Below are positions 1-64,000 of a stretch of 64,000 bases of DNA, one piece after another. Origin of the DNA: a virus. The position numbers and the translations under genes are program-made. A model generated the notes under the pieces. It had not been told where the DNA came from and made no database searches. It saw only the letters and a list, made by a program, of their open reading frames with translations. Where the stretch lies: positions 16,134-80,133 of IMG/VR virus record IMGVR_UViG_3300014050_000017, one strand, 5' to 3'. Positions within the stretch are counted from its first letter, which is position 1. The number at the start of each line of letters is the position of its first letter.

Positions 1-1
1 T

Positions 2-118
2 ACTATCAAAGACGCCGACGGACAGGTCGTATATCAAGGTTATGGAACAGAACTAAAATTAGAAACTAAAGAAATAAATGAGGAAGTAGATGAAAGTGAA
101 CCAGCAGGAGAGCAATAA
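2..118 (+). CDS. 3' end of an unknown gene (partial)
   Basis: An open frame enters from the left edge and stops at TAA 116-118. The 38 visible residues are charged, with a Lys/Glu stretch and an acidic tail ending SEPAGEQ. I do not recognise it. The next small gene starts inside its 3' end, as is usual in this packed rightward operon, which supports it being real. Confidence 0.55.
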   Translation, partial: TIKDADGQVVYQGYGTELKLETKEINEEVDESEPAGEQ

Positions 119-221
119 TCTTCACAACCCTGAAGACTTCGCCGCCAGCGAAGAACACCTATGCAAAGAGGGTGCAACTATGTGTGATAAATGCCTAGAT
201 AAATATGGAATAGAGAAATAA
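90..221 (+). CDS. Small Cys-motif protein, 43 aa
   Basis: ATG at 90 is preceded by a good ribosome site (AGGAAG) and overlaps the end of the upstream gene in another frame. The product ends with a Cys, then CDKC (C-x6-C-x2-C, with a His just upstream), which looks like a small metal-binding knuckle. It is shorter than most gene finders accept. The function is unknown. Support comes from the ribosome site, the overlap and the similar Cys-rich genes that follow. Confidence 0.5.
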   Translation: MKVNQQESNNLHNPEDFAASEEHLCKEGATMCDKCLDKYGIEK

Positions 222-237
222 AAAGAAGGAGAAAGAA

Positions 238-336
238 ATGGCACAGTGTAATTGGTGCGGAGATGCTTACGAGAGTAGCCTATGGACTAACCACCTATGT
301 ATTGAACCGAAGGAGAGCGACTATGAAGTGCGCTAA
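238..336 (+). CDS. Tiny zinc-finger-like protein, 32 aa
   Basis: ATG 238 has a strong AGGAG site (around 226-230). The 32-residue product carries C-x2-C, then H-x3-C about twelve residues later (CNWCG ... NHLC), a compact CCHC-type zinc-finger pattern. Its 3' end overlaps the start of the next gene at 323. No function is assigned. Such one-finger phage proteins often bind nucleic acid or host proteins, but that is inference. Confidence 0.5.
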   Translation: MAQCNWCGDAYESSLWTNHLCIEPKESDYEVR

Positions 337-469
337 GTGCTTCATTGAATACGATAACGGCGAAGTTATTGCCCCTATCGACGAAAGCGCTATTGACGAA
401 GTTAGCGAGATAGGTCTAGGATTTTGCGTAATGTGCGTACCACCAGCAGGTACGCCAGCCCAAGTTTAA
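323..469 (+). CDS. Small zinc-ribbon protein, 48 aa
   Basis: I chose ATG 323 over an upstream in-frame ATG at 263 because AAGGAG lies eight bases before it and the longer form would swallow the 238-336 gene. The product starts MKCAKC and has a second pair CVMC, i.e. two C-x2-C knuckles about 28 residues apart around an acidic middle. This is a zinc-ribbon pattern. Specific role unknown. Confidence 0.6.
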   Translation: MKCAKCFIEYDNGEVIAPIDESAIDEVSEIGLGFCVMCVPPAGTPAQV

Positions 470-477
470 GGAAACCT

Positions 478-654
478 ATGAAAGAACACGTTAGGCACTA
501 CGGAAGCGGTAAAGCGCATACGTTGTGCGGAGAAAACTATCCTTTATATCTAAAACTATATAAACTTTCTGCCTTATTGGTAAAGTTAAATAAAGTGTGC
601 GGAGAGTGTTACGCACGATTTATGATTAGAGAGTTAGGTTGCACCTGTAAATAA
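478..654 (+). CDS. Small Cys-containing protein, 58 aa
   Basis: ATG 478 follows TAAGGA, which also holds the stop of the previous gene. An in-frame ATG at 424 would overlap that gene by 46 bases and has no better ribosome site. Cysteines fall as CG, then CGEC, then CTC at the C-terminus, compatible with one bound zinc. The middle is Leu/Lys rich and may form a helix. Its TAA shares a base with the ATG of the next gene (TAATG), so the two are probably translationally coupled. Confidence 0.55.
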   Translation: MKEHVRHYGSGKAHTLCGENYPLYLKLYKLSALLVKLNKVCGECYARFMIRELGCTCK

Positions 655-1082
655 TGCAAACCTTCCTACCATACGCAGACTTCACAGAGGTAGCACGCGT
701 ATTAGATTACAGACGCTTAGGTAAGCAACGCGTCGAAGCCTATCAAATAGTAAGAGTATTAGACGGAACTCAACAAAGTAACGCATGGAGAAACCACCCT
801 GCCGTACTCATGTGGAGAGATAATCTCGACGCCCTAAAGATGTACGGCACAGAGATATGCCTAGAGTGGATACGTCGCGGATATAACGATAATCTTATTA
901 GCCACTTCCAACACAAACCCGCGCCCGACATGCCAGCGTGGCTAGGCGACGAGCGGATACATATATCGCACCAAGCAAACCTAGTGCGAAAATTGCCCGA
1001 GTATTATAGGATACACTTCCCAACAGTAGATGAAACCCTGCCGTACCATTGGCCTATCACAAAGGAGAACATACATGGCTAA
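654..1082 (+). CDS. Pyrimidine-dimer DNA glycosylase-like protein (MSMEG_6728 type)
   Basis: The 142-residue product opens MQTFLPYADF and continues with LDYRRLGKQRVEAYQI and HPAVLMWR. I recognise this as the small family related to T4 endonuclease V (PF03013), often named MSMEG_6728 family in actinobacteria. Members are predicted to cut at UV dimers by glycosylase/lyase chemistry. The Arg-rich LGKQRVE segment is the family signature. The length is normal for the family. The start overlaps the upstream stop (TAATG) and the end overlaps the next gene by eight bases. A role in repairing sunlight damage to phage DNA is inferred. Confidence 0.75.
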   Translation: MQTFLPYADFTEVARVLDYRRLGKQRVEAYQIVRVLDGTQQSNAWRNHPAVLMWRDNLDALKMYGTEICLEWIRRGYNDNLISHFQHKPAPDMPAWLGDERIHISHQANLVRKLPEYYRIHFPTVDETLPYHWPITKENIHG

Positions 1083-1380
1083 GAAAGTAGAGCGCACGTT
1101 TAAGGCAACACTTACCCGTAACACCGCAAAGGGCGGTGCGTGGAAAGTAAATTACACAATTACCGAACTACGCCAAAATGGGTTAGGTAGTTATGACGAC
1201 ATTGAAATCGACAACATTACTACCGCATGGTCTAACGCCAGCGCAGGTAAGCGTTGGATTAAAGAGAGAGTCCAGCAGTTGACTCCACGCAAGAGCATTA
1301 AACTTGATATTACTTCCATCGACGAAAATGAGAAGCCAGTCAAGATTCAAGGCACTTTAATATATAAGCAGGAGAGTTAA
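1075..1380 (+). CDS. Hypothetical basic protein, 101 aa
   Basis: ATG 1075 has AAAGGAG eight bases upstream and is preferred to the ATG at 1030, which lies well inside the previous gene. The product alternates short beta-like segments (KATLTRN, WKVNYTI, VKIQGTLI) with an Asp/Ile-rich centre and is basic at the N-terminus. No known domain is recognised. A small single-sheet nucleic-acid-binding fold is possible but only a guess. Confidence 0.65.
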   Translation: MAKKVERTFKATLTRNTAKGGAWKVNYTITELRQNGLGSYDDIEIDNITTAWSNASAGKRWIKERVQQLTPRKSIKLDITSIDENEKPVKIQGTLIYKQES

Positions 1381-1381
1381 A

Positions 1382-1486
1382 ATGAGTAACCCTATTATCC
1401 CTGAACCAGAGTGGGGTCGTCCTAGCCCTAGCATTAGTGACGACGACGTATTTGAATTTGAAGACGACGATGAAGATGACGAGTAA
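1382..1486 (+). CDS. Very small acidic protein, 34 aa
   Basis: ATG 1382 follows the upstream stop at once and is preceded by CAGGAGAG. The product is Pro/Ser-rich at the start (IIPEPEWGRPSPS) and then almost wholly acidic (EFEDDDEDDE at the end). The function is unknown. Its acidity suggests a partner with a basic protein or DNA mimicry, which is speculation. The end overlaps the next gene. Confidence 0.5.
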   Translation: MSNPIIPEPEWGRPSPSISDDDVFEFEDDDEDDE

Positions 1487-1622
1487 ACTTAATTTAGAAG
1501 CCCTAGTTAAACTTTATAAGCGTAATAGCAAGATGAAGTGGGTAGCATGCCACCACTGCGGTCGCATGTTTATCGTAGATAAGAGAAATATCAGGGTAGA
1601 TACTAAATGTAGTTCATGCTAG
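1470..1622 (+). CDS. Small zinc-ribbon protein, 50 aa
   Basis: This is the last gene of the rightward group. An N-terminal Lys/Leu helix is followed by a clear zinc ribbon: CHHC, a basic spacer, then CSSC at the very C-terminus. The start is uncertain: ATG 1470 or 1476 is chosen, both inside the upstream acidic gene. An in-frame ATG at 1437 is less likely because it lies deeper inside that gene and has no ribosome site. Role unknown; nucleic-acid binding is likely by type. Confidence 0.55.
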   Translation: MKMTSKLNLEALVKLYKRNSKMKWVACHHCGRMFIVDKRNIRVDTKCSSC

Positions 1623-1722
1623 GTTTTCACAGGCGTCAAAGCGGGTTCACTTACCTCTCCCGCCAAGGCTATCCATGAAGCCAACCCCTTCGGCTGAGAT
1701 AGACCTGCGCCTTCATAACAAA

Positions 1723-1754
1723 GAAGCCCCCCTAGACGGCGCTAGGGGGGCTTC
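1723..1754. terminator. Two-way rho-independent terminator between converging genes
   Basis: A perfect 13-bp stem (GAAGCCCCCCTAG pairing with CTAGGGGGGCTTC) closes on a six-base loop. T-rich runs follow on both strands. It lies between the last + gene (ends 1622) and the first - gene (ends 1764), so it should stop transcription from both sides. Confidence 0.9.
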
Positions 1755-1763
1755 ATTATTTAA

Positions 1764-3788
1764 TTATTTAATTGGTACTTCACAGTAATCATTAGAGCAG
1801 TATTTCTCACCGATTGCATCAGCGGCCATCCCTGCATAGACGTCAGTAAAGTCAATAGGAAGCAATTTAAATGTATATTTATCGTATTCTTCCTTAGTTA
1901 TTTGCGTATATGGCATTTGCGGATAGGTCTCGTTCCCCATTGGCAAGAAAGAAACGGTTTTGAGCTGTCCGTCAAACATGTGCAACACAGTTCCTACGGC
2001 GTCCTTTTCAGTATTTGAATTAAATGATACAGTCACAGATACCGAATTGTCCGACCAATGTCGTTGAGCGGTAGAGGCAAGAGACATCTTTTCAAAGATA
2101 GATACATCTTTCTCCGAACGTAGAGCGCTAGATTCAATAGGGAAGAAGACCACACTTGTAGTTTTAGGTGACTCCGACGCCTTTTCTACTTTATAACCCG
2201 ACGCTTTAAACAAAGGTAGCATTGGGTCATCATTAGAAAAGCGGATTGCACGAAGGAAGTGCTTCCCACCAGGAGTCCAGTGAACCCCAGGAGATTCTCC
2301 AGCAAGGATAGACACAGTTCCGCTTGGTTTTACAGTAGTAGTCTTAATAGATTCGCGGATACCTAACCACTCGGAGTAGGTGCGGTCGTAATCTTGGATA
2401 ACCTTGTAACCAGCGTCCATCCACTCACGAAGCACAGGCAAACCTTCGCGGTCAGCAAAGTTAGCCACACCAGACATAGAGGTTCCGATACGGCGGTTAC
2501 GTTGCATAATCGCATTTGTTTCTTCCCAGTGGGTAGGAAGCAAAGTAACAGTCTTAGCGTATAGATACGCAAACTTTAGAGTACGAAGGTAATCTTCTTT
2601 AGAGTCATGGCGGTTCAGGTAAGTCTCCACCAAGGTACAGCACTCAAAAGATTCCAGCGATTGCTCGGCGCATGGGTTGTAACCCGCGGCTCGCCAGTCC
2701 TTGTTGTTGGGCGGGTCTATGAGTCGACCATATTGACGAGTAACGTCCATCCAGATAACGCCAGGCTCACCATTGAGAGCAATACCCTCAACGATATGTT
2801 CTAAATTAGAGCCAACAGATACTTCAACAGAGTTATTAGACATCCATGCCCAACCAGGGTTGGCAGGGTCATAGGAGTTGCGTTCAGGATATACGGCAGA
2901 GTTCTTTAAATTTAAAAAGTCCTTGTCGTCCAGTCTGCCCATGAGCAGCTCAGCAGAGCGGCGGACGTTACCCGAGACCACACAGACACCTATTAAATTA
3001 CCGATATCCGCAATATCCTTGCGAGTTAACTTTTGAGTAGCCCTACCTTTAAATATATTACGAATATAGTCATGTAATTTAATCAGTGGGTCTGGGCCCG
3101 CGGCCGTGCCTCCGAAGGTCTTGATAGGAACACCAGCAGGACGGATAAGTGAGTAGTCAAATATAGGCGACTTCTTATCAGGCATTAGATAGGAGTTGAT
3201 GAGAAGGCTGACAGATTCAACCCAGCCCTCGCGGGTATCTGGGATGACGATTGGGTCTGTATCTGGATGAGGCTCATAAATAGTAAAATCCTTGTCCGCA
3301 CCCTTGTCGTCAAAGCCAACACCTACGCCCAACATTGATGCTTCCATTAGAAAAGCAAATGGTTTAGCAGGGTCTAATTTAGACATGCTAGAAGTAGACA
3401 CGAAAGCACAGTTCTGCAAGGCCGCGGAGTTCTTGAGCTCATTGACCAGTGGGGTGCCCATAACCCATAGCCCACGTCCAGGTGGAGTCCACTTTAAATT
3501 AAACAGGCGGTCAAACGCTTCCTTAGCAGAAGCCTGGGCCCTGGAATCATTCCAAGGTAGTCGTTGGGATTTGCAGTGGTCTTTCTGTAGGGAGTACATG
3601 CCCTCGATAACTCGTTGGCAAACATCTACCCAAGTCTCTTTGGTTCCGTCCTCTTTCAAACGTGAGTAGGTGCGTAAGAAGGTAATCTCACCAACCGAAT
3701 TACCGCCCGCATCTTTATACCCCCAAGGCACTTTCTTGCTCTTGTAGTCCTTTAGGAAGTCCTCGGTTAGTCTGAAAGATAGTGGCAC
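1764..3788 (-). CDS. nrdJ: Class II (adenosylcobalamin-dependent) ribonucleotide reductase
   Basis: About 674 residues, close to the monomeric Lactobacillus-type ribonucleoside-triphosphate reductase. Visible family features are the N-terminal PPGRGLW segment, SGNVRRSAELL, the finger-loop motif NPCAEQSLES with the radical-carrying Cys, KPSGTVS, and a C-terminal C-x4-C pair (CSNDYC) that re-reduces the active site. It makes dNTPs for phage replication and needs vitamin B12 from the host. GTG 3788 is chosen as start because GGAG sits six bases before it; the frame could begin at TTG 3800, which has a poor ribosome site. No ATG is available after the upstream in-frame stop. The two-way terminator follows it. 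Confidence 0.92.
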   Translation of the reverse strand: MPLSFRLTEDFLKDYKSKKVPWGYKDAGGNSVGEITFLRTYSRLKEDGTKETWVDVCQRVIEGMYSLQKDHCKSQRLPWNDSRAQASAKEAFDRLFNLKWTPPGRGLWVMGTPLVNELKNSAALQNCAFVSTSSMSKLDPAKPFAFLMEASMLGVGVGFDDKGADKDFTIYEPHPDTDPIVIPDTREGWVESVSLLINSYLMPDKKSPIFDYSLIRPAGVPIKTFGGTAAGPDPLIKLHDYIRNIFKGRATQKLTRKDIADIGNLIGVCVVSGNVRRSAELLMGRLDDKDFLNLKNSAVYPERNSYDPANPGWAWMSNNSVEVSVGSNLEHIVEGIALNGEPGVIWMDVTRQYGRLIDPPNNKDWRAAGYNPCAEQSLESFECCTLVETYLNRHDSKEDYLRTLKFAYLYAKTVTLLPTHWEETNAIMQRNRRIGTSMSGVANFADREGLPVLREWMDAGYKVIQDYDRTYSEWLGIRESIKTTTVKPSGTVSILAGESPGVHWTPGGKHFLRAIRFSNDDPMLPLFKASGYKVEKASESPKTTSVVFFPIESSALRSEKDVSIFEKMSLASTAQRHWSDNSVSVTVSFNSNTEKDAVGTVLHMFDGQLKTVSFLPMGNETYPQMPYTQITKEEYDKYTFKLLPIDFTDVYAGMAADAIGEKYCSNDYCEVPIK

Positions 3789-3897
3789 TTGCGTCTCCAA
3801 TTCTGCGAAAGATGTTAAGTTTAGTCATGAATTACAGCCTACTTCAGACTGTATAAATATCGGTGTTGTGCATGGTTACTATGCTGATAATAAAGTG

Positions 3898-5343
3898 CTA
3901 CTTTTCTTCTATAGATTTGCGTATCACCTCTGTAGTTTCTGCCTCATTGAGGCCGCCTTCAGGCAATTCTTTTAGCACTTGAGCCCTGTCTCCAAAGATA
4001 GAACTCAGTACTCCTGCGGAACCCTGACGCTCTACGGTCATCCTAATAAACTCGCGTGAGTCGTCCAATTCTTTGACGGTCTTGATTAATTTAAACAGTC
4101 TATCTATCTCTTGGGATACGTTCGGGTCTGCGTATCCACCGTTCATTTCTTCAGAAAAACGCATAAAAGCAACCCTTTGCCCCTGCATTTCTATGATTGC
4201 ATTAATCAAAGACTTGAGTTGGTCTTTGCTCTTTACCTCGATTGGTAACTTAAACGCACACATAGATTGAGGCTTAAAAGCAGGGCAGTTGGCGGCTACA
4301 AAGCAGGTATCACACTGACGAAGGGTGCTTGCTTGTGAGGTCACATGGGTGTTATCTGATATAACTCCATCGGCATCTACATCGGTCTTAACCTCGTATC
4401 CAAACACTGGAAGATTGCGTATTTCATCCGAATTACGCGGTTGAAGTTTCCGCATTTCTACACCCTTATTATCAGCATCTAGGGGTGCGATTTCCGCATT
4501 TGAATCACCTGGTTCATCCTGATAATAAGACTCGCCCACCTTGTTTATCCTCTCTTCAAAACGTTCATAAGACCAAACTGCCAAACGGCAAACTTCTCGG
4601 TTGTCGTCCTCTGCGATAAGGTCGGCATCAAGTCCAGCCTTCTCATAGATATGGTTGTACCTTGTCCTAGCCTGTTCCTTCATCCTCTTGGGATATCTAA
4701 CAAGCCTAGTGCCATCCCAAACGATTGTCTCCCCATGGGTCATCGGGGATATCCATGAAAGGGTGTGGGCAGTTTCGGCTTGGATTGAACGAAGGTTATC
4801 TGGCTTGGCACATCCTAGCGCATGGAAGCGAGTTCCGTTGCGCTTGGTGGCGGTTCTGGTGGTGGAGGCTAGGCGGGTCTCTGACTCTATGGCGGCTCCT
4901 GGAATACCCACATCTAAATAATTATTTATAACCCTGTTGAGGTTATCTAAACCTAAATCTGGGTTCCAGACTGGTAGAAACTTGCCAGGCGGCACCTGGG
5001 CCCAAGCTGTCTTCCTCTGTTGGTCTACGAAGGCTGGGTCTACAAATCCATAATTAAGTTCGGCAAATAAAGTTAATCTATCTATGTTGATGGCTACAAA
5101 ATGCTCATAAGCTGCGGCGAACTCCTCCAGCTCCAGGCGTCCTAGCTTGGCATTCATGGGTAGGCCAGGGTATAGATAAATATAGGAATCCTTAGGGAAG
5201 TAGTTATCTAATAGATACTCTTTAGTTTTGGGCATACCTCTGCGTACCAAGCCATGGAAACTGACTCCTAAGTGGTTGGCAGTGGTGGTTTCTAACAGGG
5301 TTCGATTGCTGGGGATTTCGCATCCCATGTATACGATTTTCAC
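3898..5343 (-). CDS. tRNA-guanine-transglycosylase-like protein (DpdA-like) with Cys-rich C-terminal region
   Basis: 481 residues. The N-terminal 230 or so read like a TIM barrel of the phage DpdA / tRNA-guanine transglycosylase group: strand-like FVAINID, FLPVWNPDLG, then a His-Gly/Ala-Leu-Gly segment (RFHALGCAKPDNL) followed by a Thr/Ser-Trp segment (AHTLSWI) and a Gly/Arg-rich loop. DpdA enzymes swap guanine in DNA for 7-deazaguanine bases. A second part holds C-x2-C-x5-CPAF-x5-C (CDTCFVAANCPAF), probably zinc or Fe-S, and a helical tail. The start is GTG 5343 overlapping the TAG of the gene upstream (TAGTG). No preQ0 synthesis genes are in this window. The fold call is from memory of motif order, so the assignment is tentative. 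Confidence 0.5.
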   Translation of the reverse strand: MKIVYMGCEIPSNRTLLETTTANHLGVSFHGLVRRGMPKTKEYLLDNYFPKDSYIYLYPGLPMNAKLGRLELEEFAAAYEHFVAINIDRLTLFAELNYGFVDPAFVDQQRKTAWAQVPPGKFLPVWNPDLGLDNLNRVINNYLDVGIPGAAIESETRLASTTRTATKRNGTRFHALGCAKPDNLRSIQAETAHTLSWISPMTHGETIVWDGTRLVRYPKRMKEQARTRYNHIYEKAGLDADLIAEDDNREVCRLAVWSYERFEERINKVGESYYQDEPGDSNAEIAPLDADNKGVEMRKLQPRNSDEIRNLPVFGYEVKTDVDADGVISDNTHVTSQASTLRQCDTCFVAANCPAFKPQSMCAFKLPIEVKSKDQLKSLINAIIEMQGQRVAFMRFSEEMNGGYADPNVSQEIDRLFKLIKTVKELDDSREFIRMTVERQGSAGVLSSIFGDRAQVLKELPEGGLNEAETTEVIRKSIEEK

Positions 5344-5813
5344 TATAAGCGCTCTCGTCGCTCGTCGTTATCGTATTCGTCCTGTTGTTTTATCAGTTCT
5401 TCTTGTATCTGCGCCCAAGGCTTGAATCCCCGTTTAAGGCTATCAGGTCTGAAATTCTCATTGGTATAAATAGGGTGAAGGAACATGATTGCCGTTATGC
5501 CTCTGACCAGTAACTTAACGGCTAAGTCTGGGTCGGAAGTAACTACATACTCAACTGGCCCTTGTGAACGAATCCACTCAACGTGTCGCAGTTTAGGGTC
5601 ATCACCTGGGAACGGCACATCTTCTAGTGCAACTAGGTCATCAAAATTATTAATGCGTTGCTGACGTAGCCAATGGTCGGCTTTATCTTTGTCTTCACAC
5701 AGAATAAGTACGCGGTGTTTTTCTTTAAGTGTTTTATAAAAAGATATGCCCTCTACGATAGGGTGCTTTTTATGGTTGCGTAAAACCTCATCCATAAATA
5801 CAAGTATTGCCAC
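5343..5813 (-). CDS. HAD-like protein (degenerate nucleotidase/phosphatase fold?)
   Basis: 156 residues beginning with a hydrophobic strand and acidic turn (AILVFMDEVLR) like HAD motif I, but the usual DxDxT/V is reduced to MDEVL. A later strand RVLILCED stands where motif II (T/S) should be, and VVTSDPDLAVKLL may be the third strand. It could be an inactive HAD fold or an unrelated Rossmann-like protein. The start is GTG 5813 with AGGAG upstream. It is coupled to the transglycosylase-like gene by a TAGTG overlap, which suggests the two act together. Confidence 0.4.
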   Translation of the reverse strand: MAILVFMDEVLRNHKKHPIVEGISFYKTLKEKHRVLILCEDKDKADHWLRQQRINNFDDLVALEDVPFPGDDPKLRHVEWIRSQGPVEYVVTSDPDLAVKLLVRGITAIMFLHPIYTNENFRPDSLKRGFKPWAQIQEELIKQQDEYDNDERRERL

Positions 5814-5825
5814 GACTTAATTCTC

Positions 5826-6761
5826 CTAATTACGTTTATTGGATAACGCTCTCCTGACAAGCGTATCGGCAGACGGTAGTTCTTGTCCATAGGTTGCTGC
5901 CTCAAATACCTGTTTGGATTGTTTTTCAATTTCTTTTAATGCTTTTAGTGCCTGTACAGTTCCAGCAGATTTACCTGCCTGCCAACGATAATTGTGAATA
6001 TCTAAGTACCCTTGACCACTAGGACTAAATGCGTATTTACGTCCTTTATGTATATCTTCAAATAAAGCAGCGCCTTGTTCTACTGCAAGTTTTAATGCAG
6101 CTTCAGCATTACGTCTTGCAACATCTGTTGTTGCTGCACCTATATTAGATAGTGCTTCTGCATATCTTGATAAAATTTCAGTGGCCATTGACGTATCTTG
6201 TGCCACCTTTCTTTCATACATTTTATTAACAGGAACACCGCGAACCTCTGGCTTAACTGTCCAATCATCGTTGGTCAAGTTATACGCTGCATAAGGTTTG
6301 ATAGTCCTGATGTCGGACTGTACATTAACATAAAAAGTTAATTCGTAGGCGTCCATGAAGTTTGTATTTTGACTATTTAATTCAGCACTAAACCCCTCAT
6401 TTAAGGTTTGAGCAATTTGCTTATCGCTGAGCCCTTTTAGTTCTGGGTTTGCCTGACGAAACAGCAGGTAGTTGATACCAACCAAACAATCTAAATCAGC
6501 AGGCTTTCTGGCCGCTGACCACTGGTAGCTCACAGCTGACCCAGCTAGCCAGACCTGTACGTAGGCCTCTGGGTTGTTGTACTTTAGTTTTAAATGGGTA
6601 AATAGGATTCTTAATATAGATGCCCTGATAGACGGGATAACTTTCCCATTTCTAATAAGTCTAGGGTCCAACCCAGCTGATGGGGTTGAGAAGTAGGATG
6701 TCTCTGAAGGCTCTACTGACACTGGCCGTGCCTGTTGCGCCAGCGCTTTGTAGTAGTCCAT
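5826..6761 (-). CDS. Nucleotidyltransferase-fold protein
   Basis: 311 residues. The Pol-beta type nucleotidyltransferase signature is plain: VWLAGSAVSYQW followed by an Asp-x-Asp (ADLDCLVG) at about residues 72-95. The C-terminal half is helical with an Ala-rich stretch. The family moves NMP groups to RNA, protein, drugs or small molecules; the substrate here cannot be told. It is four bases downstream of the 6766-7023 gene and just upstream of the HAD-like gene. A tRNA- or nucleotide-related role is a guess from the neighbours. Confidence 0.65.
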   Translation of the reverse strand: MDYYKALAQQARPVSVEPSETSYFSTPSAGLDPRLIRNGKVIPSIRASILRILFTHLKLKYNNPEAYVQVWLAGSAVSYQWSAARKPADLDCLVGINYLLFRQANPELKGLSDKQIAQTLNEGFSAELNSQNTNFMDAYELTFYVNVQSDIRTIKPYAAYNLTNDDWTVKPEVRGVPVNKMYERKVAQDTSMATEILSRYAEALSNIGAATTDVARRNAEAALKLAVEQGAALFEDIHKGRKYAFSPSGQGYLDIHNYRWQAGKSAGTVQALKALKEIEKQSKQVFEAATYGQELPSADTLVRRALSNKRN

Positions 6762-6765
6762 TTAC

Positions 6766-7023
6766 CTATTCTATATCTTTTTTGTTGCTTTCTTTGTACT
6801 TAACGTCGGTATCCCAGTCGATAACACGATGGTTCTCTGGTTTATCTTTCTTGATACCGCTCATGAAGCCGCACTCTGCATGCGCTGATACAAATTGATT
6901 AGCCCACATGATAACGAGGCCTTCATTTGAATCCTCATTTAAATCGGCTTGGAAACTTGCCTCGCACTTGCATGTCATCTCGATGAATGCCACGGTGCCA
7001 CCTCTATCCCTAGTTCTGTACAT
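6766..7023 (-). CDS. Hypothetical protein, 85 aa, possible zinc site
   Basis: ATG 7023 follows AGGAG. The product has CKC near residue 18 and, after a Trp-containing helix, AHAECG, so a C-x-C ... H-x2-C metal site is possible. The tail is very basic and acidic by turns (KYKESNKKD). I do not know the family. The gene is probably the first of the nucleotidyltransferase / HAD / transglycosylase-like run. Confidence 0.5.
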   Translation of the reverse strand: MYRTRDRGGTVAFIEMTCKCEASFQADLNEDSNEGLVIMWANQFVSAHAECGFMSGIKKDKPENHRVIDWDTDVKYKESNKKDIE

Positions 7024-7088
7024 ACAGTATACTCCTGCTGTACGGTCTAATGTCTAGTGTACCGAGGCCAGTTTTGACCCAAATAGGG

Positions 7089-7652
7089 CTATTTGGTGTA
7101 CAGCCCCTTGCTCTGGTTGTGTTTCATCATGTTGTAGGACTTGACGGGGCAGAAATCACACAGGTGCATTTTAGGCATCTTGGAAGGGTCTAAGCCTGCC
7201 TCTCGGCGGTCTTTTGCTGTATCAGCCTTAAGAATCTTTTTATCAGTCTTGTAGTCTGAACACTGACCTTGTGGACGGTTATGTTGTGCAAAACACTTCA
7301 TTGCATCTGCGGAATAGTTGTCTTTGGTTTCGTAGAAGTTGGTACCAAATACATCTAGTCCAGGTGAGCCGCCCTTTTGGAACTGCTCAACAATCTGCTT
7401 TTTTCCGTCTGGATGTTGCCAAACAACAAGGTCTGCATCTGCAAGCATGCCGCGATGATTAGGGTGACGCTCTACCATTGCATGTAGGAATGGGTTGCGG
7501 TTCTGGTCGTGACCAGGTTTATTATCAAAGGGGAAGCGGTCGTCGTAAGGGATTTCATCAACACTCTTGCAGTCGTAACAGGCAAGTAGTAATACCTTAG
7601 GACGGTCTTTAGGGTCCTCTTTGGGATTTAATTTAGAAAGGTCAAGTACCAT
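7089..7652 (-). CDS. Hypothetical protein, 187 aa, two C-x2-C knuckles
   Basis: CYDC near residue 26 starts a polar, His/Asp/Asn-rich body (KPGHDQNRNPF, ERHPNHRG), and a second knuckle CDFC lies near residue 166, before a Lys/His tail. The pair could bind one zinc across the protein. The TAG stop sits in a perfect 7-bp hairpin (7079-7096). No function is recognised. Confidence 0.6.
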   Translation of the reverse strand: MVLDLSKLNPKEDPKDRPKVLLLACYDCKSVDEIPYDDRFPFDNKPGHDQNRNPFLHAMVERHPNHRGMLADADLVVWQHPDGKKQIVEQFQKGGSPGLDVFGTNFYETKDNYSADAMKCFAQHNRPQGQCSDYKTDKKILKADTAKDRREAGLDPSKMPKMHLCDFCPVKSYNMMKHNQSKGLYTK

Positions 7653-7671
7653 GTGGTAAGACTACCACTAA

Positions 7672-8403
7672 TTAGGAGTATCTACTACCAAATGACGGTA
7701 AATCGTCATCCCCATCTTCAAGTAGGCGACGACGAGCCTCTGCTCTGCGAGCTTTATCTTCGGCTGCTCTGGCTTTTGCCTCTTCTTCAGCGCGTTTCTT
7801 TTCGGCTGCTCTATCCACAGTGGTGTTTGAGCCTGCAAACAAATCAGTCAAATCCTTCTTAACATTGGTTGGAGCAACGGGCTTTGTATATTTCTTAGTA
7901 GGCGCTGGCTCTGACGTAGTAGGGGCTGGCCTTGACGACGGTGCAGCCTTTTTGGTTGCAGGTTTTCTCTTTTTTACAGTTGTTGCCTGTGGTGTAAATG
8001 AAGGGTCTGGAGTATCAAAATCAATTAAACCACCTTCAGTGGTAGCCCCTATTGCCTTAAACTTAGCTTTATACGCCTCGCTTTCAGCAATCCTTTTTGG
8101 AACGCTTACTCCGCGTGAGCTAAGAACAAGGTCTCCATCATTTCCGTTGTTAACAAGCGTATCTAACATATTTTTATGAAGGGCATTGCGGCTATCAAAT
8201 TTAAACCCAATATGCCCTTTAGTACTAGCAGGCTTAGACGTAAAAGGCGTAGTATCTACCCCTTGATAACGTAAAGAATCTTGGTTTTCTTTTACTTTTT
8301 TATTAGTTACAGTATCAACCGTTGGTGTGGAATTAGCTGCCTCATTGAAAGCGTCCATGCGTTTTGCGTTTTCAACAATCTTGCCAATATCTTTTAGTCC
8401 CAT
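7672..8403 (-). CDS. Hypothetical low-complexity protein, 243 aa
   Basis: The first 120 residues are mixed alpha/beta. They are followed by a long Ala/Pro/Lys/Thr-rich linker (around residues 145-185) and a charged coiled-coil-like Arg/Glu/Ala helix (EEEAKARAAEDKARR), ending in an acidic and then Ser/Tyr tail. The shape suggests a structural or assembly protein with a flexible middle. No family is recognised. It lies in a run of hypothetical genes (7.1-10.6 kb) in one operon. Confidence 0.55.
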   Translation of the reverse strand: MGLKDIGKIVENAKRMDAFNEAANSTPTVDTVTNKKVKENQDSLRYQGVDTTPFTSKPASTKGHIGFKFDSRNALHKNMLDTLVNNGNDGDLVLSSRGVSVPKRIAESEAYKAKFKAIGATTEGGLIDFDTPDPSFTPQATTVKKRKPATKKAAPSSRPAPTTSEPAPTKKYTKPVAPTNVKKDLTDLFAGSNTTVDRAAEKKRAEEEAKARAAEDKARRAEARRRLLEDGDDDLPSFGSRYS

Positions 8404-8775
8404 TTATTTTCCTTTTGCAGGGTCGGTATTAATCTTAATAACCTCACGCGGTTTACCAGCGTTACGGCGTTCTTCACGTTCCATTGCATCTTTTGCAGTT
8501 GCGCCAGACTTTGCGCGGTTAGTAATAGCAGTGCTGGCCTCATTGTAATCTGCTGGTGACTGAATCCAACGATAGGTGCTACGACGTTCACCTGGTTCTT
8601 GTGGTCGTGTTCTTACGCCGTTCTTTGCTGGGCCAACAAAACCATGGACATAATTAAGGTCTCTGTGACTTTCACCAGTCATGTCTACGCCTCTAAGCGC
8701 AGCGCTACTAGATAAATGCTTTTCTATCTGAGGCACACGAGCAGGGTCGTAGGCGCGGTCGTATGCGTCTGACAT
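8404..8775 (-). CDS. Hypothetical protein, 123 aa
   Basis: A polar, Arg/Ser/Pro-rich protein. A helix around residues 75-105 (ADYNEASTAITNRAKSG) is followed by a Lys-rich tail. It starts at ATG 8775, sharing a base with the previous stop, and ends directly before the 7672-8403 gene. No domain is recognised. Confidence 0.55.
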   Translation of the reverse strand: MSDAYDRAYDPARVPQIEKHLSSSAALRGVDMTGESHRDLNYVHGFVGPAKNGVRTRPQEPGERRSTYRWIQSPADYNEASTAITNRAKSGATAKDAMEREERRNAGKPREVIKINTDPAKGK

Positions 8776-8984
8776 TAATTACCCGCTGGGTTTACTTTGC
8801 TTGGTTCCTCTGAATTAATAAAACCGTAGTTCATATATGGGTGAAGACCTGCGCGGTTAGCCTGCACAGTCTGGTCTCCCATACCTGGTTGAACAACAGT
8901 ATTTGGACGGCGCTTGCGGTACTTGCCGTCTGTTGCGCCCTCTGTCATGTCGCCATTGAGGGAACGTGATTGATTAACTGCCAT
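8775..8984 (-). CDS. Hypothetical protein, 69 aa
   Basis: ATG 8984 is preferred to an in-frame ATG at 9032, because it overlaps the TAA of the upstream gene (TAATG) as seen repeatedly in this operon. The product is short, polar and Asn/Gly/Gln-rich, with a Lys-Arg-Arg patch near the middle. Function unknown. Confidence 0.5.
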   Translation of the reverse strand: MAVNQSRSLNGDMTEGATDGKYRKRRPNTVVQPGMGDQTVQANRAGLHPYMNYGFINSEEPSKVNPAGN

Positions 8985-9217
8985 TATGCCATCCGTCCTT
9001 TGACTAGTCTTGAGGCCTTGATACGGTTGCACTTAGGGCACACGCTTTGGTCTCGTAACGATTCTACAGGGTTCATAGCCCCACCACATGCCTTACAGGA
9101 ACGAGTACCGTTATAAAGGGTGTTTTTTAGCTCTTTCTGGGTAGAAAGGCTGACATCCTCTGCACCAACCATACCTTCTCCTGTGCTATCTGTAAATAGT
9201 CCTGGGTCTTTGCTCAT
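8984..9217 (-). CDS. Small zinc-ribbon protein, 77 aa
   Basis: A polar N-terminal half is followed by a clear zinc ribbon, CKAC ... CPKC, separated by about 20 residues, and a basic tail (RIKASRLVKGRMA). This is the layout of small nucleic-acid-binding ribbons. It overlaps both neighbours by one to four bases. The target is unknown. Confidence 0.6.
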   Translation of the reverse strand: MSKDPGLFTDSTGEGMVGAEDVSLSTQKELKNTLYNGTRSCKACGGAMNPVESLRDQSVCPKCNRIKASRLVKGRMA

Positions 9218-9531
9218 TAGTCTAGCTCTCTTTTACCAAATTTAGAATTAACATCATTTTCGTTAGCTTTTCGCATTTCAATGCGTTCTGTAGTCTGCTT
9301 TCTTGCATGTCCAGAACCTTTTACAGCAGAAATAGACTCTTCAGCAGCCTTATTTAAATTCATTTTTCCTGCTATACCTTTATTAAAACCATGTGCTGCA
9401 AATCGTTTTTGAGCGGCGGTATCAGTATCCCAGTTTACAAAAGAACCATCAGATAGGCTGTAACCTCCACCAAATTCGTGATTACCTGCAAAACGACGCT
9501 TTGGGTCATTTTCTCTACGTGGTGCTGCCAT
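9217..9531 (-). CDS. Hypothetical protein, 104 aa
   Basis: ATG 9531 is chosen because GGAG lies six bases before it; ATG 9543 is in frame but has a poorer site. The product is basic and Asn-rich, with FGGGYSLSDGSFVNW near the start and a charged helix toward the end. No family recognised. Confidence 0.5.
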   Translation of the reverse strand: MAAPRRENDPKRRFAGNHEFGGGYSLSDGSFVNWDTDTAAQKRFAAHGFNKGIAGKMNLNKAAEESISAVKGSGHARKQTTERIEMRKANENDVNSKFGKRELD

Positions 9532-9532
9532 A

Positions 9533-9913
9533 TTAGACTCCATATCCTAATGAGTTGCGGCTAGTTGACTGCTGGCTGTTAGGAGTGTTGGAGAAATCTG
9601 ACTCCACACGTTGTTCTCTACCAGCAGGTAGTCGAACAATATCTTCAATAGTTAACTCATTCTCAGTATATCCGTAACGGTCTGGGAATAGGTTAATCTG
9701 TGGCAAGTTTGGGCGAACATGCTCTTGGATTTCTTCGCTTGTCATTGTCCAAACGGCGAGCGCCTGGTTTAACAAACGGTCTTGATTAGATTGAAATGGC
9801 CCTAGGTATTCCTGTGGGGGAAACGCAGCCTCTTCAGGTGTGTGATATGGCTTGCGGCCATCATCAGTCCACGGCCTACGACCGTAGGTACCATCTGCAT
9901 ATTTACCTGGCAT
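9533..9913 (-). CDS. Hypothetical protein, 126 aa
   Basis: Rich in Pro, Tyr and Gln, with a central helix (NQALAVWTMTSEEIQEH) and a Ser/Asn/Gln tail. ATG 9913 overlaps the stop of the next upstream gene (TAATG). Function unknown. Its composition would suit a virion or assembly factor, but this is only a guess. Confidence 0.5.
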   Translation of the reverse strand: MPGKYADGTYGRRPWTDDGRKPYHTPEEAAFPPQEYLGPFQSNQDRLLNQALAVWTMTSEEIQEHVRPNLPQINLFPDRYGYTENELTIEDIVRLPAGREQRVESDFSNTPNSQQSTSRNSLGYGV

Positions 9914-10077
9914 TAGTTTTTCTTCTCTTCGCCTCTGTACTTAGCAATGTGTTCTTCAAACTCTTTGTGCCTAGACGCTCTGGCAGTGTTGTGAACCTCT
10001 AATGAATGGTCTTCATCGTTTGCAGTGTGGAAATTATTATCACCGCATGTTGGGCAGCTTACTTTGTAAAGAGGCAT
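9913..10077 (-). CDS. Small zinc-knuckle protein, 54 aa
   Basis: The 54-residue frame starts MPLYKVSCPTCGDNN, giving one C-x2-C knuckle, followed by several His residues (FHTANDEDHS, VHNTARASRH) and a charged helical tail ending KKN. Its TAA overlaps the ATG of the following gene. The Cys pair plus spaced His residues could bind zinc. Length and coupling support it as a real gene. Confidence 0.55.
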   Translation of the reverse strand: MPLYKVSCPTCGDNNFHTANDEDHSLEVHNTARASRHKEFEEHIAKYRGEEKKN

Positions 10078-10080
10078 AGT

Positions 10081-10620
10081 TTACTTCCACTGTGGACGCA
10101 TACGCGCCATCTGGTCTTGACGTGCGTTATTTACATACATTGGTGAATCGCTCTTTACAGTTGGGCCAGCCTTACCATCATTTGGTAGATGTGGAGCTGG
10201 CGCAATATCTGCCATGAATACATGGCGAGGACTACGATACACGTTTCCATCTTTTACAGCCTGCGCTTGACGCAAAATGCCAGAGTGTGGCTCTAACCCA
10301 GCTGGATAGTAATAACCCTGCTGGTCGATGCGCTCGCCGCGGTGAACGCCGCGTTGGTAAGAGCGCTGACCTATTCTAACTTTAAGTGAGTCGAGTACAT
10401 TTTCAGATTGGCTGTTTGGTCTTCCACGGTCATCGCGTCGTGTGCGAATGGTGCCTAAATAACCATCAGGATATTCTGCTTGTGGTGCACGACCCACGCC
10501 CAGGCGTAGCTCATCGAGTTCATTTCTCGCAACAGGAACACCACCGCCACCATAGTTGGCATACGTACCGTATAAACCACTGGCGCCTAGGTTCTGTGTA
10601 TTTTGGTGAGGGCTGGGCAT
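10081..10620 (-). CDS. Hypothetical protein, 179 aa
   Basis: Gly/Tyr/Asn-rich start (LYGTYANYGGGGVPV), Arg/Gly-rich middle with many Asp-Arg pairs (RTRRDDRGRP), and a C-terminal stretch with Pro-Ala-Pro repeats. Little regular structure is evident. It follows the phosphoesterase gene by 24 bases. No family recognised; a structural role is possible. Confidence 0.55.
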   Translation of the reverse strand: MPSPHQNTQNLGASGLYGTYANYGGGGVPVARNELDELRLGVGRAPQAEYPDGYLGTIRTRRDDRGRPNSQSENVLDSLKVRIGQRSYQRGVHRGERIDQQGYYYPAGLEPHSGILRQAQAVKDGNVYRSPRHVFMADIAPAPHLPNDGKAGPTVKSDSPMYVNNARQDQMARMRPQWK

Positions 10621-10644
10621 ACCTTAAATGATACGCCCAGTACC

Positions 10645-11664
10645 CTACTTAGACGCGTTAAACTCCTGGCCCTCGTACAGTGCCCAGCCGTCCATAATGT
10701 GGATTGGTTGCAAAGTGAACGAATCATCTGGTCTGACCCACGCAATCATCACTCCCTGTTGCCAATCTTCCCAATGCTTTACTGGACGACCTTGGTCATT
10801 TAAACCAGAGCCGTATGAAGGAACCGCACCATCAATGCGGCATAGGCATCCTGGGCTTGCTGACACGCTACGAATTGGACCGTCCTGGTCATGGACTGTT
10901 TTATATTGCATCTCTTGTCTGTGGACATGGCCAAATACTGTTGAGATGTGCGGATTCTTATTGATATAGGCACTGGCAGTTGAGCCGTTAGAACGTACGG
11001 TGGTTCCGTGAATAGCGCGAAGGTACTTGGTTACCCAGTACTCTCCTGCTGGATAGGACCCCACGTAGTCAACCTTAATATCATCTAAACGTAGAAGGTA
11101 TGGGATGGACATTACAGGCCACTCATCTGGAGTTGCGTTAGCACGCTTAATTCCCTTTGATGCCATTGCGTTCATTACTACGTACTTCTGCATACGGCAA
11201 TCGTGGTTTCCTTCTAACAAAACAATCTTTGAATCTGGGCAAGTGGCTCGCTGCTTTGCTAATAGGTTATGACCGTAATCTAGAGCTGGTTGCACTGTGT
11301 GGGCAAACATCTCTTCCTGTGCGTATTTGCCCATGGTTGGTAAATCTAAATAATCCCCCAAATGGATAATTTCATCTACGCCATATTTTTCTTCAAGGTA
11401 TGCAAGCAATTGGAAGTGAACTTCAATCGCTGCTTCATCGTGGAAGGGGTCTAATGTGCCATCTTCATATTTTCTATACCCAATCTGTGGGTCTGGCACG
11501 AACATAATTAGGCGACCGTCTTTTTTGCCTTTACGTTCTTTATAAGTTGCTGGTTTAATTACTGTGGGTTTTGCTGGCTGCACAGGTGGCCATGCCCACT
11601 CATTATTAATATTAACTAAAACTCTATCAAATATATCTGATACAGATTCTTTTACTTCTGGCAT
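10645..11664 (-). CDS. Calcineurin-like metallophosphoesterase
   Basis: 339 residues. The five metal-binding blocks are present in order: PDPQIG (the first Asp, with Gln in place of the usual His), GDYLD, GNHD, a His-Gly (AIHGTT) and GHVHR. The family hydrolyses phosphodiesters or phosphomonoesters with two metals. In phages such enzymes act on nucleic acids or nucleotides; the substrate here is unknown. ATG 11664 is chosen with GGAG eight bases upstream; TTG 11670 is the alternative. It overlaps the small gene upstream by 13 bases. Confidence 0.85.
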   Translation of the reverse strand: MPEVKESVSDIFDRVLVNINNEWAWPPVQPAKPTVIKPATYKERKGKKDGRLIMFVPDPQIGYRKYEDGTLDPFHDEAAIEVHFQLLAYLEEKYGVDEIIHLGDYLDLPTMGKYAQEEMFAHTVQPALDYGHNLLAKQRATCPDSKIVLLEGNHDCRMQKYVVMNAMASKGIKRANATPDEWPVMSIPYLLRLDDIKVDYVGSYPAGEYWVTKYLRAIHGTTVRSNGSTASAYINKNPHISTVFGHVHRQEMQYKTVHDQDGPIRSVSASPGCLCRIDGAVPSYGSGLNDQGRPVKHWEDWQQGVMIAWVRPDDSFTLQPIHIMDGWALYEGQEFNASK

Positions 11665-11909
11665 GTGCAATACTCCTTAAAGTGTGAGCGAAAGGCAGTT
11701 AGCTTTGCAGGAATATTGACGCCAGCTTTTACCAGTGCTTCATACAAGTTTTTAATATCTACTTTTCTATTTTCATTCTTTAGGCTGTTAAATTTATCCT
11801 GGTCTTCCTTAGGCAAAGTATTTAGCCACCTTTGTACTTTGCATTTCTTTGGCTGTTTTGCATCAGCAATAAAGCCGTCTAGGATAGAGCCCAGCGTGTC
11901 TTTCGCCAT
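11652..11909 (-). CDS. Small basic hypothetical protein, 85 aa
   Basis: Predominantly helical and Lys-rich (KQPKKCKVQRWLNTLP, KLTAFRSHFKEYC), ending CTCQK. Its shape would fit a small DNA-binding protein or an enzyme cofactor. It overlaps the phosphoesterase start, so co-translation is likely. I do not recognise the family. Confidence 0.55.
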   Translation of the reverse strand: MAKDTLGSILDGFIADAKQPKKCKVQRWLNTLPKEDQDKFNSLKNENRKVDIKNLYEALVKAGVNIPAKLTAFRSHFKEYCTCQK

Positions 11910-11977
11910 ATGACCTCTCTCTGATTAAGGGGCGATTTCACACACAAGCCTACCAGAGAAAAAACGTTTGTACAGCA

Positions 11978-12007
11978 AAATACCCGCGATTTTGGTCGCG
12001 GGTATTT
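11978..12007 (-). terminator. Rho-independent terminator after hsp20
   Basis: A perfect 12-bp stem (AAATACCCGCGA with TCGCGGGTATTT) and six-base loop lie 51 bases downstream of the Hsp20 stop. The A/T ends of the stem supply the U-run on the minus transcript. A second, smaller hairpin (ATCTTGC / GCAAGAT, 12026-12049) sits between the stop codon and the terminator. Confidence 0.85.
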
Positions 12008-12058
12008 GCCTGTTAATAAGGGTCTATCTTGCAATGGTGATAGCAAGATGTGTGGACT

Positions 12059-12580
12059 TCAGTGAATTTTGATTTCCTTTTCCTTCTTCTCCTCAGGAAC
12101 AATTCGCTCAAGGTCAATGGTCAATAGTCCATCAGCAATACGAGCGTCATTGACAACTACATCGTCAGCAATAGCAAACTTCTGTACAAAGTTGCGTGCT
12201 GCAATGCCTTTATAGGCGTAATCCGCGTAGTCTTCTCCGCGGTTGCCTTCAACAGTAATGATGTTTTCTTTATAGGTAATCCTAACATCATTCTTAGTAA
12301 AGCCCGCAATAGCCAGTTCAATCTGGGCTTTGTCATTAGGTAGGTGTTTAATGTTATACGGTGGGTACGAGCTTTTGATACGAACATCTTCTAGTTCCTT
12401 GAACAGGTCTAGATGACGGTCAAACCCAACAGTCCATGGCGCTAGCATATTCTGCAGTGCAGAAAATGGGTCTTGTACAGCAGGTTTTACTGATGGAAAT
12501 TGTTGGATTGTTTTTGGCTTATCCCATGGTTCGTGAGGTGAACCTTTTGGGTAGCCGCCATTAATTGGAAATGTAGCCAT
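12059..12580 (-). CDS. Small heat-shock protein, Hsp20/alpha-crystallin family
   Basis: 173 residues from ATG 12580, which has AAGGAG upstream; an in-frame start at 12637 would add 19 residues without a good site. The alpha-crystallin domain fills the C-terminal half: YPPYNI, IELAIAGF, VRITYKENIITVEG, then RNFVQKFAIADDV and DGLLTIDLERIVPEE. The layout resembles IbpA-type chaperones that hold unfolding proteins. It is bounded by terminators on both sides, so it is probably transcribed alone. Hsp20 genes are known from marine and actinobacterial phages, where a role in late virion folding has been proposed. Confidence 0.9.
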   Translation of the reverse strand: MATFPINGGYPKGSPHEPWDKPKTIQQFPSVKPAVQDPFSALQNMLAPWTVGFDRHLDLFKELEDVRIKSSYPPYNIKHLPNDKAQIELAIAGFTKNDVRITYKENIITVEGNRGEDYADYAYKGIAARNFVQKFAIADDVVVNDARIADGLLTIDLERIVPEEKKEKEIKIH

Positions 12581-12702
12581 AATATATCTCCTTAGACGAT
12601 ATAACTTTTTGTGACCCTCCGAATGAGCGGTCAGCAATAGTATACAACAATCTAAATTAGAATATATTCCCGTAACCTTAGAAAAGGTACATTTAGAAAT
12701 GC

Positions 12703-12729
12703 CAAAGCCCCTCCTAGCGAGGGGCTTTG
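12703..12729 (-). terminator. Rho-independent terminator
   Basis: An 11-bp stem (CAAAGCCCCTC / GAGGGGCTTTG) with a five-base loop lies 14 bases after the stop of the 12743-13081 gene. It separates that gene from hsp20. Confidence 0.85.
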
Positions 12730-12742
12730 CGCTATTCAGTTG

Positions 12743-13081
12743 TTAATTGTGGTCGGCTTTACCATCAGAGAAGTTAGGCGCGACACGATTTACTGCTGCA
12801 GCAATTATACGCCCATTAGCCTGAGTTGCGCTAGCCTCTGGTGCTACAGACCTCTGGAACTTAACGCGAACACCGTAACGAGCACCGCCAGTGGCAGATA
12901 CGTTGGTGCGAGATGGCTTTGCCTGACGATATGGGTCAGTGCCACCCTTTGCGTTTCCAGTCTTCTTCATGAGCTTGCCCTTAAGTGGGGCAGCTACTTT
13001 TGCTGGTTTTGCACCCGTAGCATTGCTCGCATCACTAGATGTCGGAGCTAATGGCTTCGAGTTCTTAGTTGAATCTTTCAT
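12743..13081 (-). CDS. Basic Ala/Lys-rich protein, 112 aa
   Basis: The N-terminal half is low-complexity, with Lys/Pro/Ala/Ser repeats (PAKVAAPLKGKLMKKTG); the second half is more ordered (ARYGVRVKFQRSV, NGRIIAAAVNRV). The charge suggests DNA or RNA binding, perhaps histone-like, but no known family is recognised. It ends at its own terminator and is the last gene of the unit that includes the SpoVS-like gene. Confidence 0.55.
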   Translation of the reverse strand: MKDSTKNSKPLAPTSSDASNATGAKPAKVAAPLKGKLMKKTGNAKGGTDPYRQAKPSRTNVSATGGARYGVRVKFQRSVAPEASATQANGRIIAAAVNRVAPNFSDGKADHN

Positions 13082-13140
13082 TTATATTCCTTTGGCCGAA
13101 GGTATAAACAGAGTAGGGTATTTATTGGGGAAATACAGGG

Positions 13141-13422
13141 TTAACGTGCACTGACATCAAAGACGATGGCTGATATCTGGCCGTCATGGCTCTCAATGCT
13201 GGTAAACCCTGGAATACAGATTAAATCCATACCTCTTGGGGCGGTATACCCACGGGCAATGGCAATGGCTTTTACAGCCTGGTTGATAGCTCCAGCCCCC
13301 ACAGCGCGAATCTTGCAGGCGCGGGTCTCATAGATGCTATGAGCAATGGCTGATGCTACGGCTTGTGGGTTAGACCCAGCGCTTACACGCAGGACCTGGT
13401 CATCTTTCAGTTCTTCTGACAT
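13141..13422 (-). CDS. SpoVS-like (stage V sporulation protein S) protein
   Basis: 93 residues matching the SpoVS/Alba-like fold closely: VLRVSAGSNPQAVASAIA, then IRAVGAGAINQAVKAIAIAR and the family signature GMDLICIPGF. SpoVS is a small protein known from spore-formers and several other bacteria. It is structurally related to Alba nucleic-acid-binding proteins and affects development and septation. In a phage it may bind RNA/DNA or alter host development; that is inference. The start has AGGAG upstream. It lies between the HNH gene and the basic 112-residue gene. Confidence 0.88.
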   Translation of the reverse strand: MSEELKDDQVLRVSAGSNPQAVASAIAHSIYETRACKIRAVGAGAINQAVKAIAIARGYTAPRGMDLICIPGFTSIESHDGQISAIVFDVSAR

Positions 13423-13470
13423 TTGATACTCCTATTAGTGGTACTTATTACGGAGTAATCATTATCTATT

Positions 13471-13896
13471 TTAATTTAAAATATCGCTGGCTAAAACCTC
13501 TTCAACCTTTTTAGCAAGGTTGGCCTTATCCAATCCAATATGGCAGGGATGACAGCGTGCAATATAGTGGTCATAATGCATGCAATATGGGTTTTTTCCA
13601 GCTCCTGGGCGGTTTTTATTAGCGGTTCCTAAAAGGACCTCATCGCACTCGCCTATCCAAGACCAGTCAATAGCTGGTTCCCCACAGTCGTAACAGGGGC
13701 TGTTTGAGGCTAGTCCTTTATCTCTCTTTAACCTGCTGTGCATTCCAAAGTAACTAACAACCTCTTTTTTAGGCCTACCAAAACCAGGACTGCGTAGGTC
13801 TCGTGGTCTTTCATACATCCACCAATGTTGGTAGTGGGTTGAGCACATCTGCCGTGCTTTTGCTTTTTTATCGCAATTTTCAATTGAACAATTCAT
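13471..13896 (-). CDS. Zinc-finger HNH-type endonuclease-like protein
   Basis: 141 residues. The N-terminus is a small zinc finger (CSIENC ... CSTHYQHWW), common at the front of phage HNH proteins. The second half has CYDC, then CMHYDHYIARCHPCH, an HNH-like zinc-and-His core. Such proteins nick or cut DNA, either as homing enzymes or in packaging. The expected Asp-His and final His are present but the fit to a textbook HNH is loose. It overlaps the next gene upstream by four bases. Confidence 0.65.
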   Translation of the reverse strand: MNCSIENCDKKAKARQMCSTHYQHWWMYERPRDLRSPGFGRPKKEVVSYFGMHSRLKRDKGLASNSPCYDCGEPAIDWSWIGECDEVLLGTANKNRPGAGKNPYCMHYDHYIARCHPCHIGLDKANLAKKVEEVLASDILN

Positions 13897-14105
13897 GGTC
13901 TGTCTAGCGGCGTTGGGGCCTTAGCATAGGTCCCGCAAATACTGCACTCCATATCTAATAGGTATTGGGATATTTCATAATCTTGAAAACTAGCTTTAAT
14001 GTTCCAAAGACTGGATTCACATACGGGACACTCATGTAGGACTTGGTTTTCATAATCCATAGACCCCGTATAGTCGGGTTTTAAAGCTCTAATGCTCTGT
14101 GTCAT
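13893..14105 (-). CDS. Small zinc-ribbon protein, 70 aa
   Basis: Two knuckles, CPVC and CSIC, lie about 29 residues apart around a short beta-like and helical segment (IKASFQDYEISQYLL). The pattern is a rubredoxin-like zinc ribbon. No partner can be named. It is in the run of very small overlapping genes between RuvC and the HNH gene. Confidence 0.6.
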   Translation of the reverse strand: MTQSIRALKPDYTGSMDYENQVLHECPVCESSLWNIKASFQDYEISQYLLDMECSICGTYAKAPTPLDRP

Positions 14106-14322
14106 GCCTGCAGTTTATAAAGTCGTTTGCTAAATGGCAGGCTATATCCATATAAATTGAAGCGGTTGTAAAAAGGTCTACAGGATGGTGAAGGTCATCA
14201 GCCCCTTTAAATCCCCAGTTACCCTTTAGGTATTCTTTTAAGCCTGGGGTTAACCTATCGATAAAATCATCGATAGTCATCCATCCATCTTGGATTAAAT
14301 CTTTATCCTTGTGGTTCTTCAT
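14089..14322 (-). CDS. Hypothetical protein, 77 aa
   Basis: Helical and acidic, with DGWMTIDDFIDRLTPGLKEYL in the first half and ASIYMDIACHLANDFI later. ATG 14322 is chosen; TTG 14328 is in frame. Overlaps with both neighbours suggest coupling. Function unknown. Confidence 0.5.
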   Translation of the reverse strand: MKNHKDKDLIQDGWMTIDDFIDRLTPGLKEYLKGNWGFKGADDLHHPVDLFTTASIYMDIACHLANDFINCRHDTEH

Positions 14323-14554
14323 GGGCAAGACCGTGCTCCTTTTTAAAATCGTACAGAGCGTTTAAAAACTTCTCCTTCTCTTGTTCTAAAAGAGCTACCT
14401 CATCCTCAGATAGCTTATCTTTATTTTCTTCGTAAAGCTCTACGCCACGTTTAAACTGCATTTCTAATAGTTTTAACTGCTGTAGTCTGCGTTGTTTAAT
14501 AAAAGCATCTTTCTCTGCTTGACGTTGCGCTATCTTTTCTTGTCGTTTACTCAC
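14303..14554 (-). CDS. Coiled-coil hypothetical protein, 83 aa
   Basis: The whole chain reads as one long charged helix or coiled coil (Lys/Gln/Glu/Arg with Leu spacing), from SKRQEKIAQRQAEKDAF to FKKEHGLAHEE. The start is GTG 14554 with AGGAG upstream. It probably dimerises. Role unknown. Confidence 0.55.
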   Translation of the reverse strand: MSKRQEKIAQRQAEKDAFIKQRRLQQLKLLEMQFKRGVELYEENKDKLSEDEVALLEQEKEKFLNALYDFKKEHGLAHEEPQG

Positions 14555-14717
14555 CTTTAGCTCCTATCACTCTAAGTCCTTCCATAATTCCACCGCAGAA
14601 AACGCAATCCTGCTCTTCCCAGCCACTTTGTACGGCGTACCCATAGCAACGGGCGTCGCATTTAGTACAGAACAGTGCATACTGTCCAGGCTCTATTCCA
14701 AGTTTTCCTTCGCCCAT
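14547..14717 (-). CDS. Small zinc-ribbon protein, 56 aa
   Basis: ATG 14717 is preferred to GTG 14735 because AGGAG lies eight bases before it. The ribbon is FCTKCDARC with a second knuckle CVFCGG, 18 or so residues on. This is a short treble-clef or ribbon; the target is unknown. Confidence 0.55.
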   Translation of the reverse strand: MGEGKLGIEPGQYALFCTKCDARCYGYAVQSGWEEQDCVFCGGIMEGLRVIGAKGE

Positions 14718-14875
14718 GCCGACCACTCCTCCCACAGCTCTATTACTTCAAGGCTTTCATAACTTTGCTCTTCTAGATGTTCGGCAAAATCATCGTCTAC
14801 AACAATTACAGGCAAACCGTTATATAGCATTCCTGTTTCTTTATCTTTAGCAAGTAGTTCTAGGTAGCTAGTCAT
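14693..14875 (-). CDS. Hypothetical acidic protein, 60 aa
   Basis: Acidic, with a short strand GLPVIVVDDDF and a C-terminal Glu/Trp-rich helix (VIELWEEWSAWAKENLE). ATG 14875 is chosen with GAGGA close upstream; TTG 14884 is an alternative. No family recognised. It lies directly behind the RuvC-like gene. Confidence 0.5.
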   Translation of the reverse strand: MTSYLELLAKDKETGMLYNGLPVIVVDDDFAEHLEEQSYESLEVIELWEEWSAWAKENLE

Positions 14876-14880
14876 TGTCC

Positions 14881-15447
14881 TCAAATTTCTCGATATTTAG
14901 GGTCTTGTACCTGTTGGTATACCGCTTTTTCATAAGCTAGCTTACCATCCCCTGAGCATAACCTGGCAAGACCATAAGCATCAGCAGCATTGTCATCTGT
15001 AAATGTCTGTCCCCACTTTTTGTAGGTATGTAGAAGTATTAAATTCTTTTGACCAGTACCCGCGCCTGTTACATATTTTTTTAGGGTATTAGGGGGAATT
15101 ATCAATGGGTATATATCGTGCCTTGCTAAGGCCATCTTTGTTATGCCGCCAAGCTCGCCTAGATGAAACACCTTGCCTTTAGCTCCCATGGCGTAACCTT
15201 CCATGGCTGCGTCAATAACGTTTTTATGCCCCATCCATTCATATACAAAATCTTCAATATCCATGAGGCGACGGATACCGCGGTTATCTGATTTAAATAC
15301 TTCTATGTAGTACTTTTCTTGGTAATACGCACATATAGCAAATCCACTATAGGACTGGTCAATGCCCATGTAAAACGGGCTACTGCCAGCGAGGTCAAGG
15401 CCTCCTTCAATTTTTTTAAGGGGCATATCTATTAAACCCAGTGACAC
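14881..15447 (-). CDS. RuvC-like Holliday-junction resolvase
   Basis: 188 residues of the RNase H-like fold. MGIDQSYSGFAIC is the first strand with its catalytic Asp, AMEGYAMG carries the Glu of motif II, NTLKKYVTGAG is the typical conserved Lys loop, and DDNAADAYGLA holds the final Asp pair. RuvC proteins cut four-way junctions, here probably to clear recombination intermediates before packaging. The listed start is GTG 15447; ATG 15426 is almost as likely. Together with the resolvase at 17056-17397 this makes two junction-cutting enzymes of different folds. Confidence 0.82.
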   Translation of the reverse strand: MSLGLIDMPLKKIEGGLDLAGSSPFYMGIDQSYSGFAICAYYQEKYYIEVFKSDNRGIRRLMDIEDFVYEWMGHKNVIDAAMEGYAMGAKGKVFHLGELGGITKMALARHDIYPLIIPPNTLKKYVTGAGTGQKNLILLHTYKKWGQTFTDDNAADAYGLARLCSGDGKLAYEKAVYQQVQDPKYREI

Positions 15448-15910
15448 GACTACTAGATGTACGGCGAGTTAGTTCTCGGCTGGTCAATGAGTAATAGCGT
15501 TCAATGTTATCTAGGATAGTACGAATCATCTTGTGATAGGCGCGGGCATAGGCATACGCATCAGCCAGCTCACGCACTGCAGGCTCATTCTCAACCTGGG
15601 CACGTAATAACGTGGCTTTCTCTGATGCTTTGCCAGTGGTCTTAGACAGTAGTCCAGAACCAACCGCATCGTTGTATAGGGTTTCGGACTCTAACTCTGC
15701 CAGTTCAGCACAGGCTGCCTGGGTGCGTAGAAAGTTCATGTTTTCAATGTACTTGCTAGCCATACTCATTAACTCTGTGTCATCCACTAAAGTAATGTCG
15801 TTTGGAAAGTCTGGTAGTTCTAGGTTAAGGGAGCGTTTTAATGGCAACCCTTGTTCTTCTAATTGCCTTAGTACCTGTGCGCTTATTCCTGTGGCCACTA
15901 GTTCAGTCAT
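15416..15910 (-). CDS. Hypothetical helical protein, 164 aa
   Basis: Mostly alpha-helical, with many Ala/Glu/Leu (FLRTQAACAELAELESETLY, ELADAYAYARAYHKM), ending in a basic Ser/Arg tail (RELTRRTSSSRV). ATG 15910 is chosen, as the frame from 15949 runs back into the nuclease gene. It sits between two nuclease genes and overlaps both, so a recombination accessory role is possible. No domain is recognised. Confidence 0.55.
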   Translation of the reverse strand: MTELVATGISAQVLRQLEEQGLPLKRSLNLELPDFPNDITLVDDTELMSMASKYIENMNFLRTQAACAELAELESETLYNDAVGSGLLSKTTGKASEKATLLRAQVENEPAVRELADAYAYARAYHKMIRTILDNIERYYSLTSRELTRRTSSSRVTGFNRYAP

Positions 15911-16760
15911 TGTATCCTCCGCATCGTTCGCAATTACCCCAACCATCAATGTTGCACGGTGGTGGTGTTTGATTTTTTACCGCTTCTACAATTTTAGCAG
16001 CAGCCTCAAACAAAGGCGCAACTGAGAAATCACTCTTAGGTATTACAAACTCTTTGGGTTCCTGTGATGCTTTGTTTTCATAAATAAGAACAGCCTCTTG
16101 CGGTACAACATCAAGATTTAAAAGTTCAGCAAGCTTCATATATATCTGTACTTGATTAATATGGGACTCAAATGGAGCTTTGATGGCAGCAAACGCCTTA
16201 TCTAAATCACCGTTATGCTCCATAAATAAAGATGGGTCTTCCCAACGAATAGTGCCTGCACCAATTGATTTAATCTCCAACATCAATGGCTCACCTAGGT
16301 TTACTAATATGCCATCAGAATGACCATAGATACGAAGTGGCTCGTAAAATAGCGGAACCTCTCTATACTCTAACGGTCCATCATGGCAATCAGAACCGCC
16401 AAAAAACATCTCACCGCACTCTATGCAGTACCACTTACCGTATAGCGTTCCCATATCTTGAAACCATCGTTGCCACTTAGCGTGAATAGCATGGCCTTCA
16501 GCAAATACCGATGCTGTACGTAGAGTCATAGAACGGTTGGCTACAGGAGCCTTACCCATCAAATGGTAATAAGAAGCTCTGTGGCACCACTCTTTTTTAA
16601 CCATATCTGACGGATGCAGTACATCGGTACGACGGCTTAAATCTCGTGGCTTTGCAATTAGATGGCGCTCAAGTGAGCCTAATACACGTGTTTTCTTTCT
16701 AGACACGTCTACAAATGCTTTCAGTGCCCCTGTTACCTGTTGTGGCTTTTGTGCTTTCAT
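15903..16760 (-). CDS. Cas4/RecB-like PD-(D/E)XK exonuclease with probable Fe-S cluster
   Basis: 285 residues. The nuclease core is visible as a His-x-Asp (IYGHSDGILV), a strand with the acidic-x-Lys (LMLEIKSIG) and the Gln-x3-Tyr helix (NQVQIYMKLAELL). One Cys near residue 59 (KEWCHRASYY) plus three near the C-terminus (CNIDGWGNCERC) match the four-Cys 4Fe-4S site of Cas4/AddB-type nucleases. An internal C-x2-C insertion near residue 116 (CIEC ... DC) may bind zinc. It probably resects DNA ends for RecA-driven recombination. It overlaps the downstream gene by eight bases. Confidence 0.82.
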   Translation of the reverse strand: MKAQKPQQVTGALKAFVDVSRKKTRVLGSLERHLIAKPRDLSRRTDVLHPSDMVKKEWCHRASYYHLMGKAPVANRSMTLRTASVFAEGHAIHAKWQRWFQDMGTLYGKWYCIECGEMFFGGSDCHDGPLEYREVPLFYEPLRIYGHSDGILVNLGEPLMLEIKSIGAGTIRWEDPSLFMEHNGDLDKAFAAIKAPFESHINQVQIYMKLAELLNLDVVPQEAVLIYENKASQEPKEFVIPKSDFSVAPLFEAAAKIVEAVKNQTPPPCNIDGWGNCERCGGYND

Positions 16761-16762
16761 GT

Positions 16763-17080
16763 CTAGACCTTATCATCAAATAGGTGCTCCTTTAAAGTCT
16801 TGCCTTCTTTTTTTAATTTACGCTTTAACGCGTTACGTTCTCGATGGCTAAGACCACCCCAGATACCATGCTGTTCATCCATCTGGTCTGAGTACAACAA
16901 GCACTGCTTGCGTACTGGGCATTCTGGCAGGCCGTCACGGCCAAAGCAGACACCCTTAGATATTGTTGCTACTTTTCTATATTTAGTTTTATCACGTGGT
17001 GGAAACCAAAGTTCGGTGTCCATGCCGCGGCATTTGGCGTTATGTCGCCAACCCTCTACGTGACCTGCGTCGTCGTACAA
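16763..17080 (-). CDS. WhiB-family Fe-S transcription factor
   Basis: 105 residues with four Cys of the Wbl type: AKCRGMD, VCFGRDGLPEC, then CPVRKQC, followed by the GIWGGLSHRER turn that binds the principal sigma factor, and a basic tail. Wbl proteins are found only in actinobacteria and their phages, which is the best host clue in this window. The central spacing is C-x8-C instead of the usual C-x2-C, an insertion in the cluster loop. The start is TTG 17080 with AGGAG five bases before it. It may redirect host transcription; the target is unknown. Confidence 0.92.
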   Translation of the reverse strand: MYDDAGHVEGWRHNAKCRGMDTELWFPPRDKTKYRKVATISKGVCFGRDGLPECPVRKQCLLYSDQMDEQHGIWGGLSHRERNALKRKLKKEGKTLKEHLFDDKV

Positions 17081-17397
17081 TTATGCTCCTGAAGGTTCTG
17101 GCGCATTTCCAGAAAATCATCTTCAGTTAGCAATATGTAATTGTTATTGTTAAGACTGAAACCGAGGACGGGTGTCCGACTATCAACGATGGCTTCGTTA
17201 ACAATCTTTTCTAGTACTGCTGCCTTGACAGTTACCTGAGTTTTGCCAGTCCACTTGTGTTCTATTAACAAGTCCTTAGACCTAACATCACCCTTACGAC
17301 TCCAAAACGCGCCACTGGCAGCATTACGCTTACCACCAACAAGCTTTGCTAGTCGAGCCTCGTGCTTCTGAGATTCCTTTTGGCCTTTACTCCTCAT
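17056..17397 (-). CDS. PD-(D/E)XK Holliday-junction resolvase-like endonuclease
   Basis: 113 residues. After a basic N-terminus with GGKRNAASGAF comes KGDVRSKDLLIEHKWT, which supplies the Asp and the Glu-x-Lys of the PD-(D/E)XK active site. The arrangement is that of the small archaeal-type (Hjc-like) resolvases common in phages. It overlaps recA upstream and the WhiB gene downstream. Its role should be junction cleavage or debranching; sequence-specific restriction is less likely given the neighbours. Confidence 0.75.
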   Translation of the reverse strand: MRSKGQKESQKHEARLAKLVGGKRNAASGAFWSRKGDVRSKDLLIEHKWTGKTQVTVKAAVLEKIVNEAIVDSRTPVLGFSLNNNNYILLTEDDFLEMRQNLQEHNCTTTQVT

Positions 17398-18436
17398 CAG
17401 CTACGAACTTTGAACCTGCCCGTAGGGCATCTAGTACGTCGCGCTCAAGGGTTTCCTTAAGGTCAATCTCTTCCCGTATGGCTCCAAGCATACCATCTTG
17501 GCCCATCCACTTTCTATCGCCATAGTTGTAGTAGGCGCCTGTGCGCTTAATGACCTTATTAAGGATACCCATGGCCATAATCTCTTTAGCAAAATCCACC
17601 TCGCCAGCAGGGATAAGACCGCCATCAGCAAAGTAGAAGTCAAAGGTAGCCACCTGAGAGGGGGCTGCTGACTTGTTCTTTAATACTCGAACCTTAATTG
17701 ACTGGCCTACACGACGCTTTTCTTGCCCAGCTCCTACCTCAATCCACTCATCACGACGCACTTCACAACGGGTAAAGAAGGCATAGTCCTTGCCTAATCC
17801 ACCTGGGGTGGTACGTGGGTCTCCGTACATGACGCCAATCTTTGAACGCCACTGGTTAATAATGATGCCAATAAATGGGCGCTCTACCTCTACTAGGGAG
17901 CGCTTAGACGCCTTGCCAACCTTGCGGAAGAACTTGTTAGTAAGGAGGGCACCGCGACCTACAGTAGATTCCTCCATCTCCTTATCGTCCTCTGCTGTAG
18001 GGACCAAGGCAGGTAGCGAATCAACAACAATACAATCCACCGCTCTACTTTCTGTAAGTTTGACAACGGCTTCATACGCTTCCTCCATGATGTTAGTTGA
18101 AACTACATACACACGTGAGGTATCAACGCCACACATCTTGGCGTAACTATCTACCCATTGTTCAGCGGCTACCCACACAGTTGTAAACTCTGGGTCACGC
18201 TTTTGATTAGCTGCTACAGTCTTAAGTGCAATAGCGGTCTTTCCATTACTGGCTTCACCAATAAGTTCATGCCACTGGTTTGCAGGCCAGCCACCACCTA
18301 GTGCAACGTCTAACGCCAATGAACCCGATGTAAATCGAGCAGGCTGTTCAATAATTTCTGAACCTAATACAATGGTTCCTTCGCCATACTTTTTGTTAAT
18401 TCCTGTAATTGTTTTAATTAACTCTGCATTTTTCAT
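17387..18436 (-). CDS. recA: RecA-like recombinase
   Basis: 349 residues. Recognisable parts are the entry segment FTSGSLALDVALGGGWP, a Walker A of the form GEASNGKT, the Walker B-like strand DCIVVDSLPAL, and the NQWRSKIGVMYGDP loop with TPGGLGKDYAF. It forms filaments on ssDNA and pairs strands during phage recombination or recombination-dependent replication. It is shorter than most host RecA, chiefly at the C-terminus. It is in line with the resolvase, nuclease and polymerase genes. Start and stop overlap neighbours by one to eleven bases. Confidence 0.92.
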   Translation of the reverse strand: MKNAELIKTITGINKKYGEGTIVLGSEIIEQPARFTSGSLALDVALGGGWPANQWHELIGEASNGKTAIALKTVAANQKRDPEFTTVWVAAEQWVDSYAKMCGVDTSRVYVVSTNIMEEAYEAVVKLTESRAVDCIVVDSLPALVPTAEDDKEMEESTVGRGALLTNKFFRKVGKASKRSLVEVERPFIGIIINQWRSKIGVMYGDPRTTPGGLGKDYAFFTRCEVRRDEWIEVGAGQEKRRVGQSIKVRVLKNKSAAPSQVATFDFYFADGGLIPAGEVDFAKEIMAMGILNKVIKRTGAYYNYGDRKWMGQDGMLGAIREEIDLKETLERDVLDALRAGSKFVADEE

Positions 18437-18804
18437 TATTCAATCTTTCCTATAATAGTTGTTGGATTCCATCCGCCATTTGCCACTTGTCTTGCTGGCT
18501 GTGGTGCGCCTGCCGTTTGTTGTCCTGAGACAATGCCACGACCCATACCACTGCCTGATTGTACTATTGGGTACCCACAGTCATAACATCTCTTACGAGA
18601 CTCAGGTGTTGCGCCACCATAGTTGTTACTACCACAACCTGGGCAACGCTCTGCTTGTGGTGTTCTTTGTTGACTAGGTGGATATTGGGGTTGCTGTGGC
18701 TGTACATAGGTTGCTGGCTGGGGAGCAACATACGGAGGCTGTGCTGGCTGCTGTGGAGCAGACTGTCCAGCAAGTTTATTTGCCCACCATGATTGATTAC
18801 TCAT
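18436..18804 (-). CDS. Pro/Gln-rich protein with a zinc ribbon, 122 aa
   Basis: The first 50 residues are a disordered Pro/Gln/Tyr tract (PPYVAPQPATYVQPQQP). A zinc ribbon follows, CPGC ... CYDC, 19 residues apart, and then a Gly/Gln-rich tail. ATG 18804 is used; ATG 18810 is also in frame. A flexible tail plus ribbon suggests a hub that links replication or recombination proteins, but this is inference. Confidence 0.55.
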   Translation of the reverse strand: MSNQSWWANKLAGQSAPQQPAQPPYVAPQPATYVQPQQPQYPPSQQRTPQAERCPGCGSNNYGGATPESRKRCYDCGYPIVQSGSGMGRGIVSGQQTAGAPQPARQVANGGWNPTTIIGKIE

Positions 18805-19267
18805 CGTCATCCTCTTTCGTATCGGTTAATTCTATCTCACCGTGACTGATAAGGCCTATCTCCATAGCAGCAGAAAAAGCACTCATCAAACTGGTCATAG
18901 CAATAACCTTGTACATGGTGCCCATAGTGGTGGTTTCACGTTTAATCTCTTCTATGTTCTCTGGTTCTTTTTCACTTATCTCTGCCACCTGTATACCAGT
19001 TATGGCGTTAGCAACAATGTCAGCCATTAACTCCATAAAGGGAACTAGGTAAGAAATCTCTTCCATGCGAATATCGCTGTCTTCTTCTTGTTTCTCCTGA
19101 CCTTCTTCACTATCAGGATTTATACCAAGAATACTAGCCATCTCATTAGGGTCGCTTAGACCCGTGTCATAAATAAACCACCTGGCTATATCTGTTACAG
19201 GTATGTCTTTTCTTATGATTTCAAAATCTAAATCTATCTTTTTCTTTTTACGATTAAACCAATTCAC
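18797..19267 (-). CDS. Hypothetical protein, 156 aa
   Basis: Basic start (FNRKKKKIDLDF), a Glu/Gln-rich acidic middle and a helical, rather hydrophobic C-terminal half (LVPFMELMADIVANAI, VIAMTSLMSAFSAAMEIG). The start is GTG 19267, overlapping the TGA of polA, so its translation is coupled to the polymerase. No family recognised. Confidence 0.55.
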   Translation of the reverse strand: MNWFNRKKKKIDLDFEIIRKDIPVTDIARWFIYDTGLSDPNEMASILGINPDSEEGQEKQEEDSDIRMEEISYLVPFMELMADIVANAITGIQVAEISEKEPENIEEIKRETTTMGTMYKVIAMTSLMSAFSAAMEIGLISHGEIELTDTKEDDDE

Positions 19268-21231
19268 TTTGCCTCACCCCATCGCTGCACAACCGTGACG
19301 TCGGCAATAAGAGGGACATCTAACACGTTGATACCTTCCATAGATTCTCTGATTGCCTCTCTAGTCTCTTCGACCAAACTATCTGGGGTTATAGTTACTA
19401 ATTCATCGTGGACGGTAAGAAGGAGGCTGGCCTCGTTAGGTACCATCTTATGAGCCCTAATCATAGCAAGCTTCATGATGTCTGCGGCAGACCCCTGGAT
19501 ACGGGTATTGAACGCCTGACGCTCAGCGCCCGCACGCTCACCTATATTCCTGCTGTTTATCTCTGGTAGGTAACGTTTACGACCAAATATGGTGGATACG
19601 TAACCAACCTTACGGGTAACCCCTACAACCTTGGCTCTGTAGGCACTTACGTTCTGGAACTTATCGCCAAAGTCTTGTAGTAGTTTCTTTGCCTCATTTA
19701 CAGTGCAGCCAATAGAACGAGCAATCTTATCTGGTCCTACACCATAGGCCATGGAAAGAACAAGAACCTTACCTGCCTGACGGTTAACGCCCATAACATC
19801 TCCTACAGTTGTATAGATGTCGCCACCCTCTTTGTAGTTCTTCATCATGATGGGGTCCATAGACATGGACGCAATGATGCGGGGCTCAATCTGTGAGTAG
19901 TCTGCTACAACTAGTTTGTAACCTTCTGGGGCATAGAACAGGTTTCTAATAGCTTTGCCATGGGCTGTGGCTGGGTTGGGAACATTCTGCAAGTTGGGGT
20001 TACGACTAGAGAAACGACCAGTCTCTGCACCGTGCTGAATGAAGTCAGCATGAATACGGCCATCAACAAGTAGGCTTTCCCTATACTCTGTTTTAGATTT
20101 ACCGCCCGTAGTCTTAGTAACCTCGCCACCAAGATACGGAATAACGTAGGTACTCAACAACTTATTTAAATCTGCATACTCTAATAAAGCCTTAACTAGG
20201 GGGTCGGACTCTCTGTAAGGTTCTAACGCCTCTGCGGAAACAGAGAAGTCATCAGTTGTTAAAGCAAGTCCTTCTGCTTCTTTTTTATTGCCTTTACCAG
20301 TTAGAAGTTTTGGCTTTAGACCACGTCCTTCTGGAACTGGTAGGTATAGCAACTGTTGCTTTTCTCTATTGGAATTAATATTAAACACAGTACCTGCAGC
20401 ACTATAAATCTCACCGCGAGCGCGTTCAATGTCTTCTTCTAGTTGAACATGCAGGCTAGACAAAGCATCTTGGTCAATAGGTGCTCCAGCAAGTTTCATA
20501 GAGCATAAAACTCGTAATACGTCCATCTCCAAATCCATGATGTTGGAAACCCCAGCATCTTCAAGCTTTTGCTTTACTACCTTCCAGAGCATAAAGGTGT
20601 ACTTAGCATCTAAATAGGCGTATTTAGCAACCACGCTGAAGGGGTGAATCTCCACCTGAGCGCCTACGCCCTTCTCCATCTCATACCCAAGTTCGCGCTT
20701 CAAGCAATCATCAAGACCGCATTTGTTTTTATTACGGTTGTCATAAACAAAAGAGCCAACCATGGTGTCAAAGTAAGGGCCGTTAGGAATCTCGCCACCA
20801 AAATATTTAGCAATAGAACATAGGTCAAATACTAAGTTGTGACCTATCTTTGTAGCGTCATTGAAGAACAGGGGACGTAGAGCAGCAAACACCTCTGCTG
20901 GGTATAGCTGAGCAGGTGGCTCTGTAAAAACATGTGTGTGAAGCTTTTTATTTTTAGAATAATCATCATCAGTTATAGTTAGGCCTTTTTCAGCACGCTT
21001 TGCGCCCTGACCAGTAAGCGGCTTTATAACTTCAGCCAGTTCTCCATTTGGATGGCCTAAAGGGATTACATCTCCTCTACCGTATGTAGACAAGCTAATC
21101 CACATAATTTCATTTACAACAGGAACGCCTCGACGTTCGCCAACGGTTTCAGTATCAAAGGCAAAAGCATCTTGTTTTAGATAGTACGCAACCATTTCAT
21201 CTAGTTGCTCACGCGTAGTTATTATGTTCAT
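19264..21231 (-). CDS. polA: Family A DNA polymerase (PolA) with 3'-5' exonuclease
   Basis: 655 residues. No 5'-3' nuclease domain. The proofreading domain has all three motifs: FDTETVGE (Exo I), GHNLVFDL (Exo II) and YAYLDAKYT (Exo III). The polymerase motifs are VVADYSQIEPR (A, near residue 440), NRQAGKVLVLSMAYG (B, near 487) and LLLTVHDELV (C, near 608). Counting R-x3-K-x3-X in motif B puts Leu at the position of E. coli Phe762, a residue known to tune rate and fidelity and used as a marker in viral PolA ecology. It is the main replicative enzyme here. The start has AGGAT, and a terminator plus a TATACT box lie just upstream. Confidence 0.94.
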   Translation of the reverse strand: MNIITTREQLDEMVAYYLKQDAFAFDTETVGERRGVPVVNEIMWISLSTYGRGDVIPLGHPNGELAEVIKPLTGQGAKRAEKGLTITDDDYSKNKKLHTHVFTEPPAQLYPAEVFAALRPLFFNDATKIGHNLVFDLCSIAKYFGGEIPNGPYFDTMVGSFVYDNRNKNKCGLDDCLKRELGYEMEKGVGAQVEIHPFSVVAKYAYLDAKYTFMLWKVVKQKLEDAGVSNIMDLEMDVLRVLCSMKLAGAPIDQDALSSLHVQLEEDIERARGEIYSAAGTVFNINSNREKQQLLYLPVPEGRGLKPKLLTGKGNKKEAEGLALTTDDFSVSAEALEPYRESDPLVKALLEYADLNKLLSTYVIPYLGGEVTKTTGGKSKTEYRESLLVDGRIHADFIQHGAETGRFSSRNPNLQNVPNPATAHGKAIRNLFYAPEGYKLVVADYSQIEPRIIASMSMDPIMMKNYKEGGDIYTTVGDVMGVNRQAGKVLVLSMAYGVGPDKIARSIGCTVNEAKKLLQDFGDKFQNVSAYRAKVVGVTRKVGYVSTIFGRKRYLPEINSRNIGERAGAERQAFNTRIQGSAADIMKLAMIRAHKMVPNEASLLLTVHDELVTITPDSLVEETREAIRESMEGINVLDVPLIADVTVVQRWGEAK

Positions 21232-21245
21232 ATCATCCTAAAAAA

Positions 21246-21251
21246 AGTATA
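21246..21251 (-). promoter_or_regulatory. Possible -10 box before polA
   Basis: TATACT on the minus strand lies 14 bases before the polA ATG and overlaps the foot of the terminator. No convincing -35 is visible. It would let polA be transcribed afresh after the terminator. Confidence 0.35.
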
Positions 21252-21284
21252 GGCTGGGGACAGAGCACGTTCTACCCCCAGCCT
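21251..21284 (-). terminator. Rho-independent terminator upstream of polA
   Basis: A 9-bp stem (AGGCTGGGG / CCCCAGCCT) with a 16-base loop is followed on the minus strand by ATAC and seven T's. It lies after the ssDNA-binding-like gene and before polA. Confidence 0.8.
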
Positions 21285-21295
21285 AACACTATTGA

Positions 21296-21958
21296 TTAAA
21301 GAAGGGAATTAGCGATTTCTTCTAGCTCTTCCCATGTGTGTTCCTTAATAACGGAACGTGTGTAAGGCTCAATCTTTGCCACTTCTGCTTCTGTCTTATC
21401 AGGGTCAATACCCCAATCCTCCATAAGGTCACGTGACTTGATTGCTTGTAGGTGATAAACAGTCTGCTGCATCTTTCCAGTACGGCTGATTGCCCAATAG
21501 TTCTTGGTCAATGGACCCTGTGGTGAGAACTCTGCTGAGTGCAAGGTCTTATAAAGACGTGGGCTTGCAATTAGCATTTGGCGCTGAACACCAGATGGAG
21601 TAATAACTGCGATGGTAAAGGCACGCTTATCTTCAGGCTTGCTTCCAAGCTTGGTGCACAATGGGTCGTTAGGTCCGAGTGAGACGTAAGACTTTTTGCC
21701 AACAGTCTTCTGTTGTAGGAAGTGCTGCTTGTAGATAGCGAAAGGACCATTTTGGTCGATGAATTTAACTACAGTGAACTCTCCGTCGTTAAATTTAAAC
21801 TCAGTTGGGTAGTCACCTGATGCGGTTGTCAGCTGTTCTGCTGCTGCCCAACCTGATTGAACTGCATTGCTTGATGGTACTGCTGGACGGTCATCAACAC
21901 TTGTGGTTGCAAACGCGTCGGTTGTAGTCATGTACTCTTCGGTACGGTCGACTGCCAT
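21296..21958 (-). CDS. Possible single-stranded-DNA-binding protein
   Basis: 220 residues from ATG 21958, which has TAGGAG upstream; the frame could start at 21988 but that overlaps the MerR gene. The centre is beta-rich (EFKFNDGEFTVVKFIDQN, RAFTIAVITPSGVQRQMLI, MQQTVYHLQAI) and the C-terminus is acidic (HTWEELEEIANSLL). This fits an OB-fold with the acidic tail usual in SSBs. Position next to polA and recA supports the idea. No specific family signature is seen, so the call is tentative. Confidence 0.45.
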   Translation of the reverse strand: MAVDRTEEYMTTTDAFATTSVDDRPAVPSSNAVQSGWAAAEQLTTASGDYPTEFKFNDGEFTVVKFIDQNGPFAIYKQHFLQQKTVGKKSYVSLGPNDPLCTKLGSKPEDKRAFTIAVITPSGVQRQMLIASPRLYKTLHSAEFSPQGPLTKNYWAISRTGKMQQTVYHLQAIKSRDLMEDWGIDPDKTEAEVAKIEPYTRSVIKEHTWEELEEIANSLL

Positions 21959-21984
21959 AGATTTTTCTCCTAGTTTCTGTTGTT

Positions 21985-22452
21985 TCATCTATTAAGCTCG
22001 GCACTCTTTATAGAGTCCCAAGCCTCAGCTATTGCGTTAGTCAATTGCTGGTTAGGCCATTGTATCCTAGTTTTATCTAGAAGTCCAGCCTTTCCAAACA
22101 ACTCTACCGCCTTTTCAATCTGAGCCCGCGAGTATAACCTGCGGCCTCTTTGTGTTTCGCCGTTCTTTGTTTCTTTATCAGCCAAACGATATGGCGCCTG
22201 TGGGATATAGCCTTCTTTAATCCAGTAACGGATTGTTACAAGGGGTCTACCCAAAGCCTGCGCTAATGCGCCTACCTGATAAAACTCGTGTAGTTCTCCT
22301 GATGGTAGTTTCCTGAATACAGCAGTAGTAGTCCAGTCAGAACCATCTTTATTTATTCTTTTATTTTTTTCTTTTGTCTCACGACGTTTCTTTTTGCTGC
22401 CTGGATAGTATGTATCCAAGTCAGAAAACATCGCATCAATTTCATCTGACAT
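21985..22452 (-). CDS. MerR-like helix-turn-helix DNA-binding protein
   Basis: 155 residues from ATG 22452 (an ATG at 22464 is in frame). A basic N-terminus is followed by a MerR/excisionase-type winged helix: YQVGALAQALGRPLVTIRYW, then the wing with GRRLYSRAQIEKAVELF. There is no Cys effector domain. It may regulate phage transcription or help shape DNA. It lies between a coiled-coil gene and the SSB-like gene. Confidence 0.72.
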   Translation of the reverse strand: MSDEIDAMFSDLDTYYPGSKKKRRETKEKNKRINKDGSDWTTTAVFRKLPSGELHEFYQVGALAQALGRPLVTIRYWIKEGYIPQAPYRLADKETKNGETQRGRRLYSRAQIEKAVELFGKAGLLDKTRIQWPNQQLTNAIAEAWDSIKSAELNR

Positions 22453-22453
22453 A

Positions 22454-22846
22454 TTACTTCCCAACGATAAACGCGTAACTCACCTTTGCTGGGAACATGG
22501 TATCAATATCTTCTTCAGATAGATGACCGTTATAAAAAGCAGCCATAATCGCTGCCTCATCTAATGTTGGAACCATTTTAATGCAGGTCTCACGGATACC
22601 TTTTTTGGTAAGAATGATTTCTGCTGCACTGATATCAAGACTCTTTGACACACGCTTTTGTTTCATGATTTGTTCGTTCTCATCTACAGATAGAACGATG
22701 TGTCCTTTTTCATCCTCTGTACCAAACTGTTCAATGTTATCTGTCAGACGCTTTTTAATATCTGACTGACGTTTGGTTAGAAGGTCGACGTTATCTTTCA
22801 ACGCCTTGAATTGGCGGATGTCTTCTTTGATTGCTTCAATGTCCAT
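22454..22846 (-). CDS. Hypothetical coiled-coil protein, 130 aa
   Basis: A helical, heptad-like N-terminus (IRQFKALKDNVDLLTKRQ ... IKKRL) precedes a short beta region (GHIVLSVDENE) and an alpha/beta C-terminus with FPAKVSYAFIVGK. Similar small proteins sit near phage replication genes. No function is recognised. A promoter-like sequence lies 30-60 bases upstream. Confidence 0.55.
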   Translation of the reverse strand: MDIEAIKEDIRQFKALKDNVDLLTKRQSDIKKRLTDNIEQFGTEDEKGHIVLSVDENEQIMKQKRVSKSLDISAAEIILTKKGIRETCIKMVPTLDEAAIMAAFYNGHLSEEDIDTMFPAKVSYAFIVGK

Positions 22847-22876
22847 AAGTTTCCTAACGTTTAGCTTGTTAGGCAG

Positions 22877-22905
22877 AACTTAATGGATGACTATGACAGT
22901 GTCAA
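22877..22905 (-). promoter_or_regulatory. Possible promoter before the 22454-22846 gene
   Basis: The minus strand shows a perfect -35 TTGACA (22905-22900), a 17-base spacer and a weak -10 TAAGTT (22882-22877), about 31 bases before the ATG. The -10 is poor, so confidence is low. Confidence 0.35.
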
Positions 22906-22906
22906 G

Positions 22907-23065
22907 TTACTTACTGACGATGCGTGCTGCTTCTTTTGCGGTGTAGCTGCGATAGCCAGTCTTCTTCTTGTTCATGCTGCCTGGCTTCTTAAACCCAGTG
23001 CCCTTAGGCATGTTGTCCTGTCGCCACTTTAGGGCGGCGGCTATCTTATCTTGGTGTTTCCCCAT
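22907..23065 (-). CDS. Small basic protein, 52 aa
   Basis: ATG 23065 follows the stop of the ribbon-helix-helix gene by a few bases; the frame reaches back to 23179 but that part lies within the other gene. The product is Lys/Gly-rich (KGTGFKKPGSMNKKKTGY) with short helices at both ends and probably binds nucleic acid. No family recognised. Confidence 0.55.
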   Translation of the reverse strand: MGKHQDKIAAALKWRQDNMPKGTGFKKPGSMNKKKTGYRSYTAKEAARIVSK

Positions 23066-23066
23066 T

Positions 23067-23216
23067 TTATTTATCTTCTTTAATATAGTTTTGAAGAGCG
23101 CGGATAATAACGCTGGTAACCGTAACCTTCTCAGCTGCAGCTTTTCGTTGCACAGCCGTCCAAAGGTTATCGGACACACGAATAGTACGTGTGGGGGTCT
23201 TAGGCGAGTTAGGCAT
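23067..23216 (-). CDS. Ribbon-helix-helix DNA-binding protein, 49 aa
   Basis: ATG 23216 is used; the longer frame would read into the tRNA-Gln gene. The sequence TRTIRVSDNLW is the beta ribbon and AVQRKAAAEKVTVTSVIIRA supplies the two helices of a CopG/Arc-type repressor. Such proteins bind as dimers to inverted repeats; a perfect 8-bp inverted repeat lies just upstream (23233-23255) and could be its own operator. The gene directly follows the tRNAs. Confidence 0.75.
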   Translation of the reverse strand: MPNSPKTPTRTIRVSDNLWTAVQRKAAAEKVTVTSVIIRALQNYIKEDK

Positions 23217-23232
23217 TCTTATAGTGTAAGGG

Positions 23233-23255
23233 CACCCAACGATAAATGTTGGGTG
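23233..23255 (-). repeat. Perfect 8-bp inverted repeat between tRNA-Gln and the RHH gene
   Basis: CACCCAAC and GTTGGGTG flank a seven-base spacer. No T-run follows on the minus strand, so it is unlikely to be a terminator. It may mark a tRNA-processing hairpin or an operator for the RHH protein whose ATG is 17 bases on. Confidence 0.6.
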
Positions 23256-23258
23256 TAC

Positions 23259-23332
23259 TGGCTCCCCCCCATGGATTCGAACCACAACTGGCGCATCCAG
23301 AGTGCGCTGTCCTACCGTTAGACGAGAGGGGA
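23259..23332 (-). tRNA. tRNA-Gln (anticodon CTG)
   Basis: A full cloverleaf can be drawn on the minus strand. The acceptor TCCCCTC pairs with GGGGGGA (one T-G), the anticodon stem GCGCA/TGCGC holds loop CTCTGGA, and the T-loop is TTCGAAT. The discriminator G is followed by an encoded CCA. Only one base separates it from tRNA-Gly. Confidence 0.93.
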
Positions 23333-23333
23333 A

Positions 23334-23409
23334 TGGAGCGGTTGACGGGGCTCAAACCCGCGACCTGTACCTTGGCAAGGTACCGCTCTATCAACTGAGC
23401 TACAACCGC
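23334..23409 (-). tRNA. tRNA-Gly (anticodon GCC)
   Basis: Acceptor GCGGTTG pairs with CAACCGC; the D-arm begins AGCTCAGTTGATAGAGC; the anticodon stem GTACC/GGTAC holds loop TTGCCAA; the T-loop is TTTGAGC. CCA is encoded after discriminator T. It is transcribed just before tRNA-Gln. Confidence 0.94.
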
Positions 23410-23493
23410 AAGCGGCTAGTAAGTCTACGAGCAGACTAACCTACCAGCCATGATACATGAGGATTTACACAAGCTCGTTGTCCTCCAGCTGTC

Positions 23494-23591
23494 CTCGTCA
23501 GGAGTCGGTCTTACCGCAACGCAGCCTTAGTACCAAAAATGTCAGGTCGGTTTAAACCACGCCGTAAGGATTAACCGAGTCCCCTGACGAG
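23494..23591 (-). ncRNA. Candidate structured RNA in the spacer between tRNA-Asn and tRNA-Gly
   Basis: The 262-base gap (23410-23671) holds no gene or tRNA that I can find. Its core is a long imperfect hairpin: CTCGTCAGG with CCTGACGAG (9 bp, outer), then CGGT with ACCG, then CTTAC with GTAAG, closing a loop of about 50 bases. A second hairpin (CCG / CGG plus GAG / CTC) lies at 23589-23606. A third, with AGTCT / AGACT at its tip and GGC / GCC at its foot, lies at about 23412-23450 beside tRNA-Gly. It may be a free ncRNA or a tRNA-processing spacer. Confidence 0.4.
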
Positions 23592-23671
23592 ACCGTCTAA
23601 GCGGCTCTAGAAACCCTTAGATACTTGCGTAAACTTCCAACCAATGAGAAGCCATACAAAGTGTTACTCTG

Positions 23672-23744
23672 CTGCCCCACCTGGACTCGAACCAGGGACA
23701 CTCGCATTAACAGTGCGATGCTCTGCCAACTGAGCTATAGGGCA
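23672..23744 (-). tRNA. tRNA-Asn (anticodon GTT)
   Basis: Acceptor TGCCCTA pairs with TGGGGCA (one T-G); the D-arm begins AGCTCAGTTGGCAGAGC; the anticodon stem TCGCA/TGCGA holds loop CTGTTAA; the T-loop is TTCGAGT. No CCA is encoded. Its first base directly follows the stop codon of the helicase gene, so it must be cut from that mRNA or start from an internal promoter. Confidence 0.94.
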
Positions 23745-25331
23745 CTAAACGTTGCCGTTAGTCAGGTAGGACCTGAGGCTATCGACCGTCATGGAAAGTT
23801 TATCACCGTCTTCTATGCCATTGCCATCTATGATGGCGTTAGCCACAGAGGACTTCTGTTGAAGCATATCGTGCTGGCGTTCTTCAATAGAGCCAGCCAT
23901 AATTAAATCTTGAATTACGATTGAGGGCCAAGTTGATGATGCTCTTTGTATGCGGCCATTCCTTTGCGTTGCACTGCCCGAAGACCAAGGGAGGTCGTAA
24001 TTGATAAGGAGATTAGCAGCAGGAAGGTCCACACCGTAGCCCCCAGCGTCAGAACTAACCAGTACGCGTACAGCGGGATTAGTATTGAAGTCAGTTTTGT
24101 TAGATTCTTTAGTACGAGCATCCATCCTCCCAGAGTATTGGCGACAGATATCTGCCCCAAGTGCATCGGTAATCTTGTCTAGCATGTCAACGTAGGTAGC
24201 AAATATAACAACCTTATTCTCTTCGCTTTGTTCTAGAAACTCTTGAACATACCTAACTAGGTAATCTAATTTAGGTGAATCCTTGCAGCTATCTAAAACC
24301 CCATTATCGACAAGCTCAGCTATATATGCGGAACCCTCTCCGCCCATTTGTTTAAATTTAGTAGCGCTGCTGCGTAACAAGTCTGGATGAGAGCAGAGCA
24401 TCTTAAGTGCTCCAATCTTAGACATAATCTTTCCACGCATCTCATCCTCTGGGCCACCACGTCGAGATTCCATGCCGTAGTGAGCCATGATGTTAAAGTT
24501 AGAACCAAATAAATCCTGTGCCTCATCTAAGTCTGCAAGCAAGTCTTGAGCTATCTTGGTATAAACCTTTGATGATGCTCTATCAAATATGACAGTAATT
24601 GGGTCTTTGTGAATTGTGTCAGGCAAGAAAGGTGCAACATCTGGGTCTTTTTGTGCCTTACGCACAGAAGCTTCCTTCATCTTATTGTGAAGGGTAGACA
24701 AGTTGCGGTAATACTGGGGTGCGCCCCAAGAGTTTCTTACAATGAAAGCCGCGTCAAAGATATCAAACCTACCAAGTACGCTGGCGTCAACGAATTGCAT
24801 AATGCTATACAACTCTTCTGGACGACCATTCTCAATAGGGGTACCCGTGAGTGCAAACCTATATGGTGTGTTGATAAGTTTTTTGACGGCTTTGGAACGC
24901 TTTGATTTAAATGACTTGATGGCTGTGGCCTCGTCAAGGACGACAAATCCTCTTGGTAAGTCTTTGACGGTATCCCAGTCGTTAACAACTTGCTCATAAT
25001 TAAGGATGATGTAATCAACCCCTGTATTACGCCAGTCTTTCGCAAGGTCGTACTGCTCTGCTCTTTTCTTTGGCGTTCCGTCAACGACCAAAGCACGTGA
25101 AGTACCATCTGTAAATTTCTCTATCTGATTAGCCCACTGATATTTCAATGAGGATAGACAAATTATAAGACCTGGTTCTTTTACTTTCCGCTCATCCATC
25201 AAACGTTCTATAGCCGCAATGGTAAGGACGGTCTTACCTAGTCCGAGGTCATACGCCACTAGAACCTTGCCACGTTCGCACATCTTGTCGACCGCTTCAG
25301 GTTGATAGGGGAGTAGAGTTCCTTTAAACAT
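23745..25331 (-). CDS. SNF2-family DNA helicase/translocase
   Basis: 529 residues from ATG 25331; the frame extends to 25352 inside the kinase gene. Helicase motifs in order: LLPYQPEAV (Q-like), YDLGLGKT (I), LIICLSSLKYQW (Ia), VLDEATAI (II), ALTGTP (III), then KVVIFATYVDML (IV), GGYGVDLPAAN (V) and QRNGRIQR (VI). It moves on dsDNA with ATP, as in other phage SNF2 proteins near replication genes, perhaps remodelling forks. Its TAG touches tRNA-Asn with no gap. Confidence 0.92.
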   Translation of the reverse strand: MFKGTLLPYQPEAVDKMCERGKVLVAYDLGLGKTVLTIAAIERLMDERKVKEPGLIICLSSLKYQWANQIEKFTDGTSRALVVDGTPKKRAEQYDLAKDWRNTGVDYIILNYEQVVNDWDTVKDLPRGFVVLDEATAIKSFKSKRSKAVKKLINTPYRFALTGTPIENGRPEELYSIMQFVDASVLGRFDIFDAAFIVRNSWGAPQYYRNLSTLHNKMKEASVRKAQKDPDVAPFLPDTIHKDPITVIFDRASSKVYTKIAQDLLADLDEAQDLFGSNFNIMAHYGMESRRGGPEDEMRGKIMSKIGALKMLCSHPDLLRSSATKFKQMGGEGSAYIAELVDNGVLDSCKDSPKLDYLVRYVQEFLEQSEENKVVIFATYVDMLDKITDALGADICRQYSGRMDARTKESNKTDFNTNPAVRVLVSSDAGGYGVDLPAANLLINYDLPWSSGSATQRNGRIQRASSTWPSIVIQDLIMAGSIEERQHDMLQQKSSVANAIIDGNGIEDGDKLSMTVDSLRSYLTNGNV

Positions 25332-25866
25332 ATGCCTGCATTCTAGTAACAATCAATAGCTCTAAGTCTTTAAGGCTGCTAGCGTTGACGATGATATGGT
25401 CAAAAGGGTAGTCGTCCATCTGAGTCTCTGATACATGGCCGTTAACAGCAGTTACCCCTGGGCGTTCAACTCTCCACACCTGACCACCAGGCAACTCCCA
25501 GATAGCTGTGGCTTCATTTTTAAACCTAACATCAGTGATAACCCACTTGCCGTATACATCTGTTTTATTTATTGCTTGTTTAATCCAGAAGTCTTCTCCA
25601 AAAACCTTACGGGCAGATACCCCAACAGCTTGTAGGGTGTGGCGAACCTGTGGGTTTTTCTTTGCAGCCTCCCACCCATCACGGTCTACCACATTGCGTA
25701 AAAAGATAGGTTCGTTTGCAACATGGCCAACAATAGGATTGAAGTCATAGCAGAACTCCCTAATGGGGTCAGCAAAGGCTACGCGTTGAAAGCCAAATCT
25801 ACGTACAAGAATCTCTGCAACAGTGTCTTTGCCAGACTGTGCGTATCCCGATAATCCGATAATCAT
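25324..25866 (-). CDS. Deoxynucleoside monophosphate kinase
   Basis: 180 residues with a P-loop at the start (GLSGYAQSGKDT), RRFGFQRVAFADPIRE typical of phage dNMP kinases, a lid-like segment, and VITDVRFKNEA, the conserved Asp-Val-Arg strand. The family phosphorylates dNMPs to dNDPs, feeding replication together with the reductase at 1764-3788. It overlaps both neighbours by a few bases. Confidence 0.88.
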   Translation of the reverse strand: MIIGLSGYAQSGKDTVAEILVRRFGFQRVAFADPIREFCYDFNPIVGHVANEPIFLRNVVDRDGWEAAKKNPQVRHTLQAVGVSARKVFGEDFWIKQAINKTDVYGKWVITDVRFKNEATAIWELPGGQVWRVERPGVTAVNGHVSETQMDDYPFDHIIVNASSLKDLELLIVTRMQAYV

Positions 25867-26057
25867 TCATGCTCCTCTGGACAACACTCTTTACATGCTC
25901 TAATTAATGTAGCAGAACCTCGTAGGGCTTCCCAATGGTCTGCAGTTGGTTTGTCGCAAAAAGAACAATACTTAGCTCTTTCTTTATTCTCTGCAGAAAC
26001 CTTCTCTAGGTAATCGCGGAGAGGACCAGCTGCCATCCACCTTGTTGTGCCGCTCAT
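25863..26057 (-). CDS. Small zinc-ribbon protein, 64 aa
   Basis: A short helical start leads to a knuckle CSFC and a second CKECC about 30 residues on, with a His between them. The acidic end is CCPEEHE. It is coupled to primase and kinase by four-base overlaps. Function unknown. Confidence 0.6.
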   Translation of the reverse strand: MSGTTRWMAAGPLRDYLEKVSAENKERAKYCSFCDKPTADHWEALRGSATLIRACKECCPEEHE

Positions 26058-26965
26058 GGTTGGTACCCTATTAGATGTTTAGCAAATTGCAAACCCCATT
26101 CTATTTCTTTTCTTGACATACCACCAACATCCTTTTGGTCGGTACTGTCGTAGTTAAAGAACCAACAAGGTAGCCCAATATCTAAAGCCATATCTTTAAT
26201 AGCGTTAGTACAAGACTTGCCAGCGTCATCATTATCTAAAGCAAATATAGGTCGCGTAGCTCCGCGAATAAGACTCCATTGCGTTCCTGATATAGCGCAG
26301 CCATAGGTAGCAACCGCCCCCTCTACACCAACGGAGGCTAGCCTTACTACATCTAGTGGTGACTCAACAACAATCATGTCACCGCCCCTGTAGTGCTCAT
26401 AACCAAAAAGGGCTTCGCTCTTCTTTACACCTGTTGAATTTCTAAAGAACCTGGTCTTGTGACCTTTTTCTTGCCAGCCAAGAAGCTTTCCTGACATAGG
26501 GTCACGTATTGGGATAATCCAATTACCCTGTAAAGCGTTCCACTTTATGCCGTACTTATCAACTAAGTTTGGAAGCAGTCCTCGGCTTTTACATACATCT
26601 TCAGGTACAGATTTAAACGCCAAAAGCATGGACTCATGGATAGGAACCATTTCTTCTTGCTCTGGCTTATCGCCTCTTACTAACTGTTTGATTCTTGCAG
26701 TTAAACGAGAAACTGTTCTATCAATATCATCAATCTCTATATCACCAGCACCAAGGTAGTTAACTAAAGTTTTTAAACCACCCTTCCAATCACAAGAGAA
26801 GCAGATAAATAAACCGCTATCTCCGTTAATCCAAAAAGAAGGGTTGTTATCTTCTTTACCAGTTCGCTCTTTGTGAGCGGGGCAGTGCAGTTGAATTTCA
26901 TTGCCGCGAATAGATACTACCTTTAATCCTAAGGTTTCTAGTGTGTCTTCTACATTAGAGGTCAT
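26054..26965 (-). CDS. DnaG-like primase (zinc + TOPRIM)
   Basis: 303 residues. The CHC2-type zinc domain is at the N-terminus: LHCPAH ... FICFSC. A linker follows with PEDVCKSRGL. The TOPRIM domain has MIVVESPLDVVRLAS (Glu and Gly/Asp region) and IFALDNDDAGKSC (the Asp-x-Asp). It makes RNA primers for PolA. It is shorter than host DnaG and lacks a clear helicase-binding domain. It overlaps the helicase gene by 11 bases. Confidence 0.9.
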   Translation of the reverse strand: MTSNVEDTLETLGLKVVSIRGNEIQLHCPAHKERTGKEDNNPSFWINGDSGLFICFSCDWKGGLKTLVNYLGAGDIEIDDIDRTVSRLTARIKQLVRGDKPEQEEMVPIHESMLLAFKSVPEDVCKSRGLLPNLVDKYGIKWNALQGNWIIPIRDPMSGKLLGWQEKGHKTRFFRNSTGVKKSEALFGYEHYRGGDMIVVESPLDVVRLASVGVEGAVATYGCAISGTQWSLIRGATRPIFALDNDDAGKSCTNAIKDMALDIGLPCWFFNYDSTDQKDVGGMSRKEIEWGLQFAKHLIGYQP

Positions 26966-28181
26966 TGATGTCTATCTCCCTAAACGTACCTGTATCCCAC
27001 GCCCAGATAAGCGATATCTCCATGCGACCAGAGTTACGGCTTTCAAGAACCTTTAGTACACGGGTGTCGTCTACGTTCTCGTCTTCTCTTTGTAAACCAA
27101 ATACCACGTCAGCATCTTGTACGAAAGAAGATGAGTAACCAATAGAGTCTGCAGTAACCTGACCCTTACGCATCTTCCAGTTAAGAACCTGGGTAGTAAT
27201 AATTACTGGAACCTTAAACTTTTGTGCCATGCGCTTAAGCGAACGGGTGATGTTAGTGATGGCCTGTGGAGTGTTGGCTTCTCCAGTCTGCTCATCAATC
27301 ATCAAGTAAACACCATCGATAAACACAATCTCTGGGTGAAGAACCTGTATCTTGCTAGCAATACCTGAAACCGTGGAGCCATTAGCAGAGTCAACCAACC
27401 AGAAAGGCTTACGCATTTGCTCCATAGAATTTAACTTTGCCTGATAACGAGACTCTTCTTCAGCATCCAAAACACCGTTAATTAATCTGGTATGAGATAT
27501 ACGTGCACGCATAGCATCGTAACGAGTTTGCTGTTCGTGGTTACTCATCTCAAAAGATTGGAACATAACTGATTTATCTTGTAGGTGAACGTTCTGTGCA
27601 AACTGCAAAGCAAGAGTTGATTTACCAGTCTTGGGAGGCGCTACGACAACAATTAACTGACCAGGCTGTAGTCCTCCAGTAACCTTATCTACACTAGGAA
27701 ACCCTGTTCCAGTGCCAAGAAGTCCTGGATTGTTCTTACGCCATAGATACTCTTCCCAACGTTTCTTTGGGTCTTCTATGAGGTTCATATCGCTGGTTTT
27801 GCTTAGCCCGTCTTCCTCTAGGCTAATAATTCCAGCTTGGAAAATACGTAATGCTTCTTCGTGGTCACGGCTTTTATCTAGTGCAATAGCCGCTGCCTCT
27901 ATCATCTTTATTACAGAGGCTGCTCTACGTGAGGCTACGACGTTATCTACTAGATAATCGATATTGTCCTGTGATTCATACTGCTTCCATGTAGGGAAGT
28001 TTTGATTGATTACCTCAAGGCTGGGGCACTCTGCGTACTTTGCAAAGTGTTCACGAACAAATACCCAAACACGTCGGACTTCGCTATCGACAAACCAACT
28101 ATCTTTAATACCGCGTTCGTATAAGTATGGAAGGTCGCGGCTCTCTAATATCTTGCTTAGTAATTTATATTCGTTGTTCAT
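26955..28181 (-). CDS. DnaB-type replicative helicase
   Basis: 408 residues. An N-terminal helical domain leads to the RecA-like motor: TGFPSVDKVTGGLQPGQLIV, Walker A APPKTGKST, the FQSFEMSN strand, Walker B region IVFIDGVYLM and VPVIITTQVLN, and a C-terminal DADVVFGLQRED. This is the ring helicase that opens the fork 5' to 3'. It is probably loaded by the ATPase at 28893-29579. The N-terminal domain is short compared with bacterial DnaB. Confidence 0.92.
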   Translation of the reverse strand: MNNEYKLLSKILESRDLPYLYERGIKDSWFVDSEVRRVWVFVREHFAKYAECPSLEVINQNFPTWKQYESQDNIDYLVDNVVASRRAASVIKMIEAAAIALDKSRDHEEALRIFQAGIISLEEDGLSKTSDMNLIEDPKKRWEEYLWRKNNPGLLGTGTGFPSVDKVTGGLQPGQLIVVVAPPKTGKSTLALQFAQNVHLQDKSVMFQSFEMSNHEQQTRYDAMRARISHTRLINGVLDAEEESRYQAKLNSMEQMRKPFWLVDSANGSTVSGIASKIQVLHPEIVFIDGVYLMIDEQTGEANTPQAITNITRSLKRMAQKFKVPVIITTQVLNWKMRKGQVTADSIGYSSSFVQDADVVFGLQREDENVDDTRVLKVLESRNSGRMEISLIWAWDTGTFREIDINDL

Positions 28182-28588
28182 TGTAAGTCAGCGAATGTCC
28201 TTCCCCAGTGTCCGTAACGTAGGAGGCGCGAGTCTACATCAACTACGCCAACTACTTCTGGTCTATAGGGAAGTTCGCTGAGCAAGTGTTTGTCCGATTC
28301 ATACGCCGTGTAGTATCTAAATGGGTTAGTGCCCATATTGTCAAGCATGTCCATAACCTCTTGTAAATCCTCATCCCGTAGGTCAAAGGAAACAAGTTCT
28401 AGGGTAAAGCCAGCTCTGGTTGTAAAAACGTAAAGGTACGACAAAGCGTCGCGTCTAAACTTCTTTTCTATCTTTACAGTCGGGATGATTAATAGTTTCT
28501 TTTTTATATTAATCTCCACGTCCATAATAATGTCGGTGGTAACTAGTATCCTTTTGGGGAGTTCGTTACTGATATCCCCATGCTTCAT
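28178..28588 (-). CDS. Hypothetical protein, 136 aa
   Basis: Beta-rich first half (RILVTTDIIMDVEINI, KKLLIIPTVKIEKKF, LSYLYVFTTRAGFTLELV), then a helix and a final VVGVVDVDSRLLRYGHW. I do not recognise it. Its place between the helicase and SWIM genes suggests a replication accessory role. Confidence 0.55.
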   Translation of the reverse strand: MKHGDISNELPKRILVTTDIIMDVEINIKKKLLIIPTVKIEKKFRRDALSYLYVFTTRAGFTLELVSFDLRDEDLQEVMDMLDNMGTNPFRYYTAYESDKHLLSELPYRPEVVGVVDVDSRLLRYGHWGRTFADLQ

Positions 28589-28896
28589 TAGAAGACTTCA
28601 ATCTTACCGAACCTAATTACAAAATCTCGGAAGGCTTCTTTTGATGACCTAGCGGTTGCAATATCGTCAGCCTGAGCACGGCTAGAGAACTCTAGCGGGT
28701 AGGTGTCGCCGCCGTTTGCTTTAATGCGAGCGCTGACAAACTTAACATGCTTACAGGTGCTACGTCCTCTGTAGCCAGGGCAGGTGCAATACAACTTGTT
28801 GTTGTCGTCTACAGACACCTCGTAGATGCCAGGACCAGGCGACTGTGTTTGGCTGAGGAACACCTGAACCAACTTTGTATCCATTATTGCACTCAT
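28588..28896 (-). CDS. SWIM zinc-finger protein, 102 aa
   Basis: The short protein has the SWIM pattern C-x-C-x(n)-C-x-H, seen as YCTCPGYRGRSTCKHV, after two beta strands. SWIM domains bind DNA or proteins and occur in recombination and SNF2-type factors. Here it lies between DnaB and the loader, so a fork or recombination role is plausible. The rest shows no other domain. Confidence 0.72.
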   Translation of the reverse strand: MSAIMDTKLVQVFLSQTQSPGPGIYEVSVDDNNKLYCTCPGYRGRSTCKHVKFVSARIKANGGDTYPLEFSSRAQADDIATARSSKEAFRDFVIRFGKIEVF

Positions 28897-29579
28897 TCTC
28901 GTAGGTCTCCTTTACTCGTAACCATCGGTAGATATGTAAACGCTTCCTTAGCAAAGCTTTCGGTTGCATCGCCGTAAAGACTATTCCAATCTTCAAGCAT
29001 CACGTTGGTGGTCACGATGGTTGGCAGGCCCTGGTTGTATCGCGTACGCAATACATGGTGGAGAACGTTTTTCTGCCATCCACTTAGGCTGGCGTGCTCC
29101 TTACCTACATCATCAATTACTAGAACCCTGATGTTATAGGGGTCGTGCGCTTCGCCTAGAATCCCATAGTAGAGCACCTCCTCCCAGTCTGTCGGGCTAT
29201 CCATCATGCGACCTTGCAGTGCTAGGACGTCATTAAATGTTATGAAATAACAAGGCCTGATTAATACGGACTCTTCCGATACATCAAAGGCCTGTAGGGG
29301 TGAATTAAGCATGATAGTCTGGATAGTTGCTGCTGCAACTGTCGACTTTCCGCGACCAGGTAGCCCAGCCAACAAAAGACCTCGGCCACAATACCTGTTA
29401 CCAGAGGCGCGAACTACTGAGCCTTCGTTAAAAATACTAAGCCAACCACTAATTTCAACGATGTCTTCAGGGTCTGAGTCATTGCAATCTTCAAGAGTCC
29501 AGCCAAGTTTAGATTTAGGTATGCCTGCAGCCTGTATCCATGTGCGACGTCGTACTTTTTGTTTTTCTAATACGTACAT
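28893..29579 (-). CDS. DnaC/IstB-like AAA+ ATPase (helicase loader)
   Basis: 228 residues. Walker A is AGLPGRGKSTV, Walker B is VLVIDDVGKEH, sensor I is TIVTTNV, and an Arg finger-like stretch is in HHVLRTRYN. A C-terminal lid is short. The family loads DnaB onto DNA. The next gene upstream encodes a winged-helix protein, the usual loader-initiator pair in phages. Confidence 0.85.
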   Translation of the reverse strand: MYVLEKQKVRRRTWIQAAGIPKSKLGWTLEDCNDSDPEDIVEISGWLSIFNEGSVVRASGNRYCGRGLLLAGLPGRGKSTVAAATIQTIMLNSPLQAFDVSEESVLIRPCYFITFNDVLALQGRMMDSPTDWEEVLYYGILGEAHDPYNIRVLVIDDVGKEHASLSGWQKNVLHHVLRTRYNQGLPTIVTTNVMLEDWNSLYGDATESFAKEAFTYLPMVTSKGDLRE

Positions 29580-30526
29580 TACTTCCCACCGCTCCTTAAA
29601 TATTCTTCACGTTCCGCACGTGCTTTGGCTCTTGCTGCGGATACTACATCTAAGTCCTCAGGTTTCATAGCACGTCGTACTTCATCAATCTTAGTAGGCG
29701 CATAATTTAAGAAGGTCCAGAACAACTGTTCAGGGTTATATAACTTACGGTGTTCAAACTTGTAACTAGCAATAAACATGTCCAACAGACGCTTATCTAG
29801 CTCGCCGTTAGTGTCGTTGTCTACACGGAACTGATACATAGCTTTTACCAACCTAGGGCGTTGAGTCAGAGCAACCTGCTCTACCTGCCATAGGGTCTTG
29901 CACTGTTCCGCAAAATAATTAATGATGTCGGTAGGAGTCCAACGGTCTACAGTCTTCTTAGCCCTGGCAATCTGGCGCTTCTTAAAATGCTCCTGCGACT
30001 GCTCCTGGCGTTCGCGCTTCTTGCGCTCAGCCTCCTTCTTTAGTTCCTGCTCTAGGTCATCTGGGTCTATTGGCATTGAGCCTAAACTCATGGCTTCTCC
30101 TTCTGTTGTTTCTTCTTTCCGTGCGTGAAAATTCATTTTCACGCCTTGGTTAACTGAATTAGCATATAAACCATACTGCTCTGTGCTATATGGAATATCT
30201 GCTATATAGGTATCAGCTATATTGCTATTCTGTGATATGGAGATGTAGGTTTCACCGTTCGGGAAAACCTGCAACGGTGACCCAGTACTCCAGTCAAAAG
30301 CATAGGCCTTACCCTGGGTGGTCAGCTCTAGGGTATGCCAAAAGGTTCCCTTGGCGGTCTTACCGCTAGAACGGGCTACAAGGCCAATAGAGACCAGTTC
30401 AGTGATGGCTGACTCAGTCTCATACCTACCCCAGCCATTGGCCTCCATAAGGCCCTGTACGCCCCTTGGAGCCCCATATCTGGCTATGGTCAGGAATACA
30501 CCTAGGGTCTTAGGGCTTAGGCTCAT
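29579..30526 (-). CDS. Winged-helix replication initiator-like protein
   Basis: 315 residues. The N-terminal 75 or so form a winged helix (TLGVFLTIARYGAPRGVQGL ... AITELVSIGLVARS). A Glu/Lys/Arg-rich coiled coil runs through the middle (residues about 160-195), and the C-terminal part (NPEQLFWTFLNYAPTKIDEV) resembles phage replisome organisers of the lambda O / DnaD sort. It probably binds the origin and calls the loader. The origin itself is not located. Confidence 0.68.
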   Translation of the reverse strand: MSLSPKTLGVFLTIARYGAPRGVQGLMEANGWGRYETESAITELVSIGLVARSSGKTAKGTFWHTLELTTQGKAYAFDWSTGSPLQVFPNGETYISISQNSNIADTYIADIPYSTEQYGLYANSVNQGVKMNFHARKEETTEGEAMSLGSMPIDPDDLEQELKKEAERKKRERQEQSQEHFKKRQIARAKKTVDRWTPTDIINYFAEQCKTLWQVEQVALTQRPRLVKAMYQFRVDNDTNGELDKRLLDMFIASYKFEHRKLYNPEQLFWTFLNYAPTKIDEVRRAMKPEDLDVVSAARAKARAEREEYLRSGGK

Positions 30527-31172
30527 TCTGGGCTTTCCACTCGGCTATGAAGGCGCGAGCAAAGACACGGGCTATTGCTTCGACTCCCGCGTAGATATCT
30601 TCAAAATCTTCGGCTTCTTCTTCGTCGTCTTCGTACTCTTCTTCGTCGTCTTCTTCCTCACCGACTTCTTCTTCCTCCTCATCGTCGTCTTCCTCGCTTT
30701 CTGAGACCATCTCTGCCTCTGGAAACTTAATCTGTTCGGGTTCTGCAATTGATGCTGATGGGGTGATTTCTGATAGTCCGTTGAGTAGGTCGTAGCATTT
30801 GATGCCCGCTGTTGTACAAGCCGCTAGGGTAGCCAGTGATGAGTCGTCACCGTCATCCCACAATAAGAAAGCTGTTGTATCGGAGCCTGCCACTATCTCT
30901 ACAGATTTTTTAATTGGGTCTGCATCGTAGACAATAGATGCCGCTGGCATGTTCGCAACATCTGCGTCTTCCTTAGCAATTAAAACAATCTCTTTGTTTT
31001 TATCCCTAGCAAACTGTGCAACAAAAACCTGTGACGGTGTTGCTTGTTTATCAATAGGAATAATAAGAGTTCCACCATCGCCTTTAGCGTAGTAGTGGTC
31101 TTCCATTAATGCTTCTACGTTTTGCCTACTGGTAGAGCCTTTGCCTGCTACCAAAACATAGTACTTGTTCAT
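30510..31172 (-). CDS. Hypothetical protein with a strongly acidic region, 220 aa
   Basis: An alpha/beta first part with strands YYVLVAGKG, GTLIIPIDK, IVLIAKEDAD and TTAFLLWDDGDD suggests a Rossmann-like fold. A run of Glu/Asp (about residues 155-190) follows, then a helical tail. It may bind a basic partner or nucleotide. The ribosome site AAGGAGG sits inside a perfect hairpin (31174-31189). Confidence 0.55.
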   Translation of the reverse strand: MNKYYVLVAGKGSTSRQNVEALMEDHYYAKGDGGTLIIPIDKQATPSQVFVAQFARDKNKEIVLIAKEDADVANMPAASIVYDADPIKKSVEIVAGSDTTAFLLWDDGDDSSLATLAACTTAGIKCYDLLNGLSEITPSASIAEPEQIKFPEAEMVSESEEDDDEEEEEVGEEEDDEEEYEDDEEEAEDFEDIYAGVEAIARVFARAFIAEWKAQNEPKP

Positions 31173-31173
31173 A

Positions 31174-31189
31174 GGACCTCCTTAGGTCC
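31174..31189 (-). promoter_or_regulatory. Hairpin covering the ribosome site of the 30510-31172 gene
   Basis: On the minus strand GGACCT, loop AAGG and AGGTCC form a 6-bp hairpin. The perfect AAGGAGGT ribosome site spans its loop and 3' arm, and the ATG follows two bases on. This could damp or regulate initiation. Confidence 0.5.
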
Positions 31190-31203
31190 CTAGTACCCTA
31201 CCA

Positions 31204-31482
31204 CTAATCTCGGGCAGTGTTAATAACGGCTGGCTTGTATACGGATACCCGTTCCACTATGGCAAGTAAAGATGCTCCTAGGAACGCCCCAGCTACTGTC
31301 CATAGGACATACTGTCGGGTAGTTGAAACTTCAACTAAATATACGGCTACAGCCGAGAATATAATTGAAAGTACAGCATTAATTACGGAAATAGGTATAA
31401 AGATACTTAGTACTTCTACCAGGTTACGAACTGTAGCCAGGAAGAACCCTGTAAAGCACCCCACTAATATAAGCTCCAGCAT
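31204..31482 (-). CDS. Small membrane protein (holin candidate), 92 aa
   Basis: Three or four hydrophobic segments are clear: LELILVGCFTGFFLATV, a long IFIPISVINAVLSIIFSAVA, and YVLWTVAGAFLGASLLAIV, ending with a short polar tail. Size and topology fit a holin, and it sits at the end of the virion block. No endolysin is seen next to it, so the function is uncertain. Confidence 0.5.
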   Translation of the reverse strand: MLELILVGCFTGFFLATVRNLVEVLSIFIPISVINAVLSIIFSAVAVYLVEVSTTRQYVLWTVAGAFLGASLLAIVERVSVYKPAVINTARD

Positions 31483-31494
31483 GGGAGCATCCTA

Positions 31495-34305
31495 CTACGT
31501 TTTTGGCTGTGCGAGGTATATAGCGTAGCTAGAGCCTGAGGTTAGCCATTCGTCCAACGCCCCTTTAGCAAGGCGGTCTGATATGGCTATATAGTTTTTA
31601 TAGTAATGGCTTCGAGAGTTATTAGGTACCTGGCCTTCCCAGAACAACTCGGCGTTAGAACCAAAGCCTTGGTTGCCATCAAAGTACTGTAGGGCAAAAG
31701 GGCTGTTCTCAAATAACGCGTCGTCCACAACAATCTGGTCATTAGCCGCTCCGTTAGTCCAGATAAAGGATACGTTTGCATAAGCCGCATTTTCAGGAGC
31801 AATTGCAGAGGACGAAATTCTTTGCCATGACGTATTGCTATTTATAGTTACTAAAGGTTCAAGCGTGCTAGAGATAGCGGTCTTGGTGCTGTCATACCAG
31901 TAAATTACTGGGCGCACTGTTGGTGCAGTGGTTCCTGTAACACGTTTTACATACACACTAAATGTGTAATATGTAGATGGGTAATGGATATTTAAATAGT
32001 TAACAGACGTTGCTGCTGCTGCAACTTCTGTATTACCAGTAGCAGTTTTGTTAATAATACAAGCGCTTCCTGTTTTTGCTACAGACCCAGATGCTTGTGT
32101 AAATATTACAGATGCACTTGGGCTTACTGTGTAGTCAAAAGTAAAGTCTTGTACACCAGTTATAGTTTTTACCCCAGAGTATGGAGATGGCAAACCAGAT
32201 ACTAAAACTATGTCTCCAATTTTATAAGTATGAACTGTAGACAGGGTAACTGTTGCAGTCGTAGCTGACTGTTGGTACCCCTGAATAGTAAATACGTCTG
32301 CTATAGGGTCAGACTCACTAGCGCTTGCGGTTGCTGTAGCGTTGGTAAATCCCCAAGGAGCAAAGCTATTTGCGCTATTGAACGTTGGGTTTTTAATTTC
32401 ATTGATTCTTGTTGCCTTCATAGTTATATGAACCTGGCGTGCTTCGTCAAAGTCGGTAACTACATTGGCTTTTTCAAATTGAGCAGCGTCAAAATAATGG
32501 CGCTCGCCGCTTGCCGCGTTTCCTACAGCCGATACAGCAATAGCTGGAGCTGCGTAATAACACTCTTGAACTCGCGCAATAGTTACAAGGAATCCAGAAC
32601 CACCAGTGCTGCCAATAGATGCTTTATCAAAAGAGTAAACAGTTGTAGGGTCTGAACCCTTTCCTCCATTAACAATAACGCAGCTTTGTACAACCCCTCC
32701 ACTAATAGAGATGTTGGCTCTAGGTGCTATAGAGAAAGCTTTTCCACTTACGCGAGTTAAAGGCACGTTTGTATAAGCTCCGTCCGTATATCCAGAGCCA
32801 GCAGTACCAAAGAAAGGATTAAGAGTAATAGCGCAAGGCGCTGCGGCTGTTACGGTTGCTCTTGTTGACAGAGAACCAGTTGCATTTGTAGCTGGGTTAC
32901 CAGTGCTTGTAGACATAAATACGCCAAAACGGTCGTACCAGTTAATACCAGCAGTAAAACTTCTAGTAGTACTTAGAGCAGCACTGTACACACTAAATGT
33001 GTATGTATCACCAGAAGTTACTGGTATACCAAGCTGTACTGGGGAAGCGCTTCCACAGTTTATGGTTACTACCTGTGCAGTTCCAGTTGCGTTTGCTAAA
33101 GAAAGAATTCCCTTTGCTTTATTTGGATATAACGCAGGTGCTGTAGGTTCTAAATAAGGAGCTGGGTAAGGTTTAACAATTGGATACGCTTGCGTGTCAA
33201 TGTTTCTTGCATTAGTTAAAGGCTGTTCTGTTGTAGTAACAGATACTTCTATGTAACTAAGAGGGTCTGTTCCTATAATTGTAATAGGGCTTTTGTTCCA
33301 CCCAGGGGTTCTAAAGCCACTGATTGTAATTTTGTCACCAATCTTGTAGCCGTGTGGGCCTACAATCATGCGAAGAACATTGTTATTATTAGTTAGGAAC
33401 TGAGTTACTTCTAGTGTTCCCAACTGGCTTATAGAACCTGTGCTATCTCCTGACACCCAATTTCCAATGCCTTGTTCAAAGGAAGAATCGTTGTAACTAA
33501 GCATTAAGTTATGGCTTACCTGTAACCCTTCAAGCGTTGGATTAGGGGTGCTATCAACAGGAGATGGGCAAGACCATCCAGAAAAAGCTTTAATGTATTC
33601 TCTAATTCCTTGAGTAGAACCTTTTTCTTTTGTTAGCTGAACAGAGTCTCTTACTAGGATGCGAGATTGCTGGTATCCGATTTCAGGCTCTGCAGCTATA
33701 CCAATCTGATTAAGAATAAGTGGGATAGTAGTTCCCGTTACTTTTTCAAAGTTGTAACGGTCAGAGATAAGGTCAATAAGACCACGTGTTTTATCAAACG
33801 CAAAACCAAATAAAGATAAGAAAGCCCTTAGGTCTTCATTGTCGGTTGGTTCAGAAGCTATATTAGGGGTTGTAATCTTGTGGATTAAAGGCATGTATTG
33901 ATACAGCAGGTCACCAGTTCCGTAGTTCTTTACAGACAGTCCTGTGGCTCGCCCAGCCAATACCCATGTAAGTTGAGTTACGTCAAGTACAAAAATTGAG
34001 TAGTAGTAGGTTTTAGTGTTCTTAGTATCAGGTAAAACGTCAGTAAATATTTGAGGGTCGTTTCGTCTTGTGGTTTCAAAAGCTAATTCACCATCAGTAA
34101 AATTAACAGGAAAACCATAAGGGCTACGTACAATCCTCATCTTAGCCCAGTTACCAATAGGGCTAACCCACTTAACAGTTATTTGAGCATAACCTGAAGA
34201 CAGGGTTGTTACAGGCTCCGCATCATAGTTAAGGGGGTTATCGCTACCGTAGTAACTAAGAGGGAAGTCGGAGGAGGAGTAGTAATCAAGACCGTAACGT
34301 GCCAT
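31495..34305 (-). CDS. Baseplate wedge / gpI-like tail protein with long adhesin-like C-terminus
   Basis: 936 residues. The N-terminal 260 or so look like a phage tail protein I (P2 gpI-like) segment: DLLYQYMPLIHKI, LRAFLSLFGFAFDKTRGLID, IPLILNQIGIAAEPEIGYQQ. The rest is beta-rich with several carbohydrate-binding-like jelly-roll stretches and two copies of a short beta-repeat (PHGYKIGDKITISGF and THTYKIGDIVLVSGL-type). It should sit at the outer baseplate where fibres attach. It overlaps the gpJ-like gene by one base. Confidence 0.72.
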   Translation of the reverse strand: MARYGLDYYSSSDFPLSYYGSDNPLNYDAEPVTTLSSGYAQITVKWVSPIGNWAKMRIVRSPYGFPVNFTDGELAFETTRRNDPQIFTDVLPDTKNTKTYYYSIFVLDVTQLTWVLAGRATGLSVKNYGTGDLLYQYMPLIHKITTPNIASEPTDNEDLRAFLSLFGFAFDKTRGLIDLISDRYNFEKVTGTTIPLILNQIGIAAEPEIGYQQSRILVRDSVQLTKEKGSTQGIREYIKAFSGWSCPSPVDSTPNPTLEGLQVSHNLMLSYNDSSFEQGIGNWVSGDSTGSISQLGTLEVTQFLTNNNNVLRMIVGPHGYKIGDKITISGFRTPGWNKSPITIIGTDPLSYIEVSVTTTEQPLTNARNIDTQAYPIVKPYPAPYLEPTAPALYPNKAKGILSLANATGTAQVVTINCGSASPVQLGIPVTSGDTYTFSVYSAALSTTRSFTAGINWYDRFGVFMSTSTGNPATNATGSLSTRATVTAAAPCAITLNPFFGTAGSGYTDGAYTNVPLTRVSGKAFSIAPRANISISGGVVQSCVIVNGGKGSDPTTVYSFDKASIGSTGGSGFLVTIARVQECYYAAPAIAVSAVGNAASGERHYFDAAQFEKANVVTDFDEARQVHITMKATRINEIKNPTFNSANSFAPWGFTNATATASASESDPIADVFTIQGYQQSATTATVTLSTVHTYKIGDIVLVSGLPSPYSGVKTITGVQDFTFDYTVSPSASVIFTQASGSVAKTGSACIINKTATGNTEVAAAATSVNYLNIHYPSTYYTFSVYVKRVTGTTAPTVRPVIYWYDSTKTAISSTLEPLVTINSNTSWQRISSSAIAPENAAYANVSFIWTNGAANDQIVVDDALFENSPFALQYFDGNQGFGSNAELFWEGQVPNNSRSHYYKNYIAISDRLAKGALDEWLTSGSSYAIYLAQPKT

Positions 34306-36068
34306 TAACTAATGCCTCCACTAGTTGTTAGGTCTAGGCCAATAACAGTAACAACTCCACCAGTTCTTGTTGTTTCTAGTTGAGGTAGCTCTCTCTTAGA
34401 ACATAGGATGTCTTTTACAGTAACCAAAGACGCTTTACCTACAGGAGTTACTGCAGATGAGTTGACGTTGTCACTAACAAGCGCATAGGTAAAGGTATTA
34501 GTGGTTACCCCTGTTATTACAGATGTGCCATCAAATGGAGAACCAACACCCGAGATTAATACTGTTTCTCCAATCCTATAGTTGTGAGTTGCAGACGTGG
34601 TCAAGGTAGCAACGTTGCTAGTTAAAGCCTTATTGCTAATAGAAAAGACCTTGTCTTCATCTTTTCTTACCATCTTAATAAGGGTAGTTCTGCTGATACC
34701 TTCAATTTCCCCAAGGACTTTATATAGGTCAGCTGGGTAGATACTGTCATTAAACGATACGTTATCAAAAGCAAACAACTGATTTATAGCCGAAGTAATA
34801 TTAGCTACTACTTGAGAGCTCTTATACTGTGAAAGAATAACGCAGTCTAATTTAATTCTTACATCTACATAGGTAGGTGGCTGTAGAGTTAGTGAAACCC
34901 CAGGTGGAATTTTATCTGTGAAATAGTCAAACACTACTTCAGAAAGGTTGTTAAATACCACAGAAGATGTGATGCCATCAGCTTGAAGGCCAGAGTCTCC
35001 GTATGGAGCTAAGAATAAAGTTACGCTACTAAATACACCAGCATCAGCAACAGCCTTTGCTACTCCTGGAACTTGGATAGCCAAAGCGGCATAGTCTGCT
35101 AACGACACTGCTCTATTAAGAGACCTTACGCTTTTAGGAGCGTTAACTCTGATTGAGTCCGTAGCTTCTGGGTCAGCTCCGCCAGAGCCTGCTCCAGAGG
35201 TCTCTCCAATATTTGGATTACCTACTGTTAAACCAGCAGTGAAGTTTGTCAATATGTATTTGATACTTCCAGCTGATACGTTTCCAATAGTACCGCCGCC
35301 AATTCTATAATATGCAAAAATCTCTGCACCATTGTTTGGAATACGTCCACTGATGTTATCTCCAAACTGTACAAACGTTTCCCCGTCACTATTAGTGATA
35401 ACAGAGAACACAGGGTCATATCCTTGATAATCAATTAGGTAAGGTACTTGAGTGTACTTAACGCCAGAAACATAAATTTCAACACTGTTATTTACAACAG
35501 GGCTTTCTGGAATCTGAAAGACTTGATATGGAGACCCATCTGAGTCTCCAATCTTTCCATTATCTTCATCAACCCCATACCCTCTAGACTCTCCTTGAGT
35601 AGCGGTTACAGTTACAGAACCGTTTGTAGTACCTACCTTTGCAGGAACCGTAACTTGTGAATCTGTTTCAAAAACTACCTGTACCTGCTGTCCACTAGAG
35701 ATTTGGCTGGTAGCAACCTGGGTTCTCTTTGGTACAACAATAGGGTTAGCGGTTGAGTTAGAAAAGGTGAGAATGACTGAAGCAGCTGTAGAATCAATAG
35801 GCTGATAGCCTAGCAATCTAGCTAGCTTTAATACGTTATCTCTTTGGCTTGCCGTTGTAATAAAAGACTCATTAATAGAACGGTCAATATAATAATTAAG
35901 TTGGTCGCCAATATATGTAAACAGTTCTAGCATGGTCATGCCAAAGTCTGCTGGGTCACGAGTGGTCCACTTAGGGGCAAAGTATGGAATTAGGTCAATT
36001 AACTCTTGCCTCAAGGACTCGTAGTCTCTGGAGGTATAGTCAACCTGCGGGATGTAATTAGTTGCCAT
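34305..36068 (-). CDS. Baseplate J-like protein
   Basis: 587 residues. The N-terminus is typical: YTSRDYESLRQELIDLIPYF, then DPADFGMTMLELFTYIGDQL, followed by LGYQPIDSTAA. The body is the trimeric wedge fold (gpJ/gp6 type). A copy of the shared beta-repeat (HNYRIGETVLISGV) is inserted near residue 485. It joins gp25-like and gpI-like proteins in the baseplate wedge. Confidence 0.9.
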   Translation of the reverse strand: MATNYIPQVDYTSRDYESLRQELIDLIPYFAPKWTTRDPADFGMTMLELFTYIGDQLNYYIDRSINESFITTASQRDNVLKLARLLGYQPIDSTAASVILTFSNSTANPIVVPKRTQVATSQISSGQQVQVVFETDSQVTVPAKVGTTNGSVTVTATQGESRGYGVDEDNGKIGDSDGSPYQVFQIPESPVVNNSVEIYVSGVKYTQVPYLIDYQGYDPVFSVITNSDGETFVQFGDNISGRIPNNGAEIFAYYRIGGGTIGNVSAGSIKYILTNFTAGLTVGNPNIGETSGAGSGGADPEATDSIRVNAPKSVRSLNRAVSLADYAALAIQVPGVAKAVADAGVFSSVTLFLAPYGDSGLQADGITSSVVFNNLSEVVFDYFTDKIPPGVSLTLQPPTYVDVRIKLDCVILSQYKSSQVVANITSAINQLFAFDNVSFNDSIYPADLYKVLGEIEGISRTTLIKMVRKDEDKVFSISNKALTSNVATLTTSATHNYRIGETVLISGVGSPFDGTSVITGVTTNTFTYALVSDNVNSSAVTPVGKASLVTVKDILCSKRELPQLETTRTGGVVTVIGLDLTTSGGIS

Positions 36069-36070
36069 TG

Positions 36071-36472
36071 TTATGCCTTCCTGATTAACTCGCCAGACCT
36101 GCTGAAGAATCCGCTAGTCAACTGTAATGATTGAGTCAATGTGACAAGACCCTTTCTATATTCTATCTCAACTTCAATAAGACCATTATCTGTATCTACA
36201 ATTGGGTTAACATTTAATAGCTCTAAACCTGGAAGCCAGGTAGCAAAACAAGTAGCTACTGAGCTTCTAATGGTCTCGGTGCTTTCTTCTATGTTCTCAA
36301 ATAAAGACCTATTTACATCACTACCAAAGTTTGGACGCATAACTCTCTCGCCAAACTTAGTCATAACAGTCAACAGTACTTGGTCTTGGATAATCTTTTT
36401 TTCATCAGTAGTGTAAGCAACTTCTCCAAGAGAGTTAAAAGAAAACGGCAGGGATATAGCACGCTCGCTCAT
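36071..36472 (-). CDS. gp25-like baseplate wedge protein
   Basis: 133 residues with the family pattern: an early DEKKIIQDQVLLTVMTKFGE, the GERVMRPNFGSDVNRSLFE signature, and IEVEIEYRKG. The lysozyme-like name of T4 gp25 does not imply activity. It initiates sheath assembly at the baseplate. Length and order next to gpJ are as expected. Confidence 0.9.
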   Translation of the reverse strand: MSERAISLPFSFNSLGEVAYTTDEKKIIQDQVLLTVMTKFGERVMRPNFGSDVNRSLFENIEESTETIRSSVATCFATWLPGLELLNVNPIVDTDNGLIEVEIEYRKGLVTLTQSLQLTSGFFSRSGELIRKA

Positions 36473-37029
36473 AGCTCAACTCCCATCCATACTGGAAAAT
36501 TAGGGTCTCCGCCCTCAAACATAACCCACACTTTTTGACCTATCTTAGGTACTAGTCTATGCGGTGTATGCTCAGGTGTCAGGTTTGTCTCCTGGTCATC
36601 GTTCCATTTGTTATCAGTATCAGCAGTTGTTTCATGTTCATGGTCTAGGTTCCATGTGGAGTCTGGGGTTTTACCTGTGTGGTTATTAGTGTGTGCGTCA
36701 TGAGCGTCATGAGCAAGGCTAATTACAACAGGATGAGTATGCGCTGTTCCCGCTGATGCGGCGCCACTGGTAATAGTGGTCGAATGAGAAGCGTGGGTAG
36801 CGTGTGTAGCGTGAGCCTGTAACAAAGCGGCTACCTCAGACGCTAGGTGCTTTTTGTGGTCTGGATGGTTGCTGTTTGACGTAACTGGCAAACAGCCTCT
36901 AGCCCACTCCGTTGGCTCTTCGCCAAGTACCTGGGGTACTTGCAATCTAATACGGTTATCTTTATCAGGGTCTTCAATATCAATAACAACACCCGAATAG
37001 ATTCCGTAAAATCTCTTATCATCAATCAT
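36469..37029 (-). CDS. Baseplate spike OB-fold protein (gp5/gpV-like) with His-rich insertion
   Basis: 186 residues. The OB-fold can be read from YGIYSGVVIDIEDPDKDNRIRLQV and the closing VPKIGQKVWVMFEGGDP ... PVWMG. Between them lies a His-rich stretch of about 80 residues (AHATHATHASHS, THPVV, HDAHDAHTNNH, DHEHE), far richer in His than usual for this fold. Such His runs could bind metal along the spike, as iron does at spike tips of some phages. It overlaps the hub gene by four bases. Confidence 0.82.
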   Translation of the reverse strand: MIDDKRFYGIYSGVVIDIEDPDKDNRIRLQVPQVLGEEPTEWARGCLPVTSNSNHPDHKKHLASEVAALLQAHATHATHASHSTTITSGAASAGTAHTHPVVISLAHDAHDAHTNNHTGKTPDSTWNLDHEHETTADTDNKWNDDQETNLTPEHTPHRLVPKIGQKVWVMFEGGDPNFPVWMGVEL

Positions 37030-38366
37030 CGAAGGGCCTTTGCTCTTAATCTGTCAGTAACTGCCTTGGGTTTATTAACCTTAGGAGGTGCTGGTATTTT
37101 AGGGGTAGGGCTAGCAGCTCGCCAAGTAGATGGGGTTCTTACTTTAGTTGTTGTTTTTTTTCTGTTATCAATTTTACCAAAGCTGCCCTGTTTTCTATTA
37201 CTGGTTCTACGGTTACTCTTAATCAGCTTACTGTTAGGGTTTCTTTTAGTTTGCGATACTCCTGGAGAAATAAATCTTGTAGGGGTATCTGGTGGGGATG
37301 TGATTAGAGTGCCATCAGCCCATCTAGTTGCTCCGCCAACAGCGTCAGAACCAACGTTTATATTAGTAGTATATGTGTAAACGTTTCTTTCAGTTTCTAC
37401 AATTACATGCTCTGTGCCTAAGACGGTCCAATATCCAGAATAGGTATCGCCAACTCCCTGAAGATATACAGGAATGTTAGGTCTAATCGATGGGTCTCCC
37501 AAAACAGATGCGCTCCCACGGTATGGAAATGCGGTTCTTGCCTCAGCTGCTTGAGACTCAAACTTGGCAATCTCTGGGTTAGGGGTAACCGCTAAAGACT
37601 CAAACCTATCAAAAAACTCTTCTTGGCTTACGCTTCTTGTCTTAGCGTTTCTTTTTTGTACTGTTTGTTTAACAGGTACCTTAGAAAATCTATCAACACC
37701 AGTTACAGCAACTGCTGCTTTTGGGTTTCCATCCCAATCAATAGACTCACCAATTACTGGTCTGAAAGAGTATAGGGTTGAACCCTTAGGGTTTTGAGCA
37801 TCTCGTAGTATGAACTTAGGGCATTGCGTACGGTATCTTTGGTAGTCTGTAAGTATAGGTTCAAAATACACTTCAGTGTTTTCAGCTCGTAGTGTGTATC
37901 CAACCTGCTTAGCAAGTCTTACAGCCATTTGCCAACCTGTGTAGCCAGCCTGTGATATTTGTTCAAACACTCGTTTGTGAGGCACACCAATAAAGTTTAA
38001 TTTATGCTGTAACGCAATAGCCTTAACCACTTGGTCAGCCGTGTGCTCTCGATACACTTTTTGAGACGCCTGTTTCATAGGAAACGACCCGCCAATAACT
38101 ACTACATCGGTATAGTTTTTACCAGGAGTAATGCTTGGTTGAATGTGATGTACGTATCCAGTAAAATTTCTAGAAGTCTTATCTCCAGTTATAGAAGCTA
38201 GCACTGGAGTACCAGCTTTTATAGTGTTATAAGAGGGGTCCCAATCTCTGTAGGTAAGCACCAACATTTCATGCTCGTATACTTTTTGGTACAAGACAGC
38301 TTTATAAATGAATTGTGGTTCATCAGCATTGCCATCAGGAAAGGTTACCTTTATTGGTTTAAACAT
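37026..38366 (-). CDS. Baseplate hub protein (gpD/gp27-like)
   Basis: 446 residues. The first 330 show the two-barrel hub pattern: VYEHEMLVLTYRDWDP, RNFTGYVHHIQPS, YTDVVVIGGSFPMKQASQKV, AVRLAKQVGYTLRAENTEVYFEP and PNIPVYLQGVGDTYSGYWTV. The final 100 residues are basic and Pro/Lys/Arg-rich, probably disordered. Location between a LysM-like protein and the spike supports the call. It holds the spike and starts the tube. Confidence 0.75.
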   Translation of the reverse strand: MFKPIKVTFPDGNADEPQFIYKAVLYQKVYEHEMLVLTYRDWDPSYNTIKAGTPVLASITGDKTSRNFTGYVHHIQPSITPGKNYTDVVVIGGSFPMKQASQKVYREHTADQVVKAIALQHKLNFIGVPHKRVFEQISQAGYTGWQMAVRLAKQVGYTLRAENTEVYFEPILTDYQRYRTQCPKFILRDAQNPKGSTLYSFRPVIGESIDWDGNPKAAVAVTGVDRFSKVPVKQTVQKRNAKTRSVSQEEFFDRFESLAVTPNPEIAKFESQAAEARTAFPYRGSASVLGDPSIRPNIPVYLQGVGDTYSGYWTVLGTEHVIVETERNVYTYTTNINVGSDAVGGATRWADGTLITSPPDTPTRFISPGVSQTKRNPNSKLIKSNRRTSNRKQGSFGKIDNRKKTTTKVRTPSTWRAASPTPKIPAPPKVNKPKAVTDRLRAKALR

Positions 38367-38640
38367 TAGGTATCCTAAGTATTGTTCCAGGAGCTATGTT
38401 TAATGGGTCTGTAATCTCAGGGTTGTAATCTAATATGTACCACCACATTGAAGGACGTCGATAGTATTTATGAGCTATTTGGTCTAGTCTTTCTCCGCTT
38501 GCATACGTGTGAGTAAAAAACGATAAAAAACCTATGTCTGGAAAATCGTAAAATACAGTTGGATTCTCTGGTCCATTAGGCGTTACAGAAAAAAAGTCTA
38601 CGATAGAGTCGTCATATCTAGAGCCAATATAGATTGTCAT
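38359..38640 (-). CDS. LysM-like baseplate protein (gp53/gpX-like)
   Basis: 93 residues. The C-terminal half is a LysM-type module: YASGERLDQIAHKYY, WWYILDYNPEI and GTILRIPN. In contractile phages such proteins (T4 gp53, P2 gpX) link hub and wedge rather than bind cell wall. The N-terminus has a short beta segment. It overlaps the hub start. Confidence 0.8.
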   Translation of the reverse strand: MTIYIGSRYDDSIVDFFSVTPNGPENPTVFYDFPDIGFLSFFTHTYASGERLDQIAHKYYRRPSMWWYILDYNPEITDPLNIAPGTILRIPNV

Positions 38641-38647
38641 GTTTATC

Positions 38648-39859
38648 CTAAGCGATAGTAGAGCCTGCGAATGCAGCGCAAGAGAAGGATACAGTTGTTC
38701 TAAGAGGAATCATGGTTTCAGTAAACATAATATGATTTATGTTTAAGCTGGTAATCCAACCAACAAACGACAAAGACTTTGTAGCATCTGGTCCAAGTCT
38801 AAAAGCCAATAAGGATGGTGAGAGGAATCCAATATTTGCTGTAGGCTTCTTTAACAATGTGGTCCATGTTTTGTTTTTATCTTTAGGGTCAGAACCAATA
38901 CCTGTTCCGTTCAACGCTTTAAACAAATACTCTAGGTCAGCCATAGTTCCATAAGCTGCAAGGTCTTTAAGTTTTTGCAGCTTTTTGGTTGCACTAGCCT
39001 CTCCATAACCATACTTATAGTAGTTGTCTATAAAGAACTGTAACTTTTCTGGGTTGTTTGCCCACTCTTTAATACAGGCAAAATCGTTTACTCTATCAAG
39101 GGTAATGGTAAAACTATAAGTCTCTTGACCAGGAAAGGCTCCAGCAACGCTTCTAAATCTATCGGCAGATGATGGCGTTACATCCATGTTTCTTTCAATG
39201 TTTTGTTGAATCGTCTCTGGGTTCCAAAGAAATTGAAAACCAAAAGCATAGTTGTTCTTGCCGCTTCGGTCTCCAACTTTACTTTTCTTTTCAGCATCTT
39301 TTTTTGCCTGCTCTGCAGAAGACGTAGTGATTTCTAAAGACTCACTGTCTACAGTAGACACAAGACCACCATCATCCCAATGCCAAATAACTCCACGACG
39401 TTCTCTGTGGATACTATTTCCTAAAGGATTGTTGTTAACAAATATGCCGTCATCTGTCATGCCGTTTCTTAAAACCTCAACGGGTCTTACAGGCAAGCTC
39501 CAAGCATGAGGAGGTAGATTAAATTCATAGTCGTCTGGCGGAGTATTTCCAGGAAGCTTTGGTTCAGCTGGTCCTTTCTTTTTTCTCTTCTTATTTGTTG
39601 TTCCACCAGTGGTGCCTGTTCCATAGGTTTTTTTAATAGCGTCTACTTCTACTTGAGAATACACAGCGGATTGAGGTGGACGTGCTCCTCTTCCAACGGC
39701 AGGACCTACTGTATAGTTAGGGTTAGCAGCGGTCTGGGCAGCAATGGCTTCTGAAGACTGATATCTAATATATCCTCTACCACCTGGGGCGTTTACAGTA
39801 GGAGGTATTAAAACACTTGCAGTCTTTTTGTTTAGCTCTGACGAACTTTTAGATGGCAT
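38648..39859 (-). CDS. Tail tube initiator-like / hub-adaptor protein
   Basis: 403 residues. A disordered, Lys/Pro/Gly-rich first third is followed by a tube-like domain with FGFQFLWNPETIQQNIERNM and ETYSFTITLDRVNDFACIKEW, which resembles the CIS-tube (Afp7-like) adaptors that connect tube and hub. The final part is LSFVGWITSLNINHIMFTE-like. It sits between tape measure and LysM gene, where such an adaptor belongs. The name is tentative. Confidence 0.6.
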   Translation of the reverse strand: MPSKSSSELNKKTASVLIPPTVNAPGGRGYIRYQSSEAIAAQTAANPNYTVGPAVGRGARPPQSAVYSQVEVDAIKKTYGTGTTGGTTNKKRKKKGPAEPKLPGNTPPDDYEFNLPPHAWSLPVRPVEVLRNGMTDDGIFVNNNPLGNSIHRERRGVIWHWDDGGLVSTVDSESLEITTSSAEQAKKDAEKKSKVGDRSGKNNYAFGFQFLWNPETIQQNIERNMDVTPSSADRFRSVAGAFPGQETYSFTITLDRVNDFACIKEWANNPEKLQFFIDNYYKYGYGEASATKKLQKLKDLAAYGTMADLEYLFKALNGTGIGSDPKDKNKTWTTLLKKPTANIGFLSPSLLAFRLGPDATKSLSFVGWITSLNINHIMFTETMIPLRTTVSFSCAAFAGSTIA

Positions 39860-42126
39860 TAGTTACCTGCTGCTTTCGCTATTGTTTCTTGGCTAGTAAG
39901 AGCCGCCTTGAGAGCAGCTACGTTTGCTTCTGGGTTACCGACACCGCTTAGGTTTACAGTAACTCCTCCGTAGTTATATGTAGTGCTATTAGGCGCCTGT
40001 ACTGGACCAGCACCAATAAAGTCTTTTACAAAACCTGCTAAAAGATTTCTACTAGTATTGTCTCCAGACTTTAAGAAATCTCCCATTGAGAACCTTGCAG
40101 ACTTTTTATCTTCAGATTCTCCACTAGGTCCTCCTTTACCAGGACCTTCACCGTAACCCCCGCCGCTAGAACCAAGCATGCCTTTATAGGTTCCGTCGCC
40201 ACCAGCCTTGCCTGTTCTCCAAGCAGAGTTGTTTACGGCAGTTAGGATTGCTTCTTTGTTACCCTTTTTAATAGCTTCAACAATTGCTGTGTAACCGCGT
40301 TCTTTTGCCTTGTTGCCAGTAAGGGTATCGATAGTTGCATCAAAACCTTGCTCCCAAGATGTATAAGCTTTAACACCTACTGGGTTCATAGACTTAGCGC
40401 CAGTTTTATTAAGTGTAGTGTTTAGTGGATTGAACTCTGCTGTGTTAACCCAGTGTCCTCCCTCAAACCTCATCCAGGTCATCAACGCATCGATGGCCTC
40501 ATTAGTGGGCTTCTTTGCGCCTAGTCTTTTTGCTAATTCTGTTGCCCATGATTTAGCGCTATAGCCACCAGCGGTAACATCCCCGCCGTCTCCTCTAAAT
40601 GGGTAGTTCTTTAATTCATGGTTAGGAACAATACGACCATCAACGTGAGGTACGAATAGCTCTGGTCCGCGCTCGCCGACAACGTATGGGGTTTTATTTT
40701 CTACACTACCGCCGTGCTCACGCTTTAATAGATAGCCTGCCCATGCCGCGTTCATAAATGCGCCAGCACCGCCAGCAACTCCAGAGGATAAGGTTTCTCC
40801 ACCGCTCTTGAAGAATCCAATGGTCTTTAATACTCCAGCAAACCTATCAATAAGGTTAAAGAACCCATTCATGTAACCAAGAATTCGGTTAGCAAATGTA
40901 AATGCCGCAGCCATAGTTGGCGCTACCTGTTGTAAGGTAGTCATAGACTGAGCAGTTCTTTCGCTGATAGAACTTACGGCAGCAGTGGTTGCTCCGTACT
41001 TTTCTCCTAGCTTCTTGAGGTCTCTGCCTGCAAATCGTTGACCACCACTTCGTGCCTTAAGCATAAGGCCATCTTCTATTTGCTTACGAAGAAGGGGGTC
41101 GTTTCCAAAATATTGGTCAAGCATAGATGCAAGAGCATTACCAGGCTGTAAAGATATCTGTACATCTTGTACAGTGATTGGTTCACTGCCCATTTTTTCT
41201 CTGTTTAACTTAGCCCAAATCTCATCAATAATCTGTGGCATAGGCTTAAGGCTGCCGTCCTCACCACGGATACGAATACCGATACCACGTAGCATGTTGA
41301 CGTTACGCGCTTGTTGAATAGAGCCATATGCACGTGCTGAACCTTCAACACCCATACCTGGAGTAATGTTTGACATCTGTGCAGAACCCAAAGCAACGCC
41401 AAGCATGCTAGGACCACCAATACCAAACTGTCGGAAGGTCTCCATCATCTTTGCTGGGTCCATCTTTGAGGTTATGGTTCCCTGCTTTGCAATCTCTTGT
41501 AGAAGAACAGTTGCTTCTTTATACGCTTTATCTTGTGAATTTTTTGTAGCGTCAAGGAACCCAGCAACAGGGTTATTGTTAAATGGCTGAACCTGTCCGT
41601 CAGGTCCGCGACGTCCTAAACCAGCTGCTGTTAAACCAGCCTGCTGTTGGTAAAACACCATACGAGAAGTTGCTAATTGCATTTCAACAGCTTCTTTGGT
41701 TCCTGGCATCATAGCCATGCTGCCAGCTCCTGCAGCAAATAGCGCGGTGCCTCGTGCAAAGGTGCGACCGCTACCGTCTCTATCTATAGGTGTGGCATTT
41801 CCATACTGAACGTTAGATGACCTAACATCAACAGGGTATGGTGGTCTGAAAACTAAATTAGAATCTGGCCCTCCGCCAGGAGGAAATACATTACCTGAAC
41901 CAGTTACAGTAAATACTGGATATGGGGCAACTTGGTTTGAGGCAGGGCCGCCACCATAACCGCCCCCGCTATCTCCAAAGCCTCTTAACTTTCCTAATGC
42001 AGAGGATAGGCTGTTACCCCAACTAGCTGTTGAAGAACCAATGGCTGAGAAGTCACGACGAATATCGGAGGCATAGCTCCGCAACTGTGACAGTAGGTTT
42101 AAAGACTTGATTGGGTCTTCAGCCAT
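39859..42126 (-). CDS. Tape-measure protein with lysozyme-like domain
   Basis: 755 residues. N-terminal Gly-rich linker, long helical region with Ala/Gly segments, a hydrophobic middle (AAAFTFANRILGYMNGFFNLI) and a family patch TPYVVGERGPELFVPH. Residues about 545-650 look like a lytic transglycosylase/lysozyme domain with WMRFEGGHW as the catalytic Glu region, followed by EFNPLNTT. It sets tail length and may cut peptidoglycan at entry. The start overlaps the end of the frameshifted chaperone. Confidence 0.85.
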   Translation of the reverse strand: MAEDPIKSLNLLSQLRSYASDIRRDFSAIGSSTASWGNSLSSALGKLRGFGDSGGGYGGGPASNQVAPYPVFTVTGSGNVFPPGGGPDSNLVFRPPYPVDVRSSNVQYGNATPIDRDGSGRTFARGTALFAAGAGSMAMMPGTKEAVEMQLATSRMVFYQQQAGLTAAGLGRRGPDGQVQPFNNNPVAGFLDATKNSQDKAYKEATVLLQEIAKQGTITSKMDPAKMMETFRQFGIGGPSMLGVALGSAQMSNITPGMGVEGSARAYGSIQQARNVNMLRGIGIRIRGEDGSLKPMPQIIDEIWAKLNREKMGSEPITVQDVQISLQPGNALASMLDQYFGNDPLLRKQIEDGLMLKARSGGQRFAGRDLKKLGEKYGATTAAVSSISERTAQSMTTLQQVAPTMAAAFTFANRILGYMNGFFNLIDRFAGVLKTIGFFKSGGETLSSGVAGGAGAFMNAAWAGYLLKREHGGSVENKTPYVVGERGPELFVPHVDGRIVPNHELKNYPFRGDGGDVTAGGYSAKSWATELAKRLGAKKPTNEAIDALMTWMRFEGGHWVNTAEFNPLNTTLNKTGAKSMNPVGVKAYTSWEQGFDATIDTLTGNKAKERGYTAIVEAIKKGNKEAILTAVNNSAWRTGKAGGDGTYKGMLGSSGGGYGEGPGKGGPSGESEDKKSARFSMGDFLKSGDNTSRNLLAGFVKDFIGAGPVQAPNSTTYNYGGVTVNLSGVGNPEANVAALKAALTSQETIAKAAGN

Positions 42127-43065
42127 TATGTTCCTCTATATCGTTGTGAACGCTCCAACCAGTTCTTTCTTTCACGAACTGAAAGGTTGCGTATATCTGT
42201 TAGGGTCCAACCAGGAAAGGTTCTTGTTAGAACCTCATACTGGTCCAGAAGGTCTTCGTAATCGGTTTCGCTATATACGAAACAAATCTAGCAAGCTAAG
42301 TGGTAGGTCCATTAACTCACCACATGCCTTGCAAGCCTTCTTCACCTCCCCTAGGCGTGGGCCTGGGTTACGTGCGATAATCTCATCGATTATCTTTGTG
42401 CGGTCTGCCATGCCAAGTGCAAGTGCAGTTCCCGCGCCAACAGATGGTGCTCCATTTAGTGAAACAATACAACCAGATAGTAATAGGGTATTAATTTCCG
42501 CTGGCGTCTTATCAACATTTTCCATAAGACGCTTTTGTGTTATTCCGTTAGGAAGTGCAACGACGGCTGTTCCCAGCTTAGTCTTTACCTCCCATTGCCT
42601 ATCTTCAATTGGGTCTTCTAGAGCTTTCACTGGAACATCAGTAGCTAAATCAATAGATGCGGTGTGCTCATCGTTACAGGAGAAGCACCGAACCTTTAGG
42701 TCTACTGTTGGTCCAAATGTTACCTTTCTGATACCCAATAGAATCGCGTCGCGGTCTCCCGCTAGCAAGATATCTAGGTCAGTAGAGGTGGCATTTTTAT
42801 TACCAAGCTTTACTAGACCTCTTTGTAGAAGAGCATTAAGGGCTTTGCCAGAAGAACCAGTCTTAGCAACTGCCTCTTCATCTGAGCCTGTAAGCTCTTT
42901 TACCTCTGCCGTAGTGTGTAGCACACCATCTAGGTCTACAAACCCACCAGGCAGTTGTACCTCAGACTCTGAAGGGGCCAGCGTTTTAATCTGTTTCGCT
43001 GGCTCCTCCATAGCCTGTTCAGCAAACTTAGCTACAAGTTGTGCATCCGTAATAATTTCTGACAT
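42126..43065 (-). CDS. Tail assembly chaperone, +1 frameshift fusion product
   Basis: The gene from 43065 stops at TAG 42271. The +1 frame beyond it is open for 50 codons to TAA 42126-42128, on top of the tape-measure ATG. Joining at TTT-C (42279-42282) gives a 312-residue protein ending with VYSETDYEDLLDQYEVL and a basic RNLSVRERKNWLERSQ tail. The +1 frame has its own stop just upstream, so the shift must fall within GAT TTG TTT CGT ATA; only TTT-C lets the tRNA re-pair fully. Tail genes before the tape measure often encode such fusion chaperones. The site is inferred and unproven. Confidence 0.7.
42271..43065 (-). CDS. Tail assembly chaperone, unshifted form (T4 gp26-like family)
   Basis: 264 residues. 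LPGGFVDLDGVLHTTAEVKELTG and LLGIRKVTFGP match the group related to T4 baseplate protein gp26. Two knuckles, CFSC and CKAC, are well apart and may share a zinc. The position is right for a chaperone: after the tube gene and before the tape measure. The frame ends LDLFRI at a TAG that appears to be bypassed in part by the +1 shift. Confidence 0.78.
   Translation of the reverse strand: MSEIITDAQLVAKFAEQAMEEPAKQIKTLAPSESEVQLPGGFVDLDGVLHTTAEVKELTGSDEEAVAKTGSSGKALNALLQRGLVKLGNKNATSTDLDILLAGDRDAILLGIRKVTFGPTVDLKVRCFSCNDEHTASIDLATDVPVKALEDPIEDRQWEVKTKLGTAVVALPNGITQKRLMENVDKTPAEINTLLLSGCIVSLNGAPSVGAGTALALGMADRTKIIDEIIARNPGPRLGEVKKACKACGELMDLPLSLLDLFRI
42279..42282 (-). promoter_or_regulatory. Putative +1 programmed frameshift site (TTT-C)
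   Basis: On the minus strand the zero-frame codons are TTG TTT CGT ATA TAG. The tRNA on TTT can slip to TTC, after which GTA TAT AGC is read. A rare-looking ATA and a stop codon follow three to six bases on, which would slow the ribosome. No upstream ribosome-like stimulator was confirmed. Confidence 0.55.
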
Positions 43066-43090
43066 CTTATACTCCTATTTCATATCGTTA

Positions 43091-43747
43091 TTAAACGATT
43101 GCTTTGCGGTCTTTATCCACGAAGGTGACCGATAGACCTTCATGTACAAGCGACATAGATTCAAATAGAATCGCGCCGTCCGCAGCATTTAGGTCTGTAT
43201 AGTTTAGCGTAGTAATCCAAGCGTTGTGAATCTTGAACGCCATACGAGGAATGTTTGCGCCTTCTTCAGTGATGCCCTTTGTGTTTGGGTGGTCCATTAC
43301 ATAAAGGTTGATATCTACACGGAAGCTCTTAGATGTTGAAGTATCTGAGCGCATTGCGATACCTTCACCAGATGCTGCGGCAAATAGACCACGCATCCAT
43401 GTAATAGCTTGGTCATTGCCAAATAGCACGCCACGCTGGAAGGTAACAGGGGTAAAGGTAGTCATACCAGGAATCTGGTGAACGGTAGTGTTATAGCCAC
43501 CTTCACGATACTGGATAGACTGTGTGTTAATGCTTAGACCAGAAATCTGGCTGAAGCCACCAAGCCAACCGTTGGACTTACCTTCTACGAAAGGGGTCTT
43601 CTTGTCGCTCTGGTTAATTTTTGTGCTAAAAAGATTCTCAGGCTTTCCACCCTCAGCTGCTGCTGGTGAAAACTCTGCAACGAACCGAAACGAGCGTAAC
43701 GGGTCTGACGCTATTGTAGAGAATCTATTGATAATGCTTGTTGTCAT
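43091..43747 (-). CDS. Tail tube protein (gp19-like)
   Basis: 218 residues of the T4 gp19 family: DPLRSFRFVAEFSP, the GFSQISGLSI segment, YREGGYNTTVHQIPG, and a strand-rich end with FKIHNAWITTLNYTDL. It stacks as hexamers inside the sheath to make the inner tube. Its place directly after the sheath gene is usual. An insertion after residue 30 (EGGKPENLFSTK) is longer than in T4. Confidence 0.9.
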   Translation of the reverse strand: MTTSIINRFSTIASDPLRSFRFVAEFSPAAAEGGKPENLFSTKINQSDKKTPFVEGKSNGWLGGFSQISGLSINTQSIQYREGGYNTTVHQIPGMTTFTPVTFQRGVLFGNDQAITWMRGLFAAASGEGIAMRSDTSTSKSFRVDINLYVMDHPNTKGITEEGANIPRMAFKIHNAWITTLNYTDLNAADGAILFESMSLVHEGLSVTFVDKDRKAIV

Positions 43748-43761
43748 TTACTGGCTCTCCT

Positions 43762-45264
43762 TTACGCCACAGTAACGGTGGTTCCACCGTCAAACTGACC
43801 AATTTTGATGACCACGAATTCGGCTGGACGCTGTAGAGCAACGCCAACTTCAATGTGTACCTCTCCGTTATCAATAAGGTACTGAGGGTTATTCTCAGCA
43901 TCTACCTTAACGAAGAATGCTTCTGATGGAGTTCCTCCACGAAGACCTCCCTGACTCCAGAACTGGGTCAAGAAAGATGTGCAAGCAGTTTCCAAACGAC
44001 GCCATAGAGCTGGGTCATTAGGCTCAAAGATTGCAAACTCTGTCAAGTCTGTTAGAGACTTGCGTAAGTAAATAAGGCTACGACGTACAGGTACGTACTT
44101 GTCTACATATCCACGCTTTAGTGTTCGTGCACCCATTACAACAAAGCCAGAACCTGGAATAAAACGAATAGCGTTTACAGGAGCTGCTGCGGTGTTAAGG
44201 GCATCAAGGTTTGCGTTTGTAAGTAGGCGTGTTGATACAACACCTGCAAGACGTGCCTGAAGTCCCGCTGGTGCCTTGAATACTCCGCGAGATGTGTCAG
44301 TAGAGGCGATAAGACCAGCAACAGCTGCTCCTGCTCCTACAGTAAGTGTCTTACCTGAGACTGCACCTAGTTCAAGAGTTGGGTCTGAGATAACAAGTGG
44401 TGGATAGTAAACCGCAGCTAAAGAAGATGCAGTGTATGTTCCAGCCAGAGTTAACTGGTTAGCTGGGGTGTCGTTTACGCCATCAACAACAACAAATACG
44501 TCATCGCGTCCTTCAGCATAGCTGATAGCTGCATTAACTACGTTAGCTGATGTCTGACCAGGTAGGTTAAGAACCAAAGATTCTCTAACTGTATCGTGAG
44601 CTGAAAGGCCTGCTGAGTAATCAGTAAGACCTACAGCGTTCCCTGTAGTTCCACCTGATAGAGCTTGGTTAGTTACAACTGCTGGGTTTCTTGTGCTTCC
44701 AGTATTTCCAGAGTTAAGGTCTACAAGAGTGACATAATTAGAAACAGTGTTAACTGTATCTGGTGCATAGCGAGAGTCGGTTGCAGTCATTGAAAGCTGA
44801 GTAAATGTCTCTACGATATCTGCGTCAGTTACTCCGCCGTTATAGATGGTTAGGTCAAAGTATCCAGTTTCAATAGAGTTAGAAACAGAGATGTTTAAAT
44901 CGTTACCCCAACGACCAGCGTTCTTAGCAAGAACCTGTAGTGTTGCAGATGGGCTTACAGCACGGTCGTTCAGAGAGCGTGTAGCTGTCTGTGCGCTTGC
45001 TGCAATGCGGGTTACGTATAGTTGGCTTCCACCATTTGAGAAGAACATATAAACTGCAAGTGGTAGGTCATTGCTTGTGTAAGTATTCCATGAGCCAAAC
45101 TTTGTTACATACTGGCTCCAAGATGTTACCAACGTTGGTGAGCTGATTGGGCCTCGGTCGCTCACGCCGACAAGAGCAGATACAAACTGTGATGCAGCTC
45201 CAGGAAGTGGTTGTACGGGATTTAACGTTTCTTGAACGTATACCCCAGGGCGTTGAAATGCCAT
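43762..45264 (-). CDS. Contractile tail sheath protein
   Basis: 500 residues. MAFQRPGVYVQETLNPVQP and LVGVSDRGPISSPTLVTSW are the characteristic N-terminus, with a C-terminal domain around GYVDKYVPVRRSLIYLRKSL and NGEVHIEVGVALQRPAEFVV. The middle (about 90-300) carries a beta-rich insert. It contracts on attachment and drives the tube. AAGGAG lies just upstream. It shows that the virus is a myovirus. Confidence 0.95.
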   Translation of the reverse strand: MAFQRPGVYVQETLNPVQPLPGAASQFVSALVGVSDRGPISSPTLVTSWSQYVTKFGSWNTYTSNDLPLAVYMFFSNGGSQLYVTRIAASAQTATRSLNDRAVSPSATLQVLAKNAGRWGNDLNISVSNSIETGYFDLTIYNGGVTDADIVETFTQLSMTATDSRYAPDTVNTVSNYVTLVDLNSGNTGSTRNPAVVTNQALSGGTTGNAVGLTDYSAGLSAHDTVRESLVLNLPGQTSANVVNAAISYAEGRDDVFVVVDGVNDTPANQLTLAGTYTASSLAAVYYPPLVISDPTLELGAVSGKTLTVGAGAAVAGLIASTDTSRGVFKAPAGLQARLAGVVSTRLLTNANLDALNTAAAPVNAIRFIPGSGFVVMGARTLKRGYVDKYVPVRRSLIYLRKSLTDLTEFAIFEPNDPALWRRLETACTSFLTQFWSQGGLRGGTPSEAFFVKVDAENNPQYLIDNGEVHIEVGVALQRPAEFVVIKIGQFDGGTTVTVA

Positions 45265-45306
45265 TTAGATAATCTCCTTAGTTAGGTTATATATAAAGTC
45301 CATGTA

Positions 45307-45972
45307 TTAAACGATTGTTAGGTCAGAAGGTATAGACGTATTTTCTACTGGATTATTAATGAATACCTCTTCAACAGCCTGAACTCTTTGAGCGGCTACT
45401 GCTGGGGTAAGCTCACTAATTACTCTTACTGTAAAAACGTTACGTAGAAGTCTTCGGTTTCCACTTTCCGAATCCTCAAACGTATCCCTCTTTACATATC
45501 CATCTACAAACATAGAACGCCATCCAGTTTGAGTACCTAGTTGGTTACTTACTGGCAGCTTTCCATATTTAGCTGGAAACTTATTCCACATCTGAAACAG
45601 GATTGCCCTGTCATGTCGTGGGTGTCTTGCGTGTGTGGTTATCTGGTAGATAATGTCAAAAGCAACTGGGATGTCATATTCGTATGTATATCCAGTTTCA
45701 GGCTGCTGGGTTCCCATAAAATCTGTATCAAATAGACGACCTTGATGTTGTCTATCGTTAGCATGAATAATATCCACCAGGTCGATGGTTACAAATGGAA
45801 ACTCTTGCGCTCTAACTTCTACATCTGGATATCCAAACCACACCTTTACTGGTCGGGTTTTGATGGTCCCTGTAGGTCCGTTAGCGGCAGCTGACTTCTC
45901 ATCTGCAACGGTCATTCCTTGAACAAATGTCTTGAGGGCTTCATCCTCAGCGATAAGAAACGGATTACCCAT
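45307..45972 (-). CDS. Tail terminator / sheath-end-like protein
   Basis: 221 residues from ATG 45972 (the frame runs back to 46020 inside the next gene). TRPVKVWFGYPDVEVRAQEFPFVTIDLVD and YDIPVAFDIIYQITTHARHPRHDRAIL resemble phage tail-completion proteins, and the position before the sheath gene is correct. The specific family is not certain. Confidence 0.6.
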   Translation of the reverse strand: MGNPFLIAEDEALKTFVQGMTVADEKSAAANGPTGTIKTRPVKVWFGYPDVEVRAQEFPFVTIDLVDIIHANDRQHQGRLFDTDFMGTQQPETGYTYEYDIPVAFDIIYQITTHARHPRHDRAILFQMWNKFPAKYGKLPVSNQLGTQTGWRSMFVDGYVKRDTFEDSESGNRRLLRNVFTVRVISELTPAVAAQRVQAVEEVFINNPVENTSIPSDLTIV

Positions 45973-46294
45973 GGAAGGCTCTAGTCTCTTCAATGATGGC
46001 GTCAATAACAACGTCATCAATTATCTGGGCTAGGTACTTATCTAAATTGTATGAGAGGGGTCTGATAGCCGCCTTGTGGGGCTCAGACATGGAGCCATAC
46101 TCCGAGTTATAAAACTCTTCTTCTTTGCTCTCTGGATACAGTACTTTGATGTCATCATTTTGATGACCAACCTGCACAGAGTTAATAAGCTCTTCAGACC
46201 ACCCAGATTTTTTGGCGCGGGAACGGAGGTCGTAAGTCATATCGTCTACGACCCTGCTAGCGTTATCTTTAATTAGATTTTCTACGCTTGACAC
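45965..46294 (-). CDS. Neck/completion-like protein, 109 aa
   Basis: Helical with a short centre (DDIKVLYPESKEEEF) and YNLDKYLAQIIDDVVIDAII near the end. It lies where HK97 gp10-type or neck proteins are found. The tail-terminator-like gene overlaps it by eight bases. The call rests mainly on position. Confidence 0.45.
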   Translation of the reverse strand: MSSVENLIKDNASRVVDDMTYDLRSRAKKSGWSEELINSVQVGHQNDDIKVLYPESKEEEFYNSEYGSMSEPHKAAIRPLSYNLDKYLAQIIDDVVIDAIIEETRAFHG

Positions 46295-46427
46295 GCTTAG
46301 TCTTCTTCCCTAATAGGTACCCAGTCACAGCTCCAGCCAACATTGCCGCAGTGTGGGCCTGAGGAATAGCCTTGCCAATCTCTTCTCTGAAATCTGTATC
46401 AGAGGCTGAAGATATTTTTTCAGACAT
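46269..46427 (-). CDS. Small protein with one membrane-like segment, 52 aa
   Basis: ATG 46427 follows AGGAT; ATG 46433 two codons earlier is possible. A polar start (SEKISSASDTDFREEIGK) leads to a Gly/Ala-rich hydrophobic stretch (TAAMLAGAVTGYLLG) and a very basic tail (KKTKRVKRRKSN). One membrane span with a positive end is plausible. The stop overlaps the start of the 45965-46294 gene. Confidence 0.55.
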   Translation of the reverse strand: MSEKISSASDTDFREEIGKAIPQAHTAAMLAGAVTGYLLGKKTKRVKRRKSN

Positions 46428-46507
46428 GGACATCCTAGGTTTTCGCAGGGTACAACGCAGGGGTGAAGCTATGAATCCCGCATGGATTCACTACTAGGAT
46501 AAAGCAA

Positions 46508-46527
46508 AGGGCCCCTTTCGGGGCCCT
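46508..46527 (-). terminator. Rho-independent terminator
   Basis: An 8-bp stem (AGGGCCCC / GGGGCCCT) with loop TTTC lies eight bases after the stop of the 46535-46738 gene; a short T-containing stretch follows. It separates the lysine-rich set from the neck genes. Confidence 0.8.
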
Positions 46528-46534
46528 AAGCGGA

Positions 46535-46738
46535 TTACTTCTTTTTTATCTTCTTGATAATAGCGGCATCAATCTTCTTGTCTTCCGCCATAGTCTTTGG
46601 CTTCTTCTTTTTGCCATGGGCTTTATCAGCCTTTTCAAACTTTGCCTTCTGAGCAGGGGTCATACCCTTGGTCATCTGGGCATCTTTCTTCTTGTCTTTG
46701 GCTTCTGTGTACTTGCCACTCATAAAACCTTTAGCCAT
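46535..46738 (-). CDS. Lys-rich small protein, 67 aa
   Basis: Almost one third Lys, with MTKGMTPAQKAKFEKADKAH and a KKKKPKT patch, ending KKIKKK. Probably unfolded or helical on binding nucleic acid or the capsid. It is one of five tiny overlapping genes in a row (46535-47357). No family name. Confidence 0.6.
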   Translation of the reverse strand: MAKGFMSGKYTEAKDKKKDAQMTKGMTPAQKAKFEKADKAHGKKKKPKTMAEDKKIDAAIIKKIKKK

Positions 46739-46881
46739 TACATGCCCTTCTTTCTGACCATAGATGCTTTCTTAGCCTTTGCAGGTGCACCCTTCTTTGC
46801 AGCAAACTTCTTGTTCGCTGCCTGCAGGGTCTTCATTCCGTGCTTGTTCTTTGGTTGTCCACAGCCGCAAGTCGCGCACAT
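46738..46881 (-). CDS. Tiny Cys-motif Lys-rich protein, 47 aa
   Basis: Starts MCATCGCGQPK and continues as a Lys/Ala-rich basic chain (KKFAAKKGAPAKAKKAS). The Cys-x2-Cys-x-Cys head is shared with the next gene upstream. The stop and the next start overlap (TAATG). The duplication and coupling argue that it is translated. Confidence 0.55.
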   Translation of the reverse strand: MCATCGCGQPKNKHGMKTLQAANKKFAAKKGAPAKAKKASMVRKKGM

Positions 46882-47057
46882 TACTTCCTCTTTCCCTTAG
46901 CACGGAGGGCAGCAAAGTCAGAACCTTCTAGCTTTCCATCCTTATCTACATCAAGCTTCTTCTGCTTAGGTGACATGCCCTTTGGAGCAGCCTTCTTAGC
47001 AGCCTTCTTTGCAGGGGCTTTCTTTTTCTTACCCATACATCCACATGTAGCGCACAT
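46881..47057 (-). CDS. Tiny Cys-motif protein with EF-hand-like loop, 58 aa
   Basis: Starts MCATCGCMGKKKK, the same head as the 46738-46881 product. After a Lys/Ala tract comes LDVDKDGKLEGSDF, which fits the D-x-D-x-D-G-x-L pattern of an EF-hand or dockerin calcium loop (Asp in place of the final Glu). A Lys/Arg tail closes it. It might bind calcium in the virion. Four-base overlaps tie it to both neighbours. Confidence 0.55.
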   Translation of the reverse strand: MCATCGCMGKKKKAPAKKAAKKAAPKGMSPKQKKLDVDKDGKLEGSDFAALRAKGKRK

Positions 47058-47227
47058 TACTTTTTCTTCTTTCTTGCAGCAGCCATGTTGTCTACGAGGT
47101 TAGGATAGGGACGGCCTGCTGCTTTCGCCCTAGCCTTTGCAGATGCTTTCTGCGACTTACTAAGTTTACTGGATTTACCTGGGGTTGGGTCTTTCTTATC
47201 CCAGACTGGCTTATCTTTTTTTGCCAC
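47057..47227 (-). CDS. Tiny basic protein, 56 aa (GTG start)
   Basis: GTG 47227 has GGAG seven bases upstream; there is no ATG nearby. The chain is Lys/Ala/Ser-rich with KSSKLSKSQKASAKARAKAA and ends in RKKKK after GRPYPNLVDNM. It overlaps the next upstream gene by 17 bases in another frame. Function unknown. Confidence 0.5.
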   Translation of the reverse strand: MAKKDKPVWDKKDPTPGKSSKLSKSQKASAKARAKAAGRPYPNLVDNMAAARKKKK

Positions 47228-47357
47228 TTGATGCTCCTTTTTTCTTAACTTTTTTAGGAAGAGCCTTACCCTTAGGGGTTTTTTCCTCCCACTCCTTAGC
47301 CATCTCTGGGTGCTTGGCGTACATGAACTTACGCTGCTGTTGAGATTTGAATGGCAT
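47211..47357 (-). CDS. Small phage protein of the QQRKFMYAKHPE type, 48 aa
   Basis: ATG 47357. The opening FKSQQQRKFMYAKHPEMAKE and the EKTPKGKALP stretch form a pattern I have seen in many phage genomes as a short conserved protein of unknown role, often near head genes. The rest is Lys-rich. The stop falls inside the GTG-start gene. Confidence 0.6.
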   Translation of the reverse strand: MPFKSQQQRKFMYAKHPEMAKEWEEKTPKGKALPKKVKKKGASSGKKR

Positions 47358-47641
47358 TAGAATACTGTTGAGTAGACTACGGATACTGCGTTAGCACCCG
47401 TGGTGATAGCGGCTACTGCATATAGCTTGTCCCCAGCGTTAAGGTCAAATCTATAAGCAGAATCTTTCTTTACAGTAAGGCCTTTGTCTGCTCCAGAAGT
47501 AGCAACTTGAGCATCGCCAACATAGATAGAGTTATTATCGTCGTTAACGATTGTGACTGTAGTGGTAGGTTCTTTTGGTCCAAGGTGTACAAGTAGGACG
47601 GGAGTAGTTCCTACGGTAAACGCTTGATGATTTAAAGCCAT
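47357..47641 (-). CDS. Small beta-rich virion-like protein, 94 aa
   Basis: Strands such as HQAFTVGTTPVLLVHL, TTVTIVNDDNNSIYVGD and YRFDLNAGDKLYAVAAI point to a compact beta sandwich. Size and position suit a capsid decoration or fibre-base protein. The same fold style is seen in 53661-53966. Specific role unknown. Confidence 0.55.
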   Translation of the reverse strand: MALNHQAFTVGTTPVLLVHLGPKEPTTTVTIVNDDNNSIYVGDAQVATSGADKGLTVKKDSAYRFDLNAGDKLYAVAAITTGANAVSVVYSTVF

Positions 47642-47649
47642 ATGGCCTC

Positions 47650-48180
47650 CTATTTAATGTACCCAGCAAGAGCTAGGAACTGTGGGTCATTGACCATTTC
47701 GTCGGCCATAACCTGCATACATTCTACAATGATGAGGGTATATCTTTCAGCAACAATGCCTGCCTGTTGAATAAAATAAGGGCGATAAACCTGGCCCTTC
47801 CATAGGATACGACCACGAGCTTGAAGGTCTGGGTTGCCAATGACTCCTGGTACAACGCGCTCAACATCTTCAGCGTTTAGGGTTAGGTGTAAAGAGTCAG
47901 CCCCATAGTAACCGCGCTGACTGTTCTTAATGCTTCCTTGTTTAATTACTGCACGAATAACAGGTAGGTCAAACGGGCCGCGCCAAATACGTCCACCTGT
48001 AGATGTAGATAGGTCTTGGCCAACATCGTAGATAGGGTCAAGCACAGTTGCTTCTGGGTCCCATACAAACCACTTAGCAGTAGTTCCTACAGGTCTCTTG
48101 AGGTCTTTATCAATACCGTCTAGGACCTTGTTGGTTTCAAAGTCTGCGTCAAAACGACCGCCTGGTGCGTGAGCTCTCAT
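47650..48180 (-). CDS. Head-closure/neck-like protein, 176 aa
   Basis: Beta-rich with RGRILWKGQVYRPYFIQQ and a C-terminal helix (VECMQVMADEMVNDP). Head-closure proteins of contractile phages have this size and gene position, between the adhesins and the tail terminator. There is no firm family match. The start overlaps the glycosyltransferase stop. Confidence 0.5.
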   Translation of the reverse strand: MRAHAPGGRFDADFETNKVLDGIDKDLKRPVGTTAKWFVWDPEATVLDPIYDVGQDLSTSTGGRIWRGPFDLPVIRAVIKQGSIKNSQRGYYGADSLHLTLNAEDVERVVPGVIGNPDLQARGRILWKGQVYRPYFIQQAGIVAERYTLIIVECMQVMADEMVNDPQFLALAGYIK

Positions 48181-49235
48181 TCTACTCCCTGTTTGTAGAA
48201 TACAAGGTTACCCACTATTCGTTCGTCTGTAGGGCTCAACTCCGCCGCAGTAGTGCCATACTCAAGTGCTTTTTCTTTCTCTCCAATCATAAACGCACAT
48301 ACGGCTGCTAGGTCGTATGGCTGAGAGCCCCAGGCAAAAGCCTCATTTAAATAGTCCATACTCTTGTGTTTAATATTGATTGCCTTCTTAGCCCACATGT
48401 AACACTCTTCAATGCGTCCTTGGTCGTAGTGGTATTGGGCAAGCTCAACGTAAGCCTCTCGTTTACCAGGCTCTTCTTGAATAGCTAGCTTCCACCACTT
48501 AAGTTTTTCCGATTCTTCTGTAGAACATTTTGCTATGTACCGCATGGATGCGGCTCGTTCAGCTTTCCATATTGCCTTAGGTAAAGACAAATGACGTTTA
48601 AATTCAACTAACGCTTCTTCATATTTGCCATGGAAGAACAGCTCACGAGCGTAGTAGTATGCGTTGCGGTCATTGTGTGGGTCTTCCTCTACAGATAATT
48701 TAAGTAGCGGTAGATACTGTCCACGAGACTTGGTGTCATCAGCCTTGTGCCATAGTCCAAGCTGTGTCCAATATTCTTTTTCTACAAGTCGGTCGGTATA
48801 TAAACATTCGTGGACAGGGTGCATCCATCTATACCCATATCGAGCATGAATCTTGTCTCCACCAAAAGTAAGACCTGGGGTACCATCTGGATTAAAGTTC
48901 CATGTGTAGTTGTAGCGTATACGTGTTGTACCAGCTGGAACTTTCTCCATCTCTTCACGCCAACCAGGAGCAAGCATCTCATCCATATCTAGGGAAATGC
49001 AGTAGTCAATATCATCTGGTAATAAAGCTAGGGCTGCGTTGCGGGCGTCATCGAAGCGCCATGGACGTATGCTAATTTTGTGGCACACAATTCCTAGGGC
49101 TTCAGCCTTACTCACAGTCTCATCAACAGAGCCTGTGTCAGCAATCATTAGGTAGTCAGCTTCTTTAGCTGATTCATACCAGCGTTCTACAAACTGTTCC
49201 TCATTTAATGCGATGGTGTATACGGCTATTTTCAT
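48177..49235 (-). CDS. Family 2 glycosyltransferase with TPR-like C-terminus
   Basis: 352 residues. The GT-A start is clear: IAVYTIALNEEQFVERW, MIADTGSVDETV, then CISLDMDEML with the metal-binding Asp-x-Asp. After about residue 185 the chain becomes paired helices (KYEEALVEFKRHL, YDQGRIEECYMWAKKAINI, GEKEKALEYGTTAAEL), like TPR repeats. It adds a sugar to an unknown acceptor; virion fibre proteins or modified DNA are candidates. The start ATG has no ribosome site but a -10 box six bases before it, so it may be leaderless. Confidence 0.88.
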   Translation of the reverse strand: MKIAVYTIALNEEQFVERWYESAKEADYLMIADTGSVDETVSKAEALGIVCHKISIRPWRFDDARNAALALLPDDIDYCISLDMDEMLAPGWREEMEKVPAGTTRIRYNYTWNFNPDGTPGLTFGGDKIHARYGYRWMHPVHECLYTDRLVEKEYWTQLGLWHKADDTKSRGQYLPLLKLSVEEDPHNDRNAYYYARELFFHGKYEEALVEFKRHLSLPKAIWKAERAASMRYIAKCSTEESEKLKWWKLAIQEEPGKREAYVELAQYHYDQGRIEECYMWAKKAINIKHKSMDYLNEAFAWGSQPYDLAAVCAFMIGEKEKALEYGTTAAELSPTDERIVGNLVFYKQGVE

Positions 49236-49241
49236 AAGTAC

Positions 49242-49247
49242 AGTATA
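49242..49247 (-). promoter_or_regulatory. -10 box placed for a leaderless glycosyltransferase transcript
   Basis: TATACT on the minus strand ends six bases before the ATG at 49235. No Shine-Dalgarno is present, and a strong terminator lies immediately upstream. This is the layout of leaderless genes in actinobacteria, where transcription starts at the A of ATG. No clear -35 is seen. Confidence 0.55.
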
Positions 49248-49257
49248 AATTAAAAAA

Positions 49258-49279
49258 CCCCCAGGTTGTAGTCTGGGGG
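49258..49279 (-). terminator. Rho-independent terminator
   Basis: A 7-bp G/C stem (CCCCCAG / CTGGGGG) with an eight-base loop is followed on the minus strand by six T's. It ends the unit that includes the adhesin genes, just after the stop at 49295. Confidence 0.88.
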
Positions 49280-49294
49280 CTTTTCTAATCTATA

Positions 49295-49678
49295 TTAGAC
49301 GAGGTTTGAGAACTCTAGACGTCCATAGATGGTTGTTCCACCGTCTGGGGAGTAGAAAGTTAAAACTGATGCATTTGTACCAGAAGCAATGGTTGGAGCA
49401 GAGCCGCCATCCCATGTAACTCCGTTAAATGCAACTGCGTTAGCGCCACGGTTACGGACTTCAACCTGCCAACGAGTTCCGTAACCAGAAGGCACGCCTG
49501 TCCAGTTAACAGTTACCGCACCAACAAGGTTGGTGATGCGGATAAATGAACCGTTAGTAGGGTTGATGCTAAGTGTTCCCGTTGCTGCAGAGAAGGTCTG
49601 AAGACGGCCAGTAACCCCCACATTAATGTAGGCATCATTTGACTGAGTCAATACCGTTGGCTGTGAGGAAATTGCCAT
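49295..49678 (-). CDS. Small fibre-associated-like beta protein, 127 aa
   Basis: Beta strands with Asn/Gly turns fill the chain (ATGTLSINPTNGSFIRI, AVTVNWTGVPSG, WQVEVRNRGANAVAFNG), ending TIYGRLEFSNLV. It resembles small tail-fibre head or decoration proteins of phages. The stop comes just before the terminator. No sure family. Confidence 0.5.
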   Translation of the reverse strand: MAISSQPTVLTQSNDAYINVGVTGRLQTFSAATGTLSINPTNGSFIRITNLVGAVTVNWTGVPSGYGTRWQVEVRNRGANAVAFNGVTWDGGSAPTIASGTNASVLTFYSPDGGTTIYGRLEFSNLV

Positions 49679-49956
49679 TACTTGCTCGCTTTCTTTTCTT
49701 CTTTAGGAGCTTCAACTTCCTTTGCGGCTTCTGGGTCATCAAACCCAGCGCCATTCCAAAGGTCTTTAGCTGCGTCTGGGACTGCAGGTGGAAGCCATGC
49801 ACCGTTATGGCGTTCCCAGCCACGTGATGGTTCTGGTTCCAAGCCGTCAATTTGAACTACTTCAAAAAGAAGTCCAAGAGGTCCAAGAGCATCAATATCA
49901 TCAGCAACCTGTACCTGTGTAATTTTATCGTTATCAACGAGTGCGTATTTAGCCAT
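49678..49956 (-). CDS. Possible fibre chaperone or tail-tip protein, 92 aa
   Basis: Begins YALVDNDKITQVQVADD, followed by GWERHNGAWLPP, a pattern that recalls the short phage proteins next to adhesin genes that aid fibre assembly. The tail is Glu/Lys/Ala-rich (KEVEAPKEEKKASK). Position directly after the 1222-residue adhesin supports an assembly role. Confidence 0.45.
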   Translation of the reverse strand: MAKYALVDNDKITQVQVADDIDALGPLGLLFEVVQIDGLEPEPSRGWERHNGAWLPPAVPDAAKDLWNGAGFDDPEAAKEVEAPKEEKKASK

Positions 49957-49967
49957 TATCTATCTCC

Positions 49968-52900
49968 TTAGAGTACTGCCTTGTCGAACCAGCGAATCAT
50001 AGCGTAGCCATCTGCGCCGTTACCGCCGAATGACATGTAGCCGTAGTACTGGCAACCACCAAAGTCAACGTCAATGACATCGCCAGCATCCATGTATAGG
50101 AGCTCCCATGTAACATCGAAGAATGATGCATCTGCTGGAGCTGCCAGTGTCTGCCAGTAACCTGAGGTAGCGCCTGTAGCACCTAAGAAGGTAACAGTGT
50201 TAACACCAGAGAACTGGATATCAAATGGAGGGCGGTCTTCACGAATGATGACGTTGCGGTCATTCTTCCAACGAACTGTTGGACGTACACGCTTTGGCAA
50301 ACCAGTGAACTGGGATGATGTTGCACCACCAGGAGCAGTTGTTAGACGTGCAGCCACACCAGGGAATACTAGTGGGATACGTGGAAGGATTGGGAAGGAC
50401 TGCCATGAGGTTGTTACCTTAGCATTACCTGTATCCTGAATTGTTACACGAAGTGAGTTAGTTCCGTACATGATGGAACCACCAACAATTGAGGTAGAAG
50501 CATTGTAAATTGGATTCCACTTAAAGAATTCAGATGAAAGCGCTTCATAGTTAACCGCTGCGTTAGCAGAGTTGTGGTTAAGCAGTGTGTTAGGTGTGTT
50601 AGTCCAGTTAGAACCACCACCACCGCCACCTGCGCCAGTGTTAGCAATAGCATCAAGACCACGAGCATAGTAGTCACCAGTGGTTGAAGCTTGTGTAATC
50701 AACCATGTTGGAGCACCCTTACCGCCACCGTTCTGGCCAATACCAGGGGTTGCTTGAGTAATAGAGTTAGATGCGTTCCAACCAGCGCCACCGCCGCCAC
50801 CACCAAGTGGAATGCCTTGAGGTGAGCCTGAGTTAAGGCCGTTAAGTAGAACACCAGGACCGCCATGACCAGCTTCACCCATTACGTGGCCGTTGTTGGT
50901 GTTGGAGTTGGTTACTGCGTAACCACCAAGGTGACCGCGTAGAGGCCAGGTCTGAATAGCACCACCAGCAGATGTACGGTAACCATCTTGTGAGTTACCA
51001 CCAGATACACCTACACCGTAGTAACGAGCAGGCTGTCCGTATCCACCAGCACCAGCGCCACCGCCCGCAAGGGTTGTAACAGTGCTACCGCCTTGAATTG
51101 CGTGGCCACCGTTGTTGCCACCTTCAAGACCATACTGCCAGTGACGTGAGTTGGAATTCCAAGTACCACCACCTCCGCCGCCTTCTGCAGCAAGTGTTCC
51201 AAGAGAAGAAACAATTGGAGTCATACCTGGCTGACCAGCGTAGAAGAAGTTGACGTTATCAACTCTCTTGTAGGTAGTAAGGGTAGCTGCTGGTTCAAGC
51301 TGTGGAGCAACGATGTGGTGTTCAATTGCTGAACCAGTTACTGATTGGGCACCGTTAAGCTGCATAATACCAAACTTAGCAAAACGAGCAGTTATTGGTG
51401 ATGTAGCACCATTTACAGTAACACGTACTGGATAGGTAACGTTAGGCATCTGCTGTGTAGATGTTGCTACACCAGAGATTGGCAAGAATACGTTGTTACC
51501 TTCTGTACGAAGTACAGAGTTGTAATCAGCATCAAAATATTCAATGTAGGCACGTACTGGGCGGTATTGATTAGATGTACCAGTAGCAACTACGAATGCA
51601 GAACCTGAGTACTGAGTATTAGGTGATACACGTACAAAGCGGTGAGAAGTCTCAAGGTTTGAACCTGATGCAGAGTTAGTCTGCATAAGCATTGACTGAG
51701 CCTCACGGTACACAGGCATACGCCATGTGGTGCAGGTGTTACCAACTTCAAGCTGTAGGTTATCAATATAATAGTTTACTGAACCTTGCTGGAACACAAT
51801 CACAGGGTGAATAAACTGTGGTGTTGAACCGAACGCATACTGACCATTAGCAAGTGTGGTACCGATTGCTGGGGTTGTGAATGTCGCAGAAATACGGCGC
51901 CATCCTGTCTGACCAGCTGTTGTTGCTGAGCTAAGAATCTGAATGTTGCTTGGGTTAGCAAATGTAACAGTTGTAGAGCTAAGTGGAGACTGGGTAGTCT
52001 TGTTGATACCGATTGTGTTACCAGCAACGCTGCTAACACGAGTATCCGACTGAAGTCCAGAACCAGTAACAACCATACCAATCAAGATACCTGTTGTATC
52101 TGTAACGGTCATTGAGGTTGCGCCATTAGCAGCTGTAGCAGTAGTTGATACAGAACCGCCGTACCCAGCAAGTGGCTGAGGTGTAGCTTGACGGACAAAG
52201 AATCCGTTAGCCTGACCAGCATCAATTGAGTTTGAAGTACCTGAGTTAGAGCCGCCAGTGTAGACAACGTTTGAAACTGCGTTCCAAGAAGCGCCTGCTG
52301 AACGAAGCTGGAATAGAAGTGATGTAGTTTGAGAAACATCAACGTTTGTAGAGATATAGCAGCTCATTGTGTAGCTAGCGCCTGGGATATATGGAACACC
52401 TTGGGTACCTGTAGATGTCTGGGTACCGTTAGATGTTGATGTTGAGTTCATTGTTGAGAACTGAACCCATGTAGCAGCACCGCTAGTTGTTGATACGCTA
52501 GTACCAGCAATAAGCGCGTTAACACCAGATGCGCCTGAGTAAGAAATTGTTACTGCACCATTAGTTGCGTTCTGTGTAGCAGCTGCAGAAACTGTAACCT
52601 GTGTAGAGCTATCAACGCTAAGGATTGTTGTTCCTGTAGCAAACATAGTTCCTACGATGTACATGTTTGGATAAACATCCAAAGTAGAGTTGAGAGTTAC
52701 TGTGGTTGAGGAAAGGGTTGTTGTAGCTGTACGGCTGTATCCACCAACCATTTCTGGAAGCTTAGCTGGTACACCTGTATTAGCTACGGTAAAGGATGCA
52801 AGTGCGGTTCCAAATTGACGTACTAAGTTGTTTGAAACGATTGTAGCATCTTCTAGCTGAGCAACCTGAGGCTGTAGGATGTTGTTTGATAGGTTCTGTG

Positions 52901-53636
52901 TGTATGGAGAACCTGCTGTATTACCAGCCTGTGTGTTATTTGTAATGTCTGAACCAGCAGAAGAGATGTTGTGGAAGAACACGTTTGATGGACGTACAAC
53001 AGACTCACCTTGTGAAAAACCAACAACAGTAGCAACTGTACCTGTGTTAGCCACTGATACGCTAACTACGTTTCCTGAGATACCTACGATGTTAGCGTTA
53101 GCTCCAAGGTTAGTACCAGTTACACGCTGACCTACAGATAGACCAGCAGCATTTGGATACACAGTAATAGCAGATGCACCAGAAACACCAGTTGCTGAAC
53201 GGTAGTATGTAGCTGAATCCCATGACTGAATGCTGTAATCAAAGTCTGGGTTTACAAGAAGGTTTGCAATAGTAATGTTACCAAAAATGGTTGCTGAACC
53301 ATTACCGCCAGGAAGGGTGTTGGTTGTATCAGCAGCACCGTTAATTGCGCCCTGACCACCTTGTCCACCTGCACCAATTGTTACAGAGTAGGTTGTTCCA
53401 GGAACAACTGTTAGGTTACGAACGATTACCTGACCACCAGCGCCACCGCCACCAGCTATGTCTTGAGAACCGCCGCCGCCACCGCCGCCGCCACCAACGA
53501 GGATGACCTGAGCACTGGTTACACCAGCAGGAGCAGTCCAGGTACCACTGGCTGTAAAGGTGGCCTCTTGAATAAACAAACGACCCGAATTGTCATTCGG
53601 GAAGACAATAAAGTCTTTACTTGAGGAGATTGCCAT
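49968..53636 (-). CDS. Large Gly-rich adhesin / tail-fibre protein, 1222 aa
   Basis: A short N-terminal anchor (SSKDFIVFPNDNSGRLF) leads to a Gly-rich domain (LVGGGGGGGGGSQ, GAGGQGGQGA). Three copies of a roughly 45-residue beta repeat follow (for example GLSVGQRVTGTNLGANANIV). Then come carbohydrate-binding-like jelly rolls, another Gly-rich tract (AEGGGGGGTW, GGGGGGAGWNA) and a C-terminal lobe ending GADGYAMIRWF. It should be a receptor-binding fibre. Gly-rich plus polyglycine-II-like tips are typical of phage adhesins. Confidence 0.75.
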   Translation of the reverse strand: MAISSSKDFIVFPNDNSGRLFIQEATFTASGTWTAPAGVTSAQVILVGGGGGGGGGSQDIAGGGGAGGQVIVRNLTVVPGTTYSVTIGAGGQGGQGAINGAADTTNTLPGGNGSATIFGNITIANLLVNPDFDYSIQSWDSATYYRSATGVSGASAITVYPNAAGLSVGQRVTGTNLGANANIVGISGNVVSVSVANTGTVATVVGFSQGESVVRPSNVFFHNISSAGSDITNNTQAGNTAGSPYTQNLSNNILQPQVAQLEDATIVSNNLVRQFGTALASFTVANTGVPAKLPEMVGGYSRTATTTLSSTTVTLNSTLDVYPNMYIVGTMFATGTTILSVDSSTQVTVSAAATQNATNGAVTISYSGASGVNALIAGTSVSTTSGAATWVQFSTMNSTSTSNGTQTSTGTQGVPYIPGASYTMSCYISTNVDVSQTTSLLFQLRSAGASWNAVSNVVYTGGSNSGTSNSIDAGQANGFFVRQATPQPLAGYGGSVSTTATAANGATSMTVTDTTGILIGMVVTGSGLQSDTRVSSVAGNTIGINKTTQSPLSSTTVTFANPSNIQILSSATTAGQTGWRRISATFTTPAIGTTLANGQYAFGSTPQFIHPVIVFQQGSVNYYIDNLQLEVGNTCTTWRMPVYREAQSMLMQTNSASGSNLETSHRFVRVSPNTQYSGSAFVVATGTSNQYRPVRAYIEYFDADYNSVLRTEGNNVFLPISGVATSTQQMPNVTYPVRVTVNGATSPITARFAKFGIMQLNGAQSVTGSAIEHHIVAPQLEPAATLTTYKRVDNVNFFYAGQPGMTPIVSSLGTLAAEGGGGGGTWNSNSRHWQYGLEGGNNGGHAIQGGSTVTTLAGGGAGAGGYGQPARYYGVGVSGGNSQDGYRTSAGGAIQTWPLRGHLGGYAVTNSNTNNGHVMGEAGHGGPGVLLNGLNSGSPQGIPLGGGGGGAGWNASNSITQATPGIGQNGGGKGAPTWLITQASTTGDYYARGLDAIANTGAGGGGGGSNWTNTPNTLLNHNSANAAVNYEALSSEFFKWNPIYNASTSIVGGSIMYGTNSLRVTIQDTGNAKVTTSWQSFPILPRIPLVFPGVAARLTTAPGGATSSQFTGLPKRVRPTVRWKNDRNVIIREDRPPFDIQFSGVNTVTFLGATGATSGYWQTLAAPADASFFDVTWELLYMDAGDVIDVDFGGCQYYGYMSFGGNGADGYAMIRWFDKAVL

Positions 53637-53660
53637 TTATATACCTGTCCTTTTCCTTTA

Positions 53661-53966
53661 TTAAGAAATCAATACGCCTGAAATCAAAACGTCAACTGCA
53701 GAACCAACGTCTGCTGTGACTGAAATTGTTTCAGCTGCGTTCAAAACTACGCGAGCATCAAAGTTTACAGTGCCGTTTGCTGGTACTTGTAGACCCTGGC
53801 AAAACGCAAAACCACCAGTTGTGACGGTCACTGTTCTTGTTGCTGCAGTCTTATTTGCTAAGACCACATTTGTGATAATTGCTGTGTTAAGAGCTGGAAC
53901 CGAATAAGCGCTGCCATCCGTGGTTCCAGCGGTAAGTGCCCTAAAGCGGGTTACGGTTGTAGGCAT
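53661..53966 (-). CDS. Small beta-sandwich virion-like protein, 101 aa
   Basis: Strands TTVTRFRALTAG, TAIITNVVLANKTAATRTVTV and ISVTADVGSAVDVLISGV suggest an Ig-like or beta-sandwich domain of the sort used as fibre or decoration modules. It overlaps its upstream neighbour by one base. Function by position only. Confidence 0.5.
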   Translation of the reverse strand: MPTTVTRFRALTAGTTDGSAYSVPALNTAIITNVVLANKTAATRTVTVTTGGFAFCQGLQVPANGTVNFDARVVLNAAETISVTADVGSAVDVLISGVLIS

Positions 53967-54304
53967 TAGTCGAGTACTCCTATATACGCTAGTACGGTTA
54001 AGTTATCAGCTGCTGCATTTACTGCAGCAAGCCTGCTTGCTCCTGCAGCATTTACTGCAGAGACCTGTGTTGTGCCTGCGGTGTTAACAGCAGTTACCTG
54101 TGTTGTACCAGCAGTTGTGATTGCTGTTACGCGGTCAGCGGTTGCAGCAACAATATCGTTGACACCGAGAAGGGTGCCCATAGTTTCAAGAGCTTTAGCA
54201 ACATAGATGAGGTCTTGTGCAGTATATGTACTAGCGTTTAAGCTAGCAGTAATTTCTGACTTAACCGCCTCAATCTGCGTGCTAAGCGATGTATAGTCTG
54301 GCAT
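53966..54304 (-). CDS. Ala/Thr-repeat helical protein, 112 aa
   Basis: After a helical start (TQIEAVKSEITASLNAS) come four imperfect repeats of about 11 residues (ITTAGTTQVTAVNTAG, then QVSAVNAAG, RLAAVNAAA), like trimeric coiled-coil or stalk segments of fibres. It probably forms a short stalk. A promoter-like sequence lies upstream (54336-54363). Confidence 0.55.
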   Translation of the reverse strand: MPDYTSLSTQIEAVKSEITASLNASTYTAQDLIYVAKALETMGTLLGVNDIVAATADRVTAITTAGTTQVTAVNTAGTTQVSAVNAAGASRLAAVNAAADNLTVLAYIGVLD

Positions 54305-54335
54305 ACGGGATTACCTACCTTCCGAGGTCATTAAA

Positions 54336-54363
54336 AGTATAGCGTTTTTAAATATAGGGTCAC
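54336..54363 (-). promoter_or_regulatory. Promoter-like sequence before the 53966-54304 gene
   Basis: Minus strand: GTGACC (4 of 6 matches to -35), a 16-base spacer and TATACT as -10, in a 74-base intergenic gap. AAGGTAGG before the ATG serves as the ribosome site. It could drive the adhesin unit on its own. Confidence 0.5.
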
Positions 54364-54378
54364 CGTAAACCATAGATA

Positions 54379-57300
54379 TTATGCCTGAGCTTCTGTCCAT
54401 GAGATACGGGCTGAGATGTTGGAAGCCGCAGTTCCAATGTTAGTAGCCGTCAAAACCAGGACGTCTGGGCCGTTAGGGTAGGACGGGCTAGATACGTTGC
54501 CGTCACCAGAGATAATGGAGTTACCAAGGTCTCGAATAGAACGAAGGTCGTAGTTAGAGACGTTGTAGTTGGTTCCACCACCGCCGTTTTCTGTGAAGAA
54601 TGAGGCTACAGAGTCACCACCAATAACGCGTCCAGAGGCAGCTTGAACGTTACCTGCTCCAGGGCCAGAGTTATCAAAGTAGATAATCTGGGCTAGAGAA
54701 CCAGAACCAACTTGGTCACGGGTCCAGTCATCTGGTAGACCTACGTAGCCACGCTGAGGGGTGAAGGTAATAACGCCTGAAACAGTACCTGAGTTAGCCA
54801 CAGAAAGGGTAACAATGTTAGCTGCTACAGATGCAATCTGTGCTCCAGTTCCAATACCTGAACCAGTTACTGTCATACCTGGAACAATACCCACAGTACC
54901 TGTCGTGTCGTTAATAGTAATGGTGTTTTGTCCAGCGCTTCCAGTTACGCTTGAACGTGTAGAGTTAAGTGATGATGGGTTTGTATAGTTGGTATAAAGA
55001 ATCTGTGAAGGATTCAAGATTCCATCGATACGGAACTGTCCGTTGGTAGAAACACCGATTGAGTTCATCTGCAACTGCATGCGGTTAACAAGTTCACGCA
55101 CACCAAAGTTACGAGCAATAGCGTTATCTACAGAAGGAGCTAGACGTACTGCAAGTAGCGGACGGGTAACACCAGCTGCTACAGAAAGAAGCTTGGTCAT
55201 ACCACCAGTAAAGATAAAGTTTACGTCGTTATCAAAACGACCATCCATCATAACTGAAGAACCCCAGTGGCTGATGATTGGGGCGCAGTTTTGAAGAATA
55301 GACTGAACGGCAACCTGAGCGTCTCCACCCACACCTGTAATAGATGAGTCTGGAGTAAACACTACTGAAGTCGTAGTTCCTGAGAATGTAAATGGTTGGT
55401 CTGGATAGACGTTTGTAATAGATGCGCGACGCTGAGAGATATTAATTGGCCATCCGCGCTTGACTGAGTCATATGCCCCAATAGATGAGTAGCGCATGAT
55501 TTCGCAATTAGTAGCGTCACGAACATAGATGAATCCTGCTGGAGGAAATGAAGAAGCGTCTTCTACGTACATCACTGTATCGTTGGCCCCAAGCTGTGTT
55601 CCAAGGTTTCCTGTAGGACCAGCAACCATTTTTGTAAAGATTGATGGGTCATTAACAACTTCATAACGAGCAGGCAAGTTACCTGAACGCTGGTAAGCGC
55701 CGTTGTTAACGTTATTCATAGGTACACGGTGGCACCAGATAATCTTTCCATTAACACCGCGCATACCCCAACGAATGGTTCCTGCACCGTACCATGTGTA
55801 GTCGATGTAAACCATCTGCATACGACCAACGTCCATCTTAAAGCCAGATGGTCCTAGACCATCAAACTTGTCAATGTTCCACTGGTCTTGAGGAAAACGG
55901 TCGCTCTGTGTAATAAGGTAACGAGTACGAACACCTGTAGCACCGCGGTAAGCAGGTGCAACGTTTAGAGAGGTGTCGCTGTTAATAGAGATAACTTTGT
56001 AAGAAGAACCCTTGATAACAATTGACTGACCAACTGTAAGTTGTTTACGGAACTGGGTGTTAAGACCAGTAACAAAGCTTGAGTTTCTTGTTACGTTAAT
56101 ACGTCCAATTCCTTCTTTTTCTGAGTGACGGCGTACTGCATACATCTTTTGTCCATCGTACTCAAAGTAGAAACCGTTCTGCTCATCAAACATACCGCAA
56201 CGGGTAACCGCACCGTACCACTTACGAGCGTGTACGTATACGTTAGTACCAGCAGGGCTCTGGTCAATAGTTGGAAGGGTCTGTGTAAGAGTTACTTGAT
56301 ATTCAAATGTATTAACATCAACAATACGAGTAACAAGAATATCGTTACCGTTAAATGGATTGTAGGTATAGCGAGTTTTAACGCCTTCAATATCAATTGT
56401 TACGCCAGCCTGCATACCGTGGTCTTGTACTGTTCTAACAGTGACTGTATTAAGCCCAATAGAGCCGCCAGAAATAATCATGCTTTCTACGTCAAATACA
56501 GGAGTTAGCTGTGCACCTGTTGAGAACTGCATTCCCTTACCTGACTGGTAACGGAAGTAGCGGCGGGTTTGACGAATAACTTGAGAACCCATTGAGTTGG
56601 TTGCAGTAGAGATAGAAACACCACCGTCAAATGGGCGTTGTACAACATAGCTATCACCCTTAGTCATAATCAAAGCAGTCTGTGGAACTGATACCGCTGA
56701 TTGCTGACGTGATAATGCAAATTCAAGAGTTGTCTGAGTAGGAACTTTAGTTACCTGCCAGTTACCATCAATGCTGTTAGTACCAGATACAACGATAAGG
56801 TTTCCTGGGAACACGCCGTGTGGCTGGTCAAAGATAGCAGTTACAGTTGAGATTGGGGCTGCACCATCAACAGTAGCTCTCCAACGAGCAAGGTTGTTTG
56901 TTCCACCGATTGGGAAGTTACCGCCAGGGATATGAGCGCCATCAAAGATATCTCCACCATAGATAGATGTAAGAGTACCTGAGGCAATATCACCTGATAC
57001 AACACCACGAGCCTGGTATTGGAAAGTGGTTGTTGTAGGAACTGCTGCTACAAGAGATGTACCTTCTGCAAGGAAGTTAAGGGTTTCTTGTACAGAAACA
57101 ATCTGTCCTACAGAAAGTCCATGAGGAAGAGCTGTTGTTACTGTGATAGTTGAACGTGGGCGTACGCCGTCACCAATAACTGATACAACGTCAAATGAGT
57201 TACCACCAGAACCCTTAGCAAAGAAGGATGGGTATCCGTTAGCTAGGAATAGCGCTTCCCACTTAGATGGCTGTACAGAGTATTCAAAGTCTGTATCCAT

Positions 57301-57675
57301 AAGTGACTGTGGGTTTGAAGTACGAAGCTTCTGTGCACCATCAATAAACGTGTCATCAAATGTGACCTTTTGGTGCTCATCATCAACAACAATCTGAATT
57401 GTGTCGTTGGCAGTCATGCCAGTTGTATCAACGCTATTGCTTAGTTGAATTACAGTCTGGGTTACAGTACTGCCTTGAGGGTTAGCAATATTTGCATCTG
57501 GATAGTTATATGTTACAGAGCAGGTCTGGGTAGGGTCAGAAAAGTTAAATAAGACTTTATTGACAGTAGCGTTGACGATTAGGAAGAAATGGATTTTCTT
57601 AATATAACGGTCGATGACAATCTGTTTGGTTGTCGGATTAAATGTGTAATACTCAGGCGCAATATTGCGTGCCAT
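54379..57675 (-). CDS. Large virion structural / tail-fibre protein, 1098 aa
   Basis: The N-terminus (EYYTFNPTTKQIVIDRYIKK) is of the sort seen in cyanophage and actinophage virion proteins that bind the tail. Three copies of a beta repeat follow (ALPHGLSVGQIVSVQ, QPHGVFPGNLIVVSG, QDHGMQAGVTIDIEG). The middle third has WYGAGTIRWGMRGVNGKIIW and a fold of Trp/Gly strands. One copy of the adhesin repeat (TGTVGIVPGMTVTGSGIG) is near residue 935. Likely a long fibre or receptor-binding complex part. Confidence 0.65.
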   Translation of the reverse strand: MARNIAPEYYTFNPTTKQIVIDRYIKKIHFFLIVNATVNKVLFNFSDPTQTCSVTYNYPDANIANPQGSTVTQTVIQLSNSVDTTGMTANDTIQIVVDDEHQKVTFDDTFIDGAQKLRTSNPQSLMDTDFEYSVQPSKWEALFLANGYPSFFAKGSGGNSFDVVSVIGDGVRPRSTITVTTALPHGLSVGQIVSVQETLNFLAEGTSLVAAVPTTTTFQYQARGVVSGDIASGTLTSIYGGDIFDGAHIPGGNFPIGGTNNLARWRATVDGAAPISTVTAIFDQPHGVFPGNLIVVSGTNSIDGNWQVTKVPTQTTLEFALSRQQSAVSVPQTALIMTKGDSYVVQRPFDGGVSISTATNSMGSQVIRQTRRYFRYQSGKGMQFSTGAQLTPVFDVESMIISGGSIGLNTVTVRTVQDHGMQAGVTIDIEGVKTRYTYNPFNGNDILVTRIVDVNTFEYQVTLTQTLPTIDQSPAGTNVYVHARKWYGAVTRCGMFDEQNGFYFEYDGQKMYAVRRHSEKEGIGRINVTRNSSFVTGLNTQFRKQLTVGQSIVIKGSSYKVISINSDTSLNVAPAYRGATGVRTRYLITQSDRFPQDQWNIDKFDGLGPSGFKMDVGRMQMVYIDYTWYGAGTIRWGMRGVNGKIIWCHRVPMNNVNNGAYQRSGNLPARYEVVNDPSIFTKMVAGPTGNLGTQLGANDTVMYVEDASSFPPAGFIYVRDATNCEIMRYSSIGAYDSVKRGWPINISQRRASITNVYPDQPFTFSGTTTSVVFTPDSSITGVGGDAQVAVQSILQNCAPIISHWGSSVMMDGRFDNDVNFIFTGGMTKLLSVAAGVTRPLLAVRLAPSVDNAIARNFGVRELVNRMQLQMNSIGVSTNGQFRIDGILNPSQILYTNYTNPSSLNSTRSSVTGSAGQNTITINDTTGTVGIVPGMTVTGSGIGTGAQIASVAANIVTLSVANSGTVSGVITFTPQRGYVGLPDDWTRDQVGSGSLAQIIYFDNSGPGAGNVQAASGRVIGGDSVASFFTENGGGGTNYNVSNYDLRSIRDLGNSIISGDGNVSSPSYPNGPDVLVLTATNIGTAASNISARISWTEAQA

Positions 57676-57687
57676 TCATTTACCTTC

Positions 57688-58101
57688 CTATATCAACGAA
57701 ATCGGTGGTATCACTGTTTGTACCACTGTCGTGTAGTTAGTGACTGCTCCGACTGGAAAATAAATTCCAGTTTTTAACAGCGCATCGTTAAGAAGTAGTT
57801 GTCCTACTCCACCATCACCAGCAGGTCCTTGAGCACCTGTTGGGCCGCGTTCTCCTGTTGGTCCAGCGACTCCGTTTACACCAGCAGGTCCAGTAGCACC
57901 ATTAGCACCAGCTGCACCAGCAGGTCCAGTTGGGCCTTGAATACCAGATGCATATACTAACGCATTCCAGTTCTGTGTACCATTACCAACCTTGAACTTT
58001 CCAGTATCAAGCTCAAGACCTAGTTCACCTTCCGCAAGCAGAGGGTTTGCTGATGACCATTGCGCCGCGGTTCCGCGACGTAACTGTACTTTAATTGCCA
58101 T
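57688..58101 (-). CDS. Short collagen-like fibre protein, 137 aa
   Basis: The N-terminal domain [20 protein letters not shown] followed by [17 protein letters not shown] is a well-known virion-binding head of phage fibres. About 14 Gly-X-Y triplets ([13 protein letters not shown] and on) form a collagen-like triple helix, and a short C-terminal cap ([14 protein letters not shown]) ends it. It may share its partner with the long fibre that follows. Confidence 0.72.
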
Positions 58102-60605
58102 TACTGAATGACTCCTCCGCTGTCAATGACGTCAACCCCACCGTAATTACTTGTCGGACTGCCAGCATCTACGTTCAATAGTGTAGTGCCTGTAGGACCT
58201 GTTGGACCTAGTAAACCTTGGCTTCCTGTAGGACCTGTAACTCCTTGAGGACCTGTTGCACCAGTAGGCCCTTGATTACCTTGAGGACCAATTACACCTT
58301 GTGGACCTGTTGGTCCAATAGCTGCCGCAACAATAACTAACCAGTTTGTTGGGTCATCTACAGGGGTAACTCCTGCGGTAGAAACGCTATTTCTACGAAC
58401 ATAAGTACCTTTAAGAGTAGAAGTGTCGTAGAAAACAGCTTGTCCAGGTGAGTAGCTAAGTCCTGCTTGCCATGTACCAATTAATGTAAATGGCTGTGGA
58501 CCAGTTGGACCTGTAGAACCTGTAGGTCCAGTTATTGAAAGACCTTGAGCACCAGTTGGTCCAGTTGGTCCCAGAGGACCTACAGCACCTGTTGGTCCTT
58601 GAATAGCACCAGAGTTAGTCCACTGAGTACCAGTCCAAATAAATAGATTTCCAGATACTAAATATGGGTCTCCAACATTTGGTGTTGGAACTGCTGCAAT
58701 TAAATCTTGGAAAGTATTAAATGAATTTATGATATTTAGGCCACGGCCTTGAGGACCTGTTGGTCCTTGAATACCTTGTGGTCCTGTTGGACCAAGATTA
58801 CCTTGTGGACCTGTTGGACCAGGAACGGTTGATACAGGACCTGTAGAACCTGTTGGACCAATAGGACCAACAACACCTTGAATACCTTGTAAACCTTGGC
58901 TACCTTGCGGACCAGTTGCTCCAACTAAACCTTGTGGACCTTGTGGTCCAGTTGCACCCGTAGGTCCTTGGATTGCACCAGCACTAGCCCATGCAGAACC
59001 AGCCCATACAAATAGAACACCATTAACAAGATAACCATCACCAGTTGCTCCAACTGGACGGGCTGCTTGTAGTTCTGCTAATGAGTTGTAAGAACCAAGA
59101 ACATAGATAGAAGCACCAGCAGGACCAATAGCACCTGTTGCACCAGTTGCACCAGTAGGACCTTGTGAACCAGCTGCACCAGGAGTACCTGCTGCACCTT
59201 GAATACCTTGTGGGCCTTGTGGACCAGTAGGTCCTTGTACACCAGGAGCACCAGCAATACCTTGATTACCCTGTGGTCCAGTTGCACCTACAGGTCCTTG
59301 TGGGCCAGTGGCACCAGCAGGTCCTGTAGGACCAGGGACCGTTGACGGAGCACCAGTAGAACCAGTAGGACCAGTTGCTCCCGTTGGACCAACAGCACCA
59401 ACAGAACCTGTTGCACCAGTTGGTCCTGTTGGACCAGGTGTAGTTGATACAGGTCCCTGTGCACCTGTAGGACCTGTAGGTCCTTGTGCACCTGTAAAGC
59501 CAGGCTCACCAGCAATAGTAAATGACCAAGTGCTGAAGATTTCTCCACCAGCAGCACCTTGGAAAATAAATACATCTAAAGTTATCTGTGCGCCATTTAC
59601 CGTTCTAACAGTTCCATCTAAGAAGACGTTGTTGTTTGCTACAGCTCTAACAACAGAGTTAACAATAAATGGGTGGTCAGCAACGCTAAGAGTAAATGTC
59701 TTTAAACCAGTCGCTAAGCTGACTGGGGTAGAAGACGTGATTCCAGCAAAACCTTGACCACGTGCACCAGTAGCACCAGTAGCACCAGTTGGACCAGTAG
59801 CACCTGTAGCACCTTGTAAACCAGAGAAACCACGTTCACCTTGTGGACCAGTGTCACCTTTAGGACCAGCTAAACCAGTAGGACCAGTAGGTCCTGTTGG
59901 ACCTGTGTCACCTTGCGGACCCTGATTTCCAAGAAAACCTTGAGCACCACGAGGACCTGTAGGACCAGTTGGACCCGCCGCTCCGCTTGGTCCTGTTGGG
60001 CCTTCTAGGTTACCAACGTTCTTCCAATCAGAAGTTACGGTGTCCCAAATAATTAAATTGCCATTAGCAAGTAACCAAGCATCTCCTGCAGCACCTGTTG
60101 GATGTGCAAGTTGAAGAGCAGCAAGTGTTGGATATTCACCAAGAATATTTAAACCTTGACCAGGAGCACCTGTAGGACCAGTAGCACCTGCAAGACCAGA
60201 TACGCCTCGGGCACCAGTTGGGCCTTGAGGTCCTGCAGCGCCTTGGTTTCCTTGAGGACCAGTAGCACCTGTTCGTCCTGTAGGACCAGTTGCTCCAGTC
60301 GCTCCTGTTGGTAAAGTTAGAGTGTCATATACCCAAGCATTATTACTACGACGATATAAACGTAGCTGTGTTGCATTTCCATTTACACGAACAAACGCCC
60401 AGTTAGTTGGGACTGGGTTTGGGTATGCTGTTTGTAGGTCAGCAAGTGTGTCATAAACACCAAGATAACGAGAGTAATCTCCCTGAGGACCTGTAGGTCC
60501 AGTTGCACCTGTTGGACCTGTTGGGCCGTTTAATGGACCAGAAGGCCCAGTAGGTGTGGGATACCAATTACCGCTATCGGGTGGAACTATAATAATATCT
60601 GGCAT
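58101..60605 (-). CDS. Long collagen-like tail fibre, 834 aa
   Basis: Gly-Pro-Thr-Gly triplets make up most of the chain. They are interrupted by four copies of a short domain with the pattern LGxYxxLAxLQxAxP ... W (near residues 42-98, 148-201, 502-545 and 622-668), by a beta domain near 285-368, and by a CBM5/12-like segment [15 protein letters not shown] near 705. The four copies are the same fold used as knobs along the fibre. It should bind cell-surface sugars. Collagen-like repeats are common in phage fibres and are thermally stable when Pro-rich. Confidence 0.75.
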
Positions 60606-60606
60606 A

Positions 60607-61668
60607 TCACTCCACCGTTGTTACTTGCTGAGTCACGAAAGTCTGTCCCCTTAGGAAAGTTCTTTGGAAAGTATCGTCCACAGTTGATGTGGCCTGTAGG
60701 TCCCAAAATCCTCTAACTGGTAGATAGCGAGTTTCCTGTTGTGGTAGCGATATTCTGATACGTCCAGTAGGGGCGTCAACAATTGTAACATCGAAGGCCG
60801 CCCATCTAGTAGGTGAATTTGGATAGGTTCTAATCTCTGCAGAAAACTCTAATCCTGTTACAGAAGAGCCAAGAATAAACTCTTGAGAGTAGCTATCTCC
60901 CTGGTTCATAACTAAGTCATATACCTGAATGGTAGATGGGAAGGTCTGGCGACCAATCATGTCATTCTGTATATACACGCGTTCTGGCTTACGTCCATCG
61001 TCAAACTCTTGTGGCATGTAGATAGGTACAAGCTTATTGGTGCGCTTAGATGCTCTACGTAGATTACCAACTTGAATGCGCCAAAGACCAATGTTTAGTT
61101 GTGCACATAGTTCACGATACTGCTGTTGGCGTTGAGCAATCATGCCTGTTAACTGTGCATAGCGCTCGCTACGTGGAATTACTACTCCGTCTGGAGCAGT
61201 GATGTTAATATCAAATGCGGCATCTGTAGCCAATACCCATAGAGCTTCAATAGTTGCCAAGATAGCTATTGGGTACTCTTCTACAGCTGGAAGGGTTGCT
61301 AGAGTAACTCTGCTTCCATATGCATCTGTTCTTTCATAAGTATGCTGTTCAATAGCTGTGTTAATAAAGCGTGTGATATCAGCATCTGAAAAATAACGAT
61401 AAGCAGTGCCATTTACAGTAAGCACTTCACCAGCAGATACTGGGTTTAAAAATCTAATAATTCCAGTATCAACCTCTAGCTTATAGCCAGTAGGGGCTGG
61501 AACAAATGTTTGAGAAACTCTTACTAAAAGAGTGAAAGGGTCTACAGGTTTATTATTTAGGTAGTAGGCAGTAGTAGTTCCATCGCTTGTTGCGACGAAC
61601 TGAAACTCCTTTGGCTGGTCACCCAACTCAAGACGAGTTCTAGAGATTAGGTCCGATAAGAGGGCCAC
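60607..61668 (-). CDS. Head-tail adaptor-like protein with BppU-like C-terminus
   Basis: 353 residues. The first 240 are helical with an ordered start ([20 protein letters not shown]), [19 protein letters not shown] and a long helical part near 170-200, of the type seen in phage neck adaptors. The last 100 residues ([20 protein letters not shown] ... [12 protein letters not shown]) look like the BppU/beta-fibre domain of lactococcal-type baseplates. The fusion of a connector to a fibre domain is odd. It lies between the capsid and collagen-fibre genes. Confidence 0.5.
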
Positions 61669-61697
61669 TCAACTACTCCTAACGATAGTAACGAAAA

Positions 61698-61722
61698 AGC
61701 GGGCAACATAAGTGTGCCCGCT
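61698..61722 (-). terminator. Rho-independent terminator
   Basis: An 8-bp stem (AGCGGGCA / TGCCCGCT) with a nine-base loop is followed on the minus strand by TTTTT. It ends the capsid unit after the 61740-62105 gene. Confidence 0.88.
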
Positions 61723-61739
61723 GATTCGCCCATTAAATG

Positions 61740-62105
61740 CTAGATAACTCCAGCGAGGTAGCCCTTTTCCTGTAGGTGTTGAGCTACGTGTTTGGACACT
61801 TTGTACTTCTGTCCAGCTTTGAAGCTATAGAAGTTACCAACTCCAAGTGTCATGTTTTCAATGTCTTCAACGACACGGATGACAACTGAGTCTTCTTCTT
61901 TTCCTGCTACTACTGTTACCTCGTCAGCAATCACCGTTGCTCTGTTAGGGATAGTAGCGTCTACAACTTCATCAAGTTTAATCTGGGCTTCAGCGGACGC
62001 CATAGACATCTCAGCAGCACGTGCTTGAAGAGCTTCCTGGTTTTCAGCAATCTGCTTCTCACGAGAGCGGCCTGTAACATCCTGTGGCTTTACTTGTCTT
62101 GCCAT
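61740..62105 (-). CDS. Hypothetical capsid-neighbour protein, 121 aa
   Basis: A helical N-terminus (REKQIAENQEALQARAAEMS) leads to a beta part with IADEVTVVAGKEEDSVVIRV and a final GNFYSFKAGQKYKVSKHVAQ. Similar short proteins follow the major capsid protein in other actinophages. Its role could be capsid decoration or completion. AGGAG precedes ATG 62105. Confidence 0.6.
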   Translation of the reverse strand: MARQVKPQDVTGRSREKQIAENQEALQARAAEMSMASAEAQIKLDEVVDATIPNRATVIADEVTVVAGKEEDSVVIRVVEDIENMTLGVGNFYSFKAGQKYKVSKHVAQHLQEKGYLAGVI

Positions 62106-62136
62106 GTGTATTCTCCTAATTAGTATCTGTTATAAG

Positions 62137-62159
62137 TGGGCAGTTTTTAGACGTGCCCA
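62137..62159 (-). promoter_or_regulatory. Hairpin after the capsid gene
   Basis: TGGGCA and TGCCCA (6 bp) enclose an 11-base loop 11 bases after the capsid stop. The minus transcript lacks a T-run after it, so it may be a weak attenuator or an mRNA-stabilising end rather than a full terminator. Confidence 0.4.
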
Positions 62160-62169
62160 GGTCTGAGGA

Positions 62170-63240
62170 TTAGTTGGTTTCTGCAATAACAACAGACTGG
62201 TCAGTAATAAGACCAAGACCGAAGATTGAGTACCAAGCAAGTGCATGCTCACGACCGAAGTCGAGGATACCACCGTCACGAAGTTCGACTGGTAGTGAGA
62301 TAGCGTGACCGAATGCGTTATCTCCAATGAAGATAGCATCGTAGCGGTCAGACTGTCCGTTACCTGTGAACTGTGCAGGGGTGATGTAACCTCCACCAGG
62401 TGTAACAGTTGGGTTAGCAACTGCGCTGTCAGCGGTGTAGTTAGTACCAGCACCACCAGCAACCTTACGTACCTGTGTGGTCTCGATGAATACGCAGTCG
62501 TACAAACGACCAACTTCACCAAGCATGAAGTTACCAGGAGCAGCGTACTTGGTTACTTCGATAAACTCTGGGTTATCACGAAGCTGACGGCTCTGGTGTG
62601 GGTGGATGAACGCAACATAAGTTTCGCCCAACCGTGGGATGTTCTTGGTTGCAAGTGTCTCAACGACGTCCTTGACAGTGTGAGGTGTCAAGTAGTAGCC
62701 ACCAGTCATAGAAGCACGTGATGTGCCCTTTGTACCGTATGCGTACCAGTTGTTGACTGCTGAGAGGTTAGTGCGGTCTTCACCGTAAAGGGTTGAAGTC
62801 GCTGCATAGAGTGTGTCGCGTGATAGCTGGTCAAGATAGATAGCCATGTTACGACCGAGAAGACGTGAGGCTGATGCCATGACGTCATCGAATGATGCAT
62901 TGAGCAAGAGCTCTGATACAGCAAGAGCATAACCATGCTCTGTTACTGTGATTGAGAACTGCTGTGCAGTTAATGCGTTGGTCTGCATACGAACACCTTC
63001 GACAAGTGCATTAGCAAAGCCGAGGTTGTTGTAACGCAGGAAGTTAATCTGTAGACCAGGTGCAACACCAAGTTCAGTCTTCTTGACTGCAAACTGCTCA
63101 AAGCGAAGGATAGGCATTGCCTGGAACAAGATTTCCTTGGACCAGATAACCTGAATCGCCTGAGTAAGCTGGGTGTTAGTACCTGAGTATGCTGTTGGGG
63201 CTGCGGCTAGATTGCCAGTACCCGTAATACCAGATGCCAT
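62170..63240 (-). CDS. Major capsid protein (N4-gp56-like, HK97 fold)
   Basis: 356 residues. The family layout is clear: LTQAIQVIWSKEILFQAMPI, RFEQFAVKKTELG, INFLRYNNLGFANALVEGVR, VTEHGYALAVSELLLNASFD and YLDQLSRDTLYAAT, then HPHQSRQLRDNPEFIEVTKY. It forms the head shell. AAGGAG lies upstream of ATG 63240. The scaffold gene precedes it, as expected. Confidence 0.9.
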   Translation of the reverse strand: MASGITGTGNLAAAPTAYSGTNTQLTQAIQVIWSKEILFQAMPILRFEQFAVKKTELGVAPGLQINFLRYNNLGFANALVEGVRMQTNALTAQQFSITVTEHGYALAVSELLLNASFDDVMASASRLLGRNMAIYLDQLSRDTLYAATSTLYGEDRTNLSAVNNWYAYGTKGTSRASMTGGYYLTPHTVKDVVETLATKNIPRLGETYVAFIHPHQSRQLRDNPEFIEVTKYAAPGNFMLGEVGRLYDCVFIETTQVRKVAGGAGTNYTADSAVANPTVTPGGGYITPAQFTGNGQSDRYDAIFIGDNAFGHAISLPVELRDGGILDFGREHALAWYSIFGLGLITDQSVVIAETN

Positions 63241-63283
63241 AGTAGCTTGTTACTCCTTAGTAGGTTGGATTTGGATTGTGGGT

Positions 63284-64000
63284 TTACCCGAACAAACCGC
63301 GAGCCTTACCACGGGCAGTTGCGCCCAAGATACGCTCTCTGTATTTTGCATAATCATTCATCGACATTGACTGAATATCTTCAGCCGTTAACGAGCGTGA
63401 GTCCGTATTGATATCCATTGGTTCGAGCGGGGGCGTGGTAACCCTGGTCCCCGTCATTTCTTTGCGGGCATTTTGCATTGCAAACTGCGCCGACTCTAGA
63501 ATCTTGTTAGAACGCTCTTTCAAGCTCTCAACACTTGCGTCTACTTCTTCGCGGGTATTGCCGCTAATCAGGTCGACAAGTTCTGGGATAATGTTGTCGC
63601 GTTCTTGTTCTACTCGTTGTTGACGGTAGTTCTGGAGGTCAGCAAAAGTTCTTTCGCGTTCCAGAAGAGCAAAGGCACGTTCACGCTCTTGGCGCTCACG
63701 CTCCAACTGCTCCTGCCACTCTGTTTCCTTAGCCTTAAGCAAAGAGCGAACATCCATATCGTTCTCAAGAGCTTCTTGCTGAGCTTTAGCTTTCGCCTCT
63801 TCTTCAGCCGCACGTGCTGCAAGTTCTGCTTCACGTTCTCTCTTGATAGTATCGAGTTCATCCTTCAGCTTATCAATCTGAGGATAGAGTTTTTCCTTCT
63901 CCTGGCTACGTACACGTGCCAGGTCATCTTCCGTATAAAACTTGGAAGTTGCCTTAGTAGTAGGTGCGTCAGCGACAACAGAGTTGCCTGACGACTCAGC
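63284..64000 (-). CDS. Scaffold-like capsid assembly protein (partial, runs off the edge)
   Basis: The frame is open from the right edge to its stop at 63284, giving 239 visible residues, so an ATG at 63757 is only internal. Most of the chain is a strongly charged coiled coil (DELDTIKREREAELAARAAE, ERERQERERAFALLERER), with a more flexible C-terminus. Scaffolds of this kind lie just before the major capsid gene and are lost from the mature head. The N-terminus is missing here. Confidence 0.75.
   Translation of the reverse strand, partial: AESSGNSVVADAPTTKATSKFYTEDDLARVRSQEKEKLYPQIDKLKDELDTIKREREAELAARAAEEEAKAKAQQEALENDMDVRSLLKAKETEWQEQLERERQERERAFALLERERTFADLQNYRQQRVEQERDNIIPELVDLISGNTREEVDASVESLKERSNKILESAQFAMQNARKEMTGTRVTTPPLEPMDINTDSRSLTAEDIQSMSMNDYAKYRERILGATARGKARGLFG

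Follow-up and report, generated by a model that had tools for sequence, protein, structure and literature searches.

The window analysed here – a stretch of 64,000 nucleotides from the virus record IMGVR_UViG_3300014050_000017, itself 80,133 bases long – carries on its minus strand a run of genes in the order tail sheath, tail tube, G gene, +1 tail, tape measure and baseplate genes. The presence of a tail sheath protein gene (43762–45264; phrog_23, E 2e-49) identifies the virus as a contractile-tail phage. The tail tube protein (43091–43747) belongs to the T4 gp19 family (PF06841, E 9e-23), whereas the tape-measure protein (39859–42126) is recognised from its position, its length and weak phrog tape-measure matches, the best at E 4e-5. 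The G gene and its tail lie between these two, in the classic position of a G/GT pair of tail assembly chaperones; the tape-measure protein would be the client of such a pair and the tube protein the presumed partner of its T domain. The same placement is found in Streptomyces phages and in phages LIS04 and SP-15. Elsewhere, the record encodes a DNA polymerase, helicases, a primase, RecA/UvsX, a ribonucleotide reductase and three tRNAs, and a β-1,4-glycosyltransferase-like gene (48177–49235; phrog_13126, E 3e-109) is found among the structural genes, upstream of those for the tail.

In frame 0, the G gene (42271–43065) encodes 264 residues with two CxxC pairs, and its end reads ...CTTAGC TTG CTA GAT TTG TTT CGT ATA TAG CGAAACC... 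(42300–42265). The initial annotation had claimed that the +1 frame stays open for about 50 codons past the TAG (42271–42273), that it ends on the tape-measure ATG, that a stop of its own upstream confines any shift to five codons and that TTT-C is the only clean slip site among them. Direct reading bears this out, including the coordinates and the LDLF–VYSE junction. A +1-frame TAG at 42290–42288 limits the earliest shift, leaving the frame open from position −14 relative to the frame-0 stop, that is from 42287, as far as a TAA at 42128–42126 that has one base in common with the ATG (TAATG). Within this permitted interval GAT, TTG, CGT and ATA are unable to re-pair at +1, whereas TTT (42282–42280) followed by C (42279) can, which leaves TTT-C (42279–42282) as the sole site for re-pairing in the P site, with CGT (42279–42277) as the A-site codon directly 3′ of TTT and the frame-0 stop three codons past it. 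The post-slip product, here called the T domain, has 50 codons (42129–42278), reads VYSETDYEDLLDQYEVLTRTFPGWTLTDIRNLSVRERKNWLERSQRYRGT and contains no ATG, GTG or TTG before its codon 12. Its coding end encloses AGAGGA (42132–42137), the likely Shine–Dalgarno sequence of the tape-measure gene; many relatives have AGGAGG there, so that AGG-AGG serves both as two Arg codons and as a Shine–Dalgarno sequence.

Identity of the two coding segments

The protein read in frame 0 matches PF12322, the family of T4 gp26 and gp51, at E 5e-8 and 33.3 bits, above the curated cut-off of 24.5, as well as phrog_150, annotated as baseplate hub. Its AlphaFold2 model (G and T were modelled separately) has a pLDDT of 89 and finds T4-like baseplate hub assembly proteins among BFVD folds at E 1e-21; the best PDB fold is the HK97 tail assembly chaperone, at a non-significant E of 0.74. 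The T domain is modelled as three helices (pLDDT 87). PDB sequence searches with G and T gave no match, and a PDB fold search with the T model gave nothing useful.

The tail behaves as coding sequence in the +1 frame, judging from the distribution of its variation: identity by +1-frame codon position is.63/.74/.54, most changes thus falling at third positions. Its core motif is GW(S/T)..(D/E)I..L(S/T).RER..W. The window's own tail has no Pfam hit; among 57 relatives, 21 match the P2 GpE family (PF06528, Phage_P2_GpE) at E up to 1, the best at 2.5e-4. Profile alignments join the tails of different groups (E 1.8e-5 and 4.5e-5) and also join +1 tails with tails found in the −1 frame (A8 against A10, E 2e-10), with shuffled controls scoring clearly lower, which suggests that one and the same T domain is reached by shifts of differing direction.

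With a PF12322 protein in the first frame and a P2 GpE-like tail in the second, the reading that +1 slippage makes this locus a G/GT pair of tail chaperones is supported. The word 'chaperone' in the initial annotation needs a qualification, in that the first frame by itself is annotated as T4 'baseplate hub'; the chaperone role of G is argued instead from synteny, from the conserved G/GT layout, from the P2-GpE-like tail and from the listing of both T4 gp26 and gp51 as hub assembly chaperones, gp51 being required for assembly and absent from the particle (PMC3004832). The 'baseplate hub' annotation of the family could in this way become a testable chaperone role. As for the 'typical basic chaperone tail' also described there, a conserved T domain is indeed present, while its basic charge is partly a by-product of the overlap with the tape-measure ribosome-binding site (AGAGGA here, AGG AGG in relatives).

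Breadth of the arrangement and selection on the slip site

A first search returned 23 relatives, and all 22 that cover the site keep TTG-TTT-CGY-NNN-TAR together with the same tail in +1. Deeper searches extended the set to 309 loci, reduced to 148 non-redundant ones at 85% identity of G; the tail lies in +1 in 137 of these and in −1 in eight, the remaining three being cut by the contig end. In the overlap of their two frames, the +1 relatives have TTT_C (96/137) or TTT_T (38/137), together 134/137, the TTT_T count including, by script, Lysobacter locus L119, whose tail we regard as spurious and which lends no support. TTT-TGG, seen in relatives of a huge phage, makes up most of the TTT_T class, and the last three +1 relatives have TTT_AAT or CCC_AGT. 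The A-site codon is CGN in 74 of the 96 TTT_C cases and CAN or CTN in the remainder (~23%).

The arrangement extends to cultured phages and bacterial chromosomes. In the Streptomyces phages BRock, GiJojo and pSt2308 (~35% identity), G ends in CTG-TTT-CGC-GAA-CTC-stop and the +1 tail is homologous; LuckySocke has TTT-CAG at the slip site. The arrangement recurs, with TTT-CGC, TTT-CTC or TTT-CTG, in chromosomes of Streptomyces, Saccharothrix and Nonomuraea, and the +1 set further includes Bacillus SP-15 (TTT-CAC), Streptococcus SagM-GXN1 (TTT-CGT) and Listeria LIS04 (TTT-TTT-AGT). In Xanthomonas XacN1 and one huge phage, the tail is in −1. Within its own phage group +1 is the rule; the description of this case as unusual holds for phages overall, in which −1 dominates (2368 backward against 350 forward shifts in the PRFect set; PMC10885494), and not for its own chaperone family, in which +1 is the norm.

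The −1 loci are L125, L126, L240, L242, L160, L162, L209 and L219, and XacN1 (L126) has T_TTT_TTT, a −1 slip site, close to the end of G. A subgroup (L147, L151, L152 and L157) has TTA-TTT-AAT-CCC-AGT or TTC-AAT-CCC-AGT in place of TTT-C, which suggests +1 slippage on CCC_A instead. L321 and L305 are natural variants in which TTT has the stop as its next codon (TTT-TAA) or is followed by TGG-TAG.

Codon choice at the site points to selection. In the window's group, TTT is present in 49/49 members, CGN follows in 44/49 and TTG makes up 41 of the 46 Leu codons that precede it, while neighbouring conserved codons are free to vary, mostly with a synonymous entropy of 1.2 to 2.1 bits over the eight codons upstream. 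In high-GC actinophages, TTT occupies all 28 of 28 sites, although it makes up ~14% of Phe codons (199/1409; an approximate figure, as the actinophage ORFs were picked mechanically). By chance, an in-frame TTT-C within the last ten codons would be expected in 0.4% of genes in the window's group and 0.9% in the high-GC actinophages; it is found in 48/51 and 26/28, respectively, figures that, like the other conservation figures, are descriptive and carry no exact probabilities because related sequences are not independent. The main safeguard for these statistics is the spread across groups at ≤35% identity. Elsewhere in-frame TTT_CGN is depleted, with two occurrences against 12.3 expected in the window's genes and three against 13.3 expected in G genes. 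The frame-0 stop follows TTT within one to five codons in 106 of 134 relatives; its usual distance is 3–5 codons, and it is not usually in the A site. Taken as sequence evidence, these comparisons show that the site and the tail are conserved far beyond chance, with selection acting on the two frames as well as on the slip site and the T domain.

Proposed mechanism and competing explanations

Very probably, two tail assembly chaperones are made here from one start, by +1 slippage at TTT-C into the T domain; we infer the occurrence and the rate of the slippage as well as the chaperone roles. The majority of ribosomes would read G to the TAG and release the 264-residue protein. In a fraction of them, the P-site tRNA-Phe (anticodon GAA) would exchange its pairing with UUU for one with UUC while CGU occupies the A site, and translation would continue through the T domain to yield a G-T protein of 312 residues joined as ...LDLF-VYSE.... 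By analogy with lambda gpG/gpGT and P2 gpE/E′, G would coat the tape-measure protein, T would bring in the tail tube subunit and a low shift rate would set the G:GT ratio.

A search for an RNA stimulator common to the relatives found none (RNAalifold, 0 pairs; mean z −1.45); the window RNA by itself folds well (z −4.5), in a fold not common to its relatives. Inspection by eye revealed no Shine–Dalgarno-like stimulator just 5′ of TTT. Nor does the phage's own codon usage support an explanation by a rare A-site codon, since the window's genes use CGT, at 18.1 per 1000, more than any other Arg codon. The conserved TTG before TTT may have a role like that of the conserved UCC of influenza.

The same two frames could be joined by other routes, namely a −2 shift, a +1 shift at another codon or slippage by RNA polymerase, although this is improbable. 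A −2 shift reaches the same target frame and is the one used by phage Mu gpGT (cited in PMC3498833), and other codons find some favour in the TTT-TTT-AGT of LIS04 and in the three relatives that depend on TTT_AAT or CCC_AGT. At TTG-TTT-CGT, however, a −2 shift allows no re-pairing, none of the neighbouring codons can re-pair at +1, three consecutive T are too few for RNA polymerase to slip on and the codon that stays invariant is TTT.

Public annotation leans towards a different idea, that no frameshift takes place and the +1 frame is instead a small gene in its own right, translated from its own start codon or by ribosomes that re-initiate once they have passed the stop of G. Small genes are annotated within the tail in the records of BRock, GiJojo, LuckySocke and SP-15, the tail is left unannotated in pSt2308 and the records of the other Streptomyces phages show two separate hypothetical or baseplate genes; the fusion protein is absent from the public records of PF12322 frameshift phages. 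In five GenBank phages (L025, L026, L027, L028 and L123), the chaperone is split in two genes or its tail missed, and the annotated start codons truncate part of the T domain. Some ATG, GTG or TTG does exist in the +1 frame of 25/49 relatives, but the other 24, the window included, have none before tail codon 12. Against a separate gene there is also the slip codon, which stays TTT even where TTC is strongly preferred, and the T domain, which adjoins G in all register variants, and HSTV-2 is annotated as joined; we consider this reading very unlikely. There is a negligible chance that the break stems from an error of sequencing or assembly, such as the indels possible in single metagenome assemblies, or from gene decay (no tool result favoured this here): hundreds of independent contigs, and cultured phages as well, are broken at this very codon, and the T motif is in frame 0 at none of the 309 loci.

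An error joining the frames and a relative with one continuous frame were two of the outcomes that the initial annotation had named as fatal to it; the former fails on this recurrence of the break, and the latter was sought and found at 0/309 loci. Its central claim, that a +1 shift is programmed at TTT-C where a tail chaperone would be encoded, is upheld by the comparative evidence, by which the arrangement is real and the predicted +1 frameshift well supported.

Relation to known frameshifts and to phage T4

G/GT frameshifting is established, mostly as a −1 event. Lambda gpG/gpGT and P2 gpE/E′ resemble the present locus in gene order, in a pair of products that begin at one start codon and in a C-terminal extension by frameshift; some T domains of the window's relatives match the GpE family of P2. 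They differ in their −1 shift and in a G protein that is unrelated or undetectably related.

The closest precedent for the site is archaeal. A TTT-CGC +1 tail-chaperone site has been proposed for HF1-like archaeal myoviruses (HF2 and Serpecor1; PMC7230728, and the Atkins review, PMC5009743), and we confirmed it in the sequences of HSTV-2 and HF2. These haloviruses likewise have a contractile tail and two frames between tube and tape measure, with a +1 shift at TTT-CGC near the first stop; their hosts are archaeal, and the lack of a PF12322 match in the first protein of HSTV-2 makes a separate origin of their site probable. Influenza PA-X (UCC_UUU_CGU; +1 P-site slippage shown by peptide sequencing, PMC3498833) and plant amalgaviruses (UUU_CGN; proposed, PMC5052127) have the identical P- and A-site sequence and the same direction, on eukaryotic ribosomes and in unrelated genes, the conserved E-site codon being UCC in influenza and TTG in the window's group. 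Phages of bacteria and viruses of archaea and of eukaryotes would share the UUU_CGN solution. Listeria phage PSA and Bacillus phage SPP1 also have programmed +1 shifts in structural genes (PMC5009743, PMC3498833), but in capsid and tail shaft/tube proteins rather than chaperones, and in PSA on a proline codon.

The literature searched, which included few subscription papers, contained no description of the frameshift in PF12322 phages, of its breadth, of the change of direction or of a link to T4. In that literature, tail-chaperone use of the TTT-C site has so far been proposed only in viruses of salt-loving archaea; new here are the PF12322 family, the breadth in bacterial phages, the change in shift direction and the T4 gp26/gp51 lead. 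We know of few natural bacterial +1 sites outside the release-factor-2 gene. The present family offers more than 100 natural variants of one site, in which TTT is followed in the A site by CGN, CAN, CTN, TGG, TTC or TAA, and so makes it possible to test what governs slippage in the P site.

The T4 connection is a lead, not a result. PF12322 contains both T4 gp26 and gp51, as full-length paralogues (L323: 2803–3429 and 3480–4229), encoded by two separate, divergently transcribed genes with no frameshift. Of these two hub chaperones, only gp51 continues beyond the full PF12322 domain, by ~48 C-terminal residues that resemble the frameshift T domain; they are placed where the frameshift tails join and contain the T-like motif Y.L..I..M.P.ER. 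Against T profiles, its C-terminus scores weakly (E 0.0045 to 0.046) and above nearly all column shuffles. The composition of gp51 suggests that T4 may carry G and GT as two genes. More broadly, and as a tentative proposal that we hold to be somewhat less probable than its converse, PF12322 might be a general G-type tail chaperone of contractile phages, with T added by +1 shifts (UUU_C, UUU_U), by −1 shifts or, in T4, by duplication, gp26 being G and gp51 being G and T in frame. To our knowledge, the absence of G/GT frameshifting in T4 has long been noted; a split by duplication would, if true, account for it, and would give a mechanism to gp26 and gp51, hub chaperones of which little is understood.
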